A DNA stretch of 64,000 bases, from NCBI RefSeq assembly GCF_000963925.1, contig NZ_BAMV01000010.1, forward strand, positions 1 through 64,000, given 5' to 3'. Position numbers and translations under genes: made by a program. Numbering within the stretch: position 1 is the first letter of the stretch; each line of letters begins with the position of its first letter. The notes below the pieces were generated by a model, which ran no database searches, had not been told where the DNA came from, and saw nothing but the letters and a program-made list of their open reading frames with translations. Below are positions 1 through 64,000 of the stretch, piece after piece. The DNA comes from Acetobacter cibinongensis. Lineage in GTDB: Bacteria; Pseudomonadota; Alphaproteobacteria; Acetobacterales; Acetobacteraceae.

Positions 1-220
1 AACTGCGTCTTTTCTGAGCTGCCTGTGCGGCAGTGAACTCCATGTCCTTCCACAACCCCCGCATCACAACATTTCTGAGCTGCCTGTGCGGCAGTGAACA
101 TAACCGGTCAGCTTACTTTTTCTGGTAATTACTTTCTGAGCTGCCTGTGCGGCAGTGAACATCGAGCCAGGCTTTGTTGCCGCTACCAGAACTTTCTGAG
201 CTGCCTGTGCGGCAGTGAAC
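1..220 (-). CRISPR. Type I-F CRISPR array, leader-proximal end (partial)
   Basis: Four identical 28-base repeats lie at 11-38, 72-99, 133-160 and 193-220, separated by unique spacers of 33, 33 and 32 bases; a further partial spacer runs off the left edge. On the minus strand the repeat starts GTTCACTGCC and ends CAGCTCAGAAA, with the CTGCC/GGCAG hairpin and the 8-base 3' tail recognised by Cas6f (Csy4), which is the type I-F repeat. This orientation makes transcription leftward, so 193-220 is the leader-side repeat and the spacer at 161-192 is the youngest visible. No cas1, cas2/3 or csy gene occurs anywhere in the window; cas genes may lie beyond the left edge or the array may be served in trans. 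Confidence 0.96.
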
Positions 221-360
221 TAGAGACGATAGAGTCTATACTGGCGGAATTCTGCGGGAAAAAGAGGTTTTGGTCTATTTGACCCTCTTTTTTGGTCTGT
301 TGGTTAAGTCTTTGAATTTCAATGAACAAATTATATGGCCAGAAAAAAGGGTTTTTCTGG
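221..360 (-). promoter_or_regulatory. CRISPR leader with candidate -10 box
   Basis: This AT-rich stretch directly adjoins the first repeat on the side expected for the leader. The minus strand carries a perfect TATAAT (plus positions 330-335), about 110 bases upstream of the first repeat; no convincing -35 hexamer is seen at the right distance. A perfect 9-base-pair hairpin, CCAGAAAAA / TTTTTCTGG with a 4-base loop, sits at 339-360 just behind it. The leader role is inferred from position and repeat orientation; the promoter is a motif match only. Confidence 0.5.
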
Positions 361-777
361 AGTGGCGTGAAGCAGGTTTATAACCCGAAACGCGCCTGAG
401 AAACCAGAGAAATAGCCCGTAGCTGTTATCTCACTGTCTCGTGCTGACCAGACTGGCGGCTGCCCTTACTAAGCACGGCAAATAGTACGCACCTTAGCAG
501 GCAAAGCGTTTCGTCATGCCTCTATTTCCTGTAGTCGGATTGGACACACCACCGTAGCGCTATGCTATCGGTCCTTACCGTCTTGCCCGCACCTTATGCG
601 GGCCGGGAGTGTCCACGCTGCTTCCGGTTCGTTGCCGTGGGCCTGCTGCCCGGTTTGTTTTTGCCTCTTGCCACAGGGATGCCTCGTGAAACACCAGACA
701 CCCAACGTCTATACGCTCCAATTTCCTTCTTGCTCCTCCTGCCCTGCCCTACAACAGCCTTTTGAAGGAGGCTGGGC
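361..777. other. Non-coding stretch between CRISPR leader and MFS gene
   Basis: No convincing protein is encoded here: the short frames present have no recognisable family and poor composition. The plus strand contains a perfect GC hairpin GCCCGCA / TGCGGGC (585-603) and, at about 640-660, a GGGC...GCCC stem followed by a T-rich run that looks like a weak terminator. It could hold a small structured RNA or the long 5' leader of the MFS gene, but I could not match it to a known RNA family. Confidence 0.4.
755..774 (+). promoter_or_regulatory. Hairpin overlapping the Shine-Dalgarno of the MFS gene
   Basis: CAGCCT (755-760) can pair with AGGCTG (769-774). The ribosome-binding site GAAGGAGG (764-771), which fixes the start at 778, lies partly in the loop and partly in the 3' arm, so folding would hide some of it. 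A pyrimidine run containing CTCCTCC sits shortly upstream (about 734-741) and could compete. Translational control is an inference from base pairing only. Confidence 0.3.
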
Positions 778-1896
778 ATGATCTTCCGTATTCTTATTCT
801 GTCTCTGGGCGCGTTTGTCTGGCAGGTTACTGAAATATTGCCTATCGGGCTCCTGACCGACATTGCCCATGGGCTGACTGTGTCTGAGTCCCAAATTGGT
901 CTTTTGGTAACCGGGTATGCGTGGCTTGTGGCTCTGACAGCCATTCCCCTTACCATTGCCTGCTCCGGCGTGGACCGGCGGATTCTGGTTGCGGCTCTTA
1001 TGGCTTTGGTGGGGAGTGTTAATCTGCTCACCGCCCTGACACCCAATTATACCGTTATGGCTTTACTGCGGGTGGCGTTGGCGCTGGGGCATGGGGTTTT
1101 CTGGTCCATCCTTTCCAGTCTGGCGGTGCGGCTTGCACCACAACTCCCCATTGCCAGAGTTACGGGCATGGCTTTTACCGGTGTGGCCGTGGCCTTTGCT
1201 GGTGGCATTCCTCTGGCTTCCGCCATAGGGCACTGGGCTGGATGGCGGGCCGCGTTCTCGCTCACAGGAGTTCTGGGGGTGATGGTGCTGGCTGGTATGC
1301 TGGTGCTTCTCCCGCCCATGCCGGGTGTACGGCGGCATATTGATATCCGCCACCTGCTGCGCCAGCCCGTGTTACGCTACATTGCCATTCTGACAGCCTG
1401 CGCGGTAACGGCGCATTTTACAGCCTACACCTACATTGTACCGCTTTTAAAGAAGCTGGTTCTGGCACCAGATGCTCAAATTCCGCTTATGCTGCTTGTG
1501 TTCGGAGGCGCTGGTATTGTTGGCAACTGGCTTGGTGGCCGCTTGCCTTTTTCAGCCGGGCGGACTGTCGGGCTGTCATTGGTTGGGCTTGTGCTGAGCT
1601 ATGGGCTGCTTGTTGGGTCAACGTACGCCACATCTGCCATCTGGGTGGTGCTGGCACTGTGGGGCGTTATTGCAGCCCTGATAAACCTTGCCATGCAAAG
1701 CTATGCGCTGGAACTTGCCCCCAACCAGCATGAGGCCGCGGCATCCTTTTGTGTCACCGGGTTTAATGCTGGCATTGGTACGGGCGCCTTGGTGGGGGGT
1801 CTGGTTCTTCCGGCCGGGGGTGCTTTTGCCATTATTGGTACGGGTGTGGTTTTGGCCTGCGTTGCCATGGCTGTTTTAAAGGCCAAACCAGCCTGA
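778..1896 (+). CDS. MFS transporter, drug/sugar efflux type (DHA1, AraJ-like)
   Basis: A 372-residue, very hydrophobic protein with about 12 predicted membrane segments. The N-terminus carries the EILPIGLL segment in TM1 and then LLVTGYAW, typical of the DHA1 proton-coupled exporters related to AraJ and sugar efflux transporters. Such proteins export small molecules (sugars, arabinose-like compounds, drugs) across the inner membrane; the substrate here cannot be told. The start is set by a strong GAAGGAGG seven bases upstream. It stands alone, facing the CRISPR leader on one side and sharing a bidirectional terminator with the convergent hpnN on the other. Confidence 0.85.
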   Translation: MIFRILILSLGAFVWQVTEILPIGLLTDIAHGLTVSESQIGLLVTGYAWLVALTAIPLTIACSGVDRRILVAALMALVGSVNLLTALTPNYTVMALLRVALALGHGVFWSILSSLAVRLAPQLPIARVTGMAFTGVAVAFAGGIPLASAIGHWAGWRAAFSLTGVLGVMVLAGMLVLLPPMPGVRRHIDIRHLLRQPVLRYIAILTACAVTAHFTAYTYIVPLLKKLVLAPDAQIPLMLLVFGGAGIVGNWLGGRLPFSAGRTVGLSLVGLVLSYGLLVGSTYATSAIWVVLALWGVIAALINLAMQSYALELAPNQHEAAASFCVTGFNAGIGTGALVGGLVLPAGGAFAIIGTGVVLACVAMAVLKAKPA

Positions 1897-1928
1897 ACCC
1901 TTTATTCCCCTGAAAACCAGCCGTATAA

Positions 1929-1955
1929 AAAAACGCCCCATTATGGGGCGTTTTT
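1929..1955. terminator. Bidirectional Rho-independent terminator
   Basis: Perfect 12-base-pair stem AAAAACGCCCCA / TGGGGCGTTTTT with a 3-base loop, flanked by A-run and T-run so that it works in both directions. It separates the convergent MFS gene and hpnN. Confidence 0.92.
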
Positions 1956-1962
1956 CGTAAGG

Positions 1963-4560
1963 TCAGTTTTCGTCTATGTCTCGCTTTGGCAGCAGCGCTG
2001 GCACAAAAACTAGTGTTGCCAGCAAGGTGCACCCCAAAGACAACAGCAAGAGCCGCCCCATGCTGGCCGTACCCGGATGGTGGGACAACGCCAGAGAGCC
2101 AAATGCCGTACCCGTTGTCAGTGCAGAGAACAGCACAGCCCGCGCGGTGGGGGACGCCAGCGGGTGCTTCACACCATCACGCCAGTTCATGACGAAGTAG
2201 ATGTTGAAGGACACCCCAACGCCCAGCAGCAGCGGCAGGGCGATAATATTTGCAAAGTTCAGTGTCTCAGGCAGCAGCACAATCAGAATAACGGTCATGA
2301 GGGCTGAGAGCAGCAGGGGGGCCAGAACAAGCATCATGTCTGTCAGACGGCGGCGGAGCGCCAGAAACAGGATGAGCGCAATCATGCCAATAGCGGCAAC
2401 AGCAGCCTGTTCAAACGCCTTGACGATGGAGCGTGCGCTTTCAACAATATCAACCGCGCTCCCTGCCATTTTTGGTTCAATCTGCTGTAGGGAGGTCACA
2501 AAGCTGCGCAGAGCGTTGCTGTTGGACATAACGCCGTTTGGATGAACTTCCACCAAGGCGCGGCCATCGGGCAGCAGATAATTGCTGGCAATAGACTGCG
2601 GAACATCCTTAAGCGTGACAGGTGTTGCCTGTAACATGGTGCGGAGCTGGTCCAGCTCAGCAGGCAGAAAACGAACCAGAGCATGGTTGGCATCCACCAC
2701 AATCGTGTCCGGCGCTGAGGCCATTTTGGCAAGCGCTGCCTGAATGCGGCGCAGCGGGTCTGTGGCACTCAGCTTGTCCATCACCCCACCCAGCGCAGTT
2801 GCGGTGCTCTGGGCGGCATCACGCAGGGCTTGCGCGTCGGGTTCTGGTCTGGGGGTTGGCACAATAAGGGTGGGCAGCAGGATATTGGCTGCATCCTGAA
2901 TAAGCGCCAGTTTTTCAGGCTGGTTTTCCGGCACAAAAGACCCCAGCCACATGGCGTCATGCACACCAGGCACTTTGGCCAGACGGTCTGCCTCGCGCTT
3001 GGCATCATCCAGAGACGGCACCAGCAATTCTGCCCCATAGGGGGAAGACTGCGGGTTGGTCATAAGCAGGTGCAGGGCCTTCATGCCCTCGGAGTTCGGG
3101 TTTTTTGTGTGCAGTGGGTCGCCATCAAAATTGAGGCGCGGCACCAGAACAATGCCCGCCAGCGCCACAAGGCCAAAAACAATCAGCAGTGGCTTGCGCA
3201 TCTGACGGATTTTGACATCCACAGGCTGCATGAAGGCATAGCCCATGCTCGGGCAGTCCAACGGCGGATGAAAAATACGCAGCAAGGCTGGCAGCAGAGT
3301 TGTGGTGCAAACGAATGCAACCATCATGCCAATACCGGCAATCAACCCAAGCTGGGCCACGCCCAGAAAGGCTGTGGGCGTAAATGCCAGAAAGCCTGCG
3401 GATGTTGCCAGTGCCGCCACCAAAATCTGGTGCCCTGTCTCCTCCCCAGTTTCCGCCAACGCGGCGAGGATTCCCTGCTCGTTCCGGCTATCCTGATGTT
3501 GGGCCCGGAAACGCACAGAGAACTGGATGGCGAAATCCACCGCAATGCCCACAAACAGGATGGCAAAGGCAACGGAGATCAGATTAAGCGTACCAACTGC
3601 CACGGCTGCAAAACCGGTCGTCAGCAGCAGGCCTACAACCAGCGTGACCACAATAGGCAGCACAACACGCCAGGACCGCACAGCCAGCATGAGCCAAATG
3701 GTCACCAAAGCCAGAGACCCCAGAAGCCCTGCCACCATCCCTTCTGCCACAGTGGCAAATTCTTCATCATCGAGCTGCACCTGCCCGGTCATGTGTACCT
3801 TGGCGTGGCCGCTTCTCACATAGTCCAGACTATCCGCAGCGCGGCGCATGGCATTTGCGGCATCCCCGCCCGGCTGGAAGGAACCATAGTCCAGCTTGGG
3901 TTTGGTGATGACAAACTGGTAACGCCCGGCAAGATCAGAGAGTTGACCACCTAACAGATGCTCCCAGGACAGGGGTTGGGGTTTGCCCGCCAGCGCCTGC
4001 TCAAGATTATCCGCAAAGCCTTTCAGGGCTGGCTGAAAGCCCGTCAGGTCCGCCTGCCCCTGCTTCACGCCTTCCGCAATAAGTGACAGGGCACCAAACA
4101 GACCGCGTGCTGATGGGTCCTGCGCCAACGCCCCCAGGAACGGCTGGGCGGCAATTGTGTCATCCAGTAACTGCCCAAGCGGTTTGGTATCCAGAAACAT
4201 CAGGCCGTTGCGCACTAGGTACGGGTCTGCATCCGGGCGTTCTGCAAAGTTGAAGTTTTTATGGTCTGCTGCCAAACGCTCTGCCAGCAAACGGGCGGTC
4301 TCCCGCCCCTCTTCCGGCAAATCTGCCTCAATCACCGCAACAAGCAGGTTTTCCTTTTGCGGGAACAGACGGGCCATCTCGTCCGAACGTTGCTTCCACT
4401 CAAGCCGTGGGGAGAGCATTTTGCTCGTATCTGTGGTGACCCCCAGATAATTAACCCCGGCAAAAACTGCCCCAGCGGAGAGAATAAAAAACACTGCCAC
4501 GACCGCATAAGCATGACGTGCGCAAAGCATGATGAAACGACCGATGAAGGCAGAAAGCAT
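1963..4560 (-). CDS. hpnN: Hopanoid-associated RND transporter HpnN
   Basis: An 865-residue RND/MMPL-superfamily protein with the usual duplicated plan: one N-terminal membrane segment, a large periplasmic domain (about residues 40-280), a block of about five membrane segments, then a second periplasmic domain and a second membrane block near the C-terminus. Length and the N-terminal region (YLGVTTDTSKMLSP, PQKENLLVAVIE) fit HpnN, which in Rhodopseudomonas moves hopanoids from the inner to the outer membrane. It is the last gene of a minus-strand run behind hpnL, 116 bases after that gene's stop. No hopanoid biosynthesis genes (shc, hpnC-H) are present nearby. Confidence 0.85.
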   Translation of the reverse strand: MLSAFIGRFIMLCARHAYAVVAVFFILSAGAVFAGVNYLGVTTDTSKMLSPRLEWKQRSDEMARLFPQKENLLVAVIEADLPEEGRETARLLAERLAADHKNFNFAERPDADPYLVRNGLMFLDTKPLGQLLDDTIAAQPFLGALAQDPSARGLFGALSLIAEGVKQGQADLTGFQPALKGFADNLEQALAGKPQPLSWEHLLGGQLSDLAGRYQFVITKPKLDYGSFQPGGDAANAMRRAADSLDYVRSGHAKVHMTGQVQLDDEEFATVAEGMVAGLLGSLALVTIWLMLAVRSWRVVLPIVVTLVVGLLLTTGFAAVAVGTLNLISVAFAILFVGIAVDFAIQFSVRFRAQHQDSRNEQGILAALAETGEETGHQILVAALATSAGFLAFTPTAFLGVAQLGLIAGIGMMVAFVCTTTLLPALLRIFHPPLDCPSMGYAFMQPVDVKIRQMRKPLLIVFGLVALAGIVLVPRLNFDGDPLHTKNPNSEGMKALHLLMTNPQSSPYGAELLVPSLDDAKREADRLAKVPGVHDAMWLGSFVPENQPEKLALIQDAANILLPTLIVPTPRPEPDAQALRDAAQSTATALGGVMDKLSATDPLRRIQAALAKMASAPDTIVVDANHALVRFLPAELDQLRTMLQATPVTLKDVPQSIASNYLLPDGRALVEVHPNGVMSNSNALRSFVTSLQQIEPKMAGSAVDIVESARSIVKAFEQAAVAAIGMIALILFLALRRRLTDMMLVLAPLLLSALMTVILIVLLPETLNFANIIALPLLLGVGVSFNIYFVMNWRDGVKHPLASPTARAVLFSALTTGTAFGSLALSHHPGTASMGRLLLLSLGCTLLATLVFVPALLPKRDIDEN

Positions 4561-4676
4561 GGCGAGCTGTCAGTTCCTGATAAATTTTTAGGCCATTGAA
4601 GGCTCAAAGTTGTTTTGGTTTGGCCCAACCCACCTGCTTCATGCAAGCAGGGATATAGCAATGACCCTTTTTGCGT

Positions 4677-5723
4677 TCATAAACGAACGTCAGAAACCGA
4701 ATTTTTACACAACATGGGTGCACATTCGCTCTCATGCTCCGGGCTTTCCGGGCACCATACATGCTCCAGCCACTGCCAGAGAACGAGCGAAGGTAGACCC
4801 CACACAATTTCGCGTACGCGTTTAATAAGGGACAGGGCCATTGCCATCTGGGGTGGCACGCCGAAAAGGCCGCCTACCAGAACATACCCGCCTTCAGAAA
4901 CACCCAGAGCTCCCGGCACTGCAAAGCCAACGGATTTTGCGGCCTCACCCACGCCCTCAATCACGAACCCCACGGCTAATGAGCAGTCATATCCCATAAA
5001 ATGCAGGATGAGGCAGACCTCAACTGCGCCAAGCGCCCAGGCAACAAACTGTAAGGTAAAAGCCCATACGGTAGCGCGTTTGGCCATATAAAGCGCCAAC
5101 ACCTGCTGGTGCAGCCCGCGTATGCTTTCAGCCCCGCTCCAGCCAAGATGGGCTGCTATTTTCAGTAAAAGCTTTTCAACAAGGGCCACGGCACCAAGCC
5201 ACTGGCTAATAAAAACAGCCAGACCAATGGCAAGAGCCACCAAAGCGCTCTCCAGCAATTCATCGGTCACGGCAGAGCGTTGCACCAGCGTAAGCAAGAC
5301 GATAAGGCCGAGCACCGTAAACAGAACCTGGCTCAGCAGTTCCAGAGTAAGGTCGCATATGGTTGCTGCCGCGGCACGCTTTGCGCCCAAACCGCGCCGG
5401 TTCAGCAGGCGCGTAGAGCAAACCTCCCCTCCAACCTGTGCAACAGGCAAAAGGTTGTTCACCCCTTCCCTCACACAGCGCAGGGCAAAGTAGTCTTTTA
5501 ATGTCAGGACAGAAGAAGGGAGTGTATCAGGCTTAGGGCCGGAAATAACCCGCCAGGCCTGTGCGGAGAGAAGAACCTGCACGGTGTGGAACACGATTGC
5601 TGCAAGAATACCCCAGCCACCGGCCATAACGAGCGAGAAAATGGCACCCGCCCCGAACTGGGCCAACATCCAGACAGTCAGCCCCAGCCCTAAAAGACCT
5701 GCAATGACAGCAACCCGCTTCAT
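4677..5723 (-). CDS. hpnL: HpnL-like membrane protein (LPG flippase-type fold)
   Basis: A 348-residue membrane protein with about eight hydrophobic segments, of the lysylphosphatidylglycerol synthase transmembrane family (TIGR00374/UPF0104 type). It matches the hopanoid-cluster member HpnL, including the segment LPVAQVGGEV and the C-terminal PGALGVSEGGY motif typical of the fold. The molecular role of HpnL is not established; the neighbour hpnN supports the hopanoid assignment. A GTG start at 5750 would add nine residues, but the ATG at 5723 has GGCGAGGG just upstream and begins the first membrane segment, so it is preferred. It follows ribH after about 55 bases with no terminator visible. 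Confidence 0.7.
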   Translation of the reverse strand: MKRVAVIAGLLGLGLTVWMLAQFGAGAIFSLVMAGGWGILAAIVFHTVQVLLSAQAWRVISGPKPDTLPSSVLTLKDYFALRCVREGVNNLLPVAQVGGEVCSTRLLNRRGLGAKRAAAATICDLTLELLSQVLFTVLGLIVLLTLVQRSAVTDELLESALVALAIGLAVFISQWLGAVALVEKLLLKIAAHLGWSGAESIRGLHQQVLALYMAKRATVWAFTLQFVAWALGAVEVCLILHFMGYDCSLAVGFVIEGVGEAAKSVGFAVPGALGVSEGGYVLVGGLFGVPPQMAMALSLIKRVREIVWGLPSLVLWQWLEHVWCPESPEHESECAPMLCKNSVSDVRL

Positions 5724-5778
5724 CCATTCCCTCGCCTTGCAAGGCTGCACACCTCATTGTCGTGCAGCCTTTACCAGA

Positions 5779-6261
5779 TCACGTCTTGATCTGACGCAGC
5801 AACGCAAGTGACTCCACGCAGGCGGCAGCAGCTTCACGCCCTTTGTTATGAATGTCAGAACGGGACCGAAGTTCCGCCTGCTCATCGGTATATGTTGTCA
5901 GGACACCAAACGCGATTGGCACTTCCGTAGCCAGGGAGGCCTGCATGAGGCCAACCGTGGTGCCAAGGCTGATAAACTCGAAATGCGCGGTATCGCCCTT
6001 AATCACGCAGCCGAGGCAGATAACGCCCTCATAACGGCCTGATTTTGCAAGGGTTTGCGCTAGTAGTGGCATCTCAAACGCGCCAGGAGCTGCAAAAATG
6101 TCGGAGGCCGCAACGGCAATATTGTGCTCACCCAGCCATTCAATAGCGCCGTTCCGCAGGCCGCCTGTCACGTCCTCGTTAAAGCGGCTTACGATAAGTG
6201 CCAGACGGGGCGCAGGCACCAGTTTGAGATCAGGCAGGGACGCAGGAAGATGTGTGCTCAT
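5779..6261 (-). CDS. ribH: 6,7-dimethyl-8-ribityllumazine synthase
   Basis: A 160-residue protein of normal RibH length. It condenses 5-amino-6-ribitylaminouracil with 3,4-dihydroxy-2-butanone 4-phosphate to lumazine, the penultimate step of riboflavin synthesis. Family landmarks seen: SRFNEDVT (substrate-binding Phe/Asn), the PGAFEMP loop, GCVIKGDTAHFEFIS with the catalytic His region, and PIAFGVLTTYTDEQA. It is the fourth rib gene of the riboswitch-controlled operon, 30 bases behind ribBA. Confidence 0.97.
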   Translation of the reverse strand: MSTHLPASLPDLKLVPAPRLALIVSRFNEDVTGGLRNGAIEWLGEHNIAVAASDIFAAPGAFEMPLLAQTLAKSGRYEGVICLGCVIKGDTAHFEFISLGTTVGLMQASLATEVPIAFGVLTTYTDEQAELRSRSDIHNKGREAAAACVESLALLRQIKT

Positions 6262-6291
6262 AAATTTCTCTTTTTCCTCAAAAGGCTTGCA

Positions 6292-7623
6292 TCAAGCAGG
6301 TGCCCCGGCCGGGGCATCGCTCACAGAAAAATTACTCAACCGGTGCCCCATACGCTGCCGCTTGGCATGCAGGTAGGCGCGGTTAAAGGGATTAACCGGT
6401 GTTTCAAGGCCGATTCTCTGGCGCACCAGAAATCCACGGGCTTCCAGAGCTCGCACCTTGTCCGGATTATTTGTCAGCAGGTCTAACTGGCCCACGCCCA
6501 GCTCCCGCAGAATAGCGGCGGCGGCTGTCCAGTCCCGCGCATCTGTTGCAAAACCCAGCTTGTGGTTGGCATCTACCGTATCCAACCCGGCATCCTGCAA
6601 CTCATAGGCCCGGATTTTGTTGGCCAGACCTATGCCGCGCCCTTCATGGCCGCGCACATACACCAGCACCCCGCATTCTGCCTGCCCAATAGCCCTTAAC
6701 GCTGCATGAAGCTGGGTTCCGCAGTCACACCGCAAAGACCCAAGGGCATCCCCCGTCACACACTCGGAATGCATACGCACAACCGGCACAGCACCTGCGG
6801 CTACCGGATTACCTTTTACCAGCGCCACATGCTCCACCCCCAAACGGTCACGGAAGGCATGGATCATCAGGTCTTCTCCGCCATAGGCGCTTGGCAAGGC
6901 TGCCTCTGCCAGATCAGCGAGGGTTTCCTGCTCCGGCACGGGGTGCGCTTGGGCTGCCGTATCTGGCAACGCTGCCAGACCATGCTCTTTTACCCACTCC
7001 ACCAGCTCCGCAATGGAGATAATGGGCATGTCGTATCTGGCCCCATACACTTCCAGTTGCGGGCGGCGCGCCATGGTGCCGTCCTCGTTCAGAATTTCGC
7101 AGATAACTGCTGCGGGCTGCAAACCGGCCAGACGCACAAGGTCAATAGAGCCTTCAGTGTGGCCAATACGCTCCAGCACGCCGCCCGGCTTGGCCCGCAG
7201 CGGGAAAATATGGCCGGGCGTGGCAAGGTCAGCCGGCTGTGCCGTATCAGCAATAGCAGTCAGAATGGTATGGGCACGGTCCGCTGCGGAAATACCGGTC
7301 GTAACGCCTTCTTTGGCTTCAATGGACACTGTAAAACCCGTGCTGTGGCGGGCCGTGTTGTTGGTGACCATCATGCGCAGGCCAAGCCGGTCCACATGCG
7401 CAGGCGTGAGCGGGAGGCAGACCAGACCACGGGCATTGGTAATCATGAAGTTCATGGCTTGCGGGGTCATGAACTCCGCCGCCATGACCAGATCGCCCTC
7501 GTTTTCACGGTCTTCATCATCCACCATAATGACCATACGGCCGGCACGGAGCGCTGCGACGGCTCTCAGCAGCGCTACAGATGGCTGGGAGGCATTGGCC
7601 ACCTTGTTCACTTGGTCTGGCAT
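6292..7623 (-). CDS. ribBA: Bifunctional DHBP synthase / GTP cyclohydrolase II
   Basis: A 443-residue fusion. Residues about 15-215 are DHBP synthase (RibB): DDEDRENEGDLVMAAE, TGISAADRA and the GHTEGSIDL active-site segment, making 3,4-dihydroxy-2-butanone 4-phosphate from ribulose 5-phosphate. Residues about 245-430 are GTP cyclohydrolase II (RibA): the zinc cysteines in SECVTGDALGSLRCDCG, then HEGRGIGL and the LLTNNPDK segment. It thus supplies both branches of the riboflavin pathway. The Q of the common QEGRGIGL motif is H here. Its start overlaps the end of ribE by 16 bases, indicating coupling. Confidence 0.96.
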   Translation of the reverse strand: MPDQVNKVANASQPSVALLRAVAALRAGRMVIMVDDEDRENEGDLVMAAEFMTPQAMNFMITNARGLVCLPLTPAHVDRLGLRMMVTNNTARHSTGFTVSIEAKEGVTTGISAADRAHTILTAIADTAQPADLATPGHIFPLRAKPGGVLERIGHTEGSIDLVRLAGLQPAAVICEILNEDGTMARRPQLEVYGARYDMPIISIAELVEWVKEHGLAALPDTAAQAHPVPEQETLADLAEAALPSAYGGEDLMIHAFRDRLGVEHVALVKGNPVAAGAVPVVRMHSECVTGDALGSLRCDCGTQLHAALRAIGQAECGVLVYVRGHEGRGIGLANKIRAYELQDAGLDTVDANHKLGFATDARDWTAAAAILRELGVGQLDLLTNNPDKVRALEARGFLVRQRIGLETPVNPFNRAYLHAKRQRMGHRLSNFSVSDAPAGAPA

Positions 7624-8210
7624 AGAACCTCCACGTATTTGGCAATAACGTCCACTTCCACATTCACGGCGTCACCAATCGCAAGCGTGCCGAGTGTTGT
7701 GTGCGTCCATGTGTGCGGAATAATCATGAGTGCAATGGTGAAAACTTCATTCTGCACCGGCCCAATTTCATTCAGCGTCAGGCTGATGCCATCCAGCGTG
7801 ATGGAGCCTTTTTCCACCATGTAGCGGCGCAGTGTTTCTGGCACCTCAAACACCACACGACGCGCATCCCCTGACGGTGTACAGGCCGCGTAACGCGCCG
7901 TGCCATCCACATGGCCCTGCACAATATGGCCAGACAGGCGGGTAGCAGGAGTTACTGCGCGCTCAAGGTTAACGCTGCTGCCTGCCTTCAAGACACCCAG
8001 TGTTGAGCGGTCGAGGGTCTCACTGCTGATAAAAAATCGCGCATGGCCTGTTGCCGCAGGCTCTACTGCGGTCAAACACACACCGTTCACGGCAATGCTT
8101 TCCCCTTCAGCAATATCTTTCAGGCCTGTATCAACATCGATAACGAGCGACTGGTCTCCCGCATCTGCCTTGAGAACATGACCGAGGGATTCAATTATTC
8201 CGGAAAACAT
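7608..8210 (-). CDS. ribE: Riboflavin synthase, alpha subunit
   Basis: A 200-residue protein of two similar lumazine-binding halves; it dismutates two lumazines to riboflavin and the ribitylaminouracil. The start MFSGIIESLG is the conserved family N-terminus, so the ATG at 8210 is preferred over an upstream in-frame start at 8237. Motifs seen: SIAVNGVCLTA in the first half, GHIVQGHVD, and SITLDGISLTLNE in the second. Its 5' end overlaps ribD by 16 bases and its 3' end overlaps ribBA by 16, so the four rib genes are translationally linked. Confidence 0.96.
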   Translation of the reverse strand: MFSGIIESLGHVLKADAGDQSLVIDVDTGLKDIAEGESIAVNGVCLTAVEPAATGHARFFISSETLDRSTLGVLKAGSSVNLERAVTPATRLSGHIVQGHVDGTARYAACTPSGDARRVVFEVPETLRRYMVEKGSITLDGISLTLNEIGPVQNEVFTIALMIIPHTWTHTTLGTLAIGDAVNVEVDVIAKYVEVLCQTK

Positions 8211-9271
8211 GCTTGCTCCTGCGTACACCGTGCCCACTCCGGAAACAGAGCAAGGGGGGTTACTTCCTGTCGTGTTGAAACTGAAAAATGGTCCACCCCG
8301 GCAGCGTTCTGACGAATAGTCAGCCAGTCATCCCACAGGTTCTGCTCTTGCAGGGCGGAGAGAAGTTTTGGGCCTGCCTCTACCATCAGCCACAGCGCAT
8401 CCGTCTGGGCCAGAAGCTCTGGCAGGGCTTCGCTATTGGGGCAGAACAGCACATCAAACCGTTTTTCGGCCTGCCCCACCCACTCTGGAGCAACATTCGC
8501 CTTTTGCCCGCATACCACCACTAAGCGGCGCCGGTTTGCGTGGTCAGGCACATGCCGCACGGTAAAACCCGGCTGGTCGGCAGCAATGGTGCCTGTACCG
8601 GTTATAATACCATCTGTCGCACGGCGCAGGGCGTGGGCAAAGGTAAGGGATTCCGGCGTGGTAAATGTTGTCTGGCCAGCGGGTGGCACCATAGTGCCCG
8701 CACTGTTGAGTGCCTGCTTCACCGTTATCCACGGTCTGCCCTGCGTTGTTTTCTGGACAAAAGGCGCAAGCAACGCCTTGCACTGTGCAAAAAGTGCTGC
8801 GCCATTAGGAGCCTGCTCCAGCCAGTGCACTGTGCGTCCCGCAGCGGTCAAAGCCTGGGCTCCGCCGCCTGCCACATGGGGGTTGGGGTCTGCACACCCA
8901 ATCCAGATGTCTTTGACCGGGGTTTCAAGCAGGGCCTCGGTACAGGGCGGTGTACGGCCTGTGTGGTTACAGGGTTCCAACGTCACAACGGCAGTCCGCA
9001 CCCGGTCTAGCACACCGGCAGCCCGTGCCTGTTCACACGCCAAGCGTTCCGCATGGAACTGGCCCGCCTTGTGGTGGGCAGCAAGGCTCAGTACCTCACC
9101 GTCCTCCCCAAGCAGGGCACAGCCTACCGCAGGGTTGGGAGCTGTCTGGCCAACAAACCGAAAAGCCTCGGCCACAGCAGCCTGAAACGCACGTTTCACC
9201 TGCTCTGGCACAAACTCTGGCACTGTAGTTAAGGGGGAGTTTTGCAACGCCCTGACCCCTTGTTGTCTCAA
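8195..9271 (-). CDS. ribD: Riboflavin pathway deaminase/reductase RibD
   Basis: Bifunctional enzyme, up to 358 residues. The N-terminal deaminase domain (about 25-165) has the zinc site HAE (residues about 73-75) and PCNHTGRTPPC; the C-terminal reductase domain (about 175-355) carries the NADPH-binding region with DGIITGTGTIAADQP. It converts the GTP cyclohydrolase product to 5-amino-6-ribitylaminouracil phosphate. The start is uncertain: a TTG at 9271 gives the longest frame, a TTG at 9247 has AAGGGG eight bases upstream, and a GTG at 9223 lies closest to the conserved helix; no ATG fits. It is the first gene after the FMN riboswitch. Confidence 0.93.
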   Translation of the reverse strand: MRQQGVRALQNSPLTTVPEFVPEQVKRAFQAAVAEAFRFVGQTAPNPAVGCALLGEDGEVLSLAAHHKAGQFHAERLACEQARAAGVLDRVRTAVVTLEPCNHTGRTPPCTEALLETPVKDIWIGCADPNPHVAGGGAQALTAAGRTVHWLEQAPNGAALFAQCKALLAPFVQKTTQGRPWITVKQALNSAGTMVPPAGQTTFTTPESLTFAHALRRATDGIITGTGTIAADQPGFTVRHVPDHANRRRLVVVCGQKANVAPEWVGQAEKRFDVLFCPNSEALPELLAQTDALWLMVEAGPKLLSALQEQNLWDDWLTIRQNAAGVDHFSVSTRQEVTPLALFPEWARCTQEQACFPE

Positions 9272-9360
9272 CCATGAACCAGACGAACTTAGGGCATAGG
9301 GGAGCCTTCACGTCTCTCCGCGCCGCATAAAGAGCGCAGAAAGCCATGACGCTACCGTTC

Positions 9361-9492
9361 TCTCTCATCCGGACTATGACCGTCGGCCCCGGATTTGCAC
9401 CGGATCTGCTGACCCTGCCATTGGCAGGCGCTCGCGGGCTTATGGCTTACGCCACTTACCGCCGGTAGGGAGTTACACCCTGCCCTGAGAAC
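9361..9492 (-). promoter_or_regulatory. FMN riboswitch (RFN element)
   Basis: The minus strand contains the conserved RFN blocks in order: TCAGGGCAGGGTG, the ACTCCCTACCGGCGGTA segment, AAGCCCGCGAGCGC, GGGTCAGCAGATCCGGTG and the closing GGTCATAGTCCGGATGAGAGA. This is the FMN aptamer that lowers expression of riboflavin genes when FMN is abundant. It lies about 90 bases upstream of ribD. I see no clear terminator hairpin in that gap, so control is more likely at translation initiation or by Rho, which is inference. Confidence 0.97.
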
Positions 9493-9581
9493 GTCGTACC
9501 CGCTTAAACCACGGATACAATTGTTACTATGGGTATAATCACGCTGGAGTGCAAGAGAGAAACACATCACACCTTTGCGCA

Positions 9582-9618
9582 GGGGCTTACCGGGAGCCTG
9601 AAGCCACCCGGCAGCCCC
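9582..9618 (-). terminator. Candidate terminator hairpin behind the TonB receptor
   Basis: The transcript can form a two-part stem, GGGGCT / AGCCCC enclosing CCGGG / CCCGG. There is no T-run after it, so it may be a Rho-assisted end or an mRNA-stabilising hairpin. It lies between the receptor gene and the FMN riboswitch, where an operon boundary is expected. Confidence 0.45.
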
Positions 9619-9648
9619 ACCCCAAAAGAGCGAGGAGCACACCAAAGG

Positions 9649-12054
9649 TCAGAAGGAAACGGAGAGTGTTCCGGTCATGTTGAAGCGTGGGTACAGGTAA
9701 TATGTGGGGGAACCGCTGGCAGACACAGCACTGCCGTAAACGCCCGTGGTGGCATGGGCGTTATTGGTTAACCCATAAGCACCGGTACGCACAAAACTAC
9801 CCGTTATGTTGTTAAAGTTCATGCGGAAAACAGGTGCTTTAACAAACCCAAAACTTGGGAAACGATACCCCACCGCTATGGAGTCCGTAAAATAACCCGG
9901 CATTTTTTCGTCATTCATGAAGGTGGTGTATTGGGCCGAGGTATAATGCACTGCAAAATTACCAAACAGCTTGCCGTCATCATATGTCAGGCCGATATTT
10001 GCCAGCACATGAGGGGCCATGACCGCCCGGCGCCCTTTTGTTGGCAGCAGGTCAGACACCGTTGCACCGTTAAGAAGTCCGGTGGTGGGAAGGTTAGAAT
10101 CCATTGACGTGTTGAGATATTCAATGGACGCATACGGACTGAAATGATGAATGGGGTGTGCCGCCACCATGGCATCAAACCCACGCGCCGTCTGGTTGCC
10201 CGCATTAATAGTGGTGCTGATGGCCTGGTTGTTCACATAGACGCTGGTTGAGACCAGCCGGTTGGTAATGGAATAGTTAAAGAAGCTCAGATCAGCCATC
10301 AGGTAGCTGTTGTTAAAGCGCCACCCCAACTCTTCCTTGATCAGGTATTGCGGTTTGGCATTGTAAGGGTTGCCAACATAACTACCGCTTTGCGCATCAA
10401 ACACCGCTGAGAGTGAGCCGGGGTCTGGCATACGATAGTCCCCCTCAGCGTTGATATAAATCTGGTTATGCTCGTCAATCTTGTAGCCAATACCCAGTTG
10501 TGGGAGGGGCACAACCGTATTTTCCTGCATATGCGGCGCACGGCTGGCATAGTTCTGGCTGTAGCGGTTGATCATGGACACTTTAAATCCTGCATCAACC
10601 TGAAGGCGGTTATCAAAATACCGGCTGACATTGTGCACGAACAGGGAATGGTTATACCAGCCAGCATCACCCTGATACGGCATATAGCGCGAACCGTTCT
10701 GGAACAGTCCGGTGCCCTGTGCGTAAGGGTAATTTTTCCGGCCGTCCTCCGTTGCTACTGAATACAGGTTGTTGACCTGATTATCCTGATAATCAAACCA
10801 ATACCCAAGGGATACGGTGTTATGCCGGTCTATCTGATAATTCAGTTGCGCCACAGCACCCGCGTGCGGGCGATAAACGCTATAGGTGGACGTTGCAGGC
10901 ACCTGCCCGCTCAACGCAGCGCCATTTGACCCCTGTGTTACGGCCACTTTGTCTGCATTGAACAGTGAACCGTTATACGAGTAGCCACCATTATAAACGT
11001 AGTAGGGCTTGAAATCGAAGCTGAAGCGGCTTGGCAGCACGACATGCACCGGAGCAGTAATAAAGAACTGGTCCCACATATTGCCAACCAACCCTACATA
11101 GCGGGATGGCATTTTAGGGTTATATTCTGCGGAATAGGTAAATGTCCCGTTGCCGTGCTTTTTGTCCAGGAACTGCTGGGCTGTTGGGTAAAGCGGCATT
11201 GACGTAAACTGGTGGTTCCAGCTTGCGAACAGGTCGATATAGGAGCCGTTATCAAAGTCCTTGCGGGCACCAAAATCCAGATGGCGGCGTTCGTTGGTGC
11301 CTGGGCCAATCCAGTTGCGCGCATGCTCATGCGAGAAAGACAGATAGCCGCGCACGCCACTGTTCCCAATATCCCCACTATTTACCCGCAGGAACTCGCG
11401 GGACATGTTGTTGGACCCGTAGGAAAAATCCGTCGTACCGCCAAATTTGTGGTCCGGCGTTATGGTTCCTGCATCCATAACCCCTGCGGCCGCAGTTGTG
11501 ACCGGCAGGTTAATGGCGGCAGAACCCGGCGTAACGCTCACATGGTCAAGATTCTCAGAATCCACGTTCTGGTTCAGGTAATAAGCCGTGGCAACAGGCA
11601 CACCGTTGAGGAGAATACCCATGTCGGAATCCGTAAGGCTACGGATGTTCATGGTGCCACCCAGAATACCGGACGAATCGTTGGCTGAGACACTCACGCT
11701 CGGTAAGTTCTTGACCAGATCCAACGCGGTGCTGGTTGGGTTTTGCATGGCAATGTAGCGTTTGGTTACGGTCTGCACGGCCCGAGGGGCTGTTTCATGC
11801 CGCATCATGCCACCGCCACCAGCCCGGTTGACAGCCACCATAATTTCTTCCCCGGCCCGGCTTTTAACGGGGCCTGACGGATGCCGTACTCGCTGAGGCG
11901 CGACACTGTGAGAAGTCTTGCGAACGTTGGTCGGTACCCCACCTTTCCGGCTGGCCTGTTTATGTGTTGCAGCATAACCATAGTCACAGAACAGGATGGT
12001 GCTGCTGAGAATAGCGGCAACAAACCGACCATGCTGTGTTTTTGTGGGAACCAT
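9649..12054 (-). CDS. TonB-dependent outer-membrane receptor
   Basis: An 801-residue receptor. A signal peptide covers about the first 28 residues (cleavage near GYAA). EEIMVAV at about 69-75 resembles a TonB box, followed by a plug domain (about 95-215, with NLPSVSVS and NIRSLTDSDMGILLNGVP) and a 22-strand barrel that ends in the terminal Phe (GTLSVSF) needed for outer-membrane insertion. It imports an unknown ligand using TonB energy; siderophore, vitamin or sugar ligands are all possible. No ABC transporter, regulator or Fur-type box is evident beside it. It ends just before the rib operon's riboswitch but is presumably a separate unit. Confidence 0.9.
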   Translation of the reverse strand: MVPTKTQHGRFVAAILSSTILFCDYGYAATHKQASRKGGVPTNVRKTSHSVAPQRVRHPSGPVKSRAGEEIMVAVNRAGGGGMMRHETAPRAVQTVTKRYIAMQNPTSTALDLVKNLPSVSVSANDSSGILGGTMNIRSLTDSDMGILLNGVPVATAYYLNQNVDSENLDHVSVTPGSAAINLPVTTAAAGVMDAGTITPDHKFGGTTDFSYGSNNMSREFLRVNSGDIGNSGVRGYLSFSHEHARNWIGPGTNERRHLDFGARKDFDNGSYIDLFASWNHQFTSMPLYPTAQQFLDKKHGNGTFTYSAEYNPKMPSRYVGLVGNMWDQFFITAPVHVVLPSRFSFDFKPYYVYNGGYSYNGSLFNADKVAVTQGSNGAALSGQVPATSTYSVYRPHAGAVAQLNYQIDRHNTVSLGYWFDYQDNQVNNLYSVATEDGRKNYPYAQGTGLFQNGSRYMPYQGDAGWYNHSLFVHNVSRYFDNRLQVDAGFKVSMINRYSQNYASRAPHMQENTVVPLPQLGIGYKIDEHNQIYINAEGDYRMPDPGSLSAVFDAQSGSYVGNPYNAKPQYLIKEELGWRFNNSYLMADLSFFNYSITNRLVSTSVYVNNQAISTTINAGNQTARGFDAMVAAHPIHHFSPYASIEYLNTSMDSNLPTTGLLNGATVSDLLPTKGRRAVMAPHVLANIGLTYDDGKLFGNFAVHYTSAQYTTFMNDEKMPGYFTDSIAVGYRFPSFGFVKAPVFRMNFNNITGSFVRTGAYGLTNNAHATTGVYGSAVSASGSPTYYLYPRFNMTGTLSVSF

Positions 12055-12410
12055 TGACGTGCGTTTTCCTCAACAAAGAAGCGTTCGTAATGGCCGTGCT
12101 TTAGTGCAAAAATTATCAAAAAAGGAAACCCTTTTGCCGCATTTTACAGTGCTTTTTGTATAAATTGTTGCACCATTACACTAGCCGCCTGTTGCGTTTA
12201 AGACGCAGTGAGCTTATTCCCCCAAGCTGGGCCAGACGCGAGCCTCTGGATGCTTGCAAAATGTTTCGGTTGAGTTATGTTTTTCCGAAAGGCTGCGTCG
12301 CGCCCGTACAGCACTTTCCAAAAGCTGTCTGCGGCGCTAGCTCCACCTGACTGATGCCGCTAGCATGGCGCACCGGCTTCTGGCCTTGAGACGCTCACAA
12401 TGGAAGACCC
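12055..12410. other. Intergenic region between TonB receptor and bc1 operon
   Basis: This 356-base divergent gap must carry promoters for both the receptor (leftward) and petB (rightward). I see an AT-rich TATAAA-like element at about 12158 but no reliable -35 partner. At about 12280-12335 two imperfect copies of a 20-base unit starting TTCCGAAAGG and TTCCAAAAGC follow one another. No RNA gene is recognised. Confidence 0.4.
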
Positions 12411-13655
12411 ATGACCCAACCCATTACGCCGGGGCATCAGCCCGCCCCTCCTGCGCCAGAAAGCACTGGGCTTTCTGGGTGGATTGATCAGCGCCTACCC
12501 ATCATCAGTGCGTTCAAGGCCGAATACATCCATTTCCGTATGCCCCGTAACCTGAACGGGCTTTGGAATTTTGGCGCCATTCTGACCATTGTGTTGTTGC
12601 TCATGCTGGCAACCGGCACTTTTTTGGCCATGCACTACACCCCTACAACGGCTGAAGCCTTTTTGTCTGTTGAAGCCATAGACAGGCAACTTGCCGGAGG
12701 CTGGCTCCTGCGGGCCATCCATATGGTTGGGGCAAATCTGTTTCTGGCAGCCCTGTATGTGCATCTGTTTCGCGGCCTTTATTACGGCTCCTACAAAGCC
12801 CCGCGTGAGCTTTTGTGGCTGACGGGCCTGCTCCTGCTGGTCATGGTCATGGCAACGGCGTTTGCCGGATATATTCTGCCTTGGGGGCAAATGTCCTACT
12901 GGGGGGCGGATGTCATCAGTAAGGCCGTGGGGGCTGTGCCCGTTATTGGTGGCACGCTAGAGCATATTCTGGCTGGCGGAGAGGCTCTGGGCGATATTTT
13001 CCTGCATCGCTTTTTTGTGCTGCACTTCATTCTGGCGTTTCTGGTGGTTGGGGTTGTTGGCCTGCATGTTGCTGCGGTGCATGTCTCCGGGTCTAATAAT
13101 CCGTTAGGAATTGAGCCAAAAACGCCCAAGGACACGGTACCCTTCCACCCGTATTTCACAAGCAAGGACCTGTTTGGCCTTGTGCTCTTTGCGCTTATTT
13201 TCGCACTTCTGCTCTTCTTCTGGCCCGGTCTGCTGATGGAGGCTGATAACTACGCCCCCGCTGACCCCATGCACACCCCGGCGGATATTGAGCCCGAATG
13301 GTACTTCCTGCCGTTTTACGGCATGTTGCAGTCCATTCCGTCCAAATTTGGCGGCTTACTTGCTGCCGCAGGCTCCCTGCTTGTGCTGTTTGCCCTCCCC
13401 TGGCTGGACCGCTCCCCTGTGCGCTCTGCCCGCTTCCGCCCGCTATGCCGGGTCGGGCTTATAGGGCTTGTGGTATCCTTTGTGCTTCTCGGCCTTGTGG
13501 GGGAACACCATGCCGCCGGTGGCTGGATGCTGCTTGGCCGTGCCGCTCTGCTTTACTATTACTGCTATTTTCTCGTGCTGCTGCCGCTGGCCAGCCGCAT
13601 CGAAAAAACACGCCCTCTTCCCGCCTCTATTGCCGCCGCACAGGGAGAGGGCTGA
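12411..13655 (+). CDS. petB: Cytochrome b subunit of the bc1 complex
   Basis: A 414-residue cytochrome b with eight or more membrane segments, the core of ubiquinol:cytochrome c reductase. The four haem-ligating histidines fall at 104 and 118 (helix B) and 205 and 219 (helix D). The Qo-site PEWY motif is intact at 295-298, and PWGQMSYWGA at about 157-166 is the cd-loop region. It oxidises ubiquinol and passes electrons to the Rieske protein and, through haems b, back to quinone. First gene of a three-gene operon; its stop overlaps the start of petC by one base (TGATG). Confidence 0.97.
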   Translation: MTQPITPGHQPAPPAPESTGLSGWIDQRLPIISAFKAEYIHFRMPRNLNGLWNFGAILTIVLLLMLATGTFLAMHYTPTTAEAFLSVEAIDRQLAGGWLLRAIHMVGANLFLAALYVHLFRGLYYGSYKAPRELLWLTGLLLLVMVMATAFAGYILPWGQMSYWGADVISKAVGAVPVIGGTLEHILAGGEALGDIFLHRFFVLHFILAFLVVGVVGLHVAAVHVSGSNNPLGIEPKTPKDTVPFHPYFTSKDLFGLVLFALIFALLLFFWPGLLMEADNYAPADPMHTPADIEPEWYFLPFYGMLQSIPSKFGGLLAAAGSLLVLFALPWLDRSPVRSARFRPLCRVGLIGLVVSFVLLGLVGEHHAAGGWMLLGRAALLYYYCYFLVLLPLASRIEKTRPLPASIAAAQGEG

Positions 13656-14431
13656 TGCCTCACCACGCCACACTGAAAAGTTTTGCGCTCCTGGCGGGTC
13701 TCTGTTTAGCCACGCCAGTTTGTGCCGCAGAACCAGCAGCTACTCCCCCCCATCATTCATGGCGTTTTGACGGCCCTCTGGGCACTTTTGACCAAGGCAG
13801 CCTACAGCGCGGGTTTGTTGTGTATGACCGTATCTGCTCAACCTGCCACGGTATGCGTAGCCTGACCTATAACGACCTTGCAGGCATAGGCCTGAGCCAG
13901 AAAGCCATTGGTGATCTGGCCCACAGCAAGCAGTTTCCCGGCCCGCTGGATGAAGATAGCCAGCCGACAACGCGCCCCGGCACCCCGGATGATCACTTCA
14001 AGTCCCCCTTCCCGAGTGATGCCGCAGCAGCAGCCATGATGGGGGGTGTCGCCCCGCCCGACCAGTCCCGTCTGGCGCTTATTAAACCCCACGGGGCGGA
14101 TTGGCTTTATGCTTTTCTGACAGGGTATCGTATGCCTGCCCCGGCGGGCGCGCCCTCAGCACCCGGCAAGTTCTATAATGACTGGGCAGATGGCCATCTT
14201 GTCGGTATGCCGCCACCGCTTGTGAACGGTGCCGTCACCTTCCCTGATGGCACGCCCGCCACGGTTGAGCAGCAGGCCAAAGATGTTACAACGTTTCTGG
14301 TCTGGGCATCTGACCCGCACCGCAATGCACGCCACCATATTGGTAAAGGGGTTGTGCTTTACCTGATTGTTCTGCTTCTGCTGGCTTACACGTGGAAGAA
14401 GAAGATCTGGAAACGCCTGCACGGAGCCTGA
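13655..14431 (+). CDS. petC: Cytochrome c1 subunit of the bc1 complex
   Basis: A 258-residue cytochrome c1. A signal peptide (about 1-24, cleavage near CAA-EP) is followed by the haem c motif CSTCH at 61-65. The axial methionine is M185 in GMPPPL, and one C-terminal membrane anchor (about 232-247) is followed by the basic tail KKKIWKR. It accepts electrons from the Rieske protein and hands them to soluble or membrane cytochrome c or the terminal oxidase chain. The ATG at 13655 overlaps the petB stop, which is why this start is chosen over longer frames. petA follows six bases after the stop. Confidence 0.97.
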   Translation: MPHHATLKSFALLAGLCLATPVCAAEPAATPPHHSWRFDGPLGTFDQGSLQRGFVVYDRICSTCHGMRSLTYNDLAGIGLSQKAIGDLAHSKQFPGPLDEDSQPTTRPGTPDDHFKSPFPSDAAAAAMMGGVAPPDQSRLALIKPHGADWLYAFLTGYRMPAPAGAPSAPGKFYNDWADGHLVGMPPPLVNGAVTFPDGTPATVEQQAKDVTTFLVWASDPHRNARHHIGKGVVLYLIVLLLLAYTWKKKIWKRLHGA

Positions 14432-14437
14432 ACGCAC

Positions 14438-15118
14438 ATGGACAAAACACCCCCCATGACATCTGAAACCCCAGAGTCCCCTTCCACAGGGCAGGATCCA
14501 CAACGCCGGGATTTTCTGGGCATGGTCACGACCGCTGGCGTGGTAACGGGTGCGGCGGCGTGCGCCATTCCGTTTCTGCAAAGCCTGACCCCGCAGGAAA
14601 GTGCCTCCGCTCACGCCCCGGTGGATGTGGATGTCTCCAAGCTGGCACCGGGGCAGCAGACAACTGTTGTCTGGCAGGGCAAGCCTGTTTTCATTTTGCG
14701 CCGTACACCGCAGGACATGGCAAAATTACAGGATGCCAGCTTGGCCAATGCGCTGCGGGACCCCAACTCCAAAGACCATCAACAACCGGCATATGCTGAG
14801 AACTGGCACCGCTCCCTTACGCCGGAATATGGTGTGTATGTCGGGGTCTGTACGCATCTGGGTTGTGTGCCGTCTTACGCGCCAGCTGCTGCTGCCAGTG
14901 CGCCAGCTACGGCAGAAGGCACCGCTACACCCCCGGGCGGTTATGCCTGCCCCTGCCACGGCTCCAAATTTGATCTGGCTGGCCGCGTTTTCAAAGGCGC
15001 ACCGGCACCGTACAATCTGCCGGTACCGCCCTATTTCATGCCAACGCCAACCACAATCCGGCTTGGGGAAAACCCTAAAGGGCAGGATTTTGATTTTTCA
15101 ACAATTGTGCAGATTTAG
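14438..15118 (+). CDS. petA: Rieske iron-sulfur protein of the bc1 complex
   Basis: A 226-residue Rieske protein. A twin-arginine signal anchor (QRRDFLGM, about 23-30, then a hydrophobic segment to about 47) is followed by the soluble [2Fe-2S] domain. The cluster ligands are in CTHLGC and CPCHGS, with an Ala/Thr/Pro-rich insertion of about 25 residues between the two boxes. It takes one electron from quinol at the Qo site. Here it is the last gene of the operon, whereas many alphaproteobacteria have it first. A strong terminator follows. Confidence 0.97.
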   Translation: MDKTPPMTSETPESPSTGQDPQRRDFLGMVTTAGVVTGAAACAIPFLQSLTPQESASAHAPVDVDVSKLAPGQQTTVVWQGKPVFILRRTPQDMAKLQDASLANALRDPNSKDHQQPAYAENWHRSLTPEYGVYVGVCTHLGCVPSYAPAAAASAPATAEGTATPPGGYACPCHGSKFDLAGRVFKGAPAPYNLPVPPYFMPTPTTIRLGENPKGQDFDFSTIVQI

Positions 15119-15129
15119 CACTATCAGTC

Positions 15130-15166
15130 AGGCCTGACGGCACGGCCAGTGCCTTCAGGCCTTTTG
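15130..15166 (+). terminator. Rho-independent terminator after petA
   Basis: AGGCCTGA (15130-15137) pairs with TCAGGCCT (15155-15162) and an inner GGCAC / GTGCC stem closes a 5-base loop; a short T-run follows at 15162-15165. It closes the petBCA operon. Confidence 0.85.
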
Positions 15167-15253
15167 GCATAGCTGTTTCCACTCGACAAAATTCTGATTG
15201 GCTTTCTACACTGGCTCCAAGTTGCTCCCCAACCTGCCAGAGTGGTCTGTACC

Positions 15254-16648
15254 ATGCCTGCCCAGAACACCACGCCCTACCCTACACGCAAACAAAGCAC
15301 GCAACTAGGTGCGGCACGCCGCAAAGCCGTGCCGCGAGCCGCACACGCCACATGGGACGTACCCAAACATCGGGCTGACCCTGTTGCCTTGCTGGCCACG
15401 CAAGGCCTGAGCCGTATTCAAGCACTCCTGCCTGTACGCTATGACCGCATGAAGGTCTCCCCCTTCACGTTCCTGCGCGGTGCGGCTGTTGTTATGGCCT
15501 CTGACCTTGCCAGCACGCCGACGTCCGGCATCAGAGTGCAATCTTGTGGCGATTGCCACCTTGCCAACTTTGGCAGTTACGCCTCCCCTGAAGGTGTGCC
15601 AGTTTTTGATATTAACGACTTTGATGAAACGCTGGATGCTCCATTTGAATGGGACATCAAAAGGCTAGGCACCTCGTTGGTGCTGGCCGGTTTGGAAGGG
15701 GGTTTTTCCAACAAGGCCGCCCATCAAATGGCAGAAAGCATGACCCTGGCCTATTGCCGCCAGATTACGCAGCTTTCGGCTCTTAGCCCGTTACAGATAT
15801 GGGCCAGCAAAATTGATCTGACCGCTGCTCTGGCCAACTTCAAAAACACCAAAGTGCGCAGCCAGACAGAAAAGCTGCTGGCGCAAAGGCTGGAATCTGC
15901 CAAAACACATTTCGGCCTTGTGGCAGAGGACCAGACCACACCGCGCTTCAAAGAAAAACCACCATTGATTATGCGTATTCCTGAACAGGAGAGCGCTGTC
16001 AGAACCGCTTTTGCCCGCTATGTGGCAACTCAGCCGCCTGAACGCGCAATCCTGCTGCAACATTACCGCCTGCAGGATGTCATTTTCAAAGTTGTTGGTA
16101 TCGGCAGTGTTGGGACTTTTTGCGCCATCGGCCTCTTTACCACAGCAGATGGCGAACCTTTGCTGCTGCAAATCAAAGAGGCACAACCCTCTGTTCTGGC
16201 ACCTGCGGCAGGCCCTTCCCCTTTTGCAAACCAAGGGGAACGGGTTGTGACGGGGCAACGGATTATGCAGGCTGTGTCCGACACCTTTTTGGGATGGACC
16301 CATACCAGTGCCGCCAATACCGCTGACACACCAGACCTTACCGGGTCTGGCCGCCAGTTCTATGTCCGCCGCCTGAAAGACAGCAGATTGGCCGCTGTGG
16401 GAAGTGACGTTGCGCAGGATGGCCTGCCTGACTACGCAACCCTATGTGGCATAACGCTGGCCCGTGCCCACGCACGGTCTGGCAATACCAGCCTGATTGC
16501 TGGCTATGTTGGCAAAGGACCAGCCTTTGCCAAAGCCATTGCAGAATTTTCTGTAGCCTATGCGGCACAGACCCACACAGACTGGCAGGCCTTCACCGCA
16601 GCTTTACAGCATGGCGCTCTCAGGAATGCAGAGCATACCACGCCGTAA
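15254..16648 (+). CDS. DUF2252 family protein
   Basis: A 464-residue soluble protein of the DUF2252 family. Landmarks seen: RYDRMKVSPFTFLRGAA at about 65-80, SCGDCHLANFG at about 100, FDINDFDET at about 119-127 and the WDIKRLGTSL segment at about 134. The family has a kinase-like appearance (a CGDxHxxNFG loop and a later ND-DET motif resemble aminoglycoside phosphotransferases), but no substrate is known. The ATG at 15254 is preferred; a GTG four codons upstream is possible. It follows the bc1 operon terminator and converges on the peroxiredoxin gene with a 29-base tail-to-tail overlap. Confidence 0.8.
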   Translation: MPAQNTTPYPTRKQSTQLGAARRKAVPRAAHATWDVPKHRADPVALLATQGLSRIQALLPVRYDRMKVSPFTFLRGAAVVMASDLASTPTSGIRVQSCGDCHLANFGSYASPEGVPVFDINDFDETLDAPFEWDIKRLGTSLVLAGLEGGFSNKAAHQMAESMTLAYCRQITQLSALSPLQIWASKIDLTAALANFKNTKVRSQTEKLLAQRLESAKTHFGLVAEDQTTPRFKEKPPLIMRIPEQESAVRTAFARYVATQPPERAILLQHYRLQDVIFKVVGIGSVGTFCAIGLFTTADGEPLLLQIKEAQPSVLAPAAGPSPFANQGERVVTGQRIMQAVSDTFLGWTHTSAANTADTPDLTGSGRQFYVRRLKDSRLAAVGSDVAQDGLPDYATLCGITLARAHARSGNTSLIAGYVGKGPAFAKAIAEFSVAYAAQTHTDWQAFTAALQHGALRNAEHTTP

Positions 16649-17210
16649 CGGCGGCCATTGTGCGGTTAACATGCGCCTGTGGGTCTGAACTTGTGAAGGC
16701 CAGAAGTATCGTGCCATCTGGCGCAATGACATAGGACGTCCGGTCAGAGAGCAGAAAATTACCGTGTGTGCTGCTGGTTTTGTAAAGAGAGGCCACTTTG
16801 GCGTCCGGGTCCGCCAGCACGGCGAATTTACCCCGGCATTCTTCTTTGGAAAATGCCGCCACACGGTCAACATTACCGGCTGTAATACCCACAACTGTTG
16901 CCTTCAGCTTTGCAAAGTCATCTGTTGCATCCGCAAAGGCATGCGCCTCCAGCGTGCAGCCGGGCGTGAAGGCTGCCGGAAAGAAATACAGCACTACAGG
17001 GCCTTTCTTAAGAGCTTCCTGTAGTGAGAACGAGATCGCTTTACCGTCCAGCGCGCCATGCGCCGTAAAGGCCGGAGCCTGCGCTTTCTCGGCCAACGCC
17101 GCCTGCGCTGGTTGAGCCATAAAGCCGGATAACGGCATAACAGCACACGCTGCCGCGCAGCCAAGCGCATACAAACTTTGCTTTATGGGGGTGGAGCGCC
17201 TGATTTTCAT
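16620..17210 (-). CDS. Exported peroxiredoxin (AhpC/TSA, Bcp/PrxQ-like)
   Basis: A 196-residue thioredoxin-fold peroxidase with an N-terminal signal peptide (about 1-37, cleavage near AQAALA), so it should act in the periplasm. The peroxidatic cysteine sits in FTPGCTLEAHAF; PrxQ proteins usually have a resolving cysteine five residues later, but here that position is His, leaving a more distant Cys (KEECRGK) as the only other candidate. The ATG at 17210 has GAGGCAG just upstream and begins the signal peptide, so longer starts are rejected. It is divergent from the flavodoxin gene, suggesting a shared oxidative-stress promoter region. Confidence 0.85.
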   Translation of the reverse strand: MKIRRSTPIKQSLYALGCAAACAVMPLSGFMAQPAQAALAEKAQAPAFTAHGALDGKAISFSLQEALKKGPVVLYFFPAAFTPGCTLEAHAFADATDDFAKLKATVVGITAGNVDRVAAFSKEECRGKFAVLADPDAKVASLYKTSSTHGNFLLSDRTSYVIAPDGTILLAFTSSDPQAHVNRTMAAVTAWYALHS

Positions 17211-17321
17211 GGTCTGCCTCTGTCTCTTTTTTGGTCTATAGCCATCATGCACGCACTCGCGTGGTCTCGACACTAAATTTATACAAGGCGGGCTTAGCAT
17301 CACCTCCATTTCACACCATCA

Positions 17322-17358
17322 GTATGAGATGATTTTTCAATAAAGCTGATTATCATAC
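17322..17358. promoter_or_regulatory. Inverted repeat in the peroxiredoxin/flavodoxin divergent region
   Basis: GTATGA (17322-17327) and TCATAC (17353-17358) form an inverted pair 25 bases apart in the AT-rich gap between two divergent redox genes. It could be an operator for a redox-responsive regulator, but the arms are short and no known consensus is matched. Confidence 0.25.
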
Positions 17359-17441
17359 AGACACCTACAAGCCATTCTCCCACTTACATTATGGCAGTGC
17401 CCCCTAAAGCTGCCATTCCCTGCTTCTATGGAGAAGAACCC

Positions 17442-17996
17442 ATGGCTGATATTGTTGTTGTGTACCATTCAGGCTTTGGCCATACCCGCAAAGTGGCTGA
17501 GCATGTTGCCAAAGGCGCAAATGCAGACCTGATTGCCATTTCAGAAACAGGTGACCTGACCGAAGCTGAATGGGAAAAGCTGAATGCAGCCAAAGCCATT
17601 ATTTTTGGCACCCCAACCTATATGGGCAACGTTAGCTGGCAGTTTAAGAAATTTACGGATGCCACGTCCCGTATCTGGTACAACCGTGGCTGGCAGGACA
17701 AAATTTTTGGCGGCTTTACCAATAGCGCCAGTCCGGTTGGGGATAAGGGCACAACCCTTGCAGCCCTACAAACTCTTGCCTCCCAGCATGGGGGAATTTG
17801 GGTGAGTCTCGGCCAGTTACCCAGCAATACCAAAGCTGCTCAACCCACAGACCCCAACACATTGGGGGGCTCAGTCGGCCTGATGGTCCAAAGCCCGGCG
17901 GATGCCAGCGTGGATGAAATTCCGCAAGGCCATCTGGATACCGCTGTTGCTTACGGGCAGCGGATAGCTGGCATTACAGGCCGCTTCTCCGCCTAA
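17442..17996 (+). CDS. Flavodoxin family NAD(P)H:quinone oxidoreductase (WrbA-like)
   Basis: A 184-residue single-domain flavodoxin-fold protein. The N-terminal FMN phosphate loop is YHSGFGHTRK (about 8-17), and FGTPTYMGNVSWQFK (about 52-66) is the second FMN-contacting segment shared with WrbA and related quinone reductases. It probably reduces quinones by two electrons using NAD(P)H, avoiding semiquinones. The ATG at 17442 follows GGAGAAG with good spacing and begins directly at the first beta strand. Divergent from the peroxiredoxin and closed by a strong terminator. Confidence 0.85.
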   Translation: MADIVVVYHSGFGHTRKVAEHVAKGANADLIAISETGDLTEAEWEKLNAAKAIIFGTPTYMGNVSWQFKKFTDATSRIWYNRGWQDKIFGGFTNSASPVGDKGTTLAALQTLASQHGGIWVSLGQLPSNTKAAQPTDPNTLGGSVGLMVQSPADASVDEIPQGHLDTAVAYGQRIAGITGRFSA

Positions 17997-18026
17997 ATAG
18001 CCAGGACCTGCCTGTCAAAAAGCAAG

Positions 18027-18064
18027 AAACCCCCGGCTGTTGGCAAGCAGACAGCCGGGGGTTT
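18027..18064. terminator. Bidirectional Rho-independent terminator
   Basis: Perfect 14-base-pair stem AAACCCCCGGCTGT / ACAGCCGGGGGTTT with a 10-base loop, between the convergent flavodoxin and lipoprotein genes. Confidence 0.92.
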
Positions 18065-18068
18065 TCTT

Positions 18069-18869
18069 TTACTGGGCAGCCGGGTTTACTGCATCCAGCA
18101 CTTCAGGTTGCACAACCGGAACCGATGGTACAGCAGTCATCTTATCTATGGCCGCTTTCCCTACAGCCTGAAGAGCCTGATGACCCAAGCTGTTCAGTTC
18201 ATCTGCCGTCGTCTTCAGGCTTGGAACGGTTGGTGTAGGTGTGGACGTTGTTGTGGTGGTCGCAGGTTTACTGGTCGCTGCTCCGGTTGCAGAAACTGGT
18301 TCTGATACTCCTGCCGGTTTTGTAACCGTGGCAGAAAACTGACTGGGAATAAGAGACACTTTGCTATTTGGCACTGCGGCTGCTGGCGTAACAGTGGACG
18401 CAGCGTAAAGCTGTGCATTCACAATACGATGCTCAGCCTGTGAAAGGCTGGTCGGGTTTTTGTCATATATATCAACAAGCTGTTCATTTGGTGCGTAACA
18501 GAACAACACGGTGTGCAGGTTAGGGTTCATCCCGGCTTTGACTGGTGCCCATAGCGCCTCTGACAAGCCAAAGGTGCTCACCCCTGTGAGCATTTCCGCC
18601 GCTGCCACGGCAGCTTTGCCACCAACCCCAAAGCCTGACGTATAAAGTTTATAAATATCGCATTGCCGGTTTTCATGCTGCACCTGCCCCTCCGGTTGGC
18701 CAACCGTGCTCATGACTGCAAAACGGTCTGCACCCGTTGTGAACTGCTCAAGATTGACCGGTTGCGCCTTGCTCTCACTCCCTGTGTTTGTGCAGCCAGA
18801 CAACAGGGCAAGGGCTGCACACCCTACCGTGCACAGGATAGTATTAATCCGGAACAACTTGAAAACCAT
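18069..18869 (-). CDS. Lipoprotein of unknown function
   Basis: A 266-residue protein with a lipoprotein signal ending in the lipobox LLSGC at about residue 26, so it should be lipidated. Residues about 30-150 form a compact domain containing DRFAVMSTVGQPEGQ, vaguely like the small BamE/SmpA-type repeat, and a glycine/alanine stretch that may insert in or touch a membrane. Residues about 170-215 are a Thr/Pro/Ala-rich linker, followed by a short helical tail. I do not recognise a family. The ATG at 18869 is chosen because it begins the signal peptide; a longer frame adds 17 unlikely residues. Confidence 0.75.
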   Translation of the reverse strand: MVFKLFRINTILCTVGCAALALLSGCTNTGSESKAQPVNLEQFTTGADRFAVMSTVGQPEGQVQHENRQCDIYKLYTSGFGVGGKAAVAAAEMLTGVSTFGLSEALWAPVKAGMNPNLHTVLFCYAPNEQLVDIYDKNPTSLSQAEHRIVNAQLYAASTVTPAAAVPNSKVSLIPSQFSATVTKPAGVSEPVSATGAATSKPATTTTTSTPTPTVPSLKTTADELNSLGHQALQAVGKAAIDKMTAVPSVPVVQPEVLDAVNPAAQ

Positions 18870-19481
18870 GTGGTAAACTGCGCCTTGCAAGAATGCATAT
18901 TCTGAAAATCTCTCTTTCACCGCGAGAGAACTGCCTCTCTATGCCACAAAACACAGTACCACCACGAGAGACCCCACGTTAAATTTTCGCTTATTCTGAA
19001 GAGATTATTTTTCAATAAGTATTATTTCCTCTCTCAAAATCTTGTTTTCTTTGCCTTGAGCACTGGGTTTTAATACACACAAACAAACCTCACACCGCGC
19101 CATAAAATCACCTATTTTACCGACGACTTATTCACGGAAAAAGAAAACAAGACATAGCGCGTGATTAGCTTCCGTTTAAAAAATATCGTGGTTACTGAAA
19201 AGATGTAGAATATTGAGCAGAATGCCGCATATTTTCTTACCGCCCACACGTCTCACCGGACCATGTTGCCACTTCAAGGGTTCAGCTATTCATTTGCCCA
19301 TATAAACAGAGAAGCCTCTTTCGGATTTTCGCGAAATATCTGCCGCCTGAAAATTTTGTCACATGCGTCAATTATTTTGTTTTTCCCCAGACCATGCTAC
19401 GCTCTGGCTTTCTTAAAAGCTGGTGGGCGTTGCAACTGATACACCTAAAAGCAGCCCCTCCCTGCCCGAAACCATACTGCT
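18870..19481. other. AT-rich intergenic region
   Basis: A 612-base gap between two divergent lipoprotein genes, clearly richer in A+T than its surroundings. I see no gene, RNA or repeat in it. It must contain promoters for both neighbours. The composition shift suggests older acquired DNA, which is inference. Confidence 0.5.
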
Positions 19482-21458
19482 ATGATTGCGCCTGTGACCT
19501 TGAAATCTTTCTCCCCAAGCAAAATTTTTCTCTGCTCAGGCATTTTGGTTTTTCTGTCTGGGTGCGCTGCGCCCATCACGGTGACGGAACGCTCTCTTAC
19601 GCAAACGTACAAGGCCCGCAATCAGAGTGCGCTCATCAGCAATACGTTAAGCACAACCAGCCTGACGACACTCAGGCGGCAAAATCTACTGGATACATGG
19701 CGACGGAACCCGGCAGAGGCCATAAACAGGCTGCGTAGTATGACGCAGCGCCAATTTTACGCGCAAAGTCTGACAGATCAGCTTTTTACTTTGTCAGAGC
19801 TCACTTATCTTCACGCACGCAAAACGCACGACAAAGCTTATTTTATGGCGGCGGCACTCTATGCCTACGCCTATCTTAACCCGCAGGCTCCTGATGCTGA
19901 GCGCCCCAGCCCTTTCAGCCAACACTTCCGGCAGGCGTGCGACATTTACATGCTGAGCCTGACGGAGGCTTTTGGCGCCCCTATTCAGGTAGCGTCCCAA
20001 CACTGGACGCTACCTTTTGGCACGTTAGACCTAGACGGCGTGCCCAGCTCCTACAAATGGTATGGGCATAGCTTGGCCGATCTACGCCCGCTTGCCCGTT
20101 TATCCATTACTGGAATTGAGAATATTTACTCTCATACAGGTTTGGGAGAGCCAGTAGGTGCCCTCCCCCGCCTTAGCAACGCTGAAGACAAATCCTTCAC
20201 AATTTCAGACAAACTACGAGTGCCGCTTAATCTGCAATTAGTTCTGTCGTCCCCACGCACACAGATTTTATCAAACACACTACAAGGCCATCTTGCCCTG
20301 ACGGCTATGGACGAGGCACCGCCCCCCAACACCACAAACCCGCGGCAATATGACCAGACAGCAGCACGCGCTGTCAGTCTGGACGAAACCATGGACTGGT
20401 CTTTGGAATATAAGGGCTTTCTGGATGGTCGTTTATTTGACCAGACACAATCACCACAGCTTTTCACCATTGAACCCCACCAGTACGGGCATAGGCCGGT
20501 TATTCTGGTACATGGCACTGCCTCCAGTGCAGCACGCTGGGCCAGTATGGTTAATGACTTGATGGAAGACCCTGTTATCCGGCAAAATTATGAGTTCTGG
20601 TTTTTTTCTTATGCAACGGGAAATCCCATTCCCTACTCTGCATTACAGTTGCGGCAAGCTCTTTTGCACACCATCCAGTACCTTGGCGGGGCACAGGCAG
20701 ATCCCGCGTTGGGACAAATGACCCTTATTGGTCATAGTCAAGGCGGGCTCCTCATAAAGCTTCTTGCGATTGATGCAGGCAACAGACTCTGGGACGGCAT
20801 GGTACCAAAGCCTTTGGACTCCCTAAAAATATCTGAAAAATACAAACAGTTTTTACACGAAACCCTTTTTCCCGCGCCGTTGCCAGACATCAAAAGCGTG
20901 GTATTTATTTCCACCCCACAGCACGGCAGTTATCTGGCCGGATTTTCCATTGCACATATGGTGGGGCGTATGGTGTCCTTCCCCCTGACAGTAACAGAAG
21001 CAACCCGTGCCGTGCTTGCCAGTGACCCCACATTACGCCGCTTGAACATGCGTCCGTGGCGGGTTGGCAGCGTATATGGCATGTCCCCTCACAGTGCGTT
21101 CATGCGGTCCTTGGCCCCCATTCCAGTTACGCCAGATATTACCGCCCACTCCATTATTCCTGTTACAGGAACAGCCCAGAACCTTGAAAAAGCTGATGAT
21201 GGCGTTGTGACTTATAAAAGTGCGCACGTACCCTATGTTGCGTCCGAACTTGTGGTACCGCATTCCGGCCACTCCACACAGTCCAACCCAATCACCATTG
21301 CAGAAGTGCGCCGCATCTTGCTTGAAAACTTACAGCAAACAGCCACCACAGAAACCTTGACCAAGCAGGATATCAGCACAATGGGCGGCGTGTACCGGTC
21401 TCCCGAACACCCTCTGGCGTCATCCGCGCAAATACAACAGGCACAGGCCACTCCATGA
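19482..21458 (+). CDS. Lipoprotein alpha/beta hydrolase
   Basis: A 658-residue protein with a lipoprotein signal (lipobox FLSGC at about residue 28) and a C-terminal alpha/beta-hydrolase domain from about residue 335. The hydrolase shows the oxyanion strand PVILVHGTASS (about 340-350), the nucleophile elbow GHSQGG (Ser at about 421) and a late His in VPHSGHSTQ. The N-terminal 330 residues are a helical region with RSMTQRQFYAQSL and no family I recognise. It is probably an outer-membrane-anchored esterase or lipase. It overlaps the next gene by four bases (ATGA), so the two proteins are likely made together and may act together. Confidence 0.82.
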   Translation: MIAPVTLKSFSPSKIFLCSGILVFLSGCAAPITVTERSLTQTYKARNQSALISNTLSTTSLTTLRRQNLLDTWRRNPAEAINRLRSMTQRQFYAQSLTDQLFTLSELTYLHARKTHDKAYFMAAALYAYAYLNPQAPDAERPSPFSQHFRQACDIYMLSLTEAFGAPIQVASQHWTLPFGTLDLDGVPSSYKWYGHSLADLRPLARLSITGIENIYSHTGLGEPVGALPRLSNAEDKSFTISDKLRVPLNLQLVLSSPRTQILSNTLQGHLALTAMDEAPPPNTTNPRQYDQTAARAVSLDETMDWSLEYKGFLDGRLFDQTQSPQLFTIEPHQYGHRPVILVHGTASSAARWASMVNDLMEDPVIRQNYEFWFFSYATGNPIPYSALQLRQALLHTIQYLGGAQADPALGQMTLIGHSQGGLLIKLLAIDAGNRLWDGMVPKPLDSLKISEKYKQFLHETLFPAPLPDIKSVVFISTPQHGSYLAGFSIAHMVGRMVSFPLTVTEATRAVLASDPTLRRLNMRPWRVGSVYGMSPHSAFMRSLAPIPVTPDITAHSIIPVTGTAQNLEKADDGVVTYKSAHVPYVASELVVPHSGHSTQSNPITIAEVRRILLENLQQTATTETLTKQDISTMGGVYRSPEHPLASSAQIQQAQATP

Positions 21459-22432
21459 GCACGCAACGCTTTTTACGCGGTATCGGCTGGTTTTTCCTTG
21501 CCTGCATGACGGCCTTTGCTACGGCAGCGCTTTTCTACTCCACGCTGGAACCGGATAGTCTGCGCAATGCGTTGGCTGCTTTATTCCCCACCTGTGTGCT
21601 GATTGCATTTTTCATACGTCGCTTCATCAGCACGACAGTGTCTCTCACAACTTTGTTCGCTGTCTTCTGGGGATGGTATTTAACAGACCCACCACGCAAT
21701 GACCGGGACTGGGCTGGAGAATATGCCGTTCCGGCTGACGCAACACTCAATGGGCGGGTAGCGCATATCGCGCATGTCAGGAATTTTACCTATCGTACGA
21801 CTGAAGACTATACCCCGCATTATTATGATGCGGATTATAATCTGGATGATCTTACCTCACTGGATTTGATCACATCCTATTGGGCAGGCGAAAGCATTGC
21901 TCATGTGTTCCTGAGCTTTGGCTTCAAAGATGGCAGGCATCTGGCCCTTTCCATAGAAACCCGCAGGCAGAAAACATTTTCCTATTCCGCCATTGCCGGT
22001 TTTTTCCACCATTATGAAACCTTTTATGTCACGGCTGATGAACGGGACCTGATTGGTGTGCGCACGGATATTCGGAAAGAGCGTGTCTACCTCTACACCC
22101 TCACTTTGTCGCCACAGGCGCGTGAACGATTGTTCCTGAGCTATTTGGCAGAAATCCACCATCTGACTGTCCAGCCAGAATGGTACAATACGCTGACAGA
22201 CAACTGCACCACAGGTATTCTTACCCGCGCGCAAGCCAAATGGCGTTACCGACTAGACTGGCGTGTTTTGCTGAGTGGTTATACGGCATCCCTTGCTTAT
22301 GACCTTGGGTTGCTCCAGACACACGGCCTGAGCTTTCCAGCGCTTAAACAGGCCAGCCGTATTCAACGCCCGGCACACGCAGTGCTTGATGATAGTTTTT
22401 CAACAAATATTCGCACCAGTCCTGCGCCTTAA
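21455..22432 (+). CDS. DUF4105 (Lnb N-terminal-like) membrane protein
   Basis: A 325-residue protein with three N-terminal membrane segments (about 8-28, 38-55, 60-72) and a periplasmic domain. That domain carries the DUF4105 signatures: AHVFLSFGF (about 150-158), a cluster of aromatic residues after YETFYV, and WYNTLTDNCTTGIL (about 243-256) with the conserved Asn-Cys-Thr-Thr. The Cys and the His of the first motif look like a possible Cys/His active site, but no activity is established for the family. Coupled to the lipoprotein hydrolase by an ATGA overlap. Confidence 0.8.
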   Translation: MSTQRFLRGIGWFFLACMTAFATAALFYSTLEPDSLRNALAALFPTCVLIAFFIRRFISTTVSLTTLFAVFWGWYLTDPPRNDRDWAGEYAVPADATLNGRVAHIAHVRNFTYRTTEDYTPHYYDADYNLDDLTSLDLITSYWAGESIAHVFLSFGFKDGRHLALSIETRRQKTFSYSAIAGFFHHYETFYVTADERDLIGVRTDIRKERVYLYTLTLSPQARERLFLSYLAEIHHLTVQPEWYNTLTDNCTTGILTRAQAKWRYRLDWRVLLSGYTASLAYDLGLLQTHGLSFPALKQASRIQRPAHAVLDDSFSTNIRTSPAP

Positions 22433-22461
22433 GGCAGAAAACTGCCTTTCCGGCTTTTTAT
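22431..22461 (+). terminator. Terminator after the DUF4105 gene
   Basis: AAGGCAG (22431-22437) pairs with CTGCCTT (22442-22448) around a 4-base A loop, followed a few bases on by a T5 run at about 22455-22459. The stem begins inside the stop codon of the DUF4105 gene. Confidence 0.7.
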
Positions 22462-22605
22462 TAAGACGACGAATATCTCTCACCTTGTTTTGACTAGATG
22501 CGCTCTATACTTAGCCGCGCACCATGATAAGTGTAAGATACGTTGCTGTTCGTCTCATGTCGTGCAGTAAAAGCTTCCTGCCAAAAGAAGTAAGAATAAT
22601 ACGCC

Positions 22606-23961
22606 ATGATAAATAGCAGCAGTAGTAGTACTCTTAGTCCAGAAGCTAACGCGTTGACAGAAAACGCAGAGTCCCATGCGCCAACGGGCTCTCCCCAGAC
22701 TGCGCGGCAGCGTATGAAGGCCGCTGCGCAGGTTGCCAGTGGCAATATGCTGGAGATGTATGACTTCATGGTGTTTGGCTATTATGCCGCAGCCATCGGG
22801 CATACGTTTTTTCCGTCATCAGACCCTTATGCGGAACTCCTTCTGTCTTTTGCCACCTTTGGTGCCGGGTTTCTTATGCGCCCGCTCGGAGCGTTGGTGC
22901 TTGGCGCGTATGTGGACCGTATTGGCCGCCGCAAAGGGTTGATCCTGACCCTCACCCTCATGGCGCTCGGAACACTGGCTCTTACCCTCACGCCCAGCTA
23001 CGCAACAATCGGCATTCTCGCCCCGCTCATGGTGCTTGCTGGCAGGTTGTTACAAGGCTTTTCCGCTGGGGTGGAGTTGGGCTCAACCTCCGTGTATTTG
23101 GCAGAAATTGCCAAACCTCATAACAAAGGGTTTATCGTTTCCTTCCAGTCGGCTTCACAGCAGGTTGCTGTCATGGGGGCGGCGGCTCTTGGCGTCTTTA
23201 TGGCGTCCATGCTGTCCCCCGCACAAATGGCGGCGTGGGGGTGGCGCATCCCCTTGCTGATTGGTTGCCTTATTGTGCCCGTTCTGTTTTTTCTACGCCG
23301 TAACCTGCAAGAAACAGAAGCGTTTGAAAAGCAGCACAGCCCTCCACATTTTCGGGAAATTCTCCAGACGGTTTGTAAGGAATGGCGGATCATTTCCACC
23401 GGACTTTGCATGGTTATCATGACCACAACATCCTTTTATGTCATTACCGCTTACACACCATCCTTTGGTAGTTCTGTCCTGCATCTTTCAAAAGTGAGCA
23501 GTCTGATCGTTACATTATGTGTGGGTATGTGTAACTTCCTGCTTATTCCGGTGTTTGGTGCGCTTTCAGACAAAGTGGGCCGTAAAAAACTGCTTATTGC
23601 GGCAACACTCTTGGCTATTCTAACGGCTTACCCCGCCATGCTCTGGCTGGTCACAGCGCCATCTTTCCAGCGCCTGCTTGTTGTAGAACTCTGGCTGGCC
23701 ATAATTTACAGCCTGTATAATGGCGCTGCCGTGGTTTACCTGACTGAAATTGTACCCCCACGTATCCGCACAACGGGTTTTGCTCTCGCCTACAGCTTGG
23801 CAACCTGTGTAGGGGGCTTCACCCCAACACTCTGCACATGGTTGATCCATACAACAGGGAATAATGCCGTGCCCGGCGCATGGCTTGCTCTTGCTGCTGT
23901 GTTTGGTCTGTGCGCGAGCCTGATAGCCCGCCCCTATGCTCAGGCTGAACTGAACCGGTAG
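22606..23961 (+). CDS. MFS transporter of the MHS family (citrate/tricarballylate:H+ symporter type)
   Basis: A 451-residue transporter with an extended hydrophilic N-terminus (about 35 residues) and 12 membrane segments. The start of the transporter fold, VASGNMLEMYDFMVFGYYA (about 43-61), is characteristic of the metabolite:H+ symporter (MHS) family and closest to CitA/TcuC-type citrate or tricarballylate carriers. The loop motifs DRIGRRKG (about 105) and DKVGRKK (about 325) are the MFS A-motifs. It should import a di- or tricarboxylate with protons. A candidate promoter, TTGTTT then TATACT at 22506 with 15-base spacing, is weak. A porin gene follows downstream. Confidence 0.85.
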   Translation: MINSSSSSTLSPEANALTENAESHAPTGSPQTARQRMKAAAQVASGNMLEMYDFMVFGYYAAAIGHTFFPSSDPYAELLLSFATFGAGFLMRPLGALVLGAYVDRIGRRKGLILTLTLMALGTLALTLTPSYATIGILAPLMVLAGRLLQGFSAGVELGSTSVYLAEIAKPHNKGFIVSFQSASQQVAVMGAAALGVFMASMLSPAQMAAWGWRIPLLIGCLIVPVLFFLRRNLQETEAFEKQHSPPHFREILQTVCKEWRIISTGLCMVIMTTTSFYVITAYTPSFGSSVLHLSKVSSLIVTLCVGMCNFLLIPVFGALSDKVGRKKLLIAATLLAILTAYPAMLWLVTAPSFQRLLVVELWLAIIYSLYNGAAVVYLTEIVPPRIRTTGFALAYSLATCVGGFTPTLCTWLIHTTGNNAVPGAWLALAAVFGLCASLIARPYAQAELNR

Positions 23962-23986
23962 AACATCGTTATTACACACCAACTAA

Positions 23987-24019
23987 AATGGTTGCATTGT
24001 GTGAAATAATGCAACCATT
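23987..24019. terminator. Perfect 12-base-pair hairpin after the MHS transporter
   Basis: AATGGTTGCATT (23987-23998) and AATGCAACCATT (24008-24019) are exact inverted copies around a 9-base loop, 25 bases after the transporter stop. There is no T-run. It may end or stabilise the mRNA, or be an operator for the downstream porin. The rest of the gap to 24247 holds no feature I can name. Confidence 0.55.
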
Positions 24020-24246
24020 CCAAGTTATTTCTGGTTCAGTTTTCTTGTCCTGTTCCCCATAATGCTTTTTATGCCACAGGTCGGAAGTAAAAATACTCTC
24101 AGCTCATTGCTTTAATTGACGGACACTCGGGCGCATGGCTTAAATGCCTGACCGGGACTACCGGCTATCTGGATGCTCTGACTGTATTTTTACTGTTTTG
24201 ACACCAGCATAATTGCGCAAACAATAAAGAAAATAAGTTAGCAATC

Positions 24247-25926
24247 ATGACTCTTCGGTGTTTTTCTGCTGCGGCTCAAACCAACACAGTGCGGTCTGCC
24301 ATACTTATAGTGCCTTTGAGCACTCTAGGGGTTTTACTGCACAGCGCGACTGCCCTTGCTTCAACATCCGATCCGGCAGTGCAAGAGCTGATACGCCTTG
24401 TCAAAGTGCAATCCCAGCAAATTCATGAACTCCAGTCACGGCTAGCTAAAGTTGAGAAACACACAACCCATGCCACGGCCACAACGCAAAACACGGTCAA
24501 GCCGCCGTCTGTGGCCCGCACGCAGCCTGTTCCGCACACTCTGAAGTCAGGCCCAGTAGAACCAGTAAAATTTGCCGGAGATACACCCTCACCCCAGTTT
24601 GCGATGAATAGTGCTGCCTATCCTTTGCTTCCTGCTGCTCCTGGGTCATACGCAGCGGTTTCCAACATGCCGTCCGGGTCTGCCCCTGTCATGGGGGTTG
24701 CCTCCCAAATTCCATCGTCCAGTCACAGCACAACAATAGGCGGACTCGTGCTGAAGTGGGGCAAGGGCCTTCCCCAGATTACCACGCCCGACAACGCATA
24801 CTCCTTCCGACCACGCGGTCGTATTCTTGTTGATTATGGCTCAGCCTTTGGTAGCCGTTTCCCTCAACAAAATGTCTCCCGTACCGTCATGCGAGCAGCC
24901 CGCTTAGGCTTTGAAGGCAACGTGCATCAACTGTCATGGGTGCTGGAAGGCGACTACGCTGACAACAAGCTGTCTGTCATGAGCGCCTTCATGACCTGGA
25001 GCGACAAGATGGGGGGCCATCTTGTAGAATATTCTCTTGGCAACAAATTTAATGAACGCGGCTTTGACGGCTCCACCGGTTCTGACCAGACCGTGTTTCT
25101 GGACCGCGATATTGTGGCCAATGCCATACTGCCTGTTAAAGGTTGGTACGGCATTGGGGGTGCCTTCAAAATCTTTGGTGATAACTGGCACGTTGCAGCA
25201 CAGATCACAGGAAACGATGTCAACACTGCAAACCTGACCAATAATGTGCGCGACGACCTGACCTACATGCTGCGCTCCCATTATATTCCATGGCGCAATA
25301 AGCAGGGCCTTGTACATTTGGGCGCCTGGGGATTTTACGAAGACGTAAAGCCAAGCAGCAGCTTCTCGCAAAACGTACGTTTGCTCGCCCGTACGGATGA
25401 TGCCTTCAGTCTTCAATTTGGGCCGGTCATGCCTATTGCCAATTCAATGGCAGGCGGGCTGGAAGCTTTTGGCATCTGGCGGTCTGCCTGGGCCTTGAGC
25501 GAGTTTGGCGTGCGGCATATCCAGATGCGTGACACAGCAGCTGGCCTGCCTGCCAATACTCCATTCCACGGAGCAGCAGGCACGGAAGAAGCCTTCAGTG
25601 CACAGGCTGGTATTTTTCTGACCGGGGAAACACCCAACTACTTTGCGCATACCGGCCAGTGGGCCACCCCCCGCATTTTACACCCAATGACAGATGGTGG
25701 CTGGGGCGGCTGGGAAGTTGCTGCAAGGTGGGACTGGATTGATGCCACACATATTCCAACAGGCGGACGTGCCTGGACCGCGACCGTTGGTGTAAACTGG
25801 TACTTGCTGAGCTTTGCGCGCCTTATGCTTAACTATACCCATGCAGACGTTACGAATAAAACCGGCAATTACAAGGGTGCCAATAGCGGGAATATTGTAG
25901 GCCTGCGCTCTGCCGTTACGTTCTAA
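24247..25926 (+). CDS. Outer-membrane porin, OprO/OprP-like
   Basis: A 559-residue outer-membrane protein. The signal peptide ends near ATALAST (about 39). A short coiled coil (about 45-72, VQELIRLVKVQSQQIHELQ) matches the trimerisation segment found at the start of OprP-like porins, followed by a long Pro/Ser/Thr-rich linker to about 160. The barrel (about 160-559) has the GRILVDYGSAFG and RRA(A)RLGFEG-type strands of phosphate-selective porins and ends in Phe (LRSAVTF). The substrate could be phosphate, pyrophosphate or another anion; the adjacent carboxylate symporter makes an organic acid possible, which is inference. Confidence 0.82.
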   Translation: MTLRCFSAAAQTNTVRSAILIVPLSTLGVLLHSATALASTSDPAVQELIRLVKVQSQQIHELQSRLAKVEKHTTHATATTQNTVKPPSVARTQPVPHTLKSGPVEPVKFAGDTPSPQFAMNSAAYPLLPAAPGSYAAVSNMPSGSAPVMGVASQIPSSSHSTTIGGLVLKWGKGLPQITTPDNAYSFRPRGRILVDYGSAFGSRFPQQNVSRTVMRAARLGFEGNVHQLSWVLEGDYADNKLSVMSAFMTWSDKMGGHLVEYSLGNKFNERGFDGSTGSDQTVFLDRDIVANAILPVKGWYGIGGAFKIFGDNWHVAAQITGNDVNTANLTNNVRDDLTYMLRSHYIPWRNKQGLVHLGAWGFYEDVKPSSSFSQNVRLLARTDDAFSLQFGPVMPIANSMAGGLEAFGIWRSAWALSEFGVRHIQMRDTAAGLPANTPFHGAAGTEEAFSAQAGIFLTGETPNYFAHTGQWATPRILHPMTDGGWGGWEVAARWDWIDATHIPTGGRAWTATVGVNWYLLSFARLMLNYTHADVTNKTGNYKGANSGNIVGLRSAVTF

Positions 25927-25936
25927 TATACGACAC

Positions 25937-25976
25937 GGTGTGTAGAAATTGCTGAATGCAAACTTTTCTACACACC
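25937..25976. terminator. Bidirectional terminator-like hairpin
   Basis: GGTGTGTAGAAA (25937-25948) pairs perfectly with TTTCTACACACC (25965-25976), loop 16 bases. It lies between the convergent porin and SDR genes and includes the SDR stop codon. No clear T-run follows on either strand. Confidence 0.6.
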
Positions 25977-26789
25977 AGCCTTATTCTGCCCCGCCAGGTA
26001 TTTCTTCTTACCCTTAAGGCCTTTTTTCAAAAGAACAGGCAAAATCATACGCCATACGCGCGGCATCATCAGCATGACCTGCGCGAGGATACCATCCGAA
26101 CTGGGGCAAAAAATTTCTGACTTTGGCCGCTTGAGCAAACGCTCGACAATCGCTGCGATGTCATCGGGTGTAGAGGGCTGCGTCAGAAAATTGAGAACTG
26201 AGCCGCCATTATCAATCTCTCTCCGCAGCATTGGCGTGTCCACTGCACCAGGGAAGACGGAAGAGACAGCAATACCACGCGGTTGCAGGTCCTGTGCGAG
26301 TGACAGCGCGAACCCGCGCAAGCCAAACTTACTGGCCGTATAAATGCTGCTGCCTTCAAGCGGCACCAACGCCGCCATGGAATTCACAAAGACAATCCGC
26401 CCCTCCTTGGGCACAAGCGGCAGCGCCAGCATGGTCAAAAGTATGGGGGCTTCAAGATTAACCGCAAGCTGTGCGGAAACGCCCTGTGTGTCACACGTTC
26501 CCATCCGCTGGGGAGTGATCACACCTGCGCAATGCACAACCGCATACAAAGGCACGGACGCCTTGCGCAGGCCTTCCATGGTGCTTTGAATTTCAGCAGG
26601 CTTTGACAGGTCACACGCTACGGGTGTGACATGCTGTTGTAGCGGCGTGTCACCCCTCCGGCTGAACGCCAGAACGTGAAGCCCCGCCGCCACAAGACGG
26701 TGAATCAGTTTCTCCCCTATGCCGCCTGCTGCACCGGTCAGCAACACGACGGGGCGAACTGGATGAGAGGTTAAATGAGAAAAAGGCAT
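25968..26789 (-). CDS. Short-chain dehydrogenase/reductase (SDR)
   Basis: A 273-residue Rossmann-fold enzyme of the classical SDR family. The nucleotide-binding motif TGAAGGIG is at about 18-25, HCAG at about 91-94 is the NNAG-equivalent, the catalytic Ser lies in NSMAAL, and YTASK at about 150-154 gives the active-site Tyr and Lys. FSRRG after strand 2 suggests NADP(H). The last 50 residues form a basic, hydrophobic tail that may associate with the membrane. The substrate cannot be inferred. It sits 77 bases downstream of mtnP in the same direction and could be the last gene of that unit. Confidence 0.85.
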   Translation of the reverse strand: MPFSHLTSHPVRPVVLLTGAAGGIGEKLIHRLVAAGLHVLAFSRRGDTPLQQHVTPVACDLSKPAEIQSTMEGLRKASVPLYAVVHCAGVITPQRMGTCDTQGVSAQLAVNLEAPILLTMLALPLVPKEGRIVFVNSMAALVPLEGSSIYTASKFGLRGFALSLAQDLQPRGIAVSSVFPGAVDTPMLRREIDNGGSVLNFLTQPSTPDDIAAIVERLLKRPKSEIFCPSSDGILAQVMLMMPRVWRMILPVLLKKGLKGKKKYLAGQNKAGV

Positions 26790-26865
26790 AAGGAGAATAA
26801 AACCACCATTCTAAGTGCCCCTAGCAAACACACCTTTTTCTCTCTGTGCAAGGGTTGGGCGTGGA

Positions 26866-27756
26866 TTAAGCGCCCAACACCCGCCCTGCCACGGTTTGCA
26901 GTTTGGCAATCAAAGCAGGGTCACGTGCTTCTGGCGCGGTAATAATGGCGTGCTCAAGGGCACGGTCACACCCAGCCTCACACAGCCCACGCTTCTGGCC
27001 CAATACGGGAATAACAGCCTTGACCAAAGCTTTGGCGTTGGCGGAGTTGGCCTGCATGGTTTTGACCACGCCTTCTACGGTAACGTTGTCATGCTCTTCG
27101 TGCCAGCAATCATAGTCTGTCACCATGGCAACGGTTGCGTAGCAAATCTCGGCTTCCCGTGCCAAAGACGCTTCCGGCATGTTGGTCATGCCAATAACCG
27201 AGCATCCCCAGGAGCGGTACAACTCACTTTCCGCGCGGGTTGAGAATTGCGGGCCTTCCATCACCAGATACGTGCCACCACGGGTCGCCTCAAGCCCAAG
27301 CGCCTTTGTCTGGGCTTCCAGCACGTCCCCAATACGGGAGCACAGCGGGTCTGCCATGGAAATATGAGCTACGCACCCTGTGTCAAAAAAGCTTTTGTCA
27401 CGCCAGATCGTACGATCAATAAATTGGTCAATAATCACGAAATGACCGGGCGGCAGTTCTTCCTTCAAAGACCCTACAGCGGAGAGGGACACAATGTCTG
27501 TCACGCCGGAAATTTTGAGGGCGGCAATATTGGCTTTGTAGTTCAGCCGGGACGGAGGAATAGGGTGCCCGCGCCCGTGCCGTGGCAGGAACACACAGCG
27601 TACCCCGTCCAGACGCCCAAATAACAACTGGTCGGATGGAGCACCCCACGGGGTTTCAACATGCCGCCATTCCTTGTCTTCCAACCCGTCAATATCGTAC
27701 AGGCCTGATCCGCCTATCAAGCCAATAACAGGTTCAATATTTTCATTTTGCGACAT
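26866..27756 (-). CDS. mtnP: S-methyl-5'-thioadenosine phosphorylase
   Basis: A 296-residue MTA phosphorylase (PNP family 2). It splits methylthioadenosine, the by-product of polyamine synthesis, into adenine and methylthioribose 1-phosphate for methionine salvage. Seen: GLIGGSGLYD at the N-terminus, LPRHGRGHPIPPSRLNYKAN (phosphate and nucleoside binding, about 58-77), VMEGPQFSTRAES (about 182-194) and MTNMPEASLAREAEI with the purine-binding Asp in VTDYD. Its start overlaps the end of the second cytochrome c1 gene by 14 bases, so it is probably cotranscribed with the respiratory pair, an unusual partner. Confidence 0.95.
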   Translation of the reverse strand: MSQNENIEPVIGLIGGSGLYDIDGLEDKEWRHVETPWGAPSDQLLFGRLDGVRCVFLPRHGRGHPIPPSRLNYKANIAALKISGVTDIVSLSAVGSLKEELPPGHFVIIDQFIDRTIWRDKSFFDTGCVAHISMADPLCSRIGDVLEAQTKALGLEATRGGTYLVMEGPQFSTRAESELYRSWGCSVIGMTNMPEASLAREAEICYATVAMVTDYDCWHEEHDNVTVEGVVKTMQANSANAKALVKAVIPVLGQKRGLCEAGCDRALEHAIITAPEARDPALIAKLQTVAGRVLGA

Positions 27757-28564
27757 GGGACCAGATTCTCCGCTTCAGGATCACAAGTAGAATGGCGAGA
27801 AAACACAGATAAAGCGCCACGCCAACACCCAAGCGGCGTTTGCTGTCTGCATGGGGGGAAGAAACCCATGCCAGAAACGTCGTGACGTCTCGTGCTTCCT
27901 GCGCGGCGGTGGCTGCTGTGCCATCCGCATATACCACAGCATTATCACGTAACGGCGGGGGCATGGCGGTCCTGTGCCCTATGGCATAAGGATTATAAAA
28001 CCCATTAGCATGGATGCCTGGCTTGTCCTGAGGGTCTGCTGCCCCGTACCCTGTCAGGAGTGCCAGTATGCGGTCTGGTCCACCGGGGTAAACGATCGCC
28101 ACACGGGAGAGATCCGGCGGTACGGCCCCATTGTTGGCCGCACGCGCCGCATCCGGGGACGCATAGGGAGCGGGAAACGCATCCTCAGGCTGCCCTTTCC
28201 GCTGGGTACTTTGCCCCGGCTCTCCCGGTCCTGTGGGCACTTTCCATGTTGCAGCCAGCGCCATGACCTGCTCTGAAGAGAGTCCTGCGGCTGCAAGGTC
28301 TGAAAAATGCACCGCGCCCAAGCTATGGCAGGCTGCGCACACACCAGCAAAGACAGCATAGCCCCGTTGAACTGCCGCAAGGTCATAATGCCCGAGCGGG
28401 CCATTAAATGACCAGTGCTGAACTGGCGCTTTCTCTGGTGTGAGTGAGTGTGCCATGCCCTGCACAGGAACACAGGCCAGTATTCCACATCCCACACTGC
28501 GAAAAACAGTCTGCCTGAAGCCTTGCAGACACGTCAGGAGGTCAGCTTTTACACGCCGGATCAT
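27743..28564 (-). CDS. Second cytochrome c1-like protein
   Basis: A 273-residue paralogue of the cytochrome c1 encoded at 13655-14431. It has a signal peptide (about 10-38), the haem c motif CAACH at 76-80, the axial Met at M201 in AMPPPL, and a C-terminal membrane anchor (about 247-264) with a basic tail. All elements needed for a membrane-bound c-type cytochrome are intact. The ATG at 28564 overlaps the stop of the cytochrome b paralogue (ATGA), fixing the start; a longer frame would run deep into that gene. There is no third, Rieske gene beside it. Confidence 0.9.
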   Translation of the reverse strand: MIRRVKADLLTCLQGFRQTVFRSVGCGILACVPVQGMAHSLTPEKAPVQHWSFNGPLGHYDLAAVQRGYAVFAGVCAACHSLGAVHFSDLAAAGLSSEQVMALAATWKVPTGPGEPGQSTQRKGQPEDAFPAPYASPDAARAANNGAVPPDLSRVAIVYPGGPDRILALLTGYGAADPQDKPGIHANGFYNPYAIGHRTAMPPPLRDNAVVYADGTAATAAQEARDVTTFLAWVSSPHADSKRRLGVGVALYLCFLAILLVILKRRIWSHVAK

Positions 28565-29757
28565 AGCTGTGCCTCGGGACGTGCCTGCCGTGCGTGCCAT
28601 GGTAAAAACCCGAAAAAATAAGCAAAGAACCCAAGGGTAGCGAGACGCCCCACCGTAAGCCAGACACCCGCCACATGGTGGCGCCCAGCAAGCCCGACCA
28701 GAATAAAGGACAGCACCAGCACGCTCAAAGCTGCCCCGGCTACAAAACGGCTTACCCACCACGGGGATGTAGCGGCGTGGGATTTGGGGTCAAGCCGCGG
28801 CACCAGAAACAGAACCAGCACAGCCCCAGCCGAGACAACAAGCCCGCCAAACTTGGACGGCACAACCTGCAACATGCCGTAAAATGGCAAAAAATACCAT
28901 GCTGGCTCAATATCCGCCGGAGTGTGAAGCGGGTTTGCTGGGCGGTAGTTTTCCGCTTCACTCACCAGGCCGGGCCAGAAACACATAACCAGCGTAAAAG
29001 CGAGCGCCATGAGCACAACGCCCAGCACGTCCTTCACAGTAAAATAGGGATGAAACGACAGTAAGCGCTTTGGATTTTGCCCGCTTAGCCCTGAAGGGCT
29101 GCTGCTTCCACGGCCATGCAGAACCGCAACATGCAGCACCACTGCCGCAACAAGAGTGAAGGCCATGGTAAAATGAAGCACAAACATACGGTGTAGTGTT
29201 GGCGTGCCCGGAGCATCCCCTCCAAGAAACATGGCCTCCAGAGTGGGGCCAACAAGAGGCACGGCACCAACAGCCTTCCCCGCCACATCGGCCCCCCAGT
29301 AAGACATTTGCCCCCACGGCAGCACATAGCCAGCAAAGGCTGTCACCATCACCATAACCAGCACGGCAACGCCGACACCCCACACGCCCCGGCGCGGGGG
29401 GGCGTAGGACCGATAGATCAACCCCCGCAAAAGATGACAATACAAAGCGAGCATAAAAAAGCTGGCCCCTGTCATATGCAGGCTACGCAAGAGCCACCCG
29501 GAGGGAGCCCGCCGTTCCAGAGCTTCCACAGAACTGAACGCCAGTGTGGCATTGGGGGTGTAGGACAGAGCAAGGCTGAGGCCACTGGCAACCATGAGCG
29601 CCAGAACAGCGATCAGCATGGCCCCTACAGTCCACAGAAAAGTAAGATCTCTCGGCATAGGGAAGCGGGCCATATGGGTGGCAAGCCGCGTTGCTATGCC
29701 TGCTTCTGCCTGCTGCACCACCTTGCCCTGCTGTTGCTCTAGCACCGTGTCAGACAT
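28561..29757 (-). CDS. Second cytochrome b-like protein with PAWY instead of PEWY
   Basis: A 398-residue paralogue of the cytochrome b at 12411-13655. All four haem-ligating histidines are kept with the same spacing (94, 108, 195, 209), as is the PWGQMSYWGA loop. The quinol-oxidation motif PEWY is changed to PAWY at 285-288; the Ala codon is GCA at 28900-28902, one base from GAA. That Glu normally accepts a proton from quinol at the Qo site. The start at 29757 (MSDTVLEQ) is preferred over an upstream start at 29829. First gene of a unit with the c1 paralogue and mtnP; no Rieske gene follows. It may use the other operon's Rieske protein, act without one, or have another redox role. Confidence 0.92.
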   Translation of the reverse strand: MSDTVLEQQQGKVVQQAEAGIATRLATHMARFPMPRDLTFLWTVGAMLIAVLALMVASGLSLALSYTPNATLAFSSVEALERRAPSGWLLRSLHMTGASFFMLALYCHLLRGLIYRSYAPPRRGVWGVGVAVLVMVMVTAFAGYVLPWGQMSYWGADVAGKAVGAVPLVGPTLEAMFLGGDAPGTPTLHRMFVLHFTMAFTLVAAVVLHVAVLHGRGSSSPSGLSGQNPKRLLSFHPYFTVKDVLGVVLMALAFTLVMCFWPGLVSEAENYRPANPLHTPADIEPAWYFLPFYGMLQVVPSKFGGLVVSAGAVLVLFLVPRLDPKSHAATSPWWVSRFVAGAALSVLVLSFILVGLAGRHHVAGVWLTVGRLATLGFFAYFFGFLPWHARQARPEAQL

Positions 29758-30025
29758 CCGCTTTCTCACTCTCACTGGCCTCATATCTTTGGGGTTCGGG
29801 CGTTTCCCCGCAGATGTCCTGTACACCAAGCCTATGCCGTCCCAAATGCAGGCTAGCCATGCACGCTGCTACCGCCATTGCCATTCTTTGCGCCAACACG
29901 CCTTTACAAAATCCGCCCAGCCCGCGATGAACAAGCAAATACTGCACGTATTGCCCAGAAAAAGCACCCCTTGAAGGCAGAATGGGTACTGGCCTTGACT
30001 GTACCCCAGAACAGAGAACCCCGGC

Positions 30026-30940
30026 ATGATCCCTACCAAAGTTCACTCCGTTCCCGACCATGTTGCCCTGAAAGCTGAAGCCCGCAGTTGGTTTGAATCC
30101 CTCCGGGACAAAATTTGTGCCGCGTTTGAGCAGATTGAACAGGAAGGCGCACAGCAAGGCAGCCCTGTTCTGGCAGGCCATGAGCAACCAAGCCGTTTCG
30201 AACGTAAAAGCTGGAACCGGGAAAACGATGATGGCACTGCCGGTGGCGGCGGTGTCATGAGCCTGATGCGCGGCCGGGTGTTTGAAAAAGTGGGCGTCAA
30301 TGTGTCCACCGTTGAGGGCACCTTCAGCCCGGCTTTTGCTGCCACCATTCCTGGCGCCTCAGAAGACCCTCGGTTTTTTGCAACCGGTATCAGCCTTGTT
30401 GCGCATATGTGCAGCCCTTTGGTGCCTGCTGCCCATTTCAACACCCGCATGATTATTACCACGCAGGGCTGGTTTGGCGGCGGTGGGGACATTACCCCCA
30501 TGTTTCCCGAATCAGCCGAAGCCATTGATGATGCAGCGGCTTTCCATGCCGGATTTGAACAGGCCTGCGCACGCCACAATCCGGAGTATTACCCGCGCTT
30601 CAAGGCATGGTGTGACAAGTATTTCTACCTTCCCCATCGCAATGAGCCGCGTGGTCTGGGCGGTATTTTTTATGACCGGTTGGACAGCGGCAATATTGCG
30701 CAGGATTTTGCCTTTACAAAAGATGTGGGCCTTGCCTTTTTGGAAACCTACCCGAACATTATCCGCCGCCGCATGATGGAACCGTGGAGTGCGGAGCAGC
30801 GCGATGCCCAACTTGTCCGCCGTGGCCGTTATGTGGAGTTTAACCTTTTGCACGATCGTGGCACACTGTTCGGGCTGAAGACGGGTGGCCATACGGAAGC
30901 AATTCTGATGAGCATGCCGCCCGAGGTGAAATGGCCATAA
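30026..30940 (+). CDS. hemF: Oxygen-dependent coproporphyrinogen III oxidase
   Basis: A 304-residue HemF of standard length. It decarboxylates two propionates of coproporphyrinogen III using O2 to give protoporphyrinogen IX. Family landmarks: [29 protein letters not shown] (about 75-93), [12 protein letters not shown], the AAHFNTRMI segment, [11 protein letters not shown] (about 152-162), [18 protein letters not shown] and the C-terminal [15 protein letters not shown]. Divergent from the second cytochrome b gene; a link between haem supply and the cytochromes is plausible, not shown. Confidence 0.97.
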
Positions 30941-31085
30941 TTCTGGCCGTGATTTTGCCGTGAACAAGACCTATTTTGTCTTGCTGGCTCGTGTGCCCTG
31001 TTGGGACTGATACATGGGCTGGCTTTTGAAGGACAGACCTGAAAAGACCTGTGAGAAGGGCCACACTGTGCCGCGCCGAGAGCCT

Positions 31086-32207
31086 ATGAACCCTATGAAC
31101 CGACCGACCCTCCTCTCCCGCCGCAAGGTTCTGGGAGGCGCTGTGGCAGGTTTGTGCGCAGTCACAGGCAAGACGGCGCAGGCTCATCAGGATCTTACAG
31201 CTGAAAGTGGCCGTCTGATTGTAGCAGGCGTTGCTGACAGCCAGTGTGGACGCTGGGCTGACATTTTGGTTCCCGCGTTGGCGGAAGCTTTGCATGTACC
31301 CCCCTTTACCGTGACAACCACCACGGGATGGGATGGTGTAACAGGGGCCAACCTGTTTGATATTCAGCAGGAACAAGCCATACCGCCAGCAGGCCTTATT
31401 GTTCCCGGTCGCGCCGTATTGGCGGCCATGTGTGGGGACAGCCGCGTTCATTATGACTATCAACGCTGGGTCCCTACTTTCTTAAGCCATCAACCCATGG
31501 TTGCTGTCGGGCGTGCCAGCCTGCACCGCTCCCTATCCAGCATTATCAAAGGCCAGCCGTTACGTGTGGCGGTCTCGACCTATGCCGGAGCAGAACTCCC
31601 TACTCTGCTGGCGCTGGATCTTTTGGCCTTACGCCCTTTGCCCGTTCCCGGCTTTGGCACCCCATCCGCTGCGATAGATGCGCTCAGAGCGGGCACGGTA
31701 GAAGTCATTCAGCTTCCGTTTGATGGAGAGTATGCTGGCCTTATGGCATCCCTTCAGGAAGATGGGTTTGAGCCTCTTTTTGCCAACGCTCTGCCAAAGG
31801 ACGTTTTCCAGCATCGCGGTCTGCCGCCCGACTTTACCGCCATTTACACGCAGGAACGCAAGCGTGCCCCGTCCAGTCTGGAATATGACGTATGGAGCGC
31901 CACCACGGCCGCCTGCGCCATGAAGGCTGGCGTTATGTTGCCTATCCTTTCCTCCCCCTCTCAGGTCGCACTCTGGCGTCATGCCTGCCAGACGGTTGCC
32001 AGCCAGCAAGACCTGCGCTCCCACGCACGGGATGAAAATGAGGTGATGGTCACAGGAAATGCGTGTGCGGCAGCCTATACTCTAATGATGCCAGATGTCA
32101 GCGTTCTGATGGCCCTGCGCCGTTGGCTTTCTCTCAACATTCCCAAGTGGCGCGATACCCTCGCGCGCCGGTCAGGCCCGCCTGCGCCGCAGCAAAACCC
32201 TAACTGA
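31086..32207 (+). CDS. Exported binding protein, TctC/Bug-like
   Basis: A 373-residue protein with a twin-arginine signal peptide (LSRRKVLGGAVAG, cleavage near AQA at about 33). The mature part resembles the Bug/TctC family of extracytoplasmic solute receptors: an early strand then QCGRWADILVPALAEAL, a middle HQPMVAVGRAS, and YAGAELPTLLALDLLA with GTPSAAIDALRAGTVEVIQLPF. Similarity is moderate and I see no tctA/tctB partner, so it may be an orphan receptor or an exported protein with another role. Its 3' end overlaps the convergent Smr gene by 36 bases. Confidence 0.55.
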   Translation: MNPMNRPTLLSRRKVLGGAVAGLCAVTGKTAQAHQDLTAESGRLIVAGVADSQCGRWADILVPALAEALHVPPFTVTTTTGWDGVTGANLFDIQQEQAIPPAGLIVPGRAVLAAMCGDSRVHYDYQRWVPTFLSHQPMVAVGRASLHRSLSSIIKGQPLRVAVSTYAGAELPTLLALDLLALRPLPVPGFGTPSAAIDALRAGTVEVIQLPFDGEYAGLMASLQEDGFEPLFANALPKDVFQHRGLPPDFTAIYTQERKRAPSSLEYDVWSATTAACAMKAGVMLPILSSPSQVALWRHACQTVASQQDLRSHARDENEVMVTGNACAAAYTLMMPDVSVLMALRRWLSLNIPKWRDTLARRSGPPAPQQNPN

Positions 32208-32786
32208 CCCTTTATTGCCCGCATGGGGATAAGTTAATCCTAAAACGCGGTTGCGTATTTCGGGCCGCCCCAACCAGTGGGGTAGCTCCCGCCGCAGGAT
32301 TCCACCTTCTGCCCCTGTGCCCAGTCCGGTCACAATTTCCACGCATCTCAGGCCCCGCATATGGGCCACATCCATAAACTCCATCAGCCTGCGGAACGCA
32401 TCCTGTGCCACCATACCATGCAGGTCCAGGCGACGTTGCACCCGCATGCCTCCATCAGAAAATGTGCGCCAGCTATAGTTATCAACGCCTGGATACCGCT
32501 TCCCGATAGCATCAGTCGGGTGCGGTTTATGGGTTATCTCAACCATAGGTTTAGGGGGAATAAAAAGCCCCATATCAACTTCGGGCAACGCCCGCGCCTT
32601 GCGGGCAAGTCCGCGGGCGAGCTTGGGTTTGGGTGGTGCCGCGGTAACCGTGTTAACGGCGGGGGCCTGCACTGGTGTTGAAGCAGTACCCTCCTCACTT
32701 ATCGGGTCGTGCAGCGGGGCCACATCACGCATGACGTGGTGCCAGAGCGCCTTTTCTTCTTCCCGTAGCTGACGCCGCCTGACCAC
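32172..32786 (-). CDS. Smr domain protein
   Basis: A 204-residue protein. The first 105 residues are basic and probably disordered (Pro/Ala/Lys-rich). Residues about 115-204 form an Smr domain: LDLHGM (about 119-124), a helix with FMDVAHMRGLRCVEIVTG, then GTGAEGGILRRELPHWL and a final VRVLLRR strand. Stand-alone Smr domains are nucleases or nucleic-acid-binding modules. The start is a GTG at 32786. It converges on the binding-protein gene and lies behind the terminator of the peroxidase gene. Confidence 0.88.
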   Translation of the reverse strand: MVRRRQLREEEKALWHHVMRDVAPLHDPISEEGTASTPVQAPAVNTVTAAPPKPKLARGLARKARALPEVDMGLFIPPKPMVEITHKPHPTDAIGKRYPGVDNYSWRTFSDGGMRVQRRLDLHGMVAQDAFRRLMEFMDVAHMRGLRCVEIVTGLGTGAEGGILRRELPHWLGRPEIRNRVLGLTYPHAGNKGSVRVLLRRRRA

Positions 32787-32802
32787 CTGCCTGTATCCCC
32801 AT

Positions 32803-32844
32803 AAAAAAAGCCCACTCGCTGGTTATACACCTGCGAATGGACTT
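32803..32844 (-). terminator. Rho-independent terminator after the cytochrome c peroxidase
   Basis: Read on the minus strand, AAGTCCATTCGC pairs with GCGAGTGGGCTT (12 pairs, two G-T wobbles) around a 13-base loop, followed by T7. It lies directly downstream of the peroxidase stop at 32867. Confidence 0.88.
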
Positions 32845-32866
32845 GGTTTCAAGGCTCAATAAAAAC

Positions 32867-34294
32867 TTACTTAGCCATGTCTGCCAGAGAACGGCCCTGG
32901 TATTTACCTGTCAGCGTTTTCAGGAACGCTACAATATCGTTTACGTCCTGATCAGAAATTGCATGATCTGGCGTCTGATAGCGCGCCATTTTCCGCACGG
33001 CATCTTCCAACGTGGCGACACTGCCATCATGGAAATACGGGCCGGTCTGGTCAATGTTACGCAGGGTTGGCACAACAAAGCGCTCACGGTCTTCATCTTT
33101 GTGGGTCACGTCATAGCGGCCTGTATCTGCTGCTGTCAGCTTGCCACCACGGTCCTTGAAGTAGTCTGACTCAAGGCCCATCGCTTCATACGCGCCGCCA
33201 CCCAGAGCAATACCGCTATGGCAGCCAGAGCAGCCAATGCTCTTGAACCGGTCGTAACCACGCTTAGCTTGGTCACTGATGGCAGACGCATTCCCTTTCA
33301 GGTAATCATCAAACGGGCTGTCGGGTGTCAGCAGCGTTTTTTCAAACTCTGCAATCGCTGTTGTAATGGTGTTCTGGTCCACGCTGGCATTGGGCCCAAA
33401 GGCCGCCTGAAACAAGGGTGTATATTCCGGGTTAGCCCGCAATTTCTCCGCAACGGCTACCCAGTCATGTGAGCCCATTTCCACAGGGTTCATAACGGGT
33501 CCGGCTGCCTGTGCTGCCAGATCATCCGCACGACCATTCCAGAACTGTGCCATTTTAAAGTAGGCATCATACACGGTTGGCACGTTGATCGGGCCTTTCT
33601 GGCCCCCAATGCCTGTAGCTGTTACCAGATGGTCAACGCCACCGTGGTTCAGGTCATGACAACTGGCGCAATTGAGCGCACCATCACCAGACAGGCTTTT
33701 ATCAAAAAACAACTGGCGGCCCAGCGCCACTTTAGCGGCATCAACCGGTATGCTGGCTGGTACCGGGCGCACAGGTTCTGCTGCAAACTTATCCGCAGCC
33801 CCGGTGTTCGCATAATATTTACGCCGTGTTTCCTCAACCCAATGCAGCACGGACTGGCGCTCACCATCAGACAGGTGCGCATGCCAGTGCATGAGCAGAT
33901 ACATGGTGGGCGGCATACGGTTTTGGGTAATCACTTCCTCAATACGGGACAGTTGTTCTTCCGTAGGCGGCTTACCCTGATCAAACGCAGCCAGTACCGG
34001 CTCAACCCGGAAATGGCGCAAACCTTCGTGCAGGTCTTTTTCCATCAACTGGTTTGCCAGAGGGAGCTTGAAGTAAAATGGCAGGTCACGGCCAACAGCA
34101 TGACAGTAGTCACACCGTGCTTCAGCCAACACATTGTAGGCTGCCAGAGCCACAGGATCCTGTTTTGTAGGAGATGTGGCAGGTAGTTGAGGTGCCGTAC
34201 TGTGATCAAAATGCGTCAAAAACGCAACTGTTCCACCATAAGCCAGAACACCTGCCCCTATTAAAGAGGCTATAACTCTACGCAATACACACAC
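32867..34294 (-). CDS. Tri-haem cytochrome c peroxidase (YhjA/CcpA type)
   Basis: A 475-residue membrane-anchored peroxidase. One N-terminal membrane segment (about 7-25) is followed by an extra haem domain with CDYCH (about 61-65) and by the classical two-haem CCP/MauG domain with CASCH (about 210) and CSGCH (about 350). The added N-terminal haem is the hallmark of quinol peroxidases like E. coli YhjA, which take electrons from the quinol pool to reduce H2O2 in the periplasm. The frame opens with GTG at 34294; a TTG three codons in (34285) has GGGAG at better spacing and may be the real start. A perfect FNR-type box lies upstream and a strong terminator behind. Confidence 0.93.
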   Translation of the reverse strand: MCVLRRVIASLIGAGVLAYGGTVAFLTHFDHSTAPQLPATSPTKQDPVALAAYNVLAEARCDYCHAVGRDLPFYFKLPLANQLMEKDLHEGLRHFRVEPVLAAFDQGKPPTEEQLSRIEEVITQNRMPPTMYLLMHWHAHLSDGERQSVLHWVEETRRKYYANTGAADKFAAEPVRPVPASIPVDAAKVALGRQLFFDKSLSGDGALNCASCHDLNHGGVDHLVTATGIGGQKGPINVPTVYDAYFKMAQFWNGRADDLAAQAAGPVMNPVEMGSHDWVAVAEKLRANPEYTPLFQAAFGPNASVDQNTITTAIAEFEKTLLTPDSPFDDYLKGNASAISDQAKRGYDRFKSIGCSGCHSGIALGGGAYEAMGLESDYFKDRGGKLTAADTGRYDVTHKDEDRERFVVPTLRNIDQTGPYFHDGSVATLEDAVRKMARYQTPDHAISDQDVNDIVAFLKTLTGKYQGRSLADMAK

Positions 34295-34352
34295 TCCCAG
34301 TCATTCTTGAAAAGCTATTGTAAGCTTTTATTCGCTCTGGTCTGGGTTGTGT

Positions 34353-34366
34353 TTGATACACATCAA
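34353..34366. promoter_or_regulatory. FNR/ANR-type binding box
   Basis: TTGATACACATCAA matches the FNR consensus TTGAT-N4-ATCAA exactly, as a perfect palindrome extended by one more T/A on each side. It lies 59 bases upstream of the peroxidase start codon, a position suitable for activation (class II) or repression. In E. coli the homologous peroxidase gene yhjA is FNR-controlled. No FNR-family gene is present in this window. Confidence 0.8.
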
Positions 34367-34410
34367 ACTGTCAAATAGATTATTTTCGTTAAAACCATTA
34401 ATAAAATCGA

Positions 34411-35262
34411 TTACTGATCGGTTTTATCCAACCAGTCCTCCACAAGGCGCCTGCGCGCTATGGCCACATAGTCCTCATCAATATCAATCCCAACGCCAGA
34501 GCAGCCCATGCGCTGTGCTGCCAGCAACGTCGTGCCTGTGCCCATAAACGGATCTAAAACCTTGGCTTTTTTCCTGCCATGCAACCGGATGCACTGTTCA
34601 GGGAGCGCAACCGGAAACGTGCCCGGATGATCGAATTTCTCGGAGCGCCCGCGCACAGTCTCGTAGGGTATAAACCAGGTATCGCCTCGGCAGCGCCGGT
34701 CCTGCCTGTGGCCCCGCCGGGCGATATTTGACTTGTCCTGATACGGCACCCCAGCATTCAGCCGATCCAGCAGCACGTCACCATCCAGCGTAAAATGCAG
34801 AAGGTGCTCGTGCCCACGGTGCAGGTAGCGCTGGCTGTTCATGGGCTTGAAGTGCCCAAAGCTCTCCTCACCCACAGAAATGGATTTGACCCACGTAATG
34901 TGGTTTTGCAGCACAAACAGCTCCCGCATCCGCACAACAAGTTCAAACGGCAGCCAAGGTTGAGCAGATGAGCCGGAAATATTCAGGAAAAAAGACCCGT
35001 CTGGCCGCATGACGCGCCGCAGGCTTGCGGCAACCTCCATCATCCAGTCCAGATAATCTTCTTCCTCACGCCGGTCTGCGTAAGTGCGGTAAGAAAGGCC
35101 TATGTTGTAAGGCGGAGACGTTACAATAACATCTATCGTCTCCGCAGGCATACGCTGCAAAACGCGTAAGCAGTCGCCCCTTACCAGATGTTGCTGCCCG
35201 ACTTTATAACGCCGGGACTGCTTTGGTAAAACAGAGGCCTTTGAAACGCCGGCAGATGTCAC
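34411..35262 (-). CDS. Orphan DNA methyltransferase (N4-cytosine/N6-adenine, beta class)
   Basis: A 283-residue DNA methyltransferase. The catalytic motif TSPPYNIG is at about 48-55, near the N-terminus, and the SAM-binding motif DPFMGTGTT is near the C-terminus (about 241-249), the beta-class order. TSPPY is seen in N4-cytosine and some N6-adenine enzymes. It lacks the C-terminal extension of CcrM. No restriction endonuclease or specificity subunit is nearby, so it is likely a solitary, possibly regulatory enzyme. The start is a GTG that overlaps the timA stop by four bases. Confidence 0.85.
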   Translation of the reverse strand: MTSAGVSKASVLPKQSRRYKVGQQHLVRGDCLRVLQRMPAETIDVIVTSPPYNIGLSYRTYADRREEEDYLDWMMEVAASLRRVMRPDGSFFLNISGSSAQPWLPFELVVRMRELFVLQNHITWVKSISVGEESFGHFKPMNSQRYLHRGHEHLLHFTLDGDVLLDRLNAGVPYQDKSNIARRGHRQDRRCRGDTWFIPYETVRGRSEKFDHPGTFPVALPEQCIRLHGRKKAKVLDPFMGTGTTLLAAQRMGCSGVGIDIDEDYVAIARRRLVEDWLDKTDQ

Positions 35263-35939
35263 GCACTACGCGCCGATGCCAGACGCCAGATGCTGCCAGA
35301 TGCGCCCAGCAGGCGTTCAAAAATCCAGAGATCAGAAAACTCTGTAACGGCATCCATGCCGGTAACCGGCTGGTTTTCAGCATTCAGCACCAGACTGATC
35401 TGGTCAGAGACAATCCGAACCTCAATGGTGGCACCCACGCCCACAGCCAGTGGGGTGAGGTGAACATCTTCAATGCTTAATGACCGAATCGCCTTGATAT
35501 CCGTGCGCTGCGTTTCTCCCGCAGCGTTGCGGGCGGTAATGGCTGCTTCAAAGGACTCATACACCGCAGGGGTCAGGCGTGCTTTCAGTGTGACAAGATC
35601 GCCCTCCGCATAGGCTTTGACCACCTGCGCAAAAACAGTCTGCGCTCCGGTCAAAAACTGCTGCGGCGTAAAACTGGCATCCTTTTCACGCACCTGTAGA
35701 AGCAACTGCCCGACACGCGTGCCGGGAGCTGGAATGTTGAAATCAACATTCTGCTCTGCTGCTTCAGCTTTGGCATCAACACTCTTTCCCATCCCGGCAG
35801 CTTTTGCGGGCACAGGCATGGAGAGCGGCTGAATACCAACGCGGCGGCCCAGAACACTGCGTAAACGCAGCACCAGAAAGGCAGCCACAAGAGCAAAGAG
35901 AATAAGATCGACCGGAAAGTGGCCGAAAGAAAAATCCAT
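35259..35939 (-). CDS. Tim44/TimA family protein
   Basis: A 226-residue protein with one N-terminal membrane segment (about 9-25), a variable Ala/Lys-rich linker and a C-terminal Tim44-like domain (about 75-222: FTPQQFLTGAQTVFAQVVKAYAEGD at its start, FSDLWIFERLL near its end). This matches TimA, the alphaproteobacterial relative of the mitochondrial import protein Tim44. Its bacterial role is not settled. In other alphaproteobacteria it lies divergent from secB, as it does here with one small phosphatase gene between. It overlaps the DNA methyltransferase start by four bases. Confidence 0.85.
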   Translation of the reverse strand: MDFSFGHFPVDLILFALVAAFLVLRLRSVLGRRVGIQPLSMPVPAKAAGMGKSVDAKAEAAEQNVDFNIPAPGTRVGQLLLQVREKDASFTPQQFLTGAQTVFAQVVKAYAEGDLVTLKARLTPAVYESFEAAITARNAAGETQRTDIKAIRSLSIEDVHLTPLAVGVGATIEVRIVSDQISLVLNAENQPVTGMDAVTEFSDLWIFERLLGASGSIWRLASARSA

Positions 35940-36115
35940 AGTTCACACGTCCATTGTTGATGCGCCCGCCCGCAGGCAGAGAACACTCAGGAACTGGGCT
36001 TCCCCTAACACATAGAGAAGCCACCCGCCCGATACAATGACCGGACCCCTTTTGGCAGGCCTCTTAACAGCAATAGCCTTGCGGAAAAGCCCTTCTTTTT
36101 CCTATCTGCTAAACC

Positions 36116-36634
36116 ATGATTATTTTGCGACACTGCGAGAGCGAATTCAACCGGCTCTACAATCAGACCGGTCGGGACCCCAATCTGGCAGACCCCAGCC
36201 TGTCCGCCACAGGCAAAACCCATGCGGATCAACTGGTTTCTGCTCTTGGGCATCTGCCCATCACGCGTATTCTGGTCTCCCCCTTTACACGCGCATTGCA
36301 AACCGCCACCCCGCTGGCACGTGCCCTGAATATTACACCAGAAATTTCCCCCCTGCTGCGGGAGCGCGGCCTTTATTCCTGTGATATTGGAACACCCCCT
36401 AACACCCTTGCCTGGGCTTGGCCGCACCTCGATTTTGCGGAACTGGATGCCACATGGTGGTCCCCCCAGCCAGAAAGTGACCAGCATATGCAGAAGCGTG
36501 TTCAGCTTTTTCGGCAATTTATGGCCACACAACCCGATGCTGACCAAACCCTTGTGGTTTCCCACTGGTGGTTTTTGCTAGGGCTTTGTGGCGACAGTCT
36601 GGAGAATGGGGACTGGCGACATTACAGCCTGTAA
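36116..36634 (+). CDS. Histidine phosphatase family protein with variant motifs
   Basis: A 172-residue member of the histidine phosphatase (phosphoglycerate mutase) superfamily. The nucleophile motif reads LRHCESEFN (residues 4-12), with Cys in place of the near-universal Gly of RHG. The second histidine region reads VVSHWWF instead of SHGG. The catalytic residues themselves (first Arg-His, RALQT at about 60, the acid in LLRERG, and the second His) are kept, so activity is plausible with an altered pocket. Substrate unknown. It lies between timA and secB. Confidence 0.8.
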   Translation: MIILRHCESEFNRLYNQTGRDPNLADPSLSATGKTHADQLVSALGHLPITRILVSPFTRALQTATPLARALNITPEISPLLRERGLYSCDIGTPPNTLAWAWPHLDFAELDATWWSPQPESDQHMQKRVQLFRQFMATQPDADQTLVVSHWWFLLGLCGDSLENGDWRHYSL

Positions 36635-36821
36635 ACACTTGTTTTGGTTTGTCCTGCCGCCCCAAAAAGCAAACTTTTTTTAACGCGGCCCCCTTGCGGA
36701 TCCACACCGGACGTGTCCTGTATTGCGGCACGCTCAAGCCTTGCTGTATGCAGGAGGCCAGAGCATAAAATAACGTGCCGCCTAATTTTCAGTACGACCT
36801 GACAAGAAAGCTGTTTTTTCC

Positions 36822-37322
36822 ATGTCCGAAACTGACCAGTCCACCCTGCCGCCAGCTCTTCCGCTTGCTGTAAACTTGCAATACACGCGGGATCTGTCTT
36901 TTGAAGTACCAGGTGGGGCAGAAATCTTTGCAACCCTGCGCTCTCAGCCGACAATCTCCGTCAATATTGATGTGCAGGCCAGCCGCTTGCAGGATGATCA
37001 GTCCGTGTATGAAGTGACACTGGCGATTAAGGCAGAAGCCAAAGAAGCCCCTGAAACAGAAGGTGGCACACCTGGCCGTACCGTGTTTATTGCTGAACTG
37101 GCTTACGGTGCCGTGGTCACACTGACCAACCCGCCGCAGGAACTGATTGAACCGATGCTGCTGGTTGAAGTGCCGCGTCTGATCTTCCCATACGCACGTA
37201 ACATCATCAGTGATGTCACCCGCGATGGCGGCTTCCCGCCCATCGTGTTGCAGCCGATTGACTTTGTCGCTCTGTGGCAGGCCAAACGCGCTGAATTCCC
37301 GCAGACGGCAGGCAACGCTTGA
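36822..37322 (+). CDS. secB: Protein-export chaperone SecB
   Basis: A 166-residue SecB of normal length. It holds precursor proteins unfolded and delivers them to SecA. Landmarks: LQYTRDLSFEVP (about 20-31), VYEVTLAIKA, FIAELAYGAVVTL (about 88-100) and the conserved C-terminal half VEVPRLIFPYARNIISDVTRDGGFPP (spanning about 114-139), followed by LQPIDFVALW. Closed by a hairpin terminator that overlaps the end of hemD on the other strand. Confidence 0.97.
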   Translation: MSETDQSTLPPALPLAVNLQYTRDLSFEVPGGAEIFATLRSQPTISVNIDVQASRLQDDQSVYEVTLAIKAEAKEAPETEGGTPGRTVFIAELAYGAVVTLTNPPQELIEPMLLVEVPRLIFPYARNIISDVTRDGGFPPIVLQPIDFVALWQAKRAEFPQTAGNA

Positions 37323-37368
37323 TTTCTTAAACCTGAACAGGGTGCTCGCGCACCCTGCCATGGTTTTT

Positions 37369-37406
37369 AAACGGCTCTCTGGCAACGCCAGACGGGCCGT
37401 TTTTTA
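37369..37406 (+). terminator. Terminator after secB
   Basis: ACGGC (37371-37375) pairs with GCCGT (37396-37400), with an inner CTGG / CCAG stem, and is followed by a T6 run. A smaller GGTG / CACC hairpin lies just before at 37341-37354. The T-run includes the hemD stop codon on the opposite strand. Confidence 0.75.
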
Positions 37407-38180
37407 TGGAGAAGACCCAAGCAGCGACAACAGGGACGCCGCGTTTGGCTCCGGTGCAACCCGCACGGTACGCCAACCCGCTTTGAAGAGAACCTCTTTG
37501 GTTGCGTCAGACATCACAACCCCAATTGTACTGGCCGCAGCAGGCCATACAGGCCGTGGCAACGCACTTAACCAGCCTTTGGCGCTTGCAGCAGAAAAAA
37601 ACAGGCTATAGCCAATTCTGCCTTCTTCCAGAGCCTGCTGAATGGTCGGGCTTATTTTTTTGACGGGTCGTGTTGAGTAGGCCACGCGGCGGAATACCGT
37701 GAACCCTTTTGCACGGAGATGATGTGCAAAAGGCTCCCCCTGCCCAGACCCAGACAGCAACAATAAGGCCCCCTGCTCAGGCCGACGCTGCTGCACAAGC
37801 AGGTCACTCAGTGCAGAGGCATCGCCTTGAGCACTATAAACCACACTAAACCCCGCAGCATGAGCTCGGCGGGCTGTACGGTCCCCCACGGCAAAAACTG
37901 GTACAGAATGGTCTACACTGGTGCTGGCACATGGCACGGCCTGACCGCTGGTCAGCACAACAGCGCTCACCCCTGCTGGCAGCTCAGGCAGATAGTAGGG
38001 CCTGACCACAAGTGCTGGAGACGCAAAAGGCTGCCACCCGGCGTCAAGAAGTGCGGCAACTGTTTCCGACAGGCCGGGTTCAGGGCGTGTAACTAACACG
38101 CCCGAGGCTGGCTGAACGCAGCCCTGTTGCTGGTGACTTTCACCGCCGCTCTGGTGCCGATCAGGCAGTGAGTCGCCCAT
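37404..38180 (-). CDS. hemD: Uroporphyrinogen-III synthase
   Basis: A 258-residue HemD, closing and inverting ring D of hydroxymethylbilane. The family is poorly conserved; support comes from the two-lobed Rossmann-like pattern (VLVTRPEPGLSETVAALLDAGW at the first lobe, SLFFSAASAKGWL and GVVMSDATKEVLFKAGW at the second) and from its position 11 bases behind hemC. The first 25 residues are extra, Gln/Ser-rich and without recognised role; a later start is possible. Confidence 0.88.
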   Translation of the reverse strand: MGDSLPDRHQSGGESHQQQGCVQPASGVLVTRPEPGLSETVAALLDAGWQPFASPALVVRPYYLPELPAGVSAVVLTSGQAVPCASTSVDHSVPVFAVGDRTARRAHAAGFSVVYSAQGDASALSDLLVQQRRPEQGALLLLSGSGQGEPFAHHLRAKGFTVFRRVAYSTRPVKKISPTIQQALEEGRIGYSLFFSAASAKGWLSALPRPVWPAAASTIGVVMSDATKEVLFKAGWRTVRVAPEPNAASLLSLLGSSP

Positions 38181-38191
38181 TTTGTCCTTCT

Positions 38192-39265
38192 TCAGTCGCC
38201 CTCAAAAATATCTGCCGGGCTATCGGTTCGCAGGCTTTTACCAAGTTCGTGACCAAGGCGATGTGCATCCGCAGGCGCACCACTAATGGCACGCTTGAGC
38301 AGGAAAGACCCGTCCTCCCGCGCCACAAGCCCTGTCAGGTGAAGCTCCGGCTCTTCCCCAGCAACAACTGGAATAAGCTGGGCATACCCACCAATGGGTG
38401 TTCTGCAGGACCCATCCAGCTCTGCCAGAAGGGCGCGCTCTGCTGTTGCAACCGCGCGGGCCTCATAATCCTCAATAGCGGAGAGGAGTTCGCGCAGTTC
38501 CACGTCATCTTCACGGACGGTAACACCTACAATTCCCTGCCCGGCTGCTGGCACCATCAGCGTGGGGTCAAGCACAATATCCGCCCGCTCTGCCATACCA
38601 AGTCGCTTGAGCCCTGCCAGTGCCAGCAAGGTTGCATCACACTGCCGCCCCGCCAGTTTGTCGATTCGGGTCTGAACGTTCCCGCGCAGGAGGCCAAATT
38701 GCAGGTCAGGCCGCACATGAAGCATCTGAGCCTGACGGCGCACGGACGAGCACCCCACAACGGCCCCATGTGGCAACGCTGAATACGGGTCATCCGGGTC
38801 AGTCATAGCCAAATCTGGCCCCAGTATCAGGGCATCCCGTGCATCTTCACGCTTCAGGGTGCAGGCCAGCACCAGGCCGGGGGGTAGATCGGTCTCAAGG
38901 TCCTTCAGGCTGTGGACGGCAAAATCTATCCGCCCGTCAGCCAGAGCCTCATGAATTTCCTTGGCGAACAGACCCTTGCCGCCAATATCTGCCAGACGTC
39001 TATCCTGCACCTGATCCCCAGTGGTATTGATCTGGTGCTCCTGAAACGCCCCCATATCGCGCAAGACTGGGCAAAAGCGCGTCAGCATGGTCAGGAAGGC
39101 GCGTGTCTGAACCAACGCAAGCGGAGAGCCGCGCGTCCCGACACGAAGGGGCAGATGACGGCGGGTAGAATGCCCGGCTGTCTTTTTCTGGCGGGCCGCC
39201 GCCTCTGCCGCAATTTTTTGCAGCGCAGGAGAGATGGCGGGTGAGGAAGGGTAGGCTGAGTCCAT
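38192..39265 (-). CDS. hemC: Hydroxymethylbilane synthase (porphobilinogen deaminase)
   Basis: A 357-residue HemC that polymerises four porphobilinogens. Landmarks: RVGTRGSPLALVQ (about 42-54), the GGKGLFAKEI loop (about 94-103), HSLKDLETDLP (about 117-127), SSVRRQAQ and LRGNVQTRIDKL, and the cofactor cysteine in ELDGSCRTPIGGYA (about 290). About 38 N-terminal residues before the first strand are longer than usual, so the start may lie further in. Forms an operon with hemD and is divergent from tsaD. Confidence 0.96.
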   Translation of the reverse strand: MDSAYPSSPAISPALQKIAAEAAARQKKTAGHSTRRHLPLRVGTRGSPLALVQTRAFLTMLTRFCPVLRDMGAFQEHQINTTGDQVQDRRLADIGGKGLFAKEIHEALADGRIDFAVHSLKDLETDLPPGLVLACTLKREDARDALILGPDLAMTDPDDPYSALPHGAVVGCSSVRRQAQMLHVRPDLQFGLLRGNVQTRIDKLAGRQCDATLLALAGLKRLGMAERADIVLDPTLMVPAAGQGIVGVTVREDDVELRELLSAIEDYEARAVATAERALLAELDGSCRTPIGGYAQLIPVVAGEEPELHLTGLVAREDGSFLLKRAISGAPADAHRLGHELGKSLRTDSPADIFEGD

Positions 39266-39485
39266 AAGGTGTGTCTATTACCGGGAATGATGAAAGGACA
39301 AGCAGCCATGATGCCCGGCAGGTCTGAAAACTTTGCGCCCCCGGTGGCCACGCCGCCCCGCTGCGCGCCATTTCGTACCCGCAACACTTCGGCAGGGTCT
39401 TATACGGCAGATTTACAGACTGCGGGAGAGCGGTTGACGCAATACCACGCCATCCCCCCATTTTCAGATTTCCCTCCGGCCTGAT

Positions 39486-40643
39486 ATGCCACCTGTCAAA
39501 CCCTTACAAACCGCAGAAAAACGCGCTTCAACCACAGGTACCCACTCTATGTTGTCCACCCCTTCCTCTGTTCTGCCCGGCCCTGTTCTGGCCATAGAGT
39601 CATCCTGTGATGAAACCGCCTGTGCGATTCTCTCTTCCGATGGCACCTGTCTGGCTCAACGTGTCGTGTCTCAGGATGGCCATGCAGATTTTGGAGGGGT
39701 GGTGCCAGAAATTGCCGCCCGTGCCCATTTGGCATTATTGCCGGGACTCGTGCGGGCTACCCTTGCAGATGCACAACTGACAGCCAACGACATCGGGTTT
39801 GTGGCCTCCACCACCGGGCCGGGGCTTATAGGCGGCCTTATTGTTGGCAGCGGCTTTGGCAAAGGTCTGGCGCTGGCGCTTGGCAAACCCTTTGTCGCCG
39901 TGAACCACGTGGAAGCACATGCTCTCACAGCCCGTATTCCCGGTCTGGTGCCCGGTGGGGCTCCCTTCCCTTACCTGTTGCTGCTGGTGTCCGGCGGGCA
40001 TTGCCAGTGTATTGCTGTGGAAGGGGTTGGTCAGTACCGCAAACTTGGCGGAACCATTGACGATGCGGCTGGCGAGGCCTTTGACAAGGTCGCAAAAATG
40101 CTGGGCCTTGGCTGGCCCGGTGGCCCCGCGCTGGAAAAACTGGCACGGGACGGCAACCCGAAGACTATTCCCCTCCCTCGCCCTCTGTTGGGCCGGGAAG
40201 GATGTGATTTTTCTTTTTCAGGCCTAAAGACTGCTCTGTCTCAAAAGCTGGCACCGTTTGGGCAAAGCCCTTTGCCACGGCAGTTTGCTGCTGATCTTGC
40301 TGCATCGTTCCAACAGGCTGTGGCCGATGTTGTGGCAGACCGTATAACCCATGCCTTACGCATGATGCCCGATGCAGGCCTGTTGGTGTGCGCTGGAGGT
40401 GTTGCCGCAAACTCCGTACTGCGCGCACGGCTTGAAACCGTAGCGGAACAGCATGGCATACGGTTCGCGGCCCCACCCTTGAAGCTCTGTACGGATAATG
40501 CCGTCATGGTTGGCTGGGCAGCACTGGAAACCTGTCAGGAAGCGGCCAGACGCGGCTTGCCTCAGCCTGATGACACCGCCACACGCCCACGCCCGCGCTG
40601 GCCGCTTGATGAGATGGCGCATCGCTTTGCGGCCACCCTTTAG
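39486..40643 (+). CDS. tsaD: tRNA t6A37 threonylcarbamoyltransferase
   Basis: A 385-residue TsaD (ASKHA fold), which transfers threonylcarbamoyl to A37 of ANN-decoding tRNAs together with TsaB and TsaE. Seen: IESSCDETA (about 38-46), TTGPGLIGGLIVG, the metal-binding NHVEAHA (His-x-Glu-x-His, about 138-144), LLLVSGGHC and CAGGVAANSVLR (about 298-309). The family usually begins close to VLAIESSCDE, so the start at 39549 is also possible; the upstream one is listed because it gives an open frame with an ATG. tsaB and tsaE are not in this window. Confidence 0.96.
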   Translation: MPPVKPLQTAEKRASTTGTHSMLSTPSSVLPGPVLAIESSCDETACAILSSDGTCLAQRVVSQDGHADFGGVVPEIAARAHLALLPGLVRATLADAQLTANDIGFVASTTGPGLIGGLIVGSGFGKGLALALGKPFVAVNHVEAHALTARIPGLVPGGAPFPYLLLLVSGGHCQCIAVEGVGQYRKLGGTIDDAAGEAFDKVAKMLGLGWPGGPALEKLARDGNPKTIPLPRPLLGREGCDFSFSGLKTALSQKLAPFGQSPLPRQFAADLAASFQQAVADVVADRITHALRMMPDAGLLVCAGGVAANSVLRARLETVAEQHGIRFAAPPLKLCTDNAVMVGWAALETCQEAARRGLPQPDDTATRPRPRWPLDEMAHRFAATL

Positions 40644-40694
40644 CGCTACTATTCTGATACATCCCCTTTATCTAACCGTCACGAGGCCGCCCAC

Positions 40695-41516
40695 TTGAAT
40701 TACCGCCACGCCTACCATGCAGGTAACTTTGCTGATTGCATGAAACACGCCCTGCTTGTCTCCCTCCTAAGCAGCTTTTTACGCAAGCCTTCTCCGTTTG
40801 TGGTGCTGGACACCCACGCGGGCATTGGCCGTTATGATCTGGAAGGAACAGAAGCCGAGAAAACGCAGGAATGGCGGAGCGGTATTGGCCTGTTGGAACA
40901 GGAAGGCCCGGAAAGCCCTCTGGCACCATGGCTGGAGCTGGTTAAAAAAGCTGGCCTGCCGCACCGCTACCCCGGTTCTCCCATGCTGGCCTCTTTCATG
41001 CTGCGTCCGCAGGACCAGCTTATATGCTGTGAGAAGCACCCGGAGGATAAACGTGTTCTCTATGGGCTGTTTACCCGCACGCCCAATGTTTTTGTGCATG
41101 AACGGGATGGCTATGAGGCGCTCCGCGCTCTCCTGCCCCCCAAAGATGCAAAACGTGGCCTTGTGTTGATTGATCCACCATTTGAGCAGACAGACGAATT
41201 CAAGCGTCTGGTAGAAGCGGTGCAAACCATCCGCACCCGTTTTCCCACCGGGGTCATCGCAATCTGGTACCCCATCAAGCACAGAACGCCTGTGCGCACG
41301 TTTCTCACCGCGCTTCAGGACGCCGGGGTGCGCGACATGCTGACAGCGGAACTGCTGATGGCTCCCCCGACTGACCCTGACCGCCTCAATGGCTCAGGCT
41401 TACTGGTTATCAAGCCGCCATTTGGTTTTGCAGAACAAGCCGAGGCCCAACTGGCCCGGTTAAAAACCGTGCTTGGAGCACACGATTATAGCGTGACGCA
41501 GATCAGCCCGGAATAA
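40695..41516 (+). CDS. rlmJ: 23S rRNA (adenine(2030)-N6)-methyltransferase
   Basis: A 273-residue RlmJ. It begins directly with the family's N-terminal signature NYRHAYHAGNFADCMKHALL, so the TTG at 40695 is the start; GAGG lies eight bases upstream. VLDTHAGIGRYDL (about 36-48) is the SAM-binding motif and LIDPPFEQ (about 156-163) the catalytic D/NPPF motif. It lies 51 bases after tsaD in the same direction and is probably cotranscribed. Confidence 0.95.
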   Translation: MNYRHAYHAGNFADCMKHALLVSLLSSFLRKPSPFVVLDTHAGIGRYDLEGTEAEKTQEWRSGIGLLEQEGPESPLAPWLELVKKAGLPHRYPGSPMLASFMLRPQDQLICCEKHPEDKRVLYGLFTRTPNVFVHERDGYEALRALLPPKDAKRGLVLIDPPFEQTDEFKRLVEAVQTIRTRFPTGVIAIWYPIKHRTPVRTFLTALQDAGVRDMLTAELLMAPPTDPDRLNGSGLLVIKPPFGFAEQAEAQLARLKTVLGAHDYSVTQISPE

Positions 41517-41521
41517 GTAAC

Positions 41522-41544
41522 TCCTCCCGCTTATGGCGGGAGGA
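41522..41544. terminator. Hairpin between convergent rlmJ and marC
   Basis: TCCTCCCGC (41522-41530) pairs perfectly with GCGGGAGGA (41536-41544) around a 5-base loop. No T-run follows on either strand, so efficiency is uncertain. Confidence 0.6.
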
Positions 41545-41546
41545 CT

Positions 41547-42272
41547 TCAAACGGCCTTCATGGCCAACCAGATCTGGACAGCAAAGCCCTGCACACCTGC
41601 AGCCAGAATTTGTACGCCAATGCACAACAGAACGAGGGCAGCCATACGGCTTACAATCCGTGTGCCTGTGACCCCAAGCAGAGACACCAGCTTTTCTGAC
41701 CAGGAATAGGCGGCCCACACCACCAGCACGACAGCAACCGCCGCCAGCGTGACCCCAAATTCGTAGGGCAGAAAAGGCTGCCCCGGCGGGCAGCCTGACC
41801 CCAGCGCAATAGCCACGGCAATGGTACCTGGCCCCACAGTAAACGGCATTGCAAGCGGGAAAAATGCCGAGTCCGACCAGTTGGGGGACATAACGGTCTT
41901 TCCGCCCTGCAAAGCCTGCTTTTCCTTTTTGGCTTCCATGGTTTCCGGGCTTTGCAGCAGGTTCCAAGCCCGTACCGCCACAACCAGACCACCCGCCACG
42001 CGCAGCGCACTGACGGTAATACCAAAAAAGACAAGAACCTTGCCGCCCAGCCAGATAGAGATCAGCACGATCATAAAAGAATAAAAGGCAACCAGCTTGC
42101 TCAGCGCCATAATTTCGCGCTGGGAACGCCCTGTTGTGGCCTGCGCAAAAATAAGCGATGCCCCAAACGGATTTACAATGGAAAACAAGGCCGGAAAGGC
42201 CAGCAGGAACGCGGTTGTTGCTGCGGGCACAGCGCCCCCCTGCAAAAACGGAACCGTAAGAGCTGCTGACAT
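41547..42272 (-). CDS. MarC family integral membrane protein
   Basis: A 241-residue protein with about six membrane segments, of the MarC/UPF0056 family (SIVNPFGASLIF near residue 32, LRVAGGLVVAVRAWNLL around 90, then PLAMPFTVGPGTIAVAI at about 140, a typical repeated MarC motif). Function is unknown; MarC itself is not a drug pump despite its name. It lies 50 bases behind the mprF-like gene and is probably the last gene of the lysS-mprF-marC unit. Confidence 0.88.
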   Translation of the reverse strand: MSAALTVPFLQGGAVPAATTAFLLAFPALFSIVNPFGASLIFAQATTGRSQREIMALSKLVAFYSFMIVLISIWLGGKVLVFFGITVSALRVAGGLVVAVRAWNLLQSPETMEAKKEKQALQGGKTVMSPNWSDSAFFPLAMPFTVGPGTIAVAIALGSGCPPGQPFLPYEFGVTLAAVAVVLVVWAAYSWSEKLVSLLGVTGTRIVSRMAALVLLCIGVQILAAGVQGFAVQIWLAMKAV

Positions 42273-42322
42273 AGCCTAACCCGACACTCAAGGCCCACGC
42301 AGGAAGCCTGATTTAAAAGAAT

Positions 42323-44383
42323 TTACAATGCAGAAATGGGTGGCTCTGCATCCGCGCCCTTATAGGAGGCCACAAAGCGGGAGGCGAGTGCAATATCGTC
42401 CGCCGGATAACAGAACTGCAAACCGTTGCTATTTTCCAACGGCCAGACGTTCAGGCCTATATCATCATAAATGCGCAAAAACGGTGTTCCCACTTTCCAG
42501 AAAGCGGGTTTAACGCCTTCCTGCAACGCAAGATCCCGCAAACGCCAGATGGCAGATACGCTGTCATCCTCCGCGCCCGCAGGGTCACCCAGCCCCACCA
42601 AAAATCCTTCCCGGCGGAAAACAGGAATCACTGCCTCGCCGCCCTCACCTGTCACATAACCATCCGGCGTCATGGACGCGATATCCGGCAGGGCATGGTC
42701 CAATGTCAGATAGTGCTTTTGTGCGGCTGCATCCCAAGGTTTTACCCGCACTCGGCCTGGCAGCATAAGCCTGCTCACAACCAGCAGAAAAAACGCTACG
42801 GAGAGCGCAACCGTCCATCGGGCTGCGCCGGATGCGGGCAGAATGAACACCATCTCCCACCAACTTCCTGCTCCGTGGCGGGACGCCAGTGCAAAAATGC
42901 ACCCGAACAGGAGAAGCAAGCAAAGCAGTGTGGAGGTTGAAAGCGGCTCACTCAGCAAGCGGGCGCGCCGGTAATAGCAGGAGCGGAATGGTGCTATCAG
43001 AAAAGCAGACAGCGCCAGCACTACAGGCACCAGAACAGTGTTGCCGCGCACAAAGGTAATGACGGCCGCAATAACCAACAGGCCCAAGGTAGCCCGCCAT
43101 GCCAGCGTGACACGCTGTGAAAGACCAATGGCCAGGCCAATCAGCCCCACACCCATAACTGAAAGCAGATAGGTGCCTATGGTGCCCAGCCATGTGGCAC
43201 TTGCTGTATTCACCACCCCATATTTGGCAACGGGATCCAGCAACACCAGACAGATGAGCATGATGCCACATAGCGCGACCGTACCTGTGGCAACAGCTAC
43301 GGAGAATCCCGCTTCGCTATCTCTCACAAGCTGGCTGGGGCGGACCCGCCGCGGTGCCGCAGGCTTGGCCATACGGCTTTCTTTTTTGGCCGCAAGGGCA
43401 TCGTCCCCGCGCAGGAACAACTCATGCCCGGCAAACATAATACCCGCCATAAACAGCGGAATAATATAGTAAAACAGGCGGAAAATGAGCACCACGCCCA
43501 TGATCTGTGGTGCAGGCATATACGGGCCCAGCGCCAACAGCATGGCACCATCAAACACGCCAAGCCCACCGGGTACGCTTGCCACAAGTCCGGCTGTGTA
43601 GGAGGCAATATAAATTGCCAGAAACGAGCCGTAGTCAATCTGCACCCCTGCGGGAAGCAACACATACGCAATGGCTGCCGTAGCTGCCACATCCGCCGCA
43701 GCAACAGTTGTCTGCAAGACCGCCATGATGGGGGATGGCAGGTCAATGGTATGCTGCCGCACCGTCAGATGCCGCATTTTGAAGGTCAGGCCAATATAAG
43801 CCAGGACCGCAAGCCACAGCGCGATGCCAACCCCGGCAAGCACGCTGGCGGGCACATGCGCCCCGGCCATGGGAATAACCGAAGGCTCCCACACCAGCAC
43901 GCCGCCGATAAGAACAGCAGCGCCAAGCAGATAGGTGGCAGAGCAAAACGCAATAATCTGGGCAATGCAGAAAGAACTGACACCCCAGTTGCGGTAAAGC
44001 CTGTACCGCACAGCAGCACCGGAAACCGCTGAAAACCCAAGATTGTGGGACAGCACGTAGGAGCAAAAAGCCGCAAAGGCCGTTCGGCCAAAGGACAGAT
44101 GCCCATACCCGACCTGCACAACGGCAAGGCGGTCATAAAACGACAGAATAAAGTAGGACAGAAAGGTACACGCCACCCCAAGCCCAAGCTTCCAGCCCGG
44201 TATAGCCTCCATGGCCATACGGATGTCCGCAAGGCGCAGGTGCCGTAATTCATGTTGAACTACGGCTATGGCCGCCACCATCAGCAGCAAGCCAAGTAGA
44301 TGCGGCAGGTGCTTGAGCCACCGCTTCCACCCCTGTGGCTTAGGCTTGGATCCCTGCGGAGCAGATGGCGTGTTATCTACCAT
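42323..44383 (-). CDS. MprF-like lysyl-phosphatidylglycerol flippase with shortened synthase domain
   Basis: A 686-residue MprF-type protein. Residues about 20-330 are the flippase-like domain (SHNLGFSAVSGAAVRYRLY and VASVPGGLGVFDGAML), residues about 365-535 a further membrane block, and from about 540 a cytoplasmic DUF2156-like domain. Full-length MprF proteins are about 840-870 residues and carry two GNAT-like folds; here the first fold is present (EAVIPVFRREGFLVGLGDPAGAEDD) but the sequence stops shortly after YDDIGLNVWPLE, where the family normally continues with the KLGEEA segment and the catalytic half. Only 50 bases separate the stop from marC. Behind lysS by 16 bases. Confidence 0.82.
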   Translation of the reverse strand: MVDNTPSAPQGSKPKPQGWKRWLKHLPHLLGLLLMVAAIAVVQHELRHLRLADIRMAMEAIPGWKLGLGVACTFLSYFILSFYDRLAVVQVGYGHLSFGRTAFAAFCSYVLSHNLGFSAVSGAAVRYRLYRNWGVSSFCIAQIIAFCSATYLLGAAVLIGGVLVWEPSVIPMAGAHVPASVLAGVGIALWLAVLAYIGLTFKMRHLTVRQHTIDLPSPIMAVLQTTVAAADVAATAAIAYVLLPAGVQIDYGSFLAIYIASYTAGLVASVPGGLGVFDGAMLLALGPYMPAPQIMGVVLIFRLFYYIIPLFMAGIMFAGHELFLRGDDALAAKKESRMAKPAAPRRVRPSQLVRDSEAGFSVAVATGTVALCGIMLICLVLLDPVAKYGVVNTASATWLGTIGTYLLSVMGVGLIGLAIGLSQRVTLAWRATLGLLVIAAVITFVRGNTVLVPVVLALSAFLIAPFRSCYYRRARLLSEPLSTSTLLCLLLLFGCIFALASRHGAGSWWEMVFILPASGAARWTVALSVAFFLLVVSRLMLPGRVRVKPWDAAAQKHYLTLDHALPDIASMTPDGYVTGEGGEAVIPVFRREGFLVGLGDPAGAEDDSVSAIWRLRDLALQEGVKPAFWKVGTPFLRIYDDIGLNVWPLENSNGLQFCYPADDIALASRFVASYKGADAEPPISAL

Positions 44384-44399
44384 TCAACCCGTGGTCCGC

Positions 44400-46028
44400 T
44401 CAGGCCTGCTGGTCACGCAGAAGGGCGGCTTCAATCAGGGCAACCGTCTCTGCCACCCCATACAGCGCAACAAACCCACCAAAGCGCGGGCCTTCCTTCT
44501 GGCCTAACAGCACTTCATACAAGCAGCCAAACCAGCTTCTCAGTGGCTCAAACTCGTGCCGCTTACCAATCTCGAAGACCAGATTTTGAAGTGTTGAAGC
44601 ATCCGCTGCCTCTCCCTCATAGCCACGGAGGGCGTCAGCAAGATCAACCAGTGCTGCACGTTCCTTCTCACTTGGAGAGCGGAATGTTTTGGCAGGGCGT
44701 ACAAAGTCTGCGTAGTAGGCAATGGCGTGACGGGCCAGGCCTGCAAGCATGGGGTGTGTTTCAGGTGAAACATCCGCATCGTACCGACGAATGAAGCCCC
44801 AGAGCACTTCTGGCGTTTCCGCATTGGCCACGCTGGCAAGATTTAACAGCATACCAAAGGATATAGGTGAGCCTGCGTTCTCTTCAATCTCGCCCTTGGT
44901 GATGAACCATGCCGGATTAGCCCGCAGATCCACACCCTTGGGGTCTGTTGCCTGAAGAGGTTTGGCCTTTTCAAGGTGGGTCAGGTAGTCATCCGCTGTT
45001 TTGGGAATGACATCAAAATACAGCCGTTTCGCCCGCTGTGGCTGGTTAAACATGAATTGCCCAAGGCTTTCCTGCGGGGCATAGCGGAGCCATTCCTCCA
45101 CCGACAGGCCATTTCCCTTGGATTTGGAAATTTTTTGGCCCTGCTCGTCCAGAAACAGTTCGTATGTCAGACCGGCAGGCGGCTCTCCGCCCAGAATGCG
45201 GCAAATTTTTCCTGAGAGACGCACGCTGTCAATCAGGTCTTTGCCGGACATTTCGTAGTCGACCCCCAGAGCATACCAGCGCATAGCCCAGTCGGCCTTC
45301 CACTGCATTTTGGCATGGCCACCCGTTACCGGTGTCTCAAACACTTCGCCGGTGGCAGGGTCTGTCCAGCGTACGGTTCCGGCTTCCGCATCCACGGCAT
45401 CCATCTTCACCTGCATGACCTCACCCGTGCGGGGGTGAAGCGGCAGAACAGGTGAGTAGGTCGCACGGCGGTCCGGCCCAAGCGTGGGCGCTATAACGCC
45501 CACCACTTCCTCATGCACTTCCAGCACGCGTTTCAGTGCGGCATCAAAGCGGCCGCCCGTATAATACGCTGTGGAGGACGCGAACTCGTAATCAAAGCCA
45601 AAACTATCGAGAAAGCTGCACAGGCGAGCGTTGTTATGGGCAGCAAAGGAGTCGTGAGTGCCAAATGGGTCCGGCACACGGGAGAGCGGCTGGCCAATAA
45701 ATTTTTCCAGCATGTCCCGGTTGGGCACGTTATCTGGCACTTTGCGCAGGGCATCCATGTCATCCGAAAACGCCAGCAACCGCGAGGGGCGGCCTGTCAG
45801 CGCCGTATAGGCCTGACGCACCCAAGATGTCCGTGCAACCTCGCCGAACGTGCCAATATGCGGCAGGCCGGATGGACCGTAACCTGTCTCAAGCAACGCT
45901 GGGCGTGCATCCTCATCTGCCCCGGCTTTGGCCGTACGGGCATCAACATGGGTGGCTAATTTGCGCGCCTCCTCAAAAGGCCAGGCGCGCGGAAGGGTGG
46001 GTTCGGGTGCTGTACGGCTATCTGACAT
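44400..46028 (-). CDS. lysS: Lysyl-tRNA synthetase, class I
   Basis: A 542-residue class I (archaeal-type) LysRS, the form found in many alphaproteobacteria instead of class II. The HIGH-like signature is [11 protein letters not shown] (about 54-64) and the KMSKS loop is [11 protein letters not shown] (about 302-312); ETGYGPSG precedes the first. It charges tRNA-Lys with lysine. The gene directly precedes an MprF-like gene that would use Lys-tRNA as lysine donor if its synthase domain were complete, an informative pairing. Divergent from the cinA-like gene. Confidence 0.95.
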
Positions 46029-46182
46029 GCGCGGAAGCTATGAACTGGACCGCGCTTGGTCAATCTAAAAACAAGAGCCGAGCGCCTATGGCACGTTTTT
46101 TCCACCCATTGACCCGCCACCAAGCCCGCCCCATCCTACAAAAATACTTTGCGCCTCTGCGCTGCTGAAAGGAGCCTTTTCC

Positions 46183-46935
46183 ATGCGTCGCACCGCCGCT
46201 CTTATTTTGATTGGCAATGAAATCCTCTCCGGGCGCACCCGGGATGATAACATCCAGTTTCTGGCAACACGTCTGGGTGAACTTGGTATTCCGCTGCGTG
46301 AAATCCGGGTCATTCCAGATGTGCGCGAAACAATCATCCTGACGGTCACGGAACTGCGGGCAAAATTTGATGAGGTTTTTACAACCGGCGGCATTGGCCC
46401 CACGCATGATGACATTACGGCCCCGTGCGTTGCAGAAGCCTTTGGTGTGCCGTGGGAATTCCATCCCGCAACATATGACATGCTGAAAGCCCAGTTTGGG
46501 GAAGACTTCAACACAGCCCGCCAGCGCATGGCCAAACTGCCCCGTGGTGCCACGCCCATTCCCAACCCGGTTTCCCGCGCACCAGGTTTTTCCATTGGGA
46601 ATGTGCATGTTATGGCCGGAGTGCCCCGTATTATGCGGGCTATGTTTGATGAACTCGCACCAAGCCTCACACCCGGCTCACCCGTGCAATCGCGCACATG
46701 GTACACAACAAACCTGTTTGAGGGCACGATTGCTGATGGGCTGGAAGCAATCCAGAACACTTATCCGCAGCTTGATCTTGGTTCCTACCCCTTCCACCGC
46801 GATGATGGACGGCGTGGCGTGGCGCTGGTTGCCAAAGGTCAGGATCAGGATGCTCTGACACAGGCCGCGCAGGCCATTTATACCCTTCTCAAAGAAAAAG
46901 GCGGTGCCCCCGTTGAAGGAGAGCCACCGCCCTGA
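46183..46935 (+). CDS. CinA-like molybdopterin-binding domain protein
   Basis: A 250-residue protein corresponding to the N-terminal COG1058 domain of CinA (MoaB/Mog fold). Seen: ALILIGNEILSGRTRDDN (about 6-23), VFTTGGIGPTHDDIT (about 65-79), LPRGATPIPNPVSRAPGF and VHVMAGVPRIM. The C-terminal nicotinamide-nucleotide amidase domain of full CinA is absent. Stand-alone COG1058 proteins may hydrolyse ADP-ribose or related nucleotides. AAAGGAG lies at good distance from the start. Confidence 0.88.
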   Translation: MRRTAALILIGNEILSGRTRDDNIQFLATRLGELGIPLREIRVIPDVRETIILTVTELRAKFDEVFTTGGIGPTHDDITAPCVAEAFGVPWEFHPATYDMLKAQFGEDFNTARQRMAKLPRGATPIPNPVSRAPGFSIGNVHVMAGVPRIMRAMFDELAPSLTPGSPVQSRTWYTTNLFEGTIADGLEAIQNTYPQLDLGSYPFHRDDGRRGVALVAKGQDQDALTQAAQAIYTLLKEKGGAPVEGEPPP

Positions 46936-46971
46936 AACGTTTTATGAGGTGTCGGCAGTCTGACCTGGTGC

Positions 46972-47928
46972 TCAGGTCAGGCTGTCACGCCCCATAGCCA
47001 GAAATTTTTCCCGGCGTAATTCTTTGAGGCGAGCAGGAACAAGACCCACCAGTTCCTTCAGTTCTTCGGCTATCACGGTGTGAACGGATTGAAGGGCTGC
47101 TTGCGGGTCACGCTGAGCACCGCCCACTGGCTCCTGAATAATCCGGTCTACCAACCCGAGACGGTGCAGATCCTGCGCCGTCAGGCGGAGTGTCTCGGCT
47201 GCTGTGCTGGCCTGCTTAGGGTCACGCCACAAAATGGAAGCGCAAGCCTCCGGCGAGATCACGGAGTAAATGGCATGCTCCAGCATCAGAACCCGGTCAC
47301 CGGCTCCCAACGCTACAGCGCCACCTGAACCGCCTTCACCAATCACCGTAGCAATCAGGGGAACCGGAGCGTCCAGACAGACCTCAATAGACCGGGCAAT
47401 GGCTTCAGCCTGGCCACGTTCTTCCGCATCAATACCCGGCCACGCGCCAGCCGTATCAATGAATGTGAGAATCGGCAGGTTAAAGCGTCCGGCGAGCTTA
47501 ACCAGCCGCTGTGCCTTGCGGTAGCCTTCAGGCCGCGCCATGCCAAAGTTATGGGCCAAGCGGGTTTCAAGATCAGAGCCACGCTCTGTCCCAATGACGA
47601 CCACAGGCGCACCATCAAAGCGGCCAATGCCGCCTATAATGGCTTTGTCATCCGCGTACAGCCTATCCCCGGCAAGAGGGGTAAAGTCTGTCAGCAGGGC
47701 CTTGATGTACTCCTGCGTGTGCGGGCGCTGAGCATGACGGGCAACCTGCACCTTCTGCCAAGGGCTGAGCTTGGCATAAATGGTACGCAGGTGCTTCTCC
47801 GCCTTATCCTGAAGGCGGACCGTCTCTTCTGCAATATTGACCCCGTTCGGGTCGGTCATTTGCCGCAGTTCGTCGATCTTGTTCTCAAGTTCGGCGACGG
47901 GCTTTTCGAAATCCAGGAACTGACGCAT
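46972..47928 (-). CDS. accA: Acetyl-CoA carboxylase, carboxyltransferase alpha subunit
   Basis: A 318-residue AccA. With AccD it transfers carboxyl from biotin to acetyl-CoA, the first step of fatty acid synthesis. MRQFLDFEKPVAELE is the conserved N-terminus, so the ATG at 47928 is preferred over a TTG at 47964. Also seen: GGIGRFDG, FGMARPEGYRKAQRLVKLA (about 130-148), FIDTAGAWPGIDAEERGQ and GEGGSGGAVALG, YSVISPEACASILWRD. A CTGACCT / AGGTCAG hairpin spans the stop codon (46960-46980). It follows xerD by about 70 bases and is likely in its operon. Confidence 0.97.
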   Translation of the reverse strand: MRQFLDFEKPVAELENKIDELRQMTDPNGVNIAEETVRLQDKAEKHLRTIYAKLSPWQKVQVARHAQRPHTQEYIKALLTDFTPLAGDRLYADDKAIIGGIGRFDGAPVVVIGTERGSDLETRLAHNFGMARPEGYRKAQRLVKLAGRFNLPILTFIDTAGAWPGIDAEERGQAEAIARSIEVCLDAPVPLIATVIGEGGSGGAVALGAGDRVLMLEHAIYSVISPEACASILWRDPKQASTAAETLRLTAQDLHRLGLVDRIIQEPVGGAQRDPQAALQSVHTVIAEELKELVGLVPARLKELRREKFLAMGRDSLT

Positions 47929-47999
47929 GGGCAAAGCGGATAGCACAGTCACGCGTAAAACCAAGTCACTTCGTGCATCACAGCACGCATAGTATGCAT

Positions 48000-48935
48000 T
48001 TAACCGGCTTTTTCCGCTCTTTCACCTGTTTGTGTGGCAAGCGGATGATAGGCTTCCACCACTTTTTTCAGCCGCTCTGTCTGCACATGGGTGTAAATTT
48101 GCGTGGTCGCAATGTCCGCGTGGCCCAGGAGCAGTTGTAGCGCCCGGAGGTCCGCCCCATGCGCCAAAAGATGCGTGGCAAAAGAATGCCGTAAAACATG
48201 GGGGGAAAGCCGCGCGGGGTCTATGCCCGCACGTAAGCCTGTTTCATGTAATATTTTATCAAAGGCTTGCCGGGTCAGTGCACGGCTTGGGTCACGCCCA
48301 GGGAACAGCCACGGGCTTTCACGCCATGCATCGCAGGCATGAAGCTCCAAGGCTGCGTCACGCCCACTCTCGGAAATCGGCACAAGCCGCTCCCGTCCGC
48401 CTTTCCCGCGGATCAGCAACATGGGCTTCTCGCCCCTCAGGGCTTCTCGCGGAAGGGAGAGCAGTTCGGAAATACGCAAACCAGAGGCGTAAAGTAGCTC
48501 CAGTGCCGCTTTTGCCACCAGAGCGCGGCGCTTTTGCGCAACGCTAGCCCCTTCTGCCGGTACACAGGCCTCCAGAAGCGCCACGACCTCCGATTCGGAG
48601 AGGAAATGCGGCAAGGATGCGCTTGGGCGTGGCGAATCCAGCAGGCTGGCCGGGTTATCTGTTCTGATCCCTTCCCTCAGCAGGAAAAGATAAAACTGCT
48701 TGATGCACGACACCCTGCGCGCCACCGTTCGACGGCTCTGCCCGTCAAGGGTCAGGTCAGCCATCCAGGCGGCAAGTTCTTCGGTCTTGGCATAGACCAG
48801 CAGGACGCCCTGCGCCGCCAGAAAGGCAGAGCAGGACTCCAGATCAGCACGGTAAGCGGAAATCGTGTTTGGAGAGGCAGCACGTTCCGCCGCCAACATC
48901 TCCAGAAACGGTTCCACTTCGTGGCCAACCGCCAT
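48000..48935 (-). CDS. xerD: Tyrosine recombinase XerD
   Basis: A 311-residue tyrosine recombinase. An N-terminal SAM-like DNA-binding domain (about 8-95) is followed by the catalytic domain with Arg in YASGLRISELL (about 154-164), Lys in RGKGGRERLVP, HVLRHSFATHLL (His and Arg, about 250-261), the second His in GHADIATTQIYTH and the Tyr nucleophile in the same segment (about 286). With XerC it resolves chromosome dimers at dif. Its start codon overlaps the stop of the preceding small gene by one base. The accA gene follows. Confidence 0.93.
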   Translation of the reverse strand: MAVGHEVEPFLEMLAAERAASPNTISAYRADLESCSAFLAAQGVLLVYAKTEELAAWMADLTLDGQSRRTVARRVSCIKQFYLFLLREGIRTDNPASLLDSPRPSASLPHFLSESEVVALLEACVPAEGASVAQKRRALVAKAALELLYASGLRISELLSLPREALRGEKPMLLIRGKGGRERLVPISESGRDAALELHACDAWRESPWLFPGRDPSRALTRQAFDKILHETGLRAGIDPARLSPHVLRHSFATHLLAHGADLRALQLLLGHADIATTQIYTHVQTERLKKVVEAYHPLATQTGERAEKAG

Positions 48936-49207
48936 TAGTGGGCTGGCGCCGCCACAGGTGCAGAGGCAGCCGGAGCAGCTGCCGGCGCGGCATCCGGCTG
49001 TGCGGGTACAAGGGGTGTGACCAACGGCGCAGGTGGCGGCGGAGGCGGTGCAATAACCGTAGGGGCAGCAGCCTGCGGCGCAGCCAGAGGAATATCACGG
49101 TGGACAGGCTGGGGTACCGGCGCATGGGCAGACAGACCAAGTGCTGCAAAACCACCCAAAAGTGCGACGCAAACCACGGCCGCAACAACAAGAACCATAC
49201 GGTTCAT
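48935..49207 (-). CDS. Small Ala/Pro-rich membrane-anchored protein
   Basis: A 90-residue protein: a short N-terminal cytoplasmic end, one membrane segment (about 5-24), then a periplasmic tail composed almost entirely of Ala, Pro and Val, with a run of six prolines. No family is recognised. The ATG at 49207 has GGAGAGC at good spacing, so it is preferred to a TTG at 49225. Its stop overlaps the xerD start (TAATG), indicating coupled translation. The tail could span periplasm or peptidoglycan; the role is unknown. Confidence 0.75.
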   Translation of the reverse strand: MNRMVLVVAAVVCVALLGGFAALGLSAHAPVPQPVHRDIPLAAPQAAAPTVIAPPPPPPAPLVTPLVPAQPDAAPAAAPAASAPVAAPAH

Positions 49208-49270
49208 ACTTTTGCTCTCCGACAACAGAGGTTAGATGTGTTCTTTCTGCTCTATGGTAAGCTGCGTTCC

Positions 49271-51004
49271 ATGTCATCACGTATCTCGTCTTCCCTATCT
49301 GATACGGCGGATCCCCCGCCGATCCCCCTTGATCTGGAAAGGGTGAGCCATCGGTCTGGTGCCGGGCTTCTTCCATCCGGGCGCAGCATTGTGCTTGTTG
49401 GCCTGATGGGCGCGGGCAAAACAACCATAGGGCGCAGACTGGCCACACGTCTGGGCCTGCCTTTTGTTGATGCCGATGTAGAAATTGAGCGCGCAGCGGG
49501 CTGCTCCATTGCTGATGTGTTCCGCCTGTATGGAGAACCCGCCTTCCGGGACGGAGAACGCCGGGTTATCCGCCGCCTGCTTGAGGGGCCACCCATGGTT
49601 CTTGCCACCGGCGGCGGTGCCTTCATGAATGCCCAGACACGGGCATTTGTGCGGGAACGTGCCATTTCCGTGTGGTTGCGCTGTCCGCTCCCCATCCTAC
49701 TCCGCCGCGTGCAAGGGCGCTCACACCGCCCCCTTCTGAACGATACATCCCCCCGTGATGTGCTGGCGCGCCTGATTACCGAACGCCACCCGATTTATGC
49801 CGAAGCTGATATCGTTGTTGATTGCGGAGAATATAACGTGGACCACAGCACCACCCGTGTGATCGAAGCACTGGCCCTCTCCCGCAGGCCTGTACGGCTC
49901 CCGATTGATCTGGGGCATACGACGTATGACATTGTTATCGGCACGGACCTCATCTCCCGTACCGGGGCGCTCTTGGCGCCCCTGCTCCCGCAAAAGCGCG
50001 TCATCATCATTACGGATGAAAACGTGGCGAGGCATCACCTCCCCAAGCTCCACGCTGCCCTGCGGGAGACGGATATACAGTTTCGCACCCTCACCGTTAA
50101 ACCGGGCGAGCACTCCAAAAGCTTCGCAACCTATGAACGCCTGATCGACAGCATTCTGGAAGAAGGCGTGGAGCGTAAAACAACCATTATCGCCTTTGGC
50201 GGCGGTGTGGTGGGGGATCTGGCCGGATTCATTGCGGCCTCCACGCTCAGGGGGCTGCCATTTGTGCAAATTCCCACCACTCTGCTGTCACAGGTCGATT
50301 CTTCCGTTGGGGGTAAAACAGGCATCAACACCCGGTGGGGCAAAAACCTTGTCGGAGCCTTCCACCAACCCCTGTGCGTGCTGGCGGATGTCTCGACACT
50401 CAGCACCCTCCCTCATCGCGAGTTGGTTGCGGGTTATGCCGAAATTGTGAAGTCCGGCCTGATAGCAGACCCAGCCCTCTTTGAATGGTGTGAGAAAAAC
50501 GGTGAAGCCCTGCTGGATGGTGACCCTGAAACACAGGCAGAAGCCATCCGACGGGCCTGCGCCTTCAAAGCCAGAGTGGTGGCGGACGATGAACGGGAAC
50601 AGCACAGCAGCGGTGGCCGCGCCCTTCTGAATCTGGGCCATACGTTCGGTCACGCTCTTGAGGCCGAACTGGGCTACGATGGCCGCCTGCTTCATGGAGA
50701 AGGAGTCTCCATAGGGTTGCGGCTGGCCTTCATGCTGTCCGTAAAGCTGGGCCTCTGCCCCGCGCAGGATCTGGAGCGCGTGACCGCCCATCTGAAGCGC
50801 CTGAAAATGCCTGCACAAATCAGAGATCTGCCATACAGCTTCCGCGCATCAGACCTCATGGCACATATGCAACGCGACAAGAAAATGCAGGACGGGCAAC
50901 TCTCCTTCGTGCTGGTGCACGGAATCGGTCAGGCCTTCACAAGCCGGAATGTTCCGGCTGAAACCGTCCATCAGGTGCTGCTGGATGATGGCTGCACGCC
51001 TTAG
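49271..51004 (+). CDS. aroKB: Fused shikimate kinase / 3-dehydroquinate synthase
   Basis: A 577-residue fusion of two shikimate pathway enzymes. Residues about 38-205 are shikimate kinase: P-loop GLMGAGKTT (44-52), the DAD shikimate/Mg motif (about 67-69), ATGGGAF (112-118) and the RPLLND lid. Residues about 210-577 are 3-dehydroquinate synthase: TDENV, GEHSKS, GGGVVGDLAGF, QIPTTLLSQVDSSVGGKTGIN and the zinc-binding GHTFGHALE (about 460). The two do not act consecutively (steps 2 and 5). The ATG at 49271 is chosen since upstream sequence in frame is low-quality and overlaps the promoter of the divergent small gene. Confidence 0.95.
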   Translation: MSSRISSSLSDTADPPPIPLDLERVSHRSGAGLLPSGRSIVLVGLMGAGKTTIGRRLATRLGLPFVDADVEIERAAGCSIADVFRLYGEPAFRDGERRVIRRLLEGPPMVLATGGGAFMNAQTRAFVRERAISVWLRCPLPILLRRVQGRSHRPLLNDTSPRDVLARLITERHPIYAEADIVVDCGEYNVDHSTTRVIEALALSRRPVRLPIDLGHTTYDIVIGTDLISRTGALLAPLLPQKRVIIITDENVARHHLPKLHAALRETDIQFRTLTVKPGEHSKSFATYERLIDSILEEGVERKTTIIAFGGGVVGDLAGFIAASTLRGLPFVQIPTTLLSQVDSSVGGKTGINTRWGKNLVGAFHQPLCVLADVSTLSTLPHRELVAGYAEIVKSGLIADPALFEWCEKNGEALLDGDPETQAEAIRRACAFKARVVADDEREQHSSGGRALLNLGHTFGHALEAELGYDGRLLHGEGVSIGLRLAFMLSVKLGLCPAQDLERVTAHLKRLKMPAQIRDLPYSFRASDLMAHMQRDKKMQDGQLSFVLVHGIGQAFTSRNVPAETVHQVLLDDGCTP

Positions 51005-51339
51005 AAAACCGCCAATTTCTCTGTATGTTTCTTGTATTTAGCGCACCACGCCGCAATTCCGCCTTATTCTGAAAGGAGACAGACGCGGCATTGGTGAATT
51101 CACCATGTTCAAAGCAAGACGTTAAAAGCTGAATACTACTATGCAGCAGCTACATCTTGGGAAACCGAAATGAACTGTTGCAAAGAAAACACGGTTATGG
51201 CTTCTAATTGCATTAAGCATGAAGCTGCGGGTTTCTATTTTGGAACCTATCGTTTTATACGGCTTTAGGCATCTTGCTGGGTCTGACTGCTAAATGGTTA
51301 GCGGCAGAGTCGAACAGATGAAATATTGAGGACGAAAAA
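51005..51339 (+). other. Long leader region upstream of ompA
   Basis: A 335-base gap between aroKB and ompA without any coding frame I trust; it must contain the ompA promoter and a long untranslated leader. An AAGGAGACAGA sequence at about 51075-51085 looks like a ribosome-binding site but leads only to a six-codon frame. No terminator for aroKB is evident. Confidence 0.4.
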
Positions 51340-52485
51340 ATGCGTCTCCGCACGGCGTTACTTGCAACGACACTAATGGCAGCGGCTCCGGCGGCCGCAT
51401 CTGCCACCACGATTACAGGCCCGTACATCGACCTGGGCGGTGGTTATAACCTTGTGCAGAATCAGCACGCACACACTTCCGGCTACGGCGGTGGCGCTGA
51501 TAACGATGCACGCGGCAACAGCTCTTCCCAGTTCCGCCACCATGACGGCTTCACCGGTTTCGGTGCATTCGGCTGGGGCTTCGGTAACGGTCTCCGCGCT
51601 GAAGTTGAAGGGGTGTACAACTACTCCCAGATCAACCACCGCGGTGGTACGTCTATCCCGGGTTCTACCCGTGGTTCCGACCAGTCTTACGGCGGCCTGG
51701 TTAACGTGCTGTACGACATCGACCTGAAGCAGTTCGGTATCGACGCACCTGTTACACCGTTTGTTGGTGTTGGCGCTGGCTACCTGTGGCAGCACTACAA
51801 CCCAACCCAGACCAACTTCAGAAACGGTAACACCAGCCGTCTCGGTGGCACCAATGGTGGCTTCGCCTACCAGGGTATCGTCGGTGCTGCTTACGATGTT
51901 GGCGTACCTGGCCTGCAGGTTACCACGGAATACCGTATGATCGGTCAGCCTGGTTCCTTCACAGACGGTGCATTCACATCCACCGCCAACTACACCACAG
52001 GTCAGCATGGTCGTGGCAACACGAACTTCGACCACCGCTTCAACCACCAGTTCATCCTGGGTCTGCGTTACGCATTCGACACGGCTCCTCCTCCTCCGCC
52101 GCCAGCTCCGGTTGTTGCTGCCCCAGCTCCGCTGCCAGCACGTTCCTACCTGGTGTTCTTCGACTGGGATAAGTCTGTCCTGAGCTCACGCGCTCGCCAG
52201 ATCGTTGCTGAAGCTGCACAGGCTTCCACGCACGTTCAGACGACCCGCATCGAAGTTAACGGTTACACCGATAACTCCGCTGCTCACCCTGGTCCTCGTG
52301 GTGAAAAGTACAACCTGGGTCTTTCCAACCGTCGCGCAGACAGCGTGAAGGCTGAACTGATCCGTGACGGTGTTCCGGCTTCTGCCATCGACATCCACGG
52401 TTACGGTGAAGCTCACCCGCTGGTTCCGACCGGCCCGAACACCCGCGAACCTCAGAACCGTCGCGTGGAAATCATCCTCCACTAA
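51340..52485 (+). CDS. OmpA family outer-membrane protein
   Basis: A 381-residue protein. A signal peptide (about 1-23, ends ASA-TT) is followed by an eight-strand barrel domain (about 26-245) with Gly/Asn-rich strands, then a Pro-rich hinge (six consecutive prolines near 250) and the OmpA peptidoglycan-binding domain (about 268-381) with FFDWDKSVLSSRA, VNGYTDNSA, LSNRRADSVKAEL and EPQNRRVEI. It links the outer membrane to the cell wall. Codon use is much more biased than in neighbours (nearly all GGT/GGC, CGT/CGC, AAC, TAC), a sign of very high expression. GAGGACG precedes the start; a strong terminator follows. Confidence 0.95.
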   Translation: MRLRTALLATTLMAAAPAAASATTITGPYIDLGGGYNLVQNQHAHTSGYGGGADNDARGNSSSQFRHHDGFTGFGAFGWGFGNGLRAEVEGVYNYSQINHRGGTSIPGSTRGSDQSYGGLVNVLYDIDLKQFGIDAPVTPFVGVGAGYLWQHYNPTQTNFRNGNTSRLGGTNGGFAYQGIVGAAYDVGVPGLQVTTEYRMIGQPGSFTDGAFTSTANYTTGQHGRGNTNFDHRFNHQFILGLRYAFDTAPPPPPPAPVVAAPAPLPARSYLVFFDWDKSVLSSRARQIVAEAAQASTHVQTTRIEVNGYTDNSAAHPGPRGEKYNLGLSNRRADSVKAELIRDGVPASAIDIHGYGEAHPLVPTGPNTREPQNRRVEIILH

Positions 52486-52510
52486 TTCGGTCTGATCTTC
52501 GTGATCAAAG

Positions 52511-52540
52511 AAAGGGGGCACCTTCGGGTGTCCCTTTTTT
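52511..52540 (+). terminator. Rho-independent terminator after ompA
   Basis: AAAGGGGGCACC pairs with GGTGTCCCTTT (wobbles included) around a TTCG tetraloop, followed by a T7 run. A UUCG-type loop and long T-run make a strong terminator, as expected behind a highly expressed gene. Confidence 0.92.
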
Positions 52541-52583
52541 TATGTTGAACTCCCACAGTGCTTTCGCGTAGGTCACCTGGACA

Positions 52584-53123
52584 ATGACCACACACTTCCC
52601 GCCCCCATCGGCCGGGCATACTCTGGTTTCCAGACTATGCTCCCCAGCAGTCATGCGCCTTTTCAAATTTGGCGTTGTGGGCGCACTTGGTTTTCTGTGG
52701 GATTCGAGCACTGTCTATGGGCTACGCCCTATTATTGGCCTGACCGCGGCAACGCTTGTTGCGTATTTTGTTGCCGCCACACTGAACTGGCTTCTCAACC
52801 GTCTCTGGACTTTCAAAGGTGCAGGCTCACGCGATCACCCTATTCTGCAGTGGCTCAGGTTCCTGTTAGCCAACAGTTGTGGGTTTTTTCTTAATCGTGG
52901 CACGGTCTATACTCTCTTCTACACAGTACCGCTGTGCCTGGAGCACCCCATTATTGCGCTGGCAGCAGGGGCATTTGCGGGCATGTTTGCCAATTTCAGC
53001 CTCAGCCAGAAACTGGTTTTTCGGGAAAAACCACCACAGTCCACTCTTGAACTGGCAGAATATGCTGTGGAACTTTCTCACCATGAGACATCTCAGCCAG
53101 CCACTACTACAGACGCAAAATAA
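52584..53123 (+). CDS. GtrA family membrane protein
   Basis: A 179-residue protein with four membrane segments, of the GtrA family. Seen: RLFKFGVVGALGFLWDSSTVYGL (about 25-47), FVAATLNWLLNRLWTF (about 62-77) with the conserved Asn-Arg-x-Trp-Thr-Phe, and FANFSLSQKLVF near the end. GtrA-type proteins are thought to flip undecaprenyl-linked sugars for cell-surface glycosylation. The C-terminal 35 residues are hydrophilic and acidic. No glycosyltransferase gene is adjacent. Confidence 0.87.
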   Translation: MTTHFPPPSAGHTLVSRLCSPAVMRLFKFGVVGALGFLWDSSTVYGLRPIIGLTAATLVAYFVAATLNWLLNRLWTFKGAGSRDHPILQWLRFLLANSCGFFLNRGTVYTLFYTVPLCLEHPIIALAAGAFAGMFANFSLSQKLVFREKPPQSTLELAEYAVELSHHETSQPATTTDAK

Positions 53124-53328
53124 CGCATTTCCAAAGCCCCTTCTCCTACCCCCTTCCGATAAAGCGCCGGGTGCGCTACAGCAGGGGTGGGTAAAGGAAG
53201 CTTCCCGGCTTTCCACCTGGCCGTGAGGAGTCTTTCCTGAAAACAGGATGCCAACGGAAAAGTCCGTCTGTCATGCTCTTGGGAAAAATCACGCGCCCAA
53301 CCAGTTTCAGGACCGTCTGCCTCACGCC

Positions 53329-55968
53329 ATGCTGACCACAAACGATATCCGTACCACCTTTCTGGAGTACTTCGCCGGGAAAGAGCACCAGATTGTGCCT
53401 TCTTCTTCTCTGGTGCCACGCAACGACCCTACCCTGCTGTTTACAAACGCAGGCATGGTGCAGTTCAAAAACGTGTTTACCGGCCAGGAAACCCGGCCCT
53501 ACTCCCGCGCCACAACAGCGCAAAAGGTTGTGCGTGCCGGTGGTAAGCATAACGACCTGGATAACGTAGGCTATACGGCCCGCCATCACACCTTCTTTGA
53601 AATGATGGGCAACTTCTCGTTTGGAGACTACTTCAAACCAGAAGCCATTGAGCTAGCCTGGAACCTTGTGACCAAAAACTTTGGTCTTCCAAAAGACAAG
53701 CTGCTTGTTACCGTCTATTCAGAAGACGAAGAAGCTGCGGGCCTGTGGCGTAGCATTGCCGGACTGGATGACAGCCGGATTATCCGAATCCCCACCAGTG
53801 ACAACTTCTGGCGCATGGGTGACACCGGCCCCTGCGGCCCTTGCTCTGAAATTTTTTATGATCACGGCCCGGATGTATTCGGTGGCCCTCCCGGCTCTCC
53901 GGATGAAGACGGCGACCGTTTTGTCGAAATCTGGAACCTGGTCTTCATGCAGTTTTTTGAAGACCCACCGGGCACACGCTCGCCGCTTCCCCGCCCATCA
54001 ATTGATACCGGGCTCGGTTTGGAACGCTTTGCGGCTATTCTGCAAGGCAAGCGTGACAACTATGACACAGATACGTTTCAGGCCCTGATTCAGGCTTCAG
54101 CGGACGTTACACATCAGGCAACGGACGGAGCATTCAAGTCCAGCCACCGTGTTGTTGCTGACCATTTGCGCTCAACCGCGTTCCTGATTGCGGACGGCGT
54201 TCTGCCTTCAAAAGATGGCCGTGGTTATGTTCTGCGCCGCATTATGCGCCGCGCCATGCGCCACCTGCACATGATGGGCACCCACGACCCGGTTTTCTAC
54301 AAGCTGCTTCCAGCCCTCATTCAGCAGATGGGTCAGGCATACCCGGAACTGGTACAGAGCGAAGCTCTCATTCGTGAAACCATGCGCGGTGAGGAAGAAC
54401 GCTTCAAGGCCATGCTGGACCGCGGCCTCGGGCTGCTGGCTGAAGAAACGGACAAACTCTCCGCAGGTGCCGCACTCCCCGGTGACGTTGCGTTCCGTCT
54501 TTACGACACTTTTGGCTTCCCGCTTGATCTGACGCAGGACGCCCTGCGCGGCAGTGGTCATACAGTGGATGTGGATGGCTTTGACGCCGCCATGACCGTA
54601 CAGCGCGAGCGCGCCCGTGCGTCCTGGGTTGGGTCAGGCGATACAGCGCTGGAAACAGTGTGGTTTGAAGGCCGTGATAAATTCGGTGCGTCAGAGTTTC
54701 TTGGTTACTCCACTGAACAGGCGGATGGTGAAGTTCAGGCTGTTGTGGTTGGCAATGGCTTCGTCCAAGAGGCCCCTGTGGGCACTCAAGTGGCGGTTCT
54801 GCTCAACCAGACCCCATTTTACGGAGAAAGCGGTGGGCAGGCCGGTGATACTGGCACCCTGACCGCCAAAGGCCTGCATGTTGCGATCACGGATACCCAG
54901 AAAAAAGCTGGGGACCTGATTGTTCATTACGGCACCGTGACCGAGGGTACACTCCGCCCTGGCATCGCTGTGACGGCAACTGTGGCACATGACCGCCGCT
55001 CCGCCATACGGGCTCACCATTCCGCCACTCACCTGCTGCATGAAGCGCTGCGCCGCAAACTGGGTGAACATGTTGCCCAGAAAGGCAGCCTGAATACGCC
55101 AGACCGCCTGCGGTTTGACGTCAGCCAGCCACGCCCCATCACGCAGGAAGAACTTGCAGAGGTTGAAGCTGAGGTTAATCGCCTTATCAGAGAGAACTCT
55201 CAGGTCGTCACCCGCTCCATGACACCAGAAGAAGCTGTGGCCGAAGGTGCCATGGCTCTGTTTGGTGAGAAGTATGGTGATGAAGTGCGCGTTGTTTCCA
55301 TGGGCGGGGCCGATGGCAACAAGAGTGCATGGTCCATCGAACTGTGCGGCGGTACCCACGTCAAGCGTACCGGCGATATAGGGCTGTTCCGCATTACGTC
55401 AGAAAATGGCGTTTCAGCGGGTGTCCGCCGTATTGAGGCCGTTGCTGGTAAAGCAGCTGAAGCCCTCTCCATTGCCAATGAACAACGCCTGAACCAGATG
55501 GCGGCCCAGCTCAAGGTCAGCGTTGCGGATGCACCGGAACGTCTGGCTTTGCTGCTGGAAGAGCGCCGCACCATGGAACGCCAGATTTCTGCCCTGCAAC
55601 GGCAATTGGCCGCAGGGAATGTGGCCTCTGCCGGGGTAGAAGACGTAGGGGGGCTGAGACTGGCCACCCGTAATCTGGGAGATACGGCACCGCGTGAACT
55701 CAAGGGGCTGGCAGAAACCATCCTCAAGCAGGGCAATGCGGATGTTGTCGTCCTGATTTCAACGGCCGGTGATAAAGGCAGCGTTGTGGCTGCCGTTGTG
55801 GCGGACAAGGTTGAAAGCGTAGATGCAGTGGCACTTGTGCGCGCAGCAAGCGTTGCCATGGGGGGCAAGGGCGGCGGTGGCCGCCGTGACATGGCGCAGG
55901 CCGGTGGCCCGGATGCCGGTGCTGTGGATGCTGCCTTTGCTGCTGTCCGCGCGGCCCTGACGGCCTGA
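53329..55968 (+). CDS. alaS: Alanyl-tRNA synthetase
   Basis: A 879-residue AlaRS of normal length. The start [15 protein letters not shown] is the conserved family N-terminus; an in-frame ATG 27 codons upstream is rejected. Class II motifs: [17 protein letters not shown] (about 31-47), [20 protein letters not shown] (motif 2) and [12 protein letters not shown] (motif 3, about 226-237). The editing domain has [13 protein letters not shown] (about 563-575) and the zinc-binding [13 protein letters not shown] (about 671-683). The C-terminal domain contains a Gly-rich stretch [16 protein letters not shown] used in tRNA binding. Followed by a strong hairpin. Confidence 0.98.
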
Positions 55969-55980
55969 GCTCTGGCCTAA

Positions 55981-56011
55981 ACAGAGGGGGCACGTCCTGC
56001 GGCCCCTCTGT
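55981..56011 (+). terminator. Terminator hairpin after alaS
   Basis: ACAGAGGGG (55981-55989) pairs with CCCCTCTGT (56003-56011). Only a weak T-rich stretch follows, so read-through into psd is possible. Confidence 0.65.
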
Positions 56012-56052
56012 TCTGCTGTCTCTGCCCCGCCTTTTATGTTAGGATTGAGCCT

Positions 56053-56742
56053 ATGTCTCTTCTCGGATCTCTGAAAATGGTGATGGCGCCTCCGCACCCG
56101 GAAGCCAAACCCTTTCTCCTCGCCTCTGGCGCAGCTACTCTTGCTACACGCTATCTTGGCAAAAAACTGTCTTGCCCCAAGCTCAAACTGCTTGGCACGG
56201 CCAGCGGCCTGTTTTTTGGGTTCTGCCTGTATTTTTTCCGTGACCCGGAACGCAAGACACCTGCCCGCAACGATGTTGCCGTGGCTCCCGCTGATGGGCG
56301 TATTGTCTCTATTGAGAAAATTGCACCCCCGGCAGAACTGGGCATGGGTACTGCTCCTGTCTGGCGTATTGCAACGTTCCTGTCTGTGCTGGATGTTCAC
56401 GTAAACCGTATGCCCGCAGCAGGTACAGTAACCCGCATTGCCTACCATCCTGGCCTGTTCCTGAATGCCAGCCTGGACAAGGCGTCTGAACAGAACGAGC
56501 GCAACGCACTCAGCCTGACCCTGCCAGATGGCCGCATGATGGCTGTGGTACAGATTGCAGGCCTTATTGCCCGCCGCATTGTGTGCAGCGTGACAGAAGG
56601 TATGCAGGTGGAAGCTGGTGAACGTTTTGGCCTGATCCGCTTTGGCTCCCGGACCGACCTGTACCTGCCGCCAGGCGTTGAGCCTCTGGTTGCCGTCGGC
56701 CAGACCATGATTGGTGGCGAAACCGTAATGGCGCGCCTCTAA
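56053..56742 (+). CDS. psd: Phosphatidylserine decarboxylase proenzyme
   Basis: A 229-residue short-form (archaeal/alphaproteobacterial type) PS decarboxylase. It converts phosphatidylserine to phosphatidylethanolamine in the inner membrane. Landmarks: an N-terminal membrane segment, [10 protein letters not shown] (about 62-71), APADGRIV (about 79-86), [13 protein letters not shown] (about 110-122) and the self-cleavage site GS within [12 protein letters not shown] (Ser at about 197), which yields the pyruvoyl cofactor. It directly precedes pssA, the enzyme making its substrate, with 11 bases between. Confidence 0.96.
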
Positions 56743-56753
56743 TCCCTGTGGTC

Positions 56754-57722
56754 ATGCAGCAGCCCCCTCCCTCCATACCCACGTCTTCTTCGGTCGGTTC
56801 TGAGGCAGGACTGTCCGTGCCAGACCAGCACCTTGCTCAAACCCGTGCTCCACAAGGTGCGGGTGGTTATGCAGCCGCGGGTAAAGGGCAACGCCGCAGG
56901 CGGTTAAGGCGGCGGGTACGCACAAAAATCAAGGGCACGTCGTTCAACAGGCTCATTCCCAACATTTTAACAATGTTGGGACTGTGCGCCGGGTTAACGG
57001 GCATGCGCTTTGCCGTAGACGGGCGTTTTCAGGCTGCTGCCATTGCCTTGGTTATTGCCGCCTGCATTGACGGGCTGGATGGGCGCATTGCCCGGCTGCT
57101 GCGTGGGTCCACCCGGTTTGGGGCTGAGTTTGACAGCTTGTCGGACTTTGTCTGCTTTGGTGTTGCGCCGTCTTTCATGCTGTATTTCTGGGCTTTGCGG
57201 GAGGGCGGTCGATATGCTTTTCTGCCATGCCTTATTTTTACAGTCTGTATGGCTCTGCGCCTTGCACGCTTCAACGCCATGCTGGATGGGGAAGAAGACA
57301 AACCCAAATACGCCAGTAACTTCTTCACAGGGGTGCCTGCGCCTGCCGGGGCTGGCTTGGCCCTCTTCCCGCTCTTTTTAGGGCTGGAAGCTGAAAAGCT
57401 GAATATAGACTGGCTTTATCATCTCACGCGCCTTCCCTACATGCCCAGCTTTACCCTGATCAGCACAGCTCTGCTGCTGGTCTCTACGCTGCCTGTCTGG
57501 TCATTTAAAAACTTCAAGGTTCCGGCAAAATATGTTCTGCCGGTTATGCTGAGCACCGGTATTTATACCGTTATTCTGGTGGCTGACCCGTGGGCGGCAC
57601 TGGCTGCTGCCGGTGTTATTTACATGCTGCTGCTGCCCCTCAGCCGCCTGAGCTTCAGCCGCCTAAAAAAAGCCGCTGAAGACCTTCAGGAAGATGTAGA
57701 AGACGAAGACGCGCCAGCATAA
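56754..57722 (+). CDS. pssA: CDP-diacylglycerol--serine O-phosphatidyltransferase
   Basis: A 322-residue membrane enzyme with about eight hydrophobic segments after a basic N-terminal region (RRRRLRRRVRTKIKG, about 47-61). The CDP-alcohol phosphotransferase signature reads DGLDGRIARLLRGSTRFGAEF then DSLSD (about 102-127), with all conserved Asp, Gly and Arg in place. It makes phosphatidylserine, the substrate of the upstream psd. ATG at 56754 is preferred; a GTG two codons earlier is also possible. Its 3' end overlaps the convergent hyfI-like gene by 37 bases. Confidence 0.95.
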   Translation: MQQPPPSIPTSSSVGSEAGLSVPDQHLAQTRAPQGAGGYAAAGKGQRRRRLRRRVRTKIKGTSFNRLIPNILTMLGLCAGLTGMRFAVDGRFQAAAIALVIAACIDGLDGRIARLLRGSTRFGAEFDSLSDFVCFGVAPSFMLYFWALREGGRYAFLPCLIFTVCMALRLARFNAMLDGEEDKPKYASNFFTGVPAPAGAGLALFPLFLGLEAEKLNIDWLYHLTRLPYMPSFTLISTALLLVSTLPVWSFKNFKVPAKYVLPVMLSTGIYTVILVADPWAALAAAGVIYMLLLPLSRLSFSRLKKAAEDLQEDVEDEDAPA

Positions 57723-58195
57723 GCAGCCGCTGGCGCACGCTGCCCGAACAAGGAACATAACCCGTCCAGCACCTCCTGCGGTGTAGGCGGGCACCCCTTG
57801 ATACGCAGATTAATATGAACCTTACGGTTCAGCCCCCCCATAATGGTATAATTTTCCGGGAACAGGCCGCCATCTATGGCGCAGTTTCCAACACAGATTA
57901 CACCTTTGGGCGTAGGCATGGCCTTCCATGCGGCTTCCAGTACCGGGGCCATGGCATACGTGAGTGCGCCGGTAATCAGCAGGACATCAGCGCCCTGCGG
58001 CGTAGAGGCAAAACCAAACCCCGCACCCTGCATGTCGTAACCACCCGCAGCCAGAGCTTCCAGCTCCATCCCGCAGCCGCCACAACCGCCTGTATCCACG
58101 TGAAACAAGAGAAGCGGCCAGCGCGGGCCAACGGGCTTTAACCGCGCGCTACCCTGCCGGAAGCTGGCGTCAAATACGGCCCGGATAAGCCCCAT
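57686..58195 (-). CDS. HyfI/NuoB-like small subunit with intact [4Fe-4S] ligands
   Basis: A 169-residue protein of the NuoB / group 4 hydrogenase small-subunit family. It keeps the four cysteines expected for the proximal [4Fe-4S] cluster: C38 and C41 in GGCGGCGMELEAL, C105 in GNCAIDGG and C135 in GCPP. DVLLITGALT and VGNCAIDGGLF closely follow the HyfI/HycG pattern. A Ser-rich tail ends the protein. It is the last gene of the six-gene hyf-like operon, 30 bases behind the large subunit. Electron transfer to or from a quinone or unknown site on the large subunit is inferred. Confidence 0.88.
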   Translation of the reverse strand: MGLIRAVFDASFRQGSARLKPVGPRWPLLLFHVDTGGCGGCGMELEALAAGGYDMQGAGFGFASTPQGADVLLITGALTYAMAPVLEAAWKAMPTPKGVICVGNCAIDGGLFPENYTIMGGLNRKVHINLRIKGCPPTPQEVLDGLCSLFGQRAPAAAYAGASSSSTSS

Positions 58196-58225
58196 AATTA
58201 CTGCCTTCTCTTCTTTACTGTCTGC

Positions 58226-59725
58226 TTAGCCATCCAGCGCGGATGCTGTCACACCCAACGATGCCCGGATAAGGCCAAGGTCCGCCACATTTTGCCCTGG
58301 CAGAACGGCTTCCAGCGCCAACAGGGATGAGTATGCCGGGTCACGAACAAAAGCGTGTTCAACCCGACCATCCTTTAACCTGACCCAATAGAGAACAGCG
58401 CCCCACGGCCCTTCAGCCATGCCAATGCCTTCTCCATCCTCATAATACAAGTCTATGCGCCCACCTGCTGACAAGCCTAGCTTTGGCCCTGCCGTATTCA
58501 GCATACGCAGGCTCTCACCCACTTCTTCCAGCAGTATGATCGCACGGTCTTCCACCGCCCCGTCATGCCGCCCGGATGTAAAACGCCACAGGCCGTCATA
58601 AGCCCGCATGTCACGGCGATAATCGCAATCGCCGCCGCCAGCACGGGCTACCGGGCCATCCAGCCCCACTTGCTCCAGTAGGGCGCTATCCACAACACCT
58701 AGCCCGACAAGGCGGCTTGAAAGCCCCGGGTAGCTTTGCCATAGCGTGACCAAATCAGGGTAAATCTCCTCTCCCAATTCAGCCAGCTTGCTGCATAATT
58801 CACCCATAGCTGCGGCTGTACGCAGGTTCACACCACCCGGTACGCAATGGTCCATCATCAAACGCGAGCCAATAATGGGCGCGGCTTCTGTCAGCAGCTT
58901 TTCCCGGAACCACATGCACCGTGATGCCACCAGCACGGCTCCGGCCTGCCGGGCAATACCAGCGAGTGTGAACAGATGTGTGCTAACACGTTCAAGCTCC
59001 AGCACAACAACCCGCAGAAGGCTGACCTCTGGCCCCATGCTCTCGCCACACGCGGCCTCAACAGCCTGACAAAAGGCAGCCTGATGCGCTGCACACGCCC
59101 CGGCCACATAACGGCCAGTCAGACGGTTGGCATCCTCCACGCGGCATGTCTTTAAACGCTGAGCCATGCCTCTATGCGCGTATCCCGTTACGGTTTCAGC
59201 GTAACGAATGACGTCACCATCCAAAGCCAGCGCAATATGTAGGGGAGACTCACGCCCACCTGATGCTGGTCCACTCCCCGCCGTTACACCCCCTGCTGCC
59301 TGCATGGCCTCAGACGGCTGAAATGTCAGCATGGTCTTGTTACTACCGGCCCCACCGGGTGCTGCTGCCAGCGGCATTGTCTCTGCCCAGACATCATGAT
59401 CCACCAAGGGCCGGACATCCGTTGCCCACATGGCTTCTGCACCATACAGGTCAAAAATCATGCGTTCATACAGGCTGGAAACAGCACGCGCGGGAGAAAG
59501 TGCCGGGTAACGCCCCCCTTCCAGCATGAGAGAGGCTGCCAGAGGCTGGGTCCCATGCGGCATGAAGAGGGCATGCACCGCCACACCATCACACCACAGC
59601 CCGACAAATGGCAGGCTGTCATGCTTCAGACCCTCTACAAGGTCACGCCATGCCATTTCGTCCAGTTGAAAGCGCCATGGTGTTTCTGTGGGCTGACCGG
59701 CGTGAATATGCGCGACAACGTCCAT
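58226..59725 (-). CDS. HyfG/NuoCD-like large subunit lacking the NiFe cysteines
   Basis: A 499-residue protein. Residues about 1-120 match the NuoC-like N-terminal part of HyfG (ERMIFDLYGAEAMWATDVRPLVDHDVW at 87-113), residues about 165-499 the NuoD/hydrogenase large subunit (GYAHRGMAQRL at 181-191). Where NiFe enzymes have R-x-C-G-x-C-x3-H, this has RYVAGACAAH (205-214): Arg and His are in place but both metal cysteines are replaced. The C-terminal DPCxxC is also absent; the end reads like NuoD (ADLGLIRASLG). It therefore cannot carry a NiFe site. The ATG at 59725 overlaps the upstream stop by one base. Confidence 0.88.
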   Translation of the reverse strand: MDVVAHIHAGQPTETPWRFQLDEMAWRDLVEGLKHDSLPFVGLWCDGVAVHALFMPHGTQPLAASLMLEGGRYPALSPARAVSSLYERMIFDLYGAEAMWATDVRPLVDHDVWAETMPLAAAPGGAGSNKTMLTFQPSEAMQAAGGVTAGSGPASGGRESPLHIALALDGDVIRYAETVTGYAHRGMAQRLKTCRVEDANRLTGRYVAGACAAHQAAFCQAVEAACGESMGPEVSLLRVVVLELERVSTHLFTLAGIARQAGAVLVASRCMWFREKLLTEAAPIIGSRLMMDHCVPGGVNLRTAAAMGELCSKLAELGEEIYPDLVTLWQSYPGLSSRLVGLGVVDSALLEQVGLDGPVARAGGGDCDYRRDMRAYDGLWRFTSGRHDGAVEDRAIILLEEVGESLRMLNTAGPKLGLSAGGRIDLYYEDGEGIGMAEGPWGAVLYWVRLKDGRVEHAFVRDPAYSSLLALEAVLPGQNVADLGLIRASLGVTASALDG

Positions 59726-60846
59726 CAGAATGCCCCTAGCATCATGGCAAGAGGCACCAGAAACCCAGTAACAACCAGCACCACGCACGCCACGCGGCCC
59801 GCCGCATCCTGCGGCCACACCGCATGCCCTTCACCCTGTACGGGCACCGCCCGCACAACAGCGCATAAAATACCGGCCAGTGTCAGAACTGTAAAAACCC
59901 ACGACCAGTCGCTCATCATGGACAGTAAAAGCAGACACCCGACAAACGGTGCGCCGGGTGGAAAACACGCCAGTGTTCGCGCAGCCCAAGAGCGCTCAGA
60001 GCGGCTCCCGCCTGCCAGGCACCACCCGCACAAAAACAGAAGAGCGGCGACATCTGCCTTCGTGCCCACAGCAATAAGCGCCAGTGCGGAAGGAAAGGTC
60101 CGGAACATACGCAGCCCATCATGCGACCTGCCAGCACACGCCGTTAGCCAGACAGAGGCAAGCCCTGCAGCAATCAGGGCCGTATCAAACGCGTCCCCAC
60201 CATGCGGCCTGAGCCGCATGGACAGAAGAATCGCTGCCCCGGCAAAAGGCAGGAACAACAATGTGTCGTTCTCCTCACGCCAGGGTTGACCAAACGGTGT
60301 GAGACCAGCCAGCATCACAATACCGCACGCCAGCAAAAGACCGGACGCGGCCTGCCCCGCAGGCAGCAGCAAACCGGCCAGCACCAGAAACATGCCCACA
60401 GACCCTGTGCGCAGCAACGCCCAGCCCGCCATAGCCTGCCCGGCAGGGCGGCTGACAACAAACACACCATACGCCAGAGAGGCCTCAAGAATCCCCAAGC
60501 CCACGATAGGGTCCGGCGTTACACAGGCCAGACCGGCCAAGGCGGTGGAAATATGAGGCAACCCACGCAGAAAACGGTTTGGGATGGTATTGGCCTCAAG
60601 CACCGTCAGCAGCAAACCAAAGGCGAGCATGACGCGCCCGGCACGTTGCACGGGGTCATCATCCCATCCGGTAGCGGCGGCTCCCGTTGCCGGAAACAGG
60701 AAAACAGCAGCAGCCAGCACGCACCCTCCGCCAGCCATCCACACAGCGACCTCCCTGCTCCGGGGAGTATTCAGGCTCATCACCACGGCAGCGCCGAGCA
60801 AGGGCCATGCAAAAGCCAATGCGGCCAGAAAAACAGGAAATGTCAT
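59725..60846 (-). CDS. HyfF-like antiporter subunit, shortened
   Basis: A 373-residue membrane protein with about 11 hydrophobic segments, in the position of HyfF (NuoN/M-like, about 525 residues in E. coli). AGLTPFGQPWREEN (about 187-200) lines up with the family's lysine and His-x-Trp-Leu-Pro-x-Ala-His channel segment but keeps only scattered positions, and FPPGAPFVGCLLL (about 307-319) matches the later P-P-x-G-x-F segment. The strongly conserved channel Lys and His residues are not recognisable. Start overlaps the hyfE-like stop by four bases. Confidence 0.7.
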   Translation of the reverse strand: MTFPVFLAALAFAWPLLGAAVVMSLNTPRSREVAVWMAGGGCVLAAAVFLFPATGAAATGWDDDPVQRAGRVMLAFGLLLTVLEANTIPNRFLRGLPHISTALAGLACVTPDPIVGLGILEASLAYGVFVVSRPAGQAMAGWALLRTGSVGMFLVLAGLLLPAGQAASGLLLACGIVMLAGLTPFGQPWREENDTLLFLPFAGAAILLSMRLRPHGGDAFDTALIAAGLASVWLTACAGRSHDGLRMFRTFPSALALIAVGTKADVAALLFLCGWCLAGGSRSERSWAARTLACFPPGAPFVGCLLLLSMMSDWSWVFTVLTLAGILCAVVRAVPVQGEGHAVWPQDAAGRVACVVLVVTGFLVPLAMMLGAF

Positions 60847-61508
60847 GGTGTATCGGCCCCATCATAACGAGGCGGCTTGGGCACATAATCAGGATGGGGC
60901 GCAGCATCGGCAGCCCCAAGAGCGCTCCCCGGCTCCTTTTTACCTTTTTTGCGTTTGGATCCCTGACGACGACCGGAAGCCCTGACCACAGCCAGACGAG
61001 GCAGAACACGATGAACGCACATACCGCCCAATACGGCAATCAGCACCCCTGCCAGAACGGTAACGCCCACAACCATAAGGTGTTTTTGTATGATGCCGGA
61101 TAACAGCACGCCTTCAACACATGTCAGCAAACCGGCCCACTGCCAGACCATAGCCTGCCGACACGTTACAGCAACCAGACCAGCAAGAACGATGCAAAGG
61201 CCGGATGGAAACGCCATCACGCCGGGGCGTGACCCTGCCAGCATCAACACAACCATAAGGCCAAGAGCCAGAAATGGTACGGCTGGGCCGCTCCGCTCTG
61301 GTAGGTTATCCTGCTGATAATAGCTGAGAAACCAGACCGGACCGATGGCAAAAAGCAGGGCAAATGCTGCCCCCGCCTGATGCAGGGGGTCCGTGCCATC
61401 CACAAGCATTGCTATTGCGCTAACAACGCCTAACGCTGACAAAAACCCTATGCCACGCGCTACAACACACAGTGCCAAAAGGGGCGCTAATATCGCGGCT
61501 AGTGTCAT
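60843..61508 (-). CDS. HyfE-like membrane subunit
   Basis: A 221-residue protein with about six membrane segments followed by a basic, hydrophilic tail (from about 178: GRRQGSKRKKGKKE, then a Pro-rich end). Size and position fit HyfE, the NuoK-related subunit of hydrogenase-4. WQWAGLLTCVEGVLLSGI (about 123-140) resembles the NuoK/HyfE segment that carries a conserved membrane Glu, and that Glu is kept here. Overlaps its neighbours by four bases on both sides (ATGA). Confidence 0.7.
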   Translation of the reverse strand: MTLAAILAPLLALCVVARGIGFLSALGVVSAIAMLVDGTDPLHQAGAAFALLFAIGPVWFLSYYQQDNLPERSGPAVPFLALGLMVVLMLAGSRPGVMAFPSGLCIVLAGLVAVTCRQAMVWQWAGLLTCVEGVLLSGIIQKHLMVVGVTVLAGVLIAVLGGMCVHRVLPRLAVVRASGRRQGSKRKKGKKEPGSALGAADAAPHPDYVPKPPRYDGADTP

Positions 61509-62527
61509 GGTTGCACGCCCCCGTCATCACCATAAATCGGGTTTTGCAGGGCAGCAGCGGCTGTTGTGCTGGAAGGTTCCTGCTGTGGGGTCAGGACAGG
61601 GTAGGCCACCTGCCACGCCAGAAGGCCTAGCAGAAAAACCGTAGCCAGCCGTACCCGCCCCTGCTTGGGCAGAGGCAACACCACCAGATGTGTCAGTGCC
61701 AGCAAGACAGCGGCGATAGCTACCTTTACCAACCACGCACCCCCGCCTTCCAGACAGCCGATGCCCCATGCTTCCATCCCTGCCGTGGCGGGAAGGGACA
61801 GCGTGCCGGACCAGGCGATATCCCCCGCCAAAGTAACCCAGCATAACCGTACACAATCCCGCGCCAGCAACCACAGGCCACGGTCAGGGCCGGAAAGAGG
61901 GCATGCGCCTTCCTCATCACTTTGCTGGGTGCGCCATGCGACCGCAAAAAGGGCAACGCCCATCAGCACAAAGGGGGCTCCATTCCCTAAAGGAGAGAGG
62001 CTCCGTATCTGGGCCAGAAAAGCAGCGAGATCCTGCCCACCGACCATCACCAGAACAGGTATCAAGGCAGGCAACAATAATATGTCTGCTATCAGCACCA
62101 TATAGCCGTTCAGCGCATAGCGGCCCGGCTGCGCCACCAGTGGCAAAGACAAAAACAAAGACGCCAGAACCAGCACGGCAGAGATCAACAATAGCCCCGG
62201 TGCAGGAAAACCCGCTGGCAACAGCATAAACACCGGCACCATACCGCAACCCAGCACGGCAAGCACAAAACCTGCCCGCACAACCCCTGCACCAGCTTTA
62301 TGATCCGGCTCAGCAAGGCCCGGACGGGTAAATTGGTGCCGTATTTCCTGCCAACGGCCACTCACCCTGTAGCGGCATTCGCCAGCCATTCGGCCACCCA
62401 GCCGTTCAACCCAGCCGGTAAAAAAAGGAGCGGCCACCAGCATCAGCACGGTCTGGCACCCCAATGCGGCAAGGCACAGTAGGCTCCAGCCCCAGGTCAG
62501 CACGAAGGAAGATGCAGGCACTGTCAT
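61505..62527 (-). CDS. HyfC/NuoH-like membrane subunit
   Basis: A 340-residue membrane protein with about eight segments, in the HyfC position. FFTGWVERLGGRMAGECRYRVSGRWQEIRHQF (spanning about 35-66) follows the NuoH/HyfC first loop (Gly-Trp-x-x-Arg, then Arg-x-Gly-Pro), with the Pro lost. The later loop that in HyfC reads THLELTMIHEAM...SG is here DRGLWLLARDCVRLCW...WSG (about 219-244), without the conserved glutamates. These residues line the quinone/proton path in complex I, so coupling may differ. Four-base overlaps on both sides. Confidence 0.7.
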   Translation of the reverse strand: MTVPASSFVLTWGWSLLCLAALGCQTVLMLVAAPFFTGWVERLGGRMAGECRYRVSGRWQEIRHQFTRPGLAEPDHKAGAGVVRAGFVLAVLGCGMVPVFMLLPAGFPAPGLLLISAVLVLASLFLSLPLVAQPGRYALNGYMVLIADILLLPALIPVLVMVGGQDLAAFLAQIRSLSPLGNGAPFVLMGVALFAVAWRTQQSDEEGACPLSGPDRGLWLLARDCVRLCWVTLAGDIAWSGTLSLPATAGMEAWGIGCLEGGGAWLVKVAIAAVLLALTHLVVLPLPKQGRVRLATVFLLGLLAWQVAYPVLTPQQEPSSTTAAAALQNPIYGDDGGVQP

Positions 62528-64000
62528 TGTCCGACCAACAGCCCAAACAACAGCCCGGCAGCCAGAAAAAGCAGGATCAGCACAAGGCCCTGTGCTTCAC
62601 ACCATGCCACACTTCTGAACAGTATAGCCTGCACGTAACGACCACCTGCGGCCGTTTTATCAACAATGGCCCATTCAGAGGGCGTTTGGTTCTGTAAGCC
62701 TAGGAAAACCAGAAGCATGGTCCACACCGCTGCCTCTTGCTCCGTGGGCTCAGCTTCTACCGCTTTATCCACCTTTATAAGAGGCGCGCCCTCCTGCCAG
62801 CGCTGTCGCGCAGCCTGCAACCTTGGGAAGGGATAAAATTTACACACACGGCCCAAAGCAATAACGCCACCCACACAGACCATCAGCGCGGCCACACTAT
62901 AAAGTGGCGTAAAACTCACTGGAGTGTCCGTAAACCAGACGGATAAAGCTTTTGACCACATGAAGTCTCGTGCATCCACGCCAACAAAAAGGTGGTCTTG
63001 TAGCGCTAGCCATGCCCCCGGCAACACAGAAACCACACAGGCTGCCACAAGACAGATAACCGCTGGCAGAAGCGGAAAAAAACCGCTCCGAATACTCTGC
63101 CCAGACAGACGAGCAGAAATGCCCTGCCCGCCCCGAAATGCAGCATATCCCAGCCGTACCAGCCCTAGAATACCCAGTGCCATGAAGCCTGCGGCCCCCA
63201 CCAGCACAAGAATTGTACCCAGAGCCTGTATGGGCGGCGCAGCACGCGTGGCCAGTTCACCCGCGCTCACCAGGCACCACAGGACAGAAAACCCACCCAG
63301 CGGTGGCAGCCCGGAAAGCAGAAGCAAAGCCACGCTCAGCACGGCAAGACCAGCAACGCTGCAAATAAGAGGCGGAAAGCCTGTAGGCTCAGAGCTCCCC
63401 TCCGCATCCTTCTGTGGCTGACAAAGCCACAGCAAAGCCAACATAGCCAGCAATGGTGCCCCCAAGCCAAGTTGGGCAGCCGTTCTAAACTGGTCCATGC
63501 CCTCTAGCGTGGTTGCCAACGCCAAGGCCAATAGTACGACCAAGGCACCAAAACCGGCGCACGCCAACCCTGCGGCAATACGATGAACCTGCTGTGCCCG
63601 CAGTGCCTGCACGCAGCCACCCAATGCAACACAACAGCCACTCAGGATGAGCAGGACCTGAAACACAGGGTGCAGCACACCTGTCTCGGAAAGCAGGCGG
63701 CCCAGCAGAAAAACCCCGATACCGACGGGCACAGTCGCTTCAGGCCCTTTTTGTGCGGAAACTGACCAGCCCAGTAACAAAACCATAAGGCAGAGCAAAG
63801 GTGGGCAAAGAGGGCTGTCCGCAGGAATGCACGCAGGCACAACAGCCGCAGGTAACCAGACACCCTGCCGCCCCTTGCCTGCAAGCAACACCAGAGCTGT
63901 CCCTGCCAACAACCCGAACACCAAGGGCGAGAGCGCCAAAAACGCCAACCCTGCCAGAACGCACGCCATACCCCGGCGGCCCTGGCTCATGATACCGCCA
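62524..64000 (-). CDS. HyfB-like antiporter subunit (partial, runs off the right edge)
   Basis: At least 491 codons of a NuoL/M-type membrane protein in the HyfB position. The frame is open to the window edge; an ATG at 63990 exists, but the family's N-terminal region is missing, so the gene probably begins beyond the window. LLGWSVSAQKGPEATVPVG (near 62-64 kb, about 72-90 counted from that ATG) aligns with the GWLPxAHPxAPxPVS channel motif, with His changed to Gln; the following VHRIAAGLACAGFG aligns with the KRLLAYSSIEN segment. LSGLPPLGGFSVLW is the conserved P-P-x-x-G-F motif. Four-base overlap with the HyfC-like gene. Confidence 0.7.
   Translation of the reverse strand, partial: GGIMSQGRRGMACVLAGLAFLALSPLVFGLLAGTALVLLAGKGRQGVWLPAAVVPACIPADSPLCPPLLCLMVLLLGWSVSAQKGPEATVPVGIGVFLLGRLLSETGVLHPVFQVLLILSGCCVALGGCVQALRAQQVHRIAAGLACAGFGALVVLLALALATTLEGMDQFRTAAQLGLGAPLLAMLALLWLCQPQKDAEGSSEPTGFPPLICSVAGLAVLSVALLLLSGLPPLGGFSVLWCLVSAGELATRAAPPIQALGTILVLVGAAGFMALGILGLVRLGYAAFRGGQGISARLSGQSIRSGFFPLLPAVICLVAACVVSVLPGAWLALQDHLFVGVDARDFMWSKALSVWFTDTPVSFTPLYSVAALMVCVGGVIALGRVCKFYPFPRLQAARQRWQEGAPLIKVDKAVEAEPTEQEAAVWTMLLVFLGLQNQTPSEWAIVDKTAAGGRYVQAILFRSVAWCEAQGLVLILLFLAAGLLFGLLVGQ

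Follow-up and report, generated by a model that had tools for sequence, protein, structure and literature searches.

Acetobacter cibinongensis carries a six-gene operon, hyfB-C-E-F-G-I, which phylogeny and alignment of its predicted proteins show to be a derived energy-converting hydrogenase-related (Ehr) operon, descended from the ordinary Ehr of Alphaproteobacteria. What is distinctive about it, judging from the aligned residues, is a further loss: nearly all proton-path residues of HyfB, HyfC and HyfF have disappeared, as have the Ser motifs that ordinary Ehr carries. Published work already covers Ehr complexes and the absence of NiFe ligands from them; an Ehr lacking proton paths is what appears to be new here. 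Among the titles listed in searches of the open PMC literature, none was on the complex in Acetobacteraceae or on Ehr without proton paths.

Ehr has been defined by a large subunit that is related to those of group 4 hydrogenases but lacks the NiFe cysteines (PMC6349859), and its function is given as unknown or as a suspected redox-coupled charge transport (PMC6349859, PMC10284858, PMC7304191).

Results

Organization of the operon and its neighborhood

The window, that is, the whole stretch of DNA analyzed, comprises 64,000 bases of A. cibinongensis (GCF_000963925.1, contig NZ_BAMV01000010.1, positions 1-64,000, forward strand). All six genes lie on the minus strand at its right end. The 3′ part of hyfB, encoding an antiporter-like subunit (62524-64000), is followed by hyfC (NuoH-like, 340 aa; 61505-62527), hyfE (NuoK-like position, 221 aa; 60843-61508), hyfF (a shortened antiporter-like subunit, 373 aa; 59725-60846), hyfG (the HycE/NuoD-like large subunit, 499 aa, without NiFe cysteines; 58226-59725) and hyfI (the NuoB/HycG-like small subunit, 169 aa; 57686-58195). 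The ORF coordinates bear out the layout described in the first-pass annotation, with successive overlaps of 4, 4, 4 and 1 bases and then a 30-base gap upstream of hyfI. For hyfG, the ATG at 59725 is the most likely start and yields both the 499 aa and the 1-base overlap with hyfF; a 530-aa frame opening on GTG is a 5′ extension that runs into stop codons in several relatives. Chance ORFs are ruled out as the origin of the six frames, since relatives have the same order and frames.

Extending the sequence to the right places the GTG start of hyfB, which encodes 560 aa in full, at about 64206 of the contig, some 206 bases past the window. No HyfA-, HyfH- or dehydrogenase-like gene, and no ferredoxin gene, adjoins the operon within 12 kb to the right, as read by eye, in keeping with the earlier claim of a complex lacking an adjacent electron-entry gene. 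Nor did a conserved electron partner appear beside Ehr elsewhere: the ten ORFs read by eye on the upstream side of ten sampled operons all differ, and some of them may not be genes. The NuoD- and NuoB-type genes of the genome are separate, on another contig (C105).

To the left, the operon is flanked by pssA and psd, which are convergent with it; to the right, a methyltransferase-like gene in the operon's own orientation is followed by a divergent gloB. The methyltransferase-like gene (PF08241; at 7369-8151, minus strand, in locus L003) stands upstream of hyfB in 25 of 28 genus loci and may be on the same transcript as the operon.

Identification of the subunits

HyfI and HyfG are recognized by Pfam (PF01058, 1.9e-23, and PF00346, 2e-20) and are the subunits that remain recognizable across distant derived lineages. 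The best PDB sequence match of HyfG is HycE (7z0s_E, 1.2e-21), with Mbh second (6cfw_L, 2.1e-20). In contrast, a Pfam search of HyfB, HyfC, HyfE and HyfF returned nothing meaningful, the single match at E ≤ 1 (HyfB) being at chance level. The same search applied to a control, an ordinary Ehr operon of the same class (L083), recognized B (PF00361, 1.6e-51), C (PF00146, 2.7e-38) and F (PF00361, 1.6e-52), with E reaching 7.7e-4 for PF00420, below the cut-off of that family.

The names of B, C, E and F are based on iterative profile searches, profile-profile comparison (97% for HyfC, 94.7% for HyfB) and, in the case of F, a predicted fold. The iterative search links the window HyfE to ordinary HyfE, with weak hhalign support (76%). 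HyfF, the sole subunit modeled, gave no match against PDB sequences, and its predicted model has an antiporter-like fold with a low-confidence C terminus. HyfE varies in length in the genus: that of A. malorum (7765-8967, plus strand, of L006) has 400 aa, its membrane part being followed by a long, acidic tail rich in Pro and Glu, and ORFs of similar length occupy the same place in L007, L008, L096 and L097.

The large subunit has lost the NiFe site

HyfG reads RYVAGACAAH (residues 205-214; 59084-59113, minus strand) at the position of the first NiFe cysteine pair and SLGVTASALDG (58229-58261, minus strand) at that of the second. Compared with R-x-C-G-x-C-x3-H and a C-terminal DPCxxC, the NiFe motifs, alignment upheld the first-pass reading that the former is replaced and the latter gone. 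Both cysteine pairs are missing in the window HyfG and its aligned relatives, and the operon encodes no NiFe-ligating large subunit. At the same two positions, ordinary Ehr has sequences like RxSGDSTVAY and SFNCSYSG or NKSFNCSYSG; these conserved Ser motifs are gone from the derived branch of Acetobacteraceae. Cavity residues of HyfG close to what used to be the active-site motifs, invariably of a kind in ordinary Ehr, have been replaced as well. Core residues that the window HyfG still has in common with ordinary Ehr include R205, R238, E243, R246, E275, R288 and D292, and further along R361, D368, R370, E432 and E438.

The marks of a group 4 [NiFe] hydrogenase, two CxxC pairs and maturation genes, are thus not those of the window operon: HypD, which acts in NiFe maturation, has no match in the window genome. 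The alignment together with the absence of HypD rules out a NiFe hydrogenase with displaced ligands. HypD is present in 10 of 49 genomes of the genus, and this minority of Acetobacter may include some with a separate NiFe enzyme.

Descent from ordinary Ehr

The kinship to Ehr proposed in the first-pass annotation is supported both by the NiFe-cysteine-free, group-4-related large subunit and by the HyfG tree (65 sequences), which was rooted by midpoint only and holds no reference set of named Ehr. The window clade forms one side of a 100/100 branch (13 sequences) and is nested, with strong support, among Acetobacteraceae sequences that lead back to ordinary Ehr. The well-supported ladder within the family runs from L058/L051/L055 and L054, which are ordinary, through L057, L052 and L059 to the rest; long branches were flagged for L004, L056, L043, L059 and others. 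Such a ladder with intermediates fits residue loss on one stem followed by vertical descent. One genome (G099) has two operons, the derived L052 and the ordinary L053, the latter placed weakly outside the family ladder, and in another (G151) the intermediate L057 is accompanied by two HyfB genes of the ordinary type. Several Acetobacteraceae (G099, G151, G083, G147 and G285) have at least two matches to an Ehr-like HyfB or HyfG.

What Ehr is defined by is found here: the large subunit described above, the descent, and antiporter-like subunits (by predicted fold for F and profile links for B). Since sampled ordinary alphaproteobacterial Ehr also lack the NiFe cysteines and HyfA, HyfD and HyfH, these absences do not set the window operon apart. 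By the cut-offs applied, 338 of 397 family genomes encode the large subunit (E ≤ 1e-22) and 196 of 397 an ordinary-type HyfB (E ≤ 1e-90), so that at least 142 family genomes have the large subunit without an ordinary-type HyfB. The operon is also present in 11 of 11 genomes sampled from a genus whose genomes span only 1.9-2.1 Mb.

Nearly all proton-path residues are lost from HyfB, HyfC and HyfF

In ordinary Ehr sequences, the antiporter Glu, Lys and His residues are still present, as is the acidic loop of HyfC. In loci chosen by hand from the search lists, the two HyfB motifs were found in 18/18 and 14/18 ordinary copies vs. 0/24 derived copies for either, the two HyfC motifs in 18/18 vs. 0/25 each, and the two HyfF motifs in 15/17 and 17/17 vs. 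0/26 each. L057, whose HyfF is in an intermediate residue state, was excluded from these counts, as its contig ends in the locus and its supposed HyfB ORF is HyfF; the L041 locus is truncated where its contig ends, and L056 has no HyfB match. The acidic loop itself (ENxRIPVDNP...HLELTMVHE in ordinary Ehr) is missing in the window HyfC. Ten loci from other genera, taken from 14 new ones (L151, L153, L157 and L163 being left out), gave no motif in nine cases and some in L155.

Residues for ion translocation, which would be expected from the function of Ehr and are no strict part of its definition, are absent from the window operon except for HyfF E121. This residue aligns with the TM5 Glu and is kept in 10 of 11 sequences of the window clade; isolated matches are retained elsewhere, for example a single Glu in the L052 HyfC. 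Independently of any alignment, the window HyfF contains one Lys in 373 residues, and Asp, Glu and Arg persist inside its hydrophobic stretches. Across 30 sequences of the genus, HyfF is 51-88% identical over its length with many invariant polar residues, but the residue conservation seen in the window clade does not extend to other derived lineages.

The small subunit keeps its cysteines in most lineages

The four [4Fe-4S]-type cysteines attributed to the small subunit in the first-pass annotation were located at C38, C41, C105 and C135 of HyfI, which would hold the single candidate Fe-S cluster of the complex. All four are kept in 43 of 43 aligned copies and in 16 of 22 further copies from other genera (59 of 65 overall), and this retention points to some role for the cluster, perhaps a redox one. 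L163, L171 and L167 have each lost one cysteine. The remaining exceptions are three copies from one genus (G100, G157 and G200; L150, L168 and L169) in which three of the four are lost and the frame is kept. There, all six hyf frames are open despite the cysteine loss, with ω of 0.12-0.18 for G, 0.22-0.24 for B, 0.22-0.33 for F, 0.28-0.46 for C, 0.30-0.47 for E and 0.37-0.47 for I, values that come from small dS (0.09-0.20) and include some upstream codons. That a genus without cluster ligands keeps the operon argues that, there at least, it is kept for something besides electron transfer.

In some other genera, HyfI is separated from the other five genes: in G032 and G317 it is found some 4 kb away on the downstream side, and in G085 and G001 on another contig. 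Loss of HyfI in L153, L157, L158 and L162 was ruled out by a whole-genome search, which located it elsewhere in those genomes.

All six genes are under purifying selection

Purifying selection acts on all six genes. In 26 genomes of the genus, median ω (a simple NG86 count over pairs with dS of 0.15-1.5, the pairs differing between genes) was 0.12 for I, 0.15 for F, 0.21 for G, 0.21 for E, 0.27 for C and 0.32 for B. Neighboring genes in the same genomes gave 0.08 (pssA), 0.11 (psd), 0.20 (gloB) and 0.30 (the methyltransferase-like gene). For the 27 pairs common to all six hyf genes, the medians were 0.05-0.14. The 26-genome medians leave out two of 28 loci (L133 and L134) that repeat others (L006 and L007); counting all 28 shifts the medians by at most 0.014. 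Relaxed selection, which the first-pass annotation had named as a sign of decay to be looked for by dN/dS, was not found.

Frames are intact in most genomes of the genus. HyfF was matched in 39 of 49 (E ≤ 1e-3), and the best 30 matches are without internal stop, one of them (G349) being cut by a contig end; of the ten genomes without a match, three (G272, G387 and G117) have the operon with a more diverged F, in G117 by position only. As to frameshifts in close relatives, the other sign of decay named at the outset, frameshift-like breaks occur as exceptions, which may be assembly errors or real decay: hyfC of G698 (L145) and both hyfC and hyfG of G707 (L140) look frameshifted, and hyfF of G711 is in three pieces.

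Discussion

The complex shares with ordinary Ehr the NiFe-free, group-4-like large subunit, the cluster cysteines of the small subunit and the antiporter-like membrane subunits, and with ordinary alphaproteobacterial operons the six-gene order. Of the antiporter Lys/Glu/His residues, the HyfC acidic loop and the Ser motifs, all present in ordinary Ehr, the Acetobacteraceae branch retains almost nothing, and its B, C, E and F have passed beyond Pfam detection. With respiratory complex I (NuoB, D, H, K, L/M/N), it has in common the predicted fold of HyfF and the sequence kinship of I and G; it differs in having no adjoining NADH module genes and, bar the exceptions above, no proton-path residues. 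Pyrococcus Mbh, the second-best solved relative of HyfG, is a NiFe enzyme with more membrane subunits. The closest solved relative belongs to E. coli formate hydrogenlyase (HycCDEG), which differs in having a NiFe site, formate dehydrogenase, ferredoxin-like subunits and a proposed proton path; some HycC antiporter-path residues are reported to be replaced there, and these are few (PMC9474812). According to the same paper, complex I, hydrogenases and Mrp antiporters have conserved their proton paths for billions of years (PMC9474812).

We give roughly even odds to the reading that the derived Ehr persists because it serves as a scaffold in the membrane or as a redox-responsive regulator, and not as an energy-conserving enzyme. 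Such a complex would make no H2 and would not pump protons via the known route, and its subunits would still assemble, with G and I seated on the membrane arm around a single [4Fe-4S] cluster. Against this reading, the four kept cysteines hint at a role, perhaps redox, of the cluster, and E121 and the other charged residues in the hydrophobic stretches of HyfF leave some room for a rewired path. A bolder version, to which we lean less, is that an assembly of this superfamily has given up both redox catalysis and ion pumping and persists across the family branch as a 'pseudo-respiratory complex' that works in the membrane without redox chemistry, with one genus keeping it after loss of three of its last four Fe-S ligands. 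The coupled frames of the first-pass annotation are upheld and joined by purifying selection; its conclusion of a working complex of unknown reaction may be too narrow, because the complex could be something other than a redox enzyme.

A redox enzyme that does not pump, passing electrons from a cytoplasmic donor through the single cluster to a quinone or small molecule in a remodeled G/I/C cavity without conserving energy, seems rather unlikely. HyfI and F are the subunits under the strongest constraint, the HyfI cysteines are nearly always kept, and HyfI and G are what distant derived lineages still have recognizably in common; against this, no donor gene adjoins the operon or is conserved beside the sampled ones, the HyfC loop beside the expected quinone site is lost, and the cysteine-poor genus has kept its operon. 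It is more doubtful still that the antiporter-like subunits move another ion or solute along a path of different residues. The strong conservation of HyfF within the window clade, its invariant polar residues, the retained E121 and the Asp, Glu and Arg left in its hydrophobic stretches would suit such a transporter, but Lys is nearly absent, and since the residues constant in that clade vary in other derived lineages, no common new path is visible. Least probable is a relic in slow decay or hitch-hiking, in favor of which stand wholesale loss of functional residues, the shortening of B and F, the three genomes with frame breaks, the relocated or ligand-depleted HyfI of some lineages and the ω of I, C and E in the cluster-less genus (0.28-0.47). 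Values of ω far below 1 in all six genes speak against decay, as do the many family genomes with the large subunit and no ordinary-type HyfB and the unbroken retention in the genus of 1.9-2.1 Mb.

The assignment to Ehr gives an identity to Acetobacter proteins that are currently annotated as hypothetical. Here, a lineage gave up its proton paths yet keeps all six subunits under selection, a natural experiment in the use of a scaffold without its known chemistry and in which contacts alone hold the architecture. Acetobacter includes non-pathogenic hosts that allow tests of what Ehr complexes do, and in Acetobacter and many of its relatives the complex probably performs a so far undescribed job.
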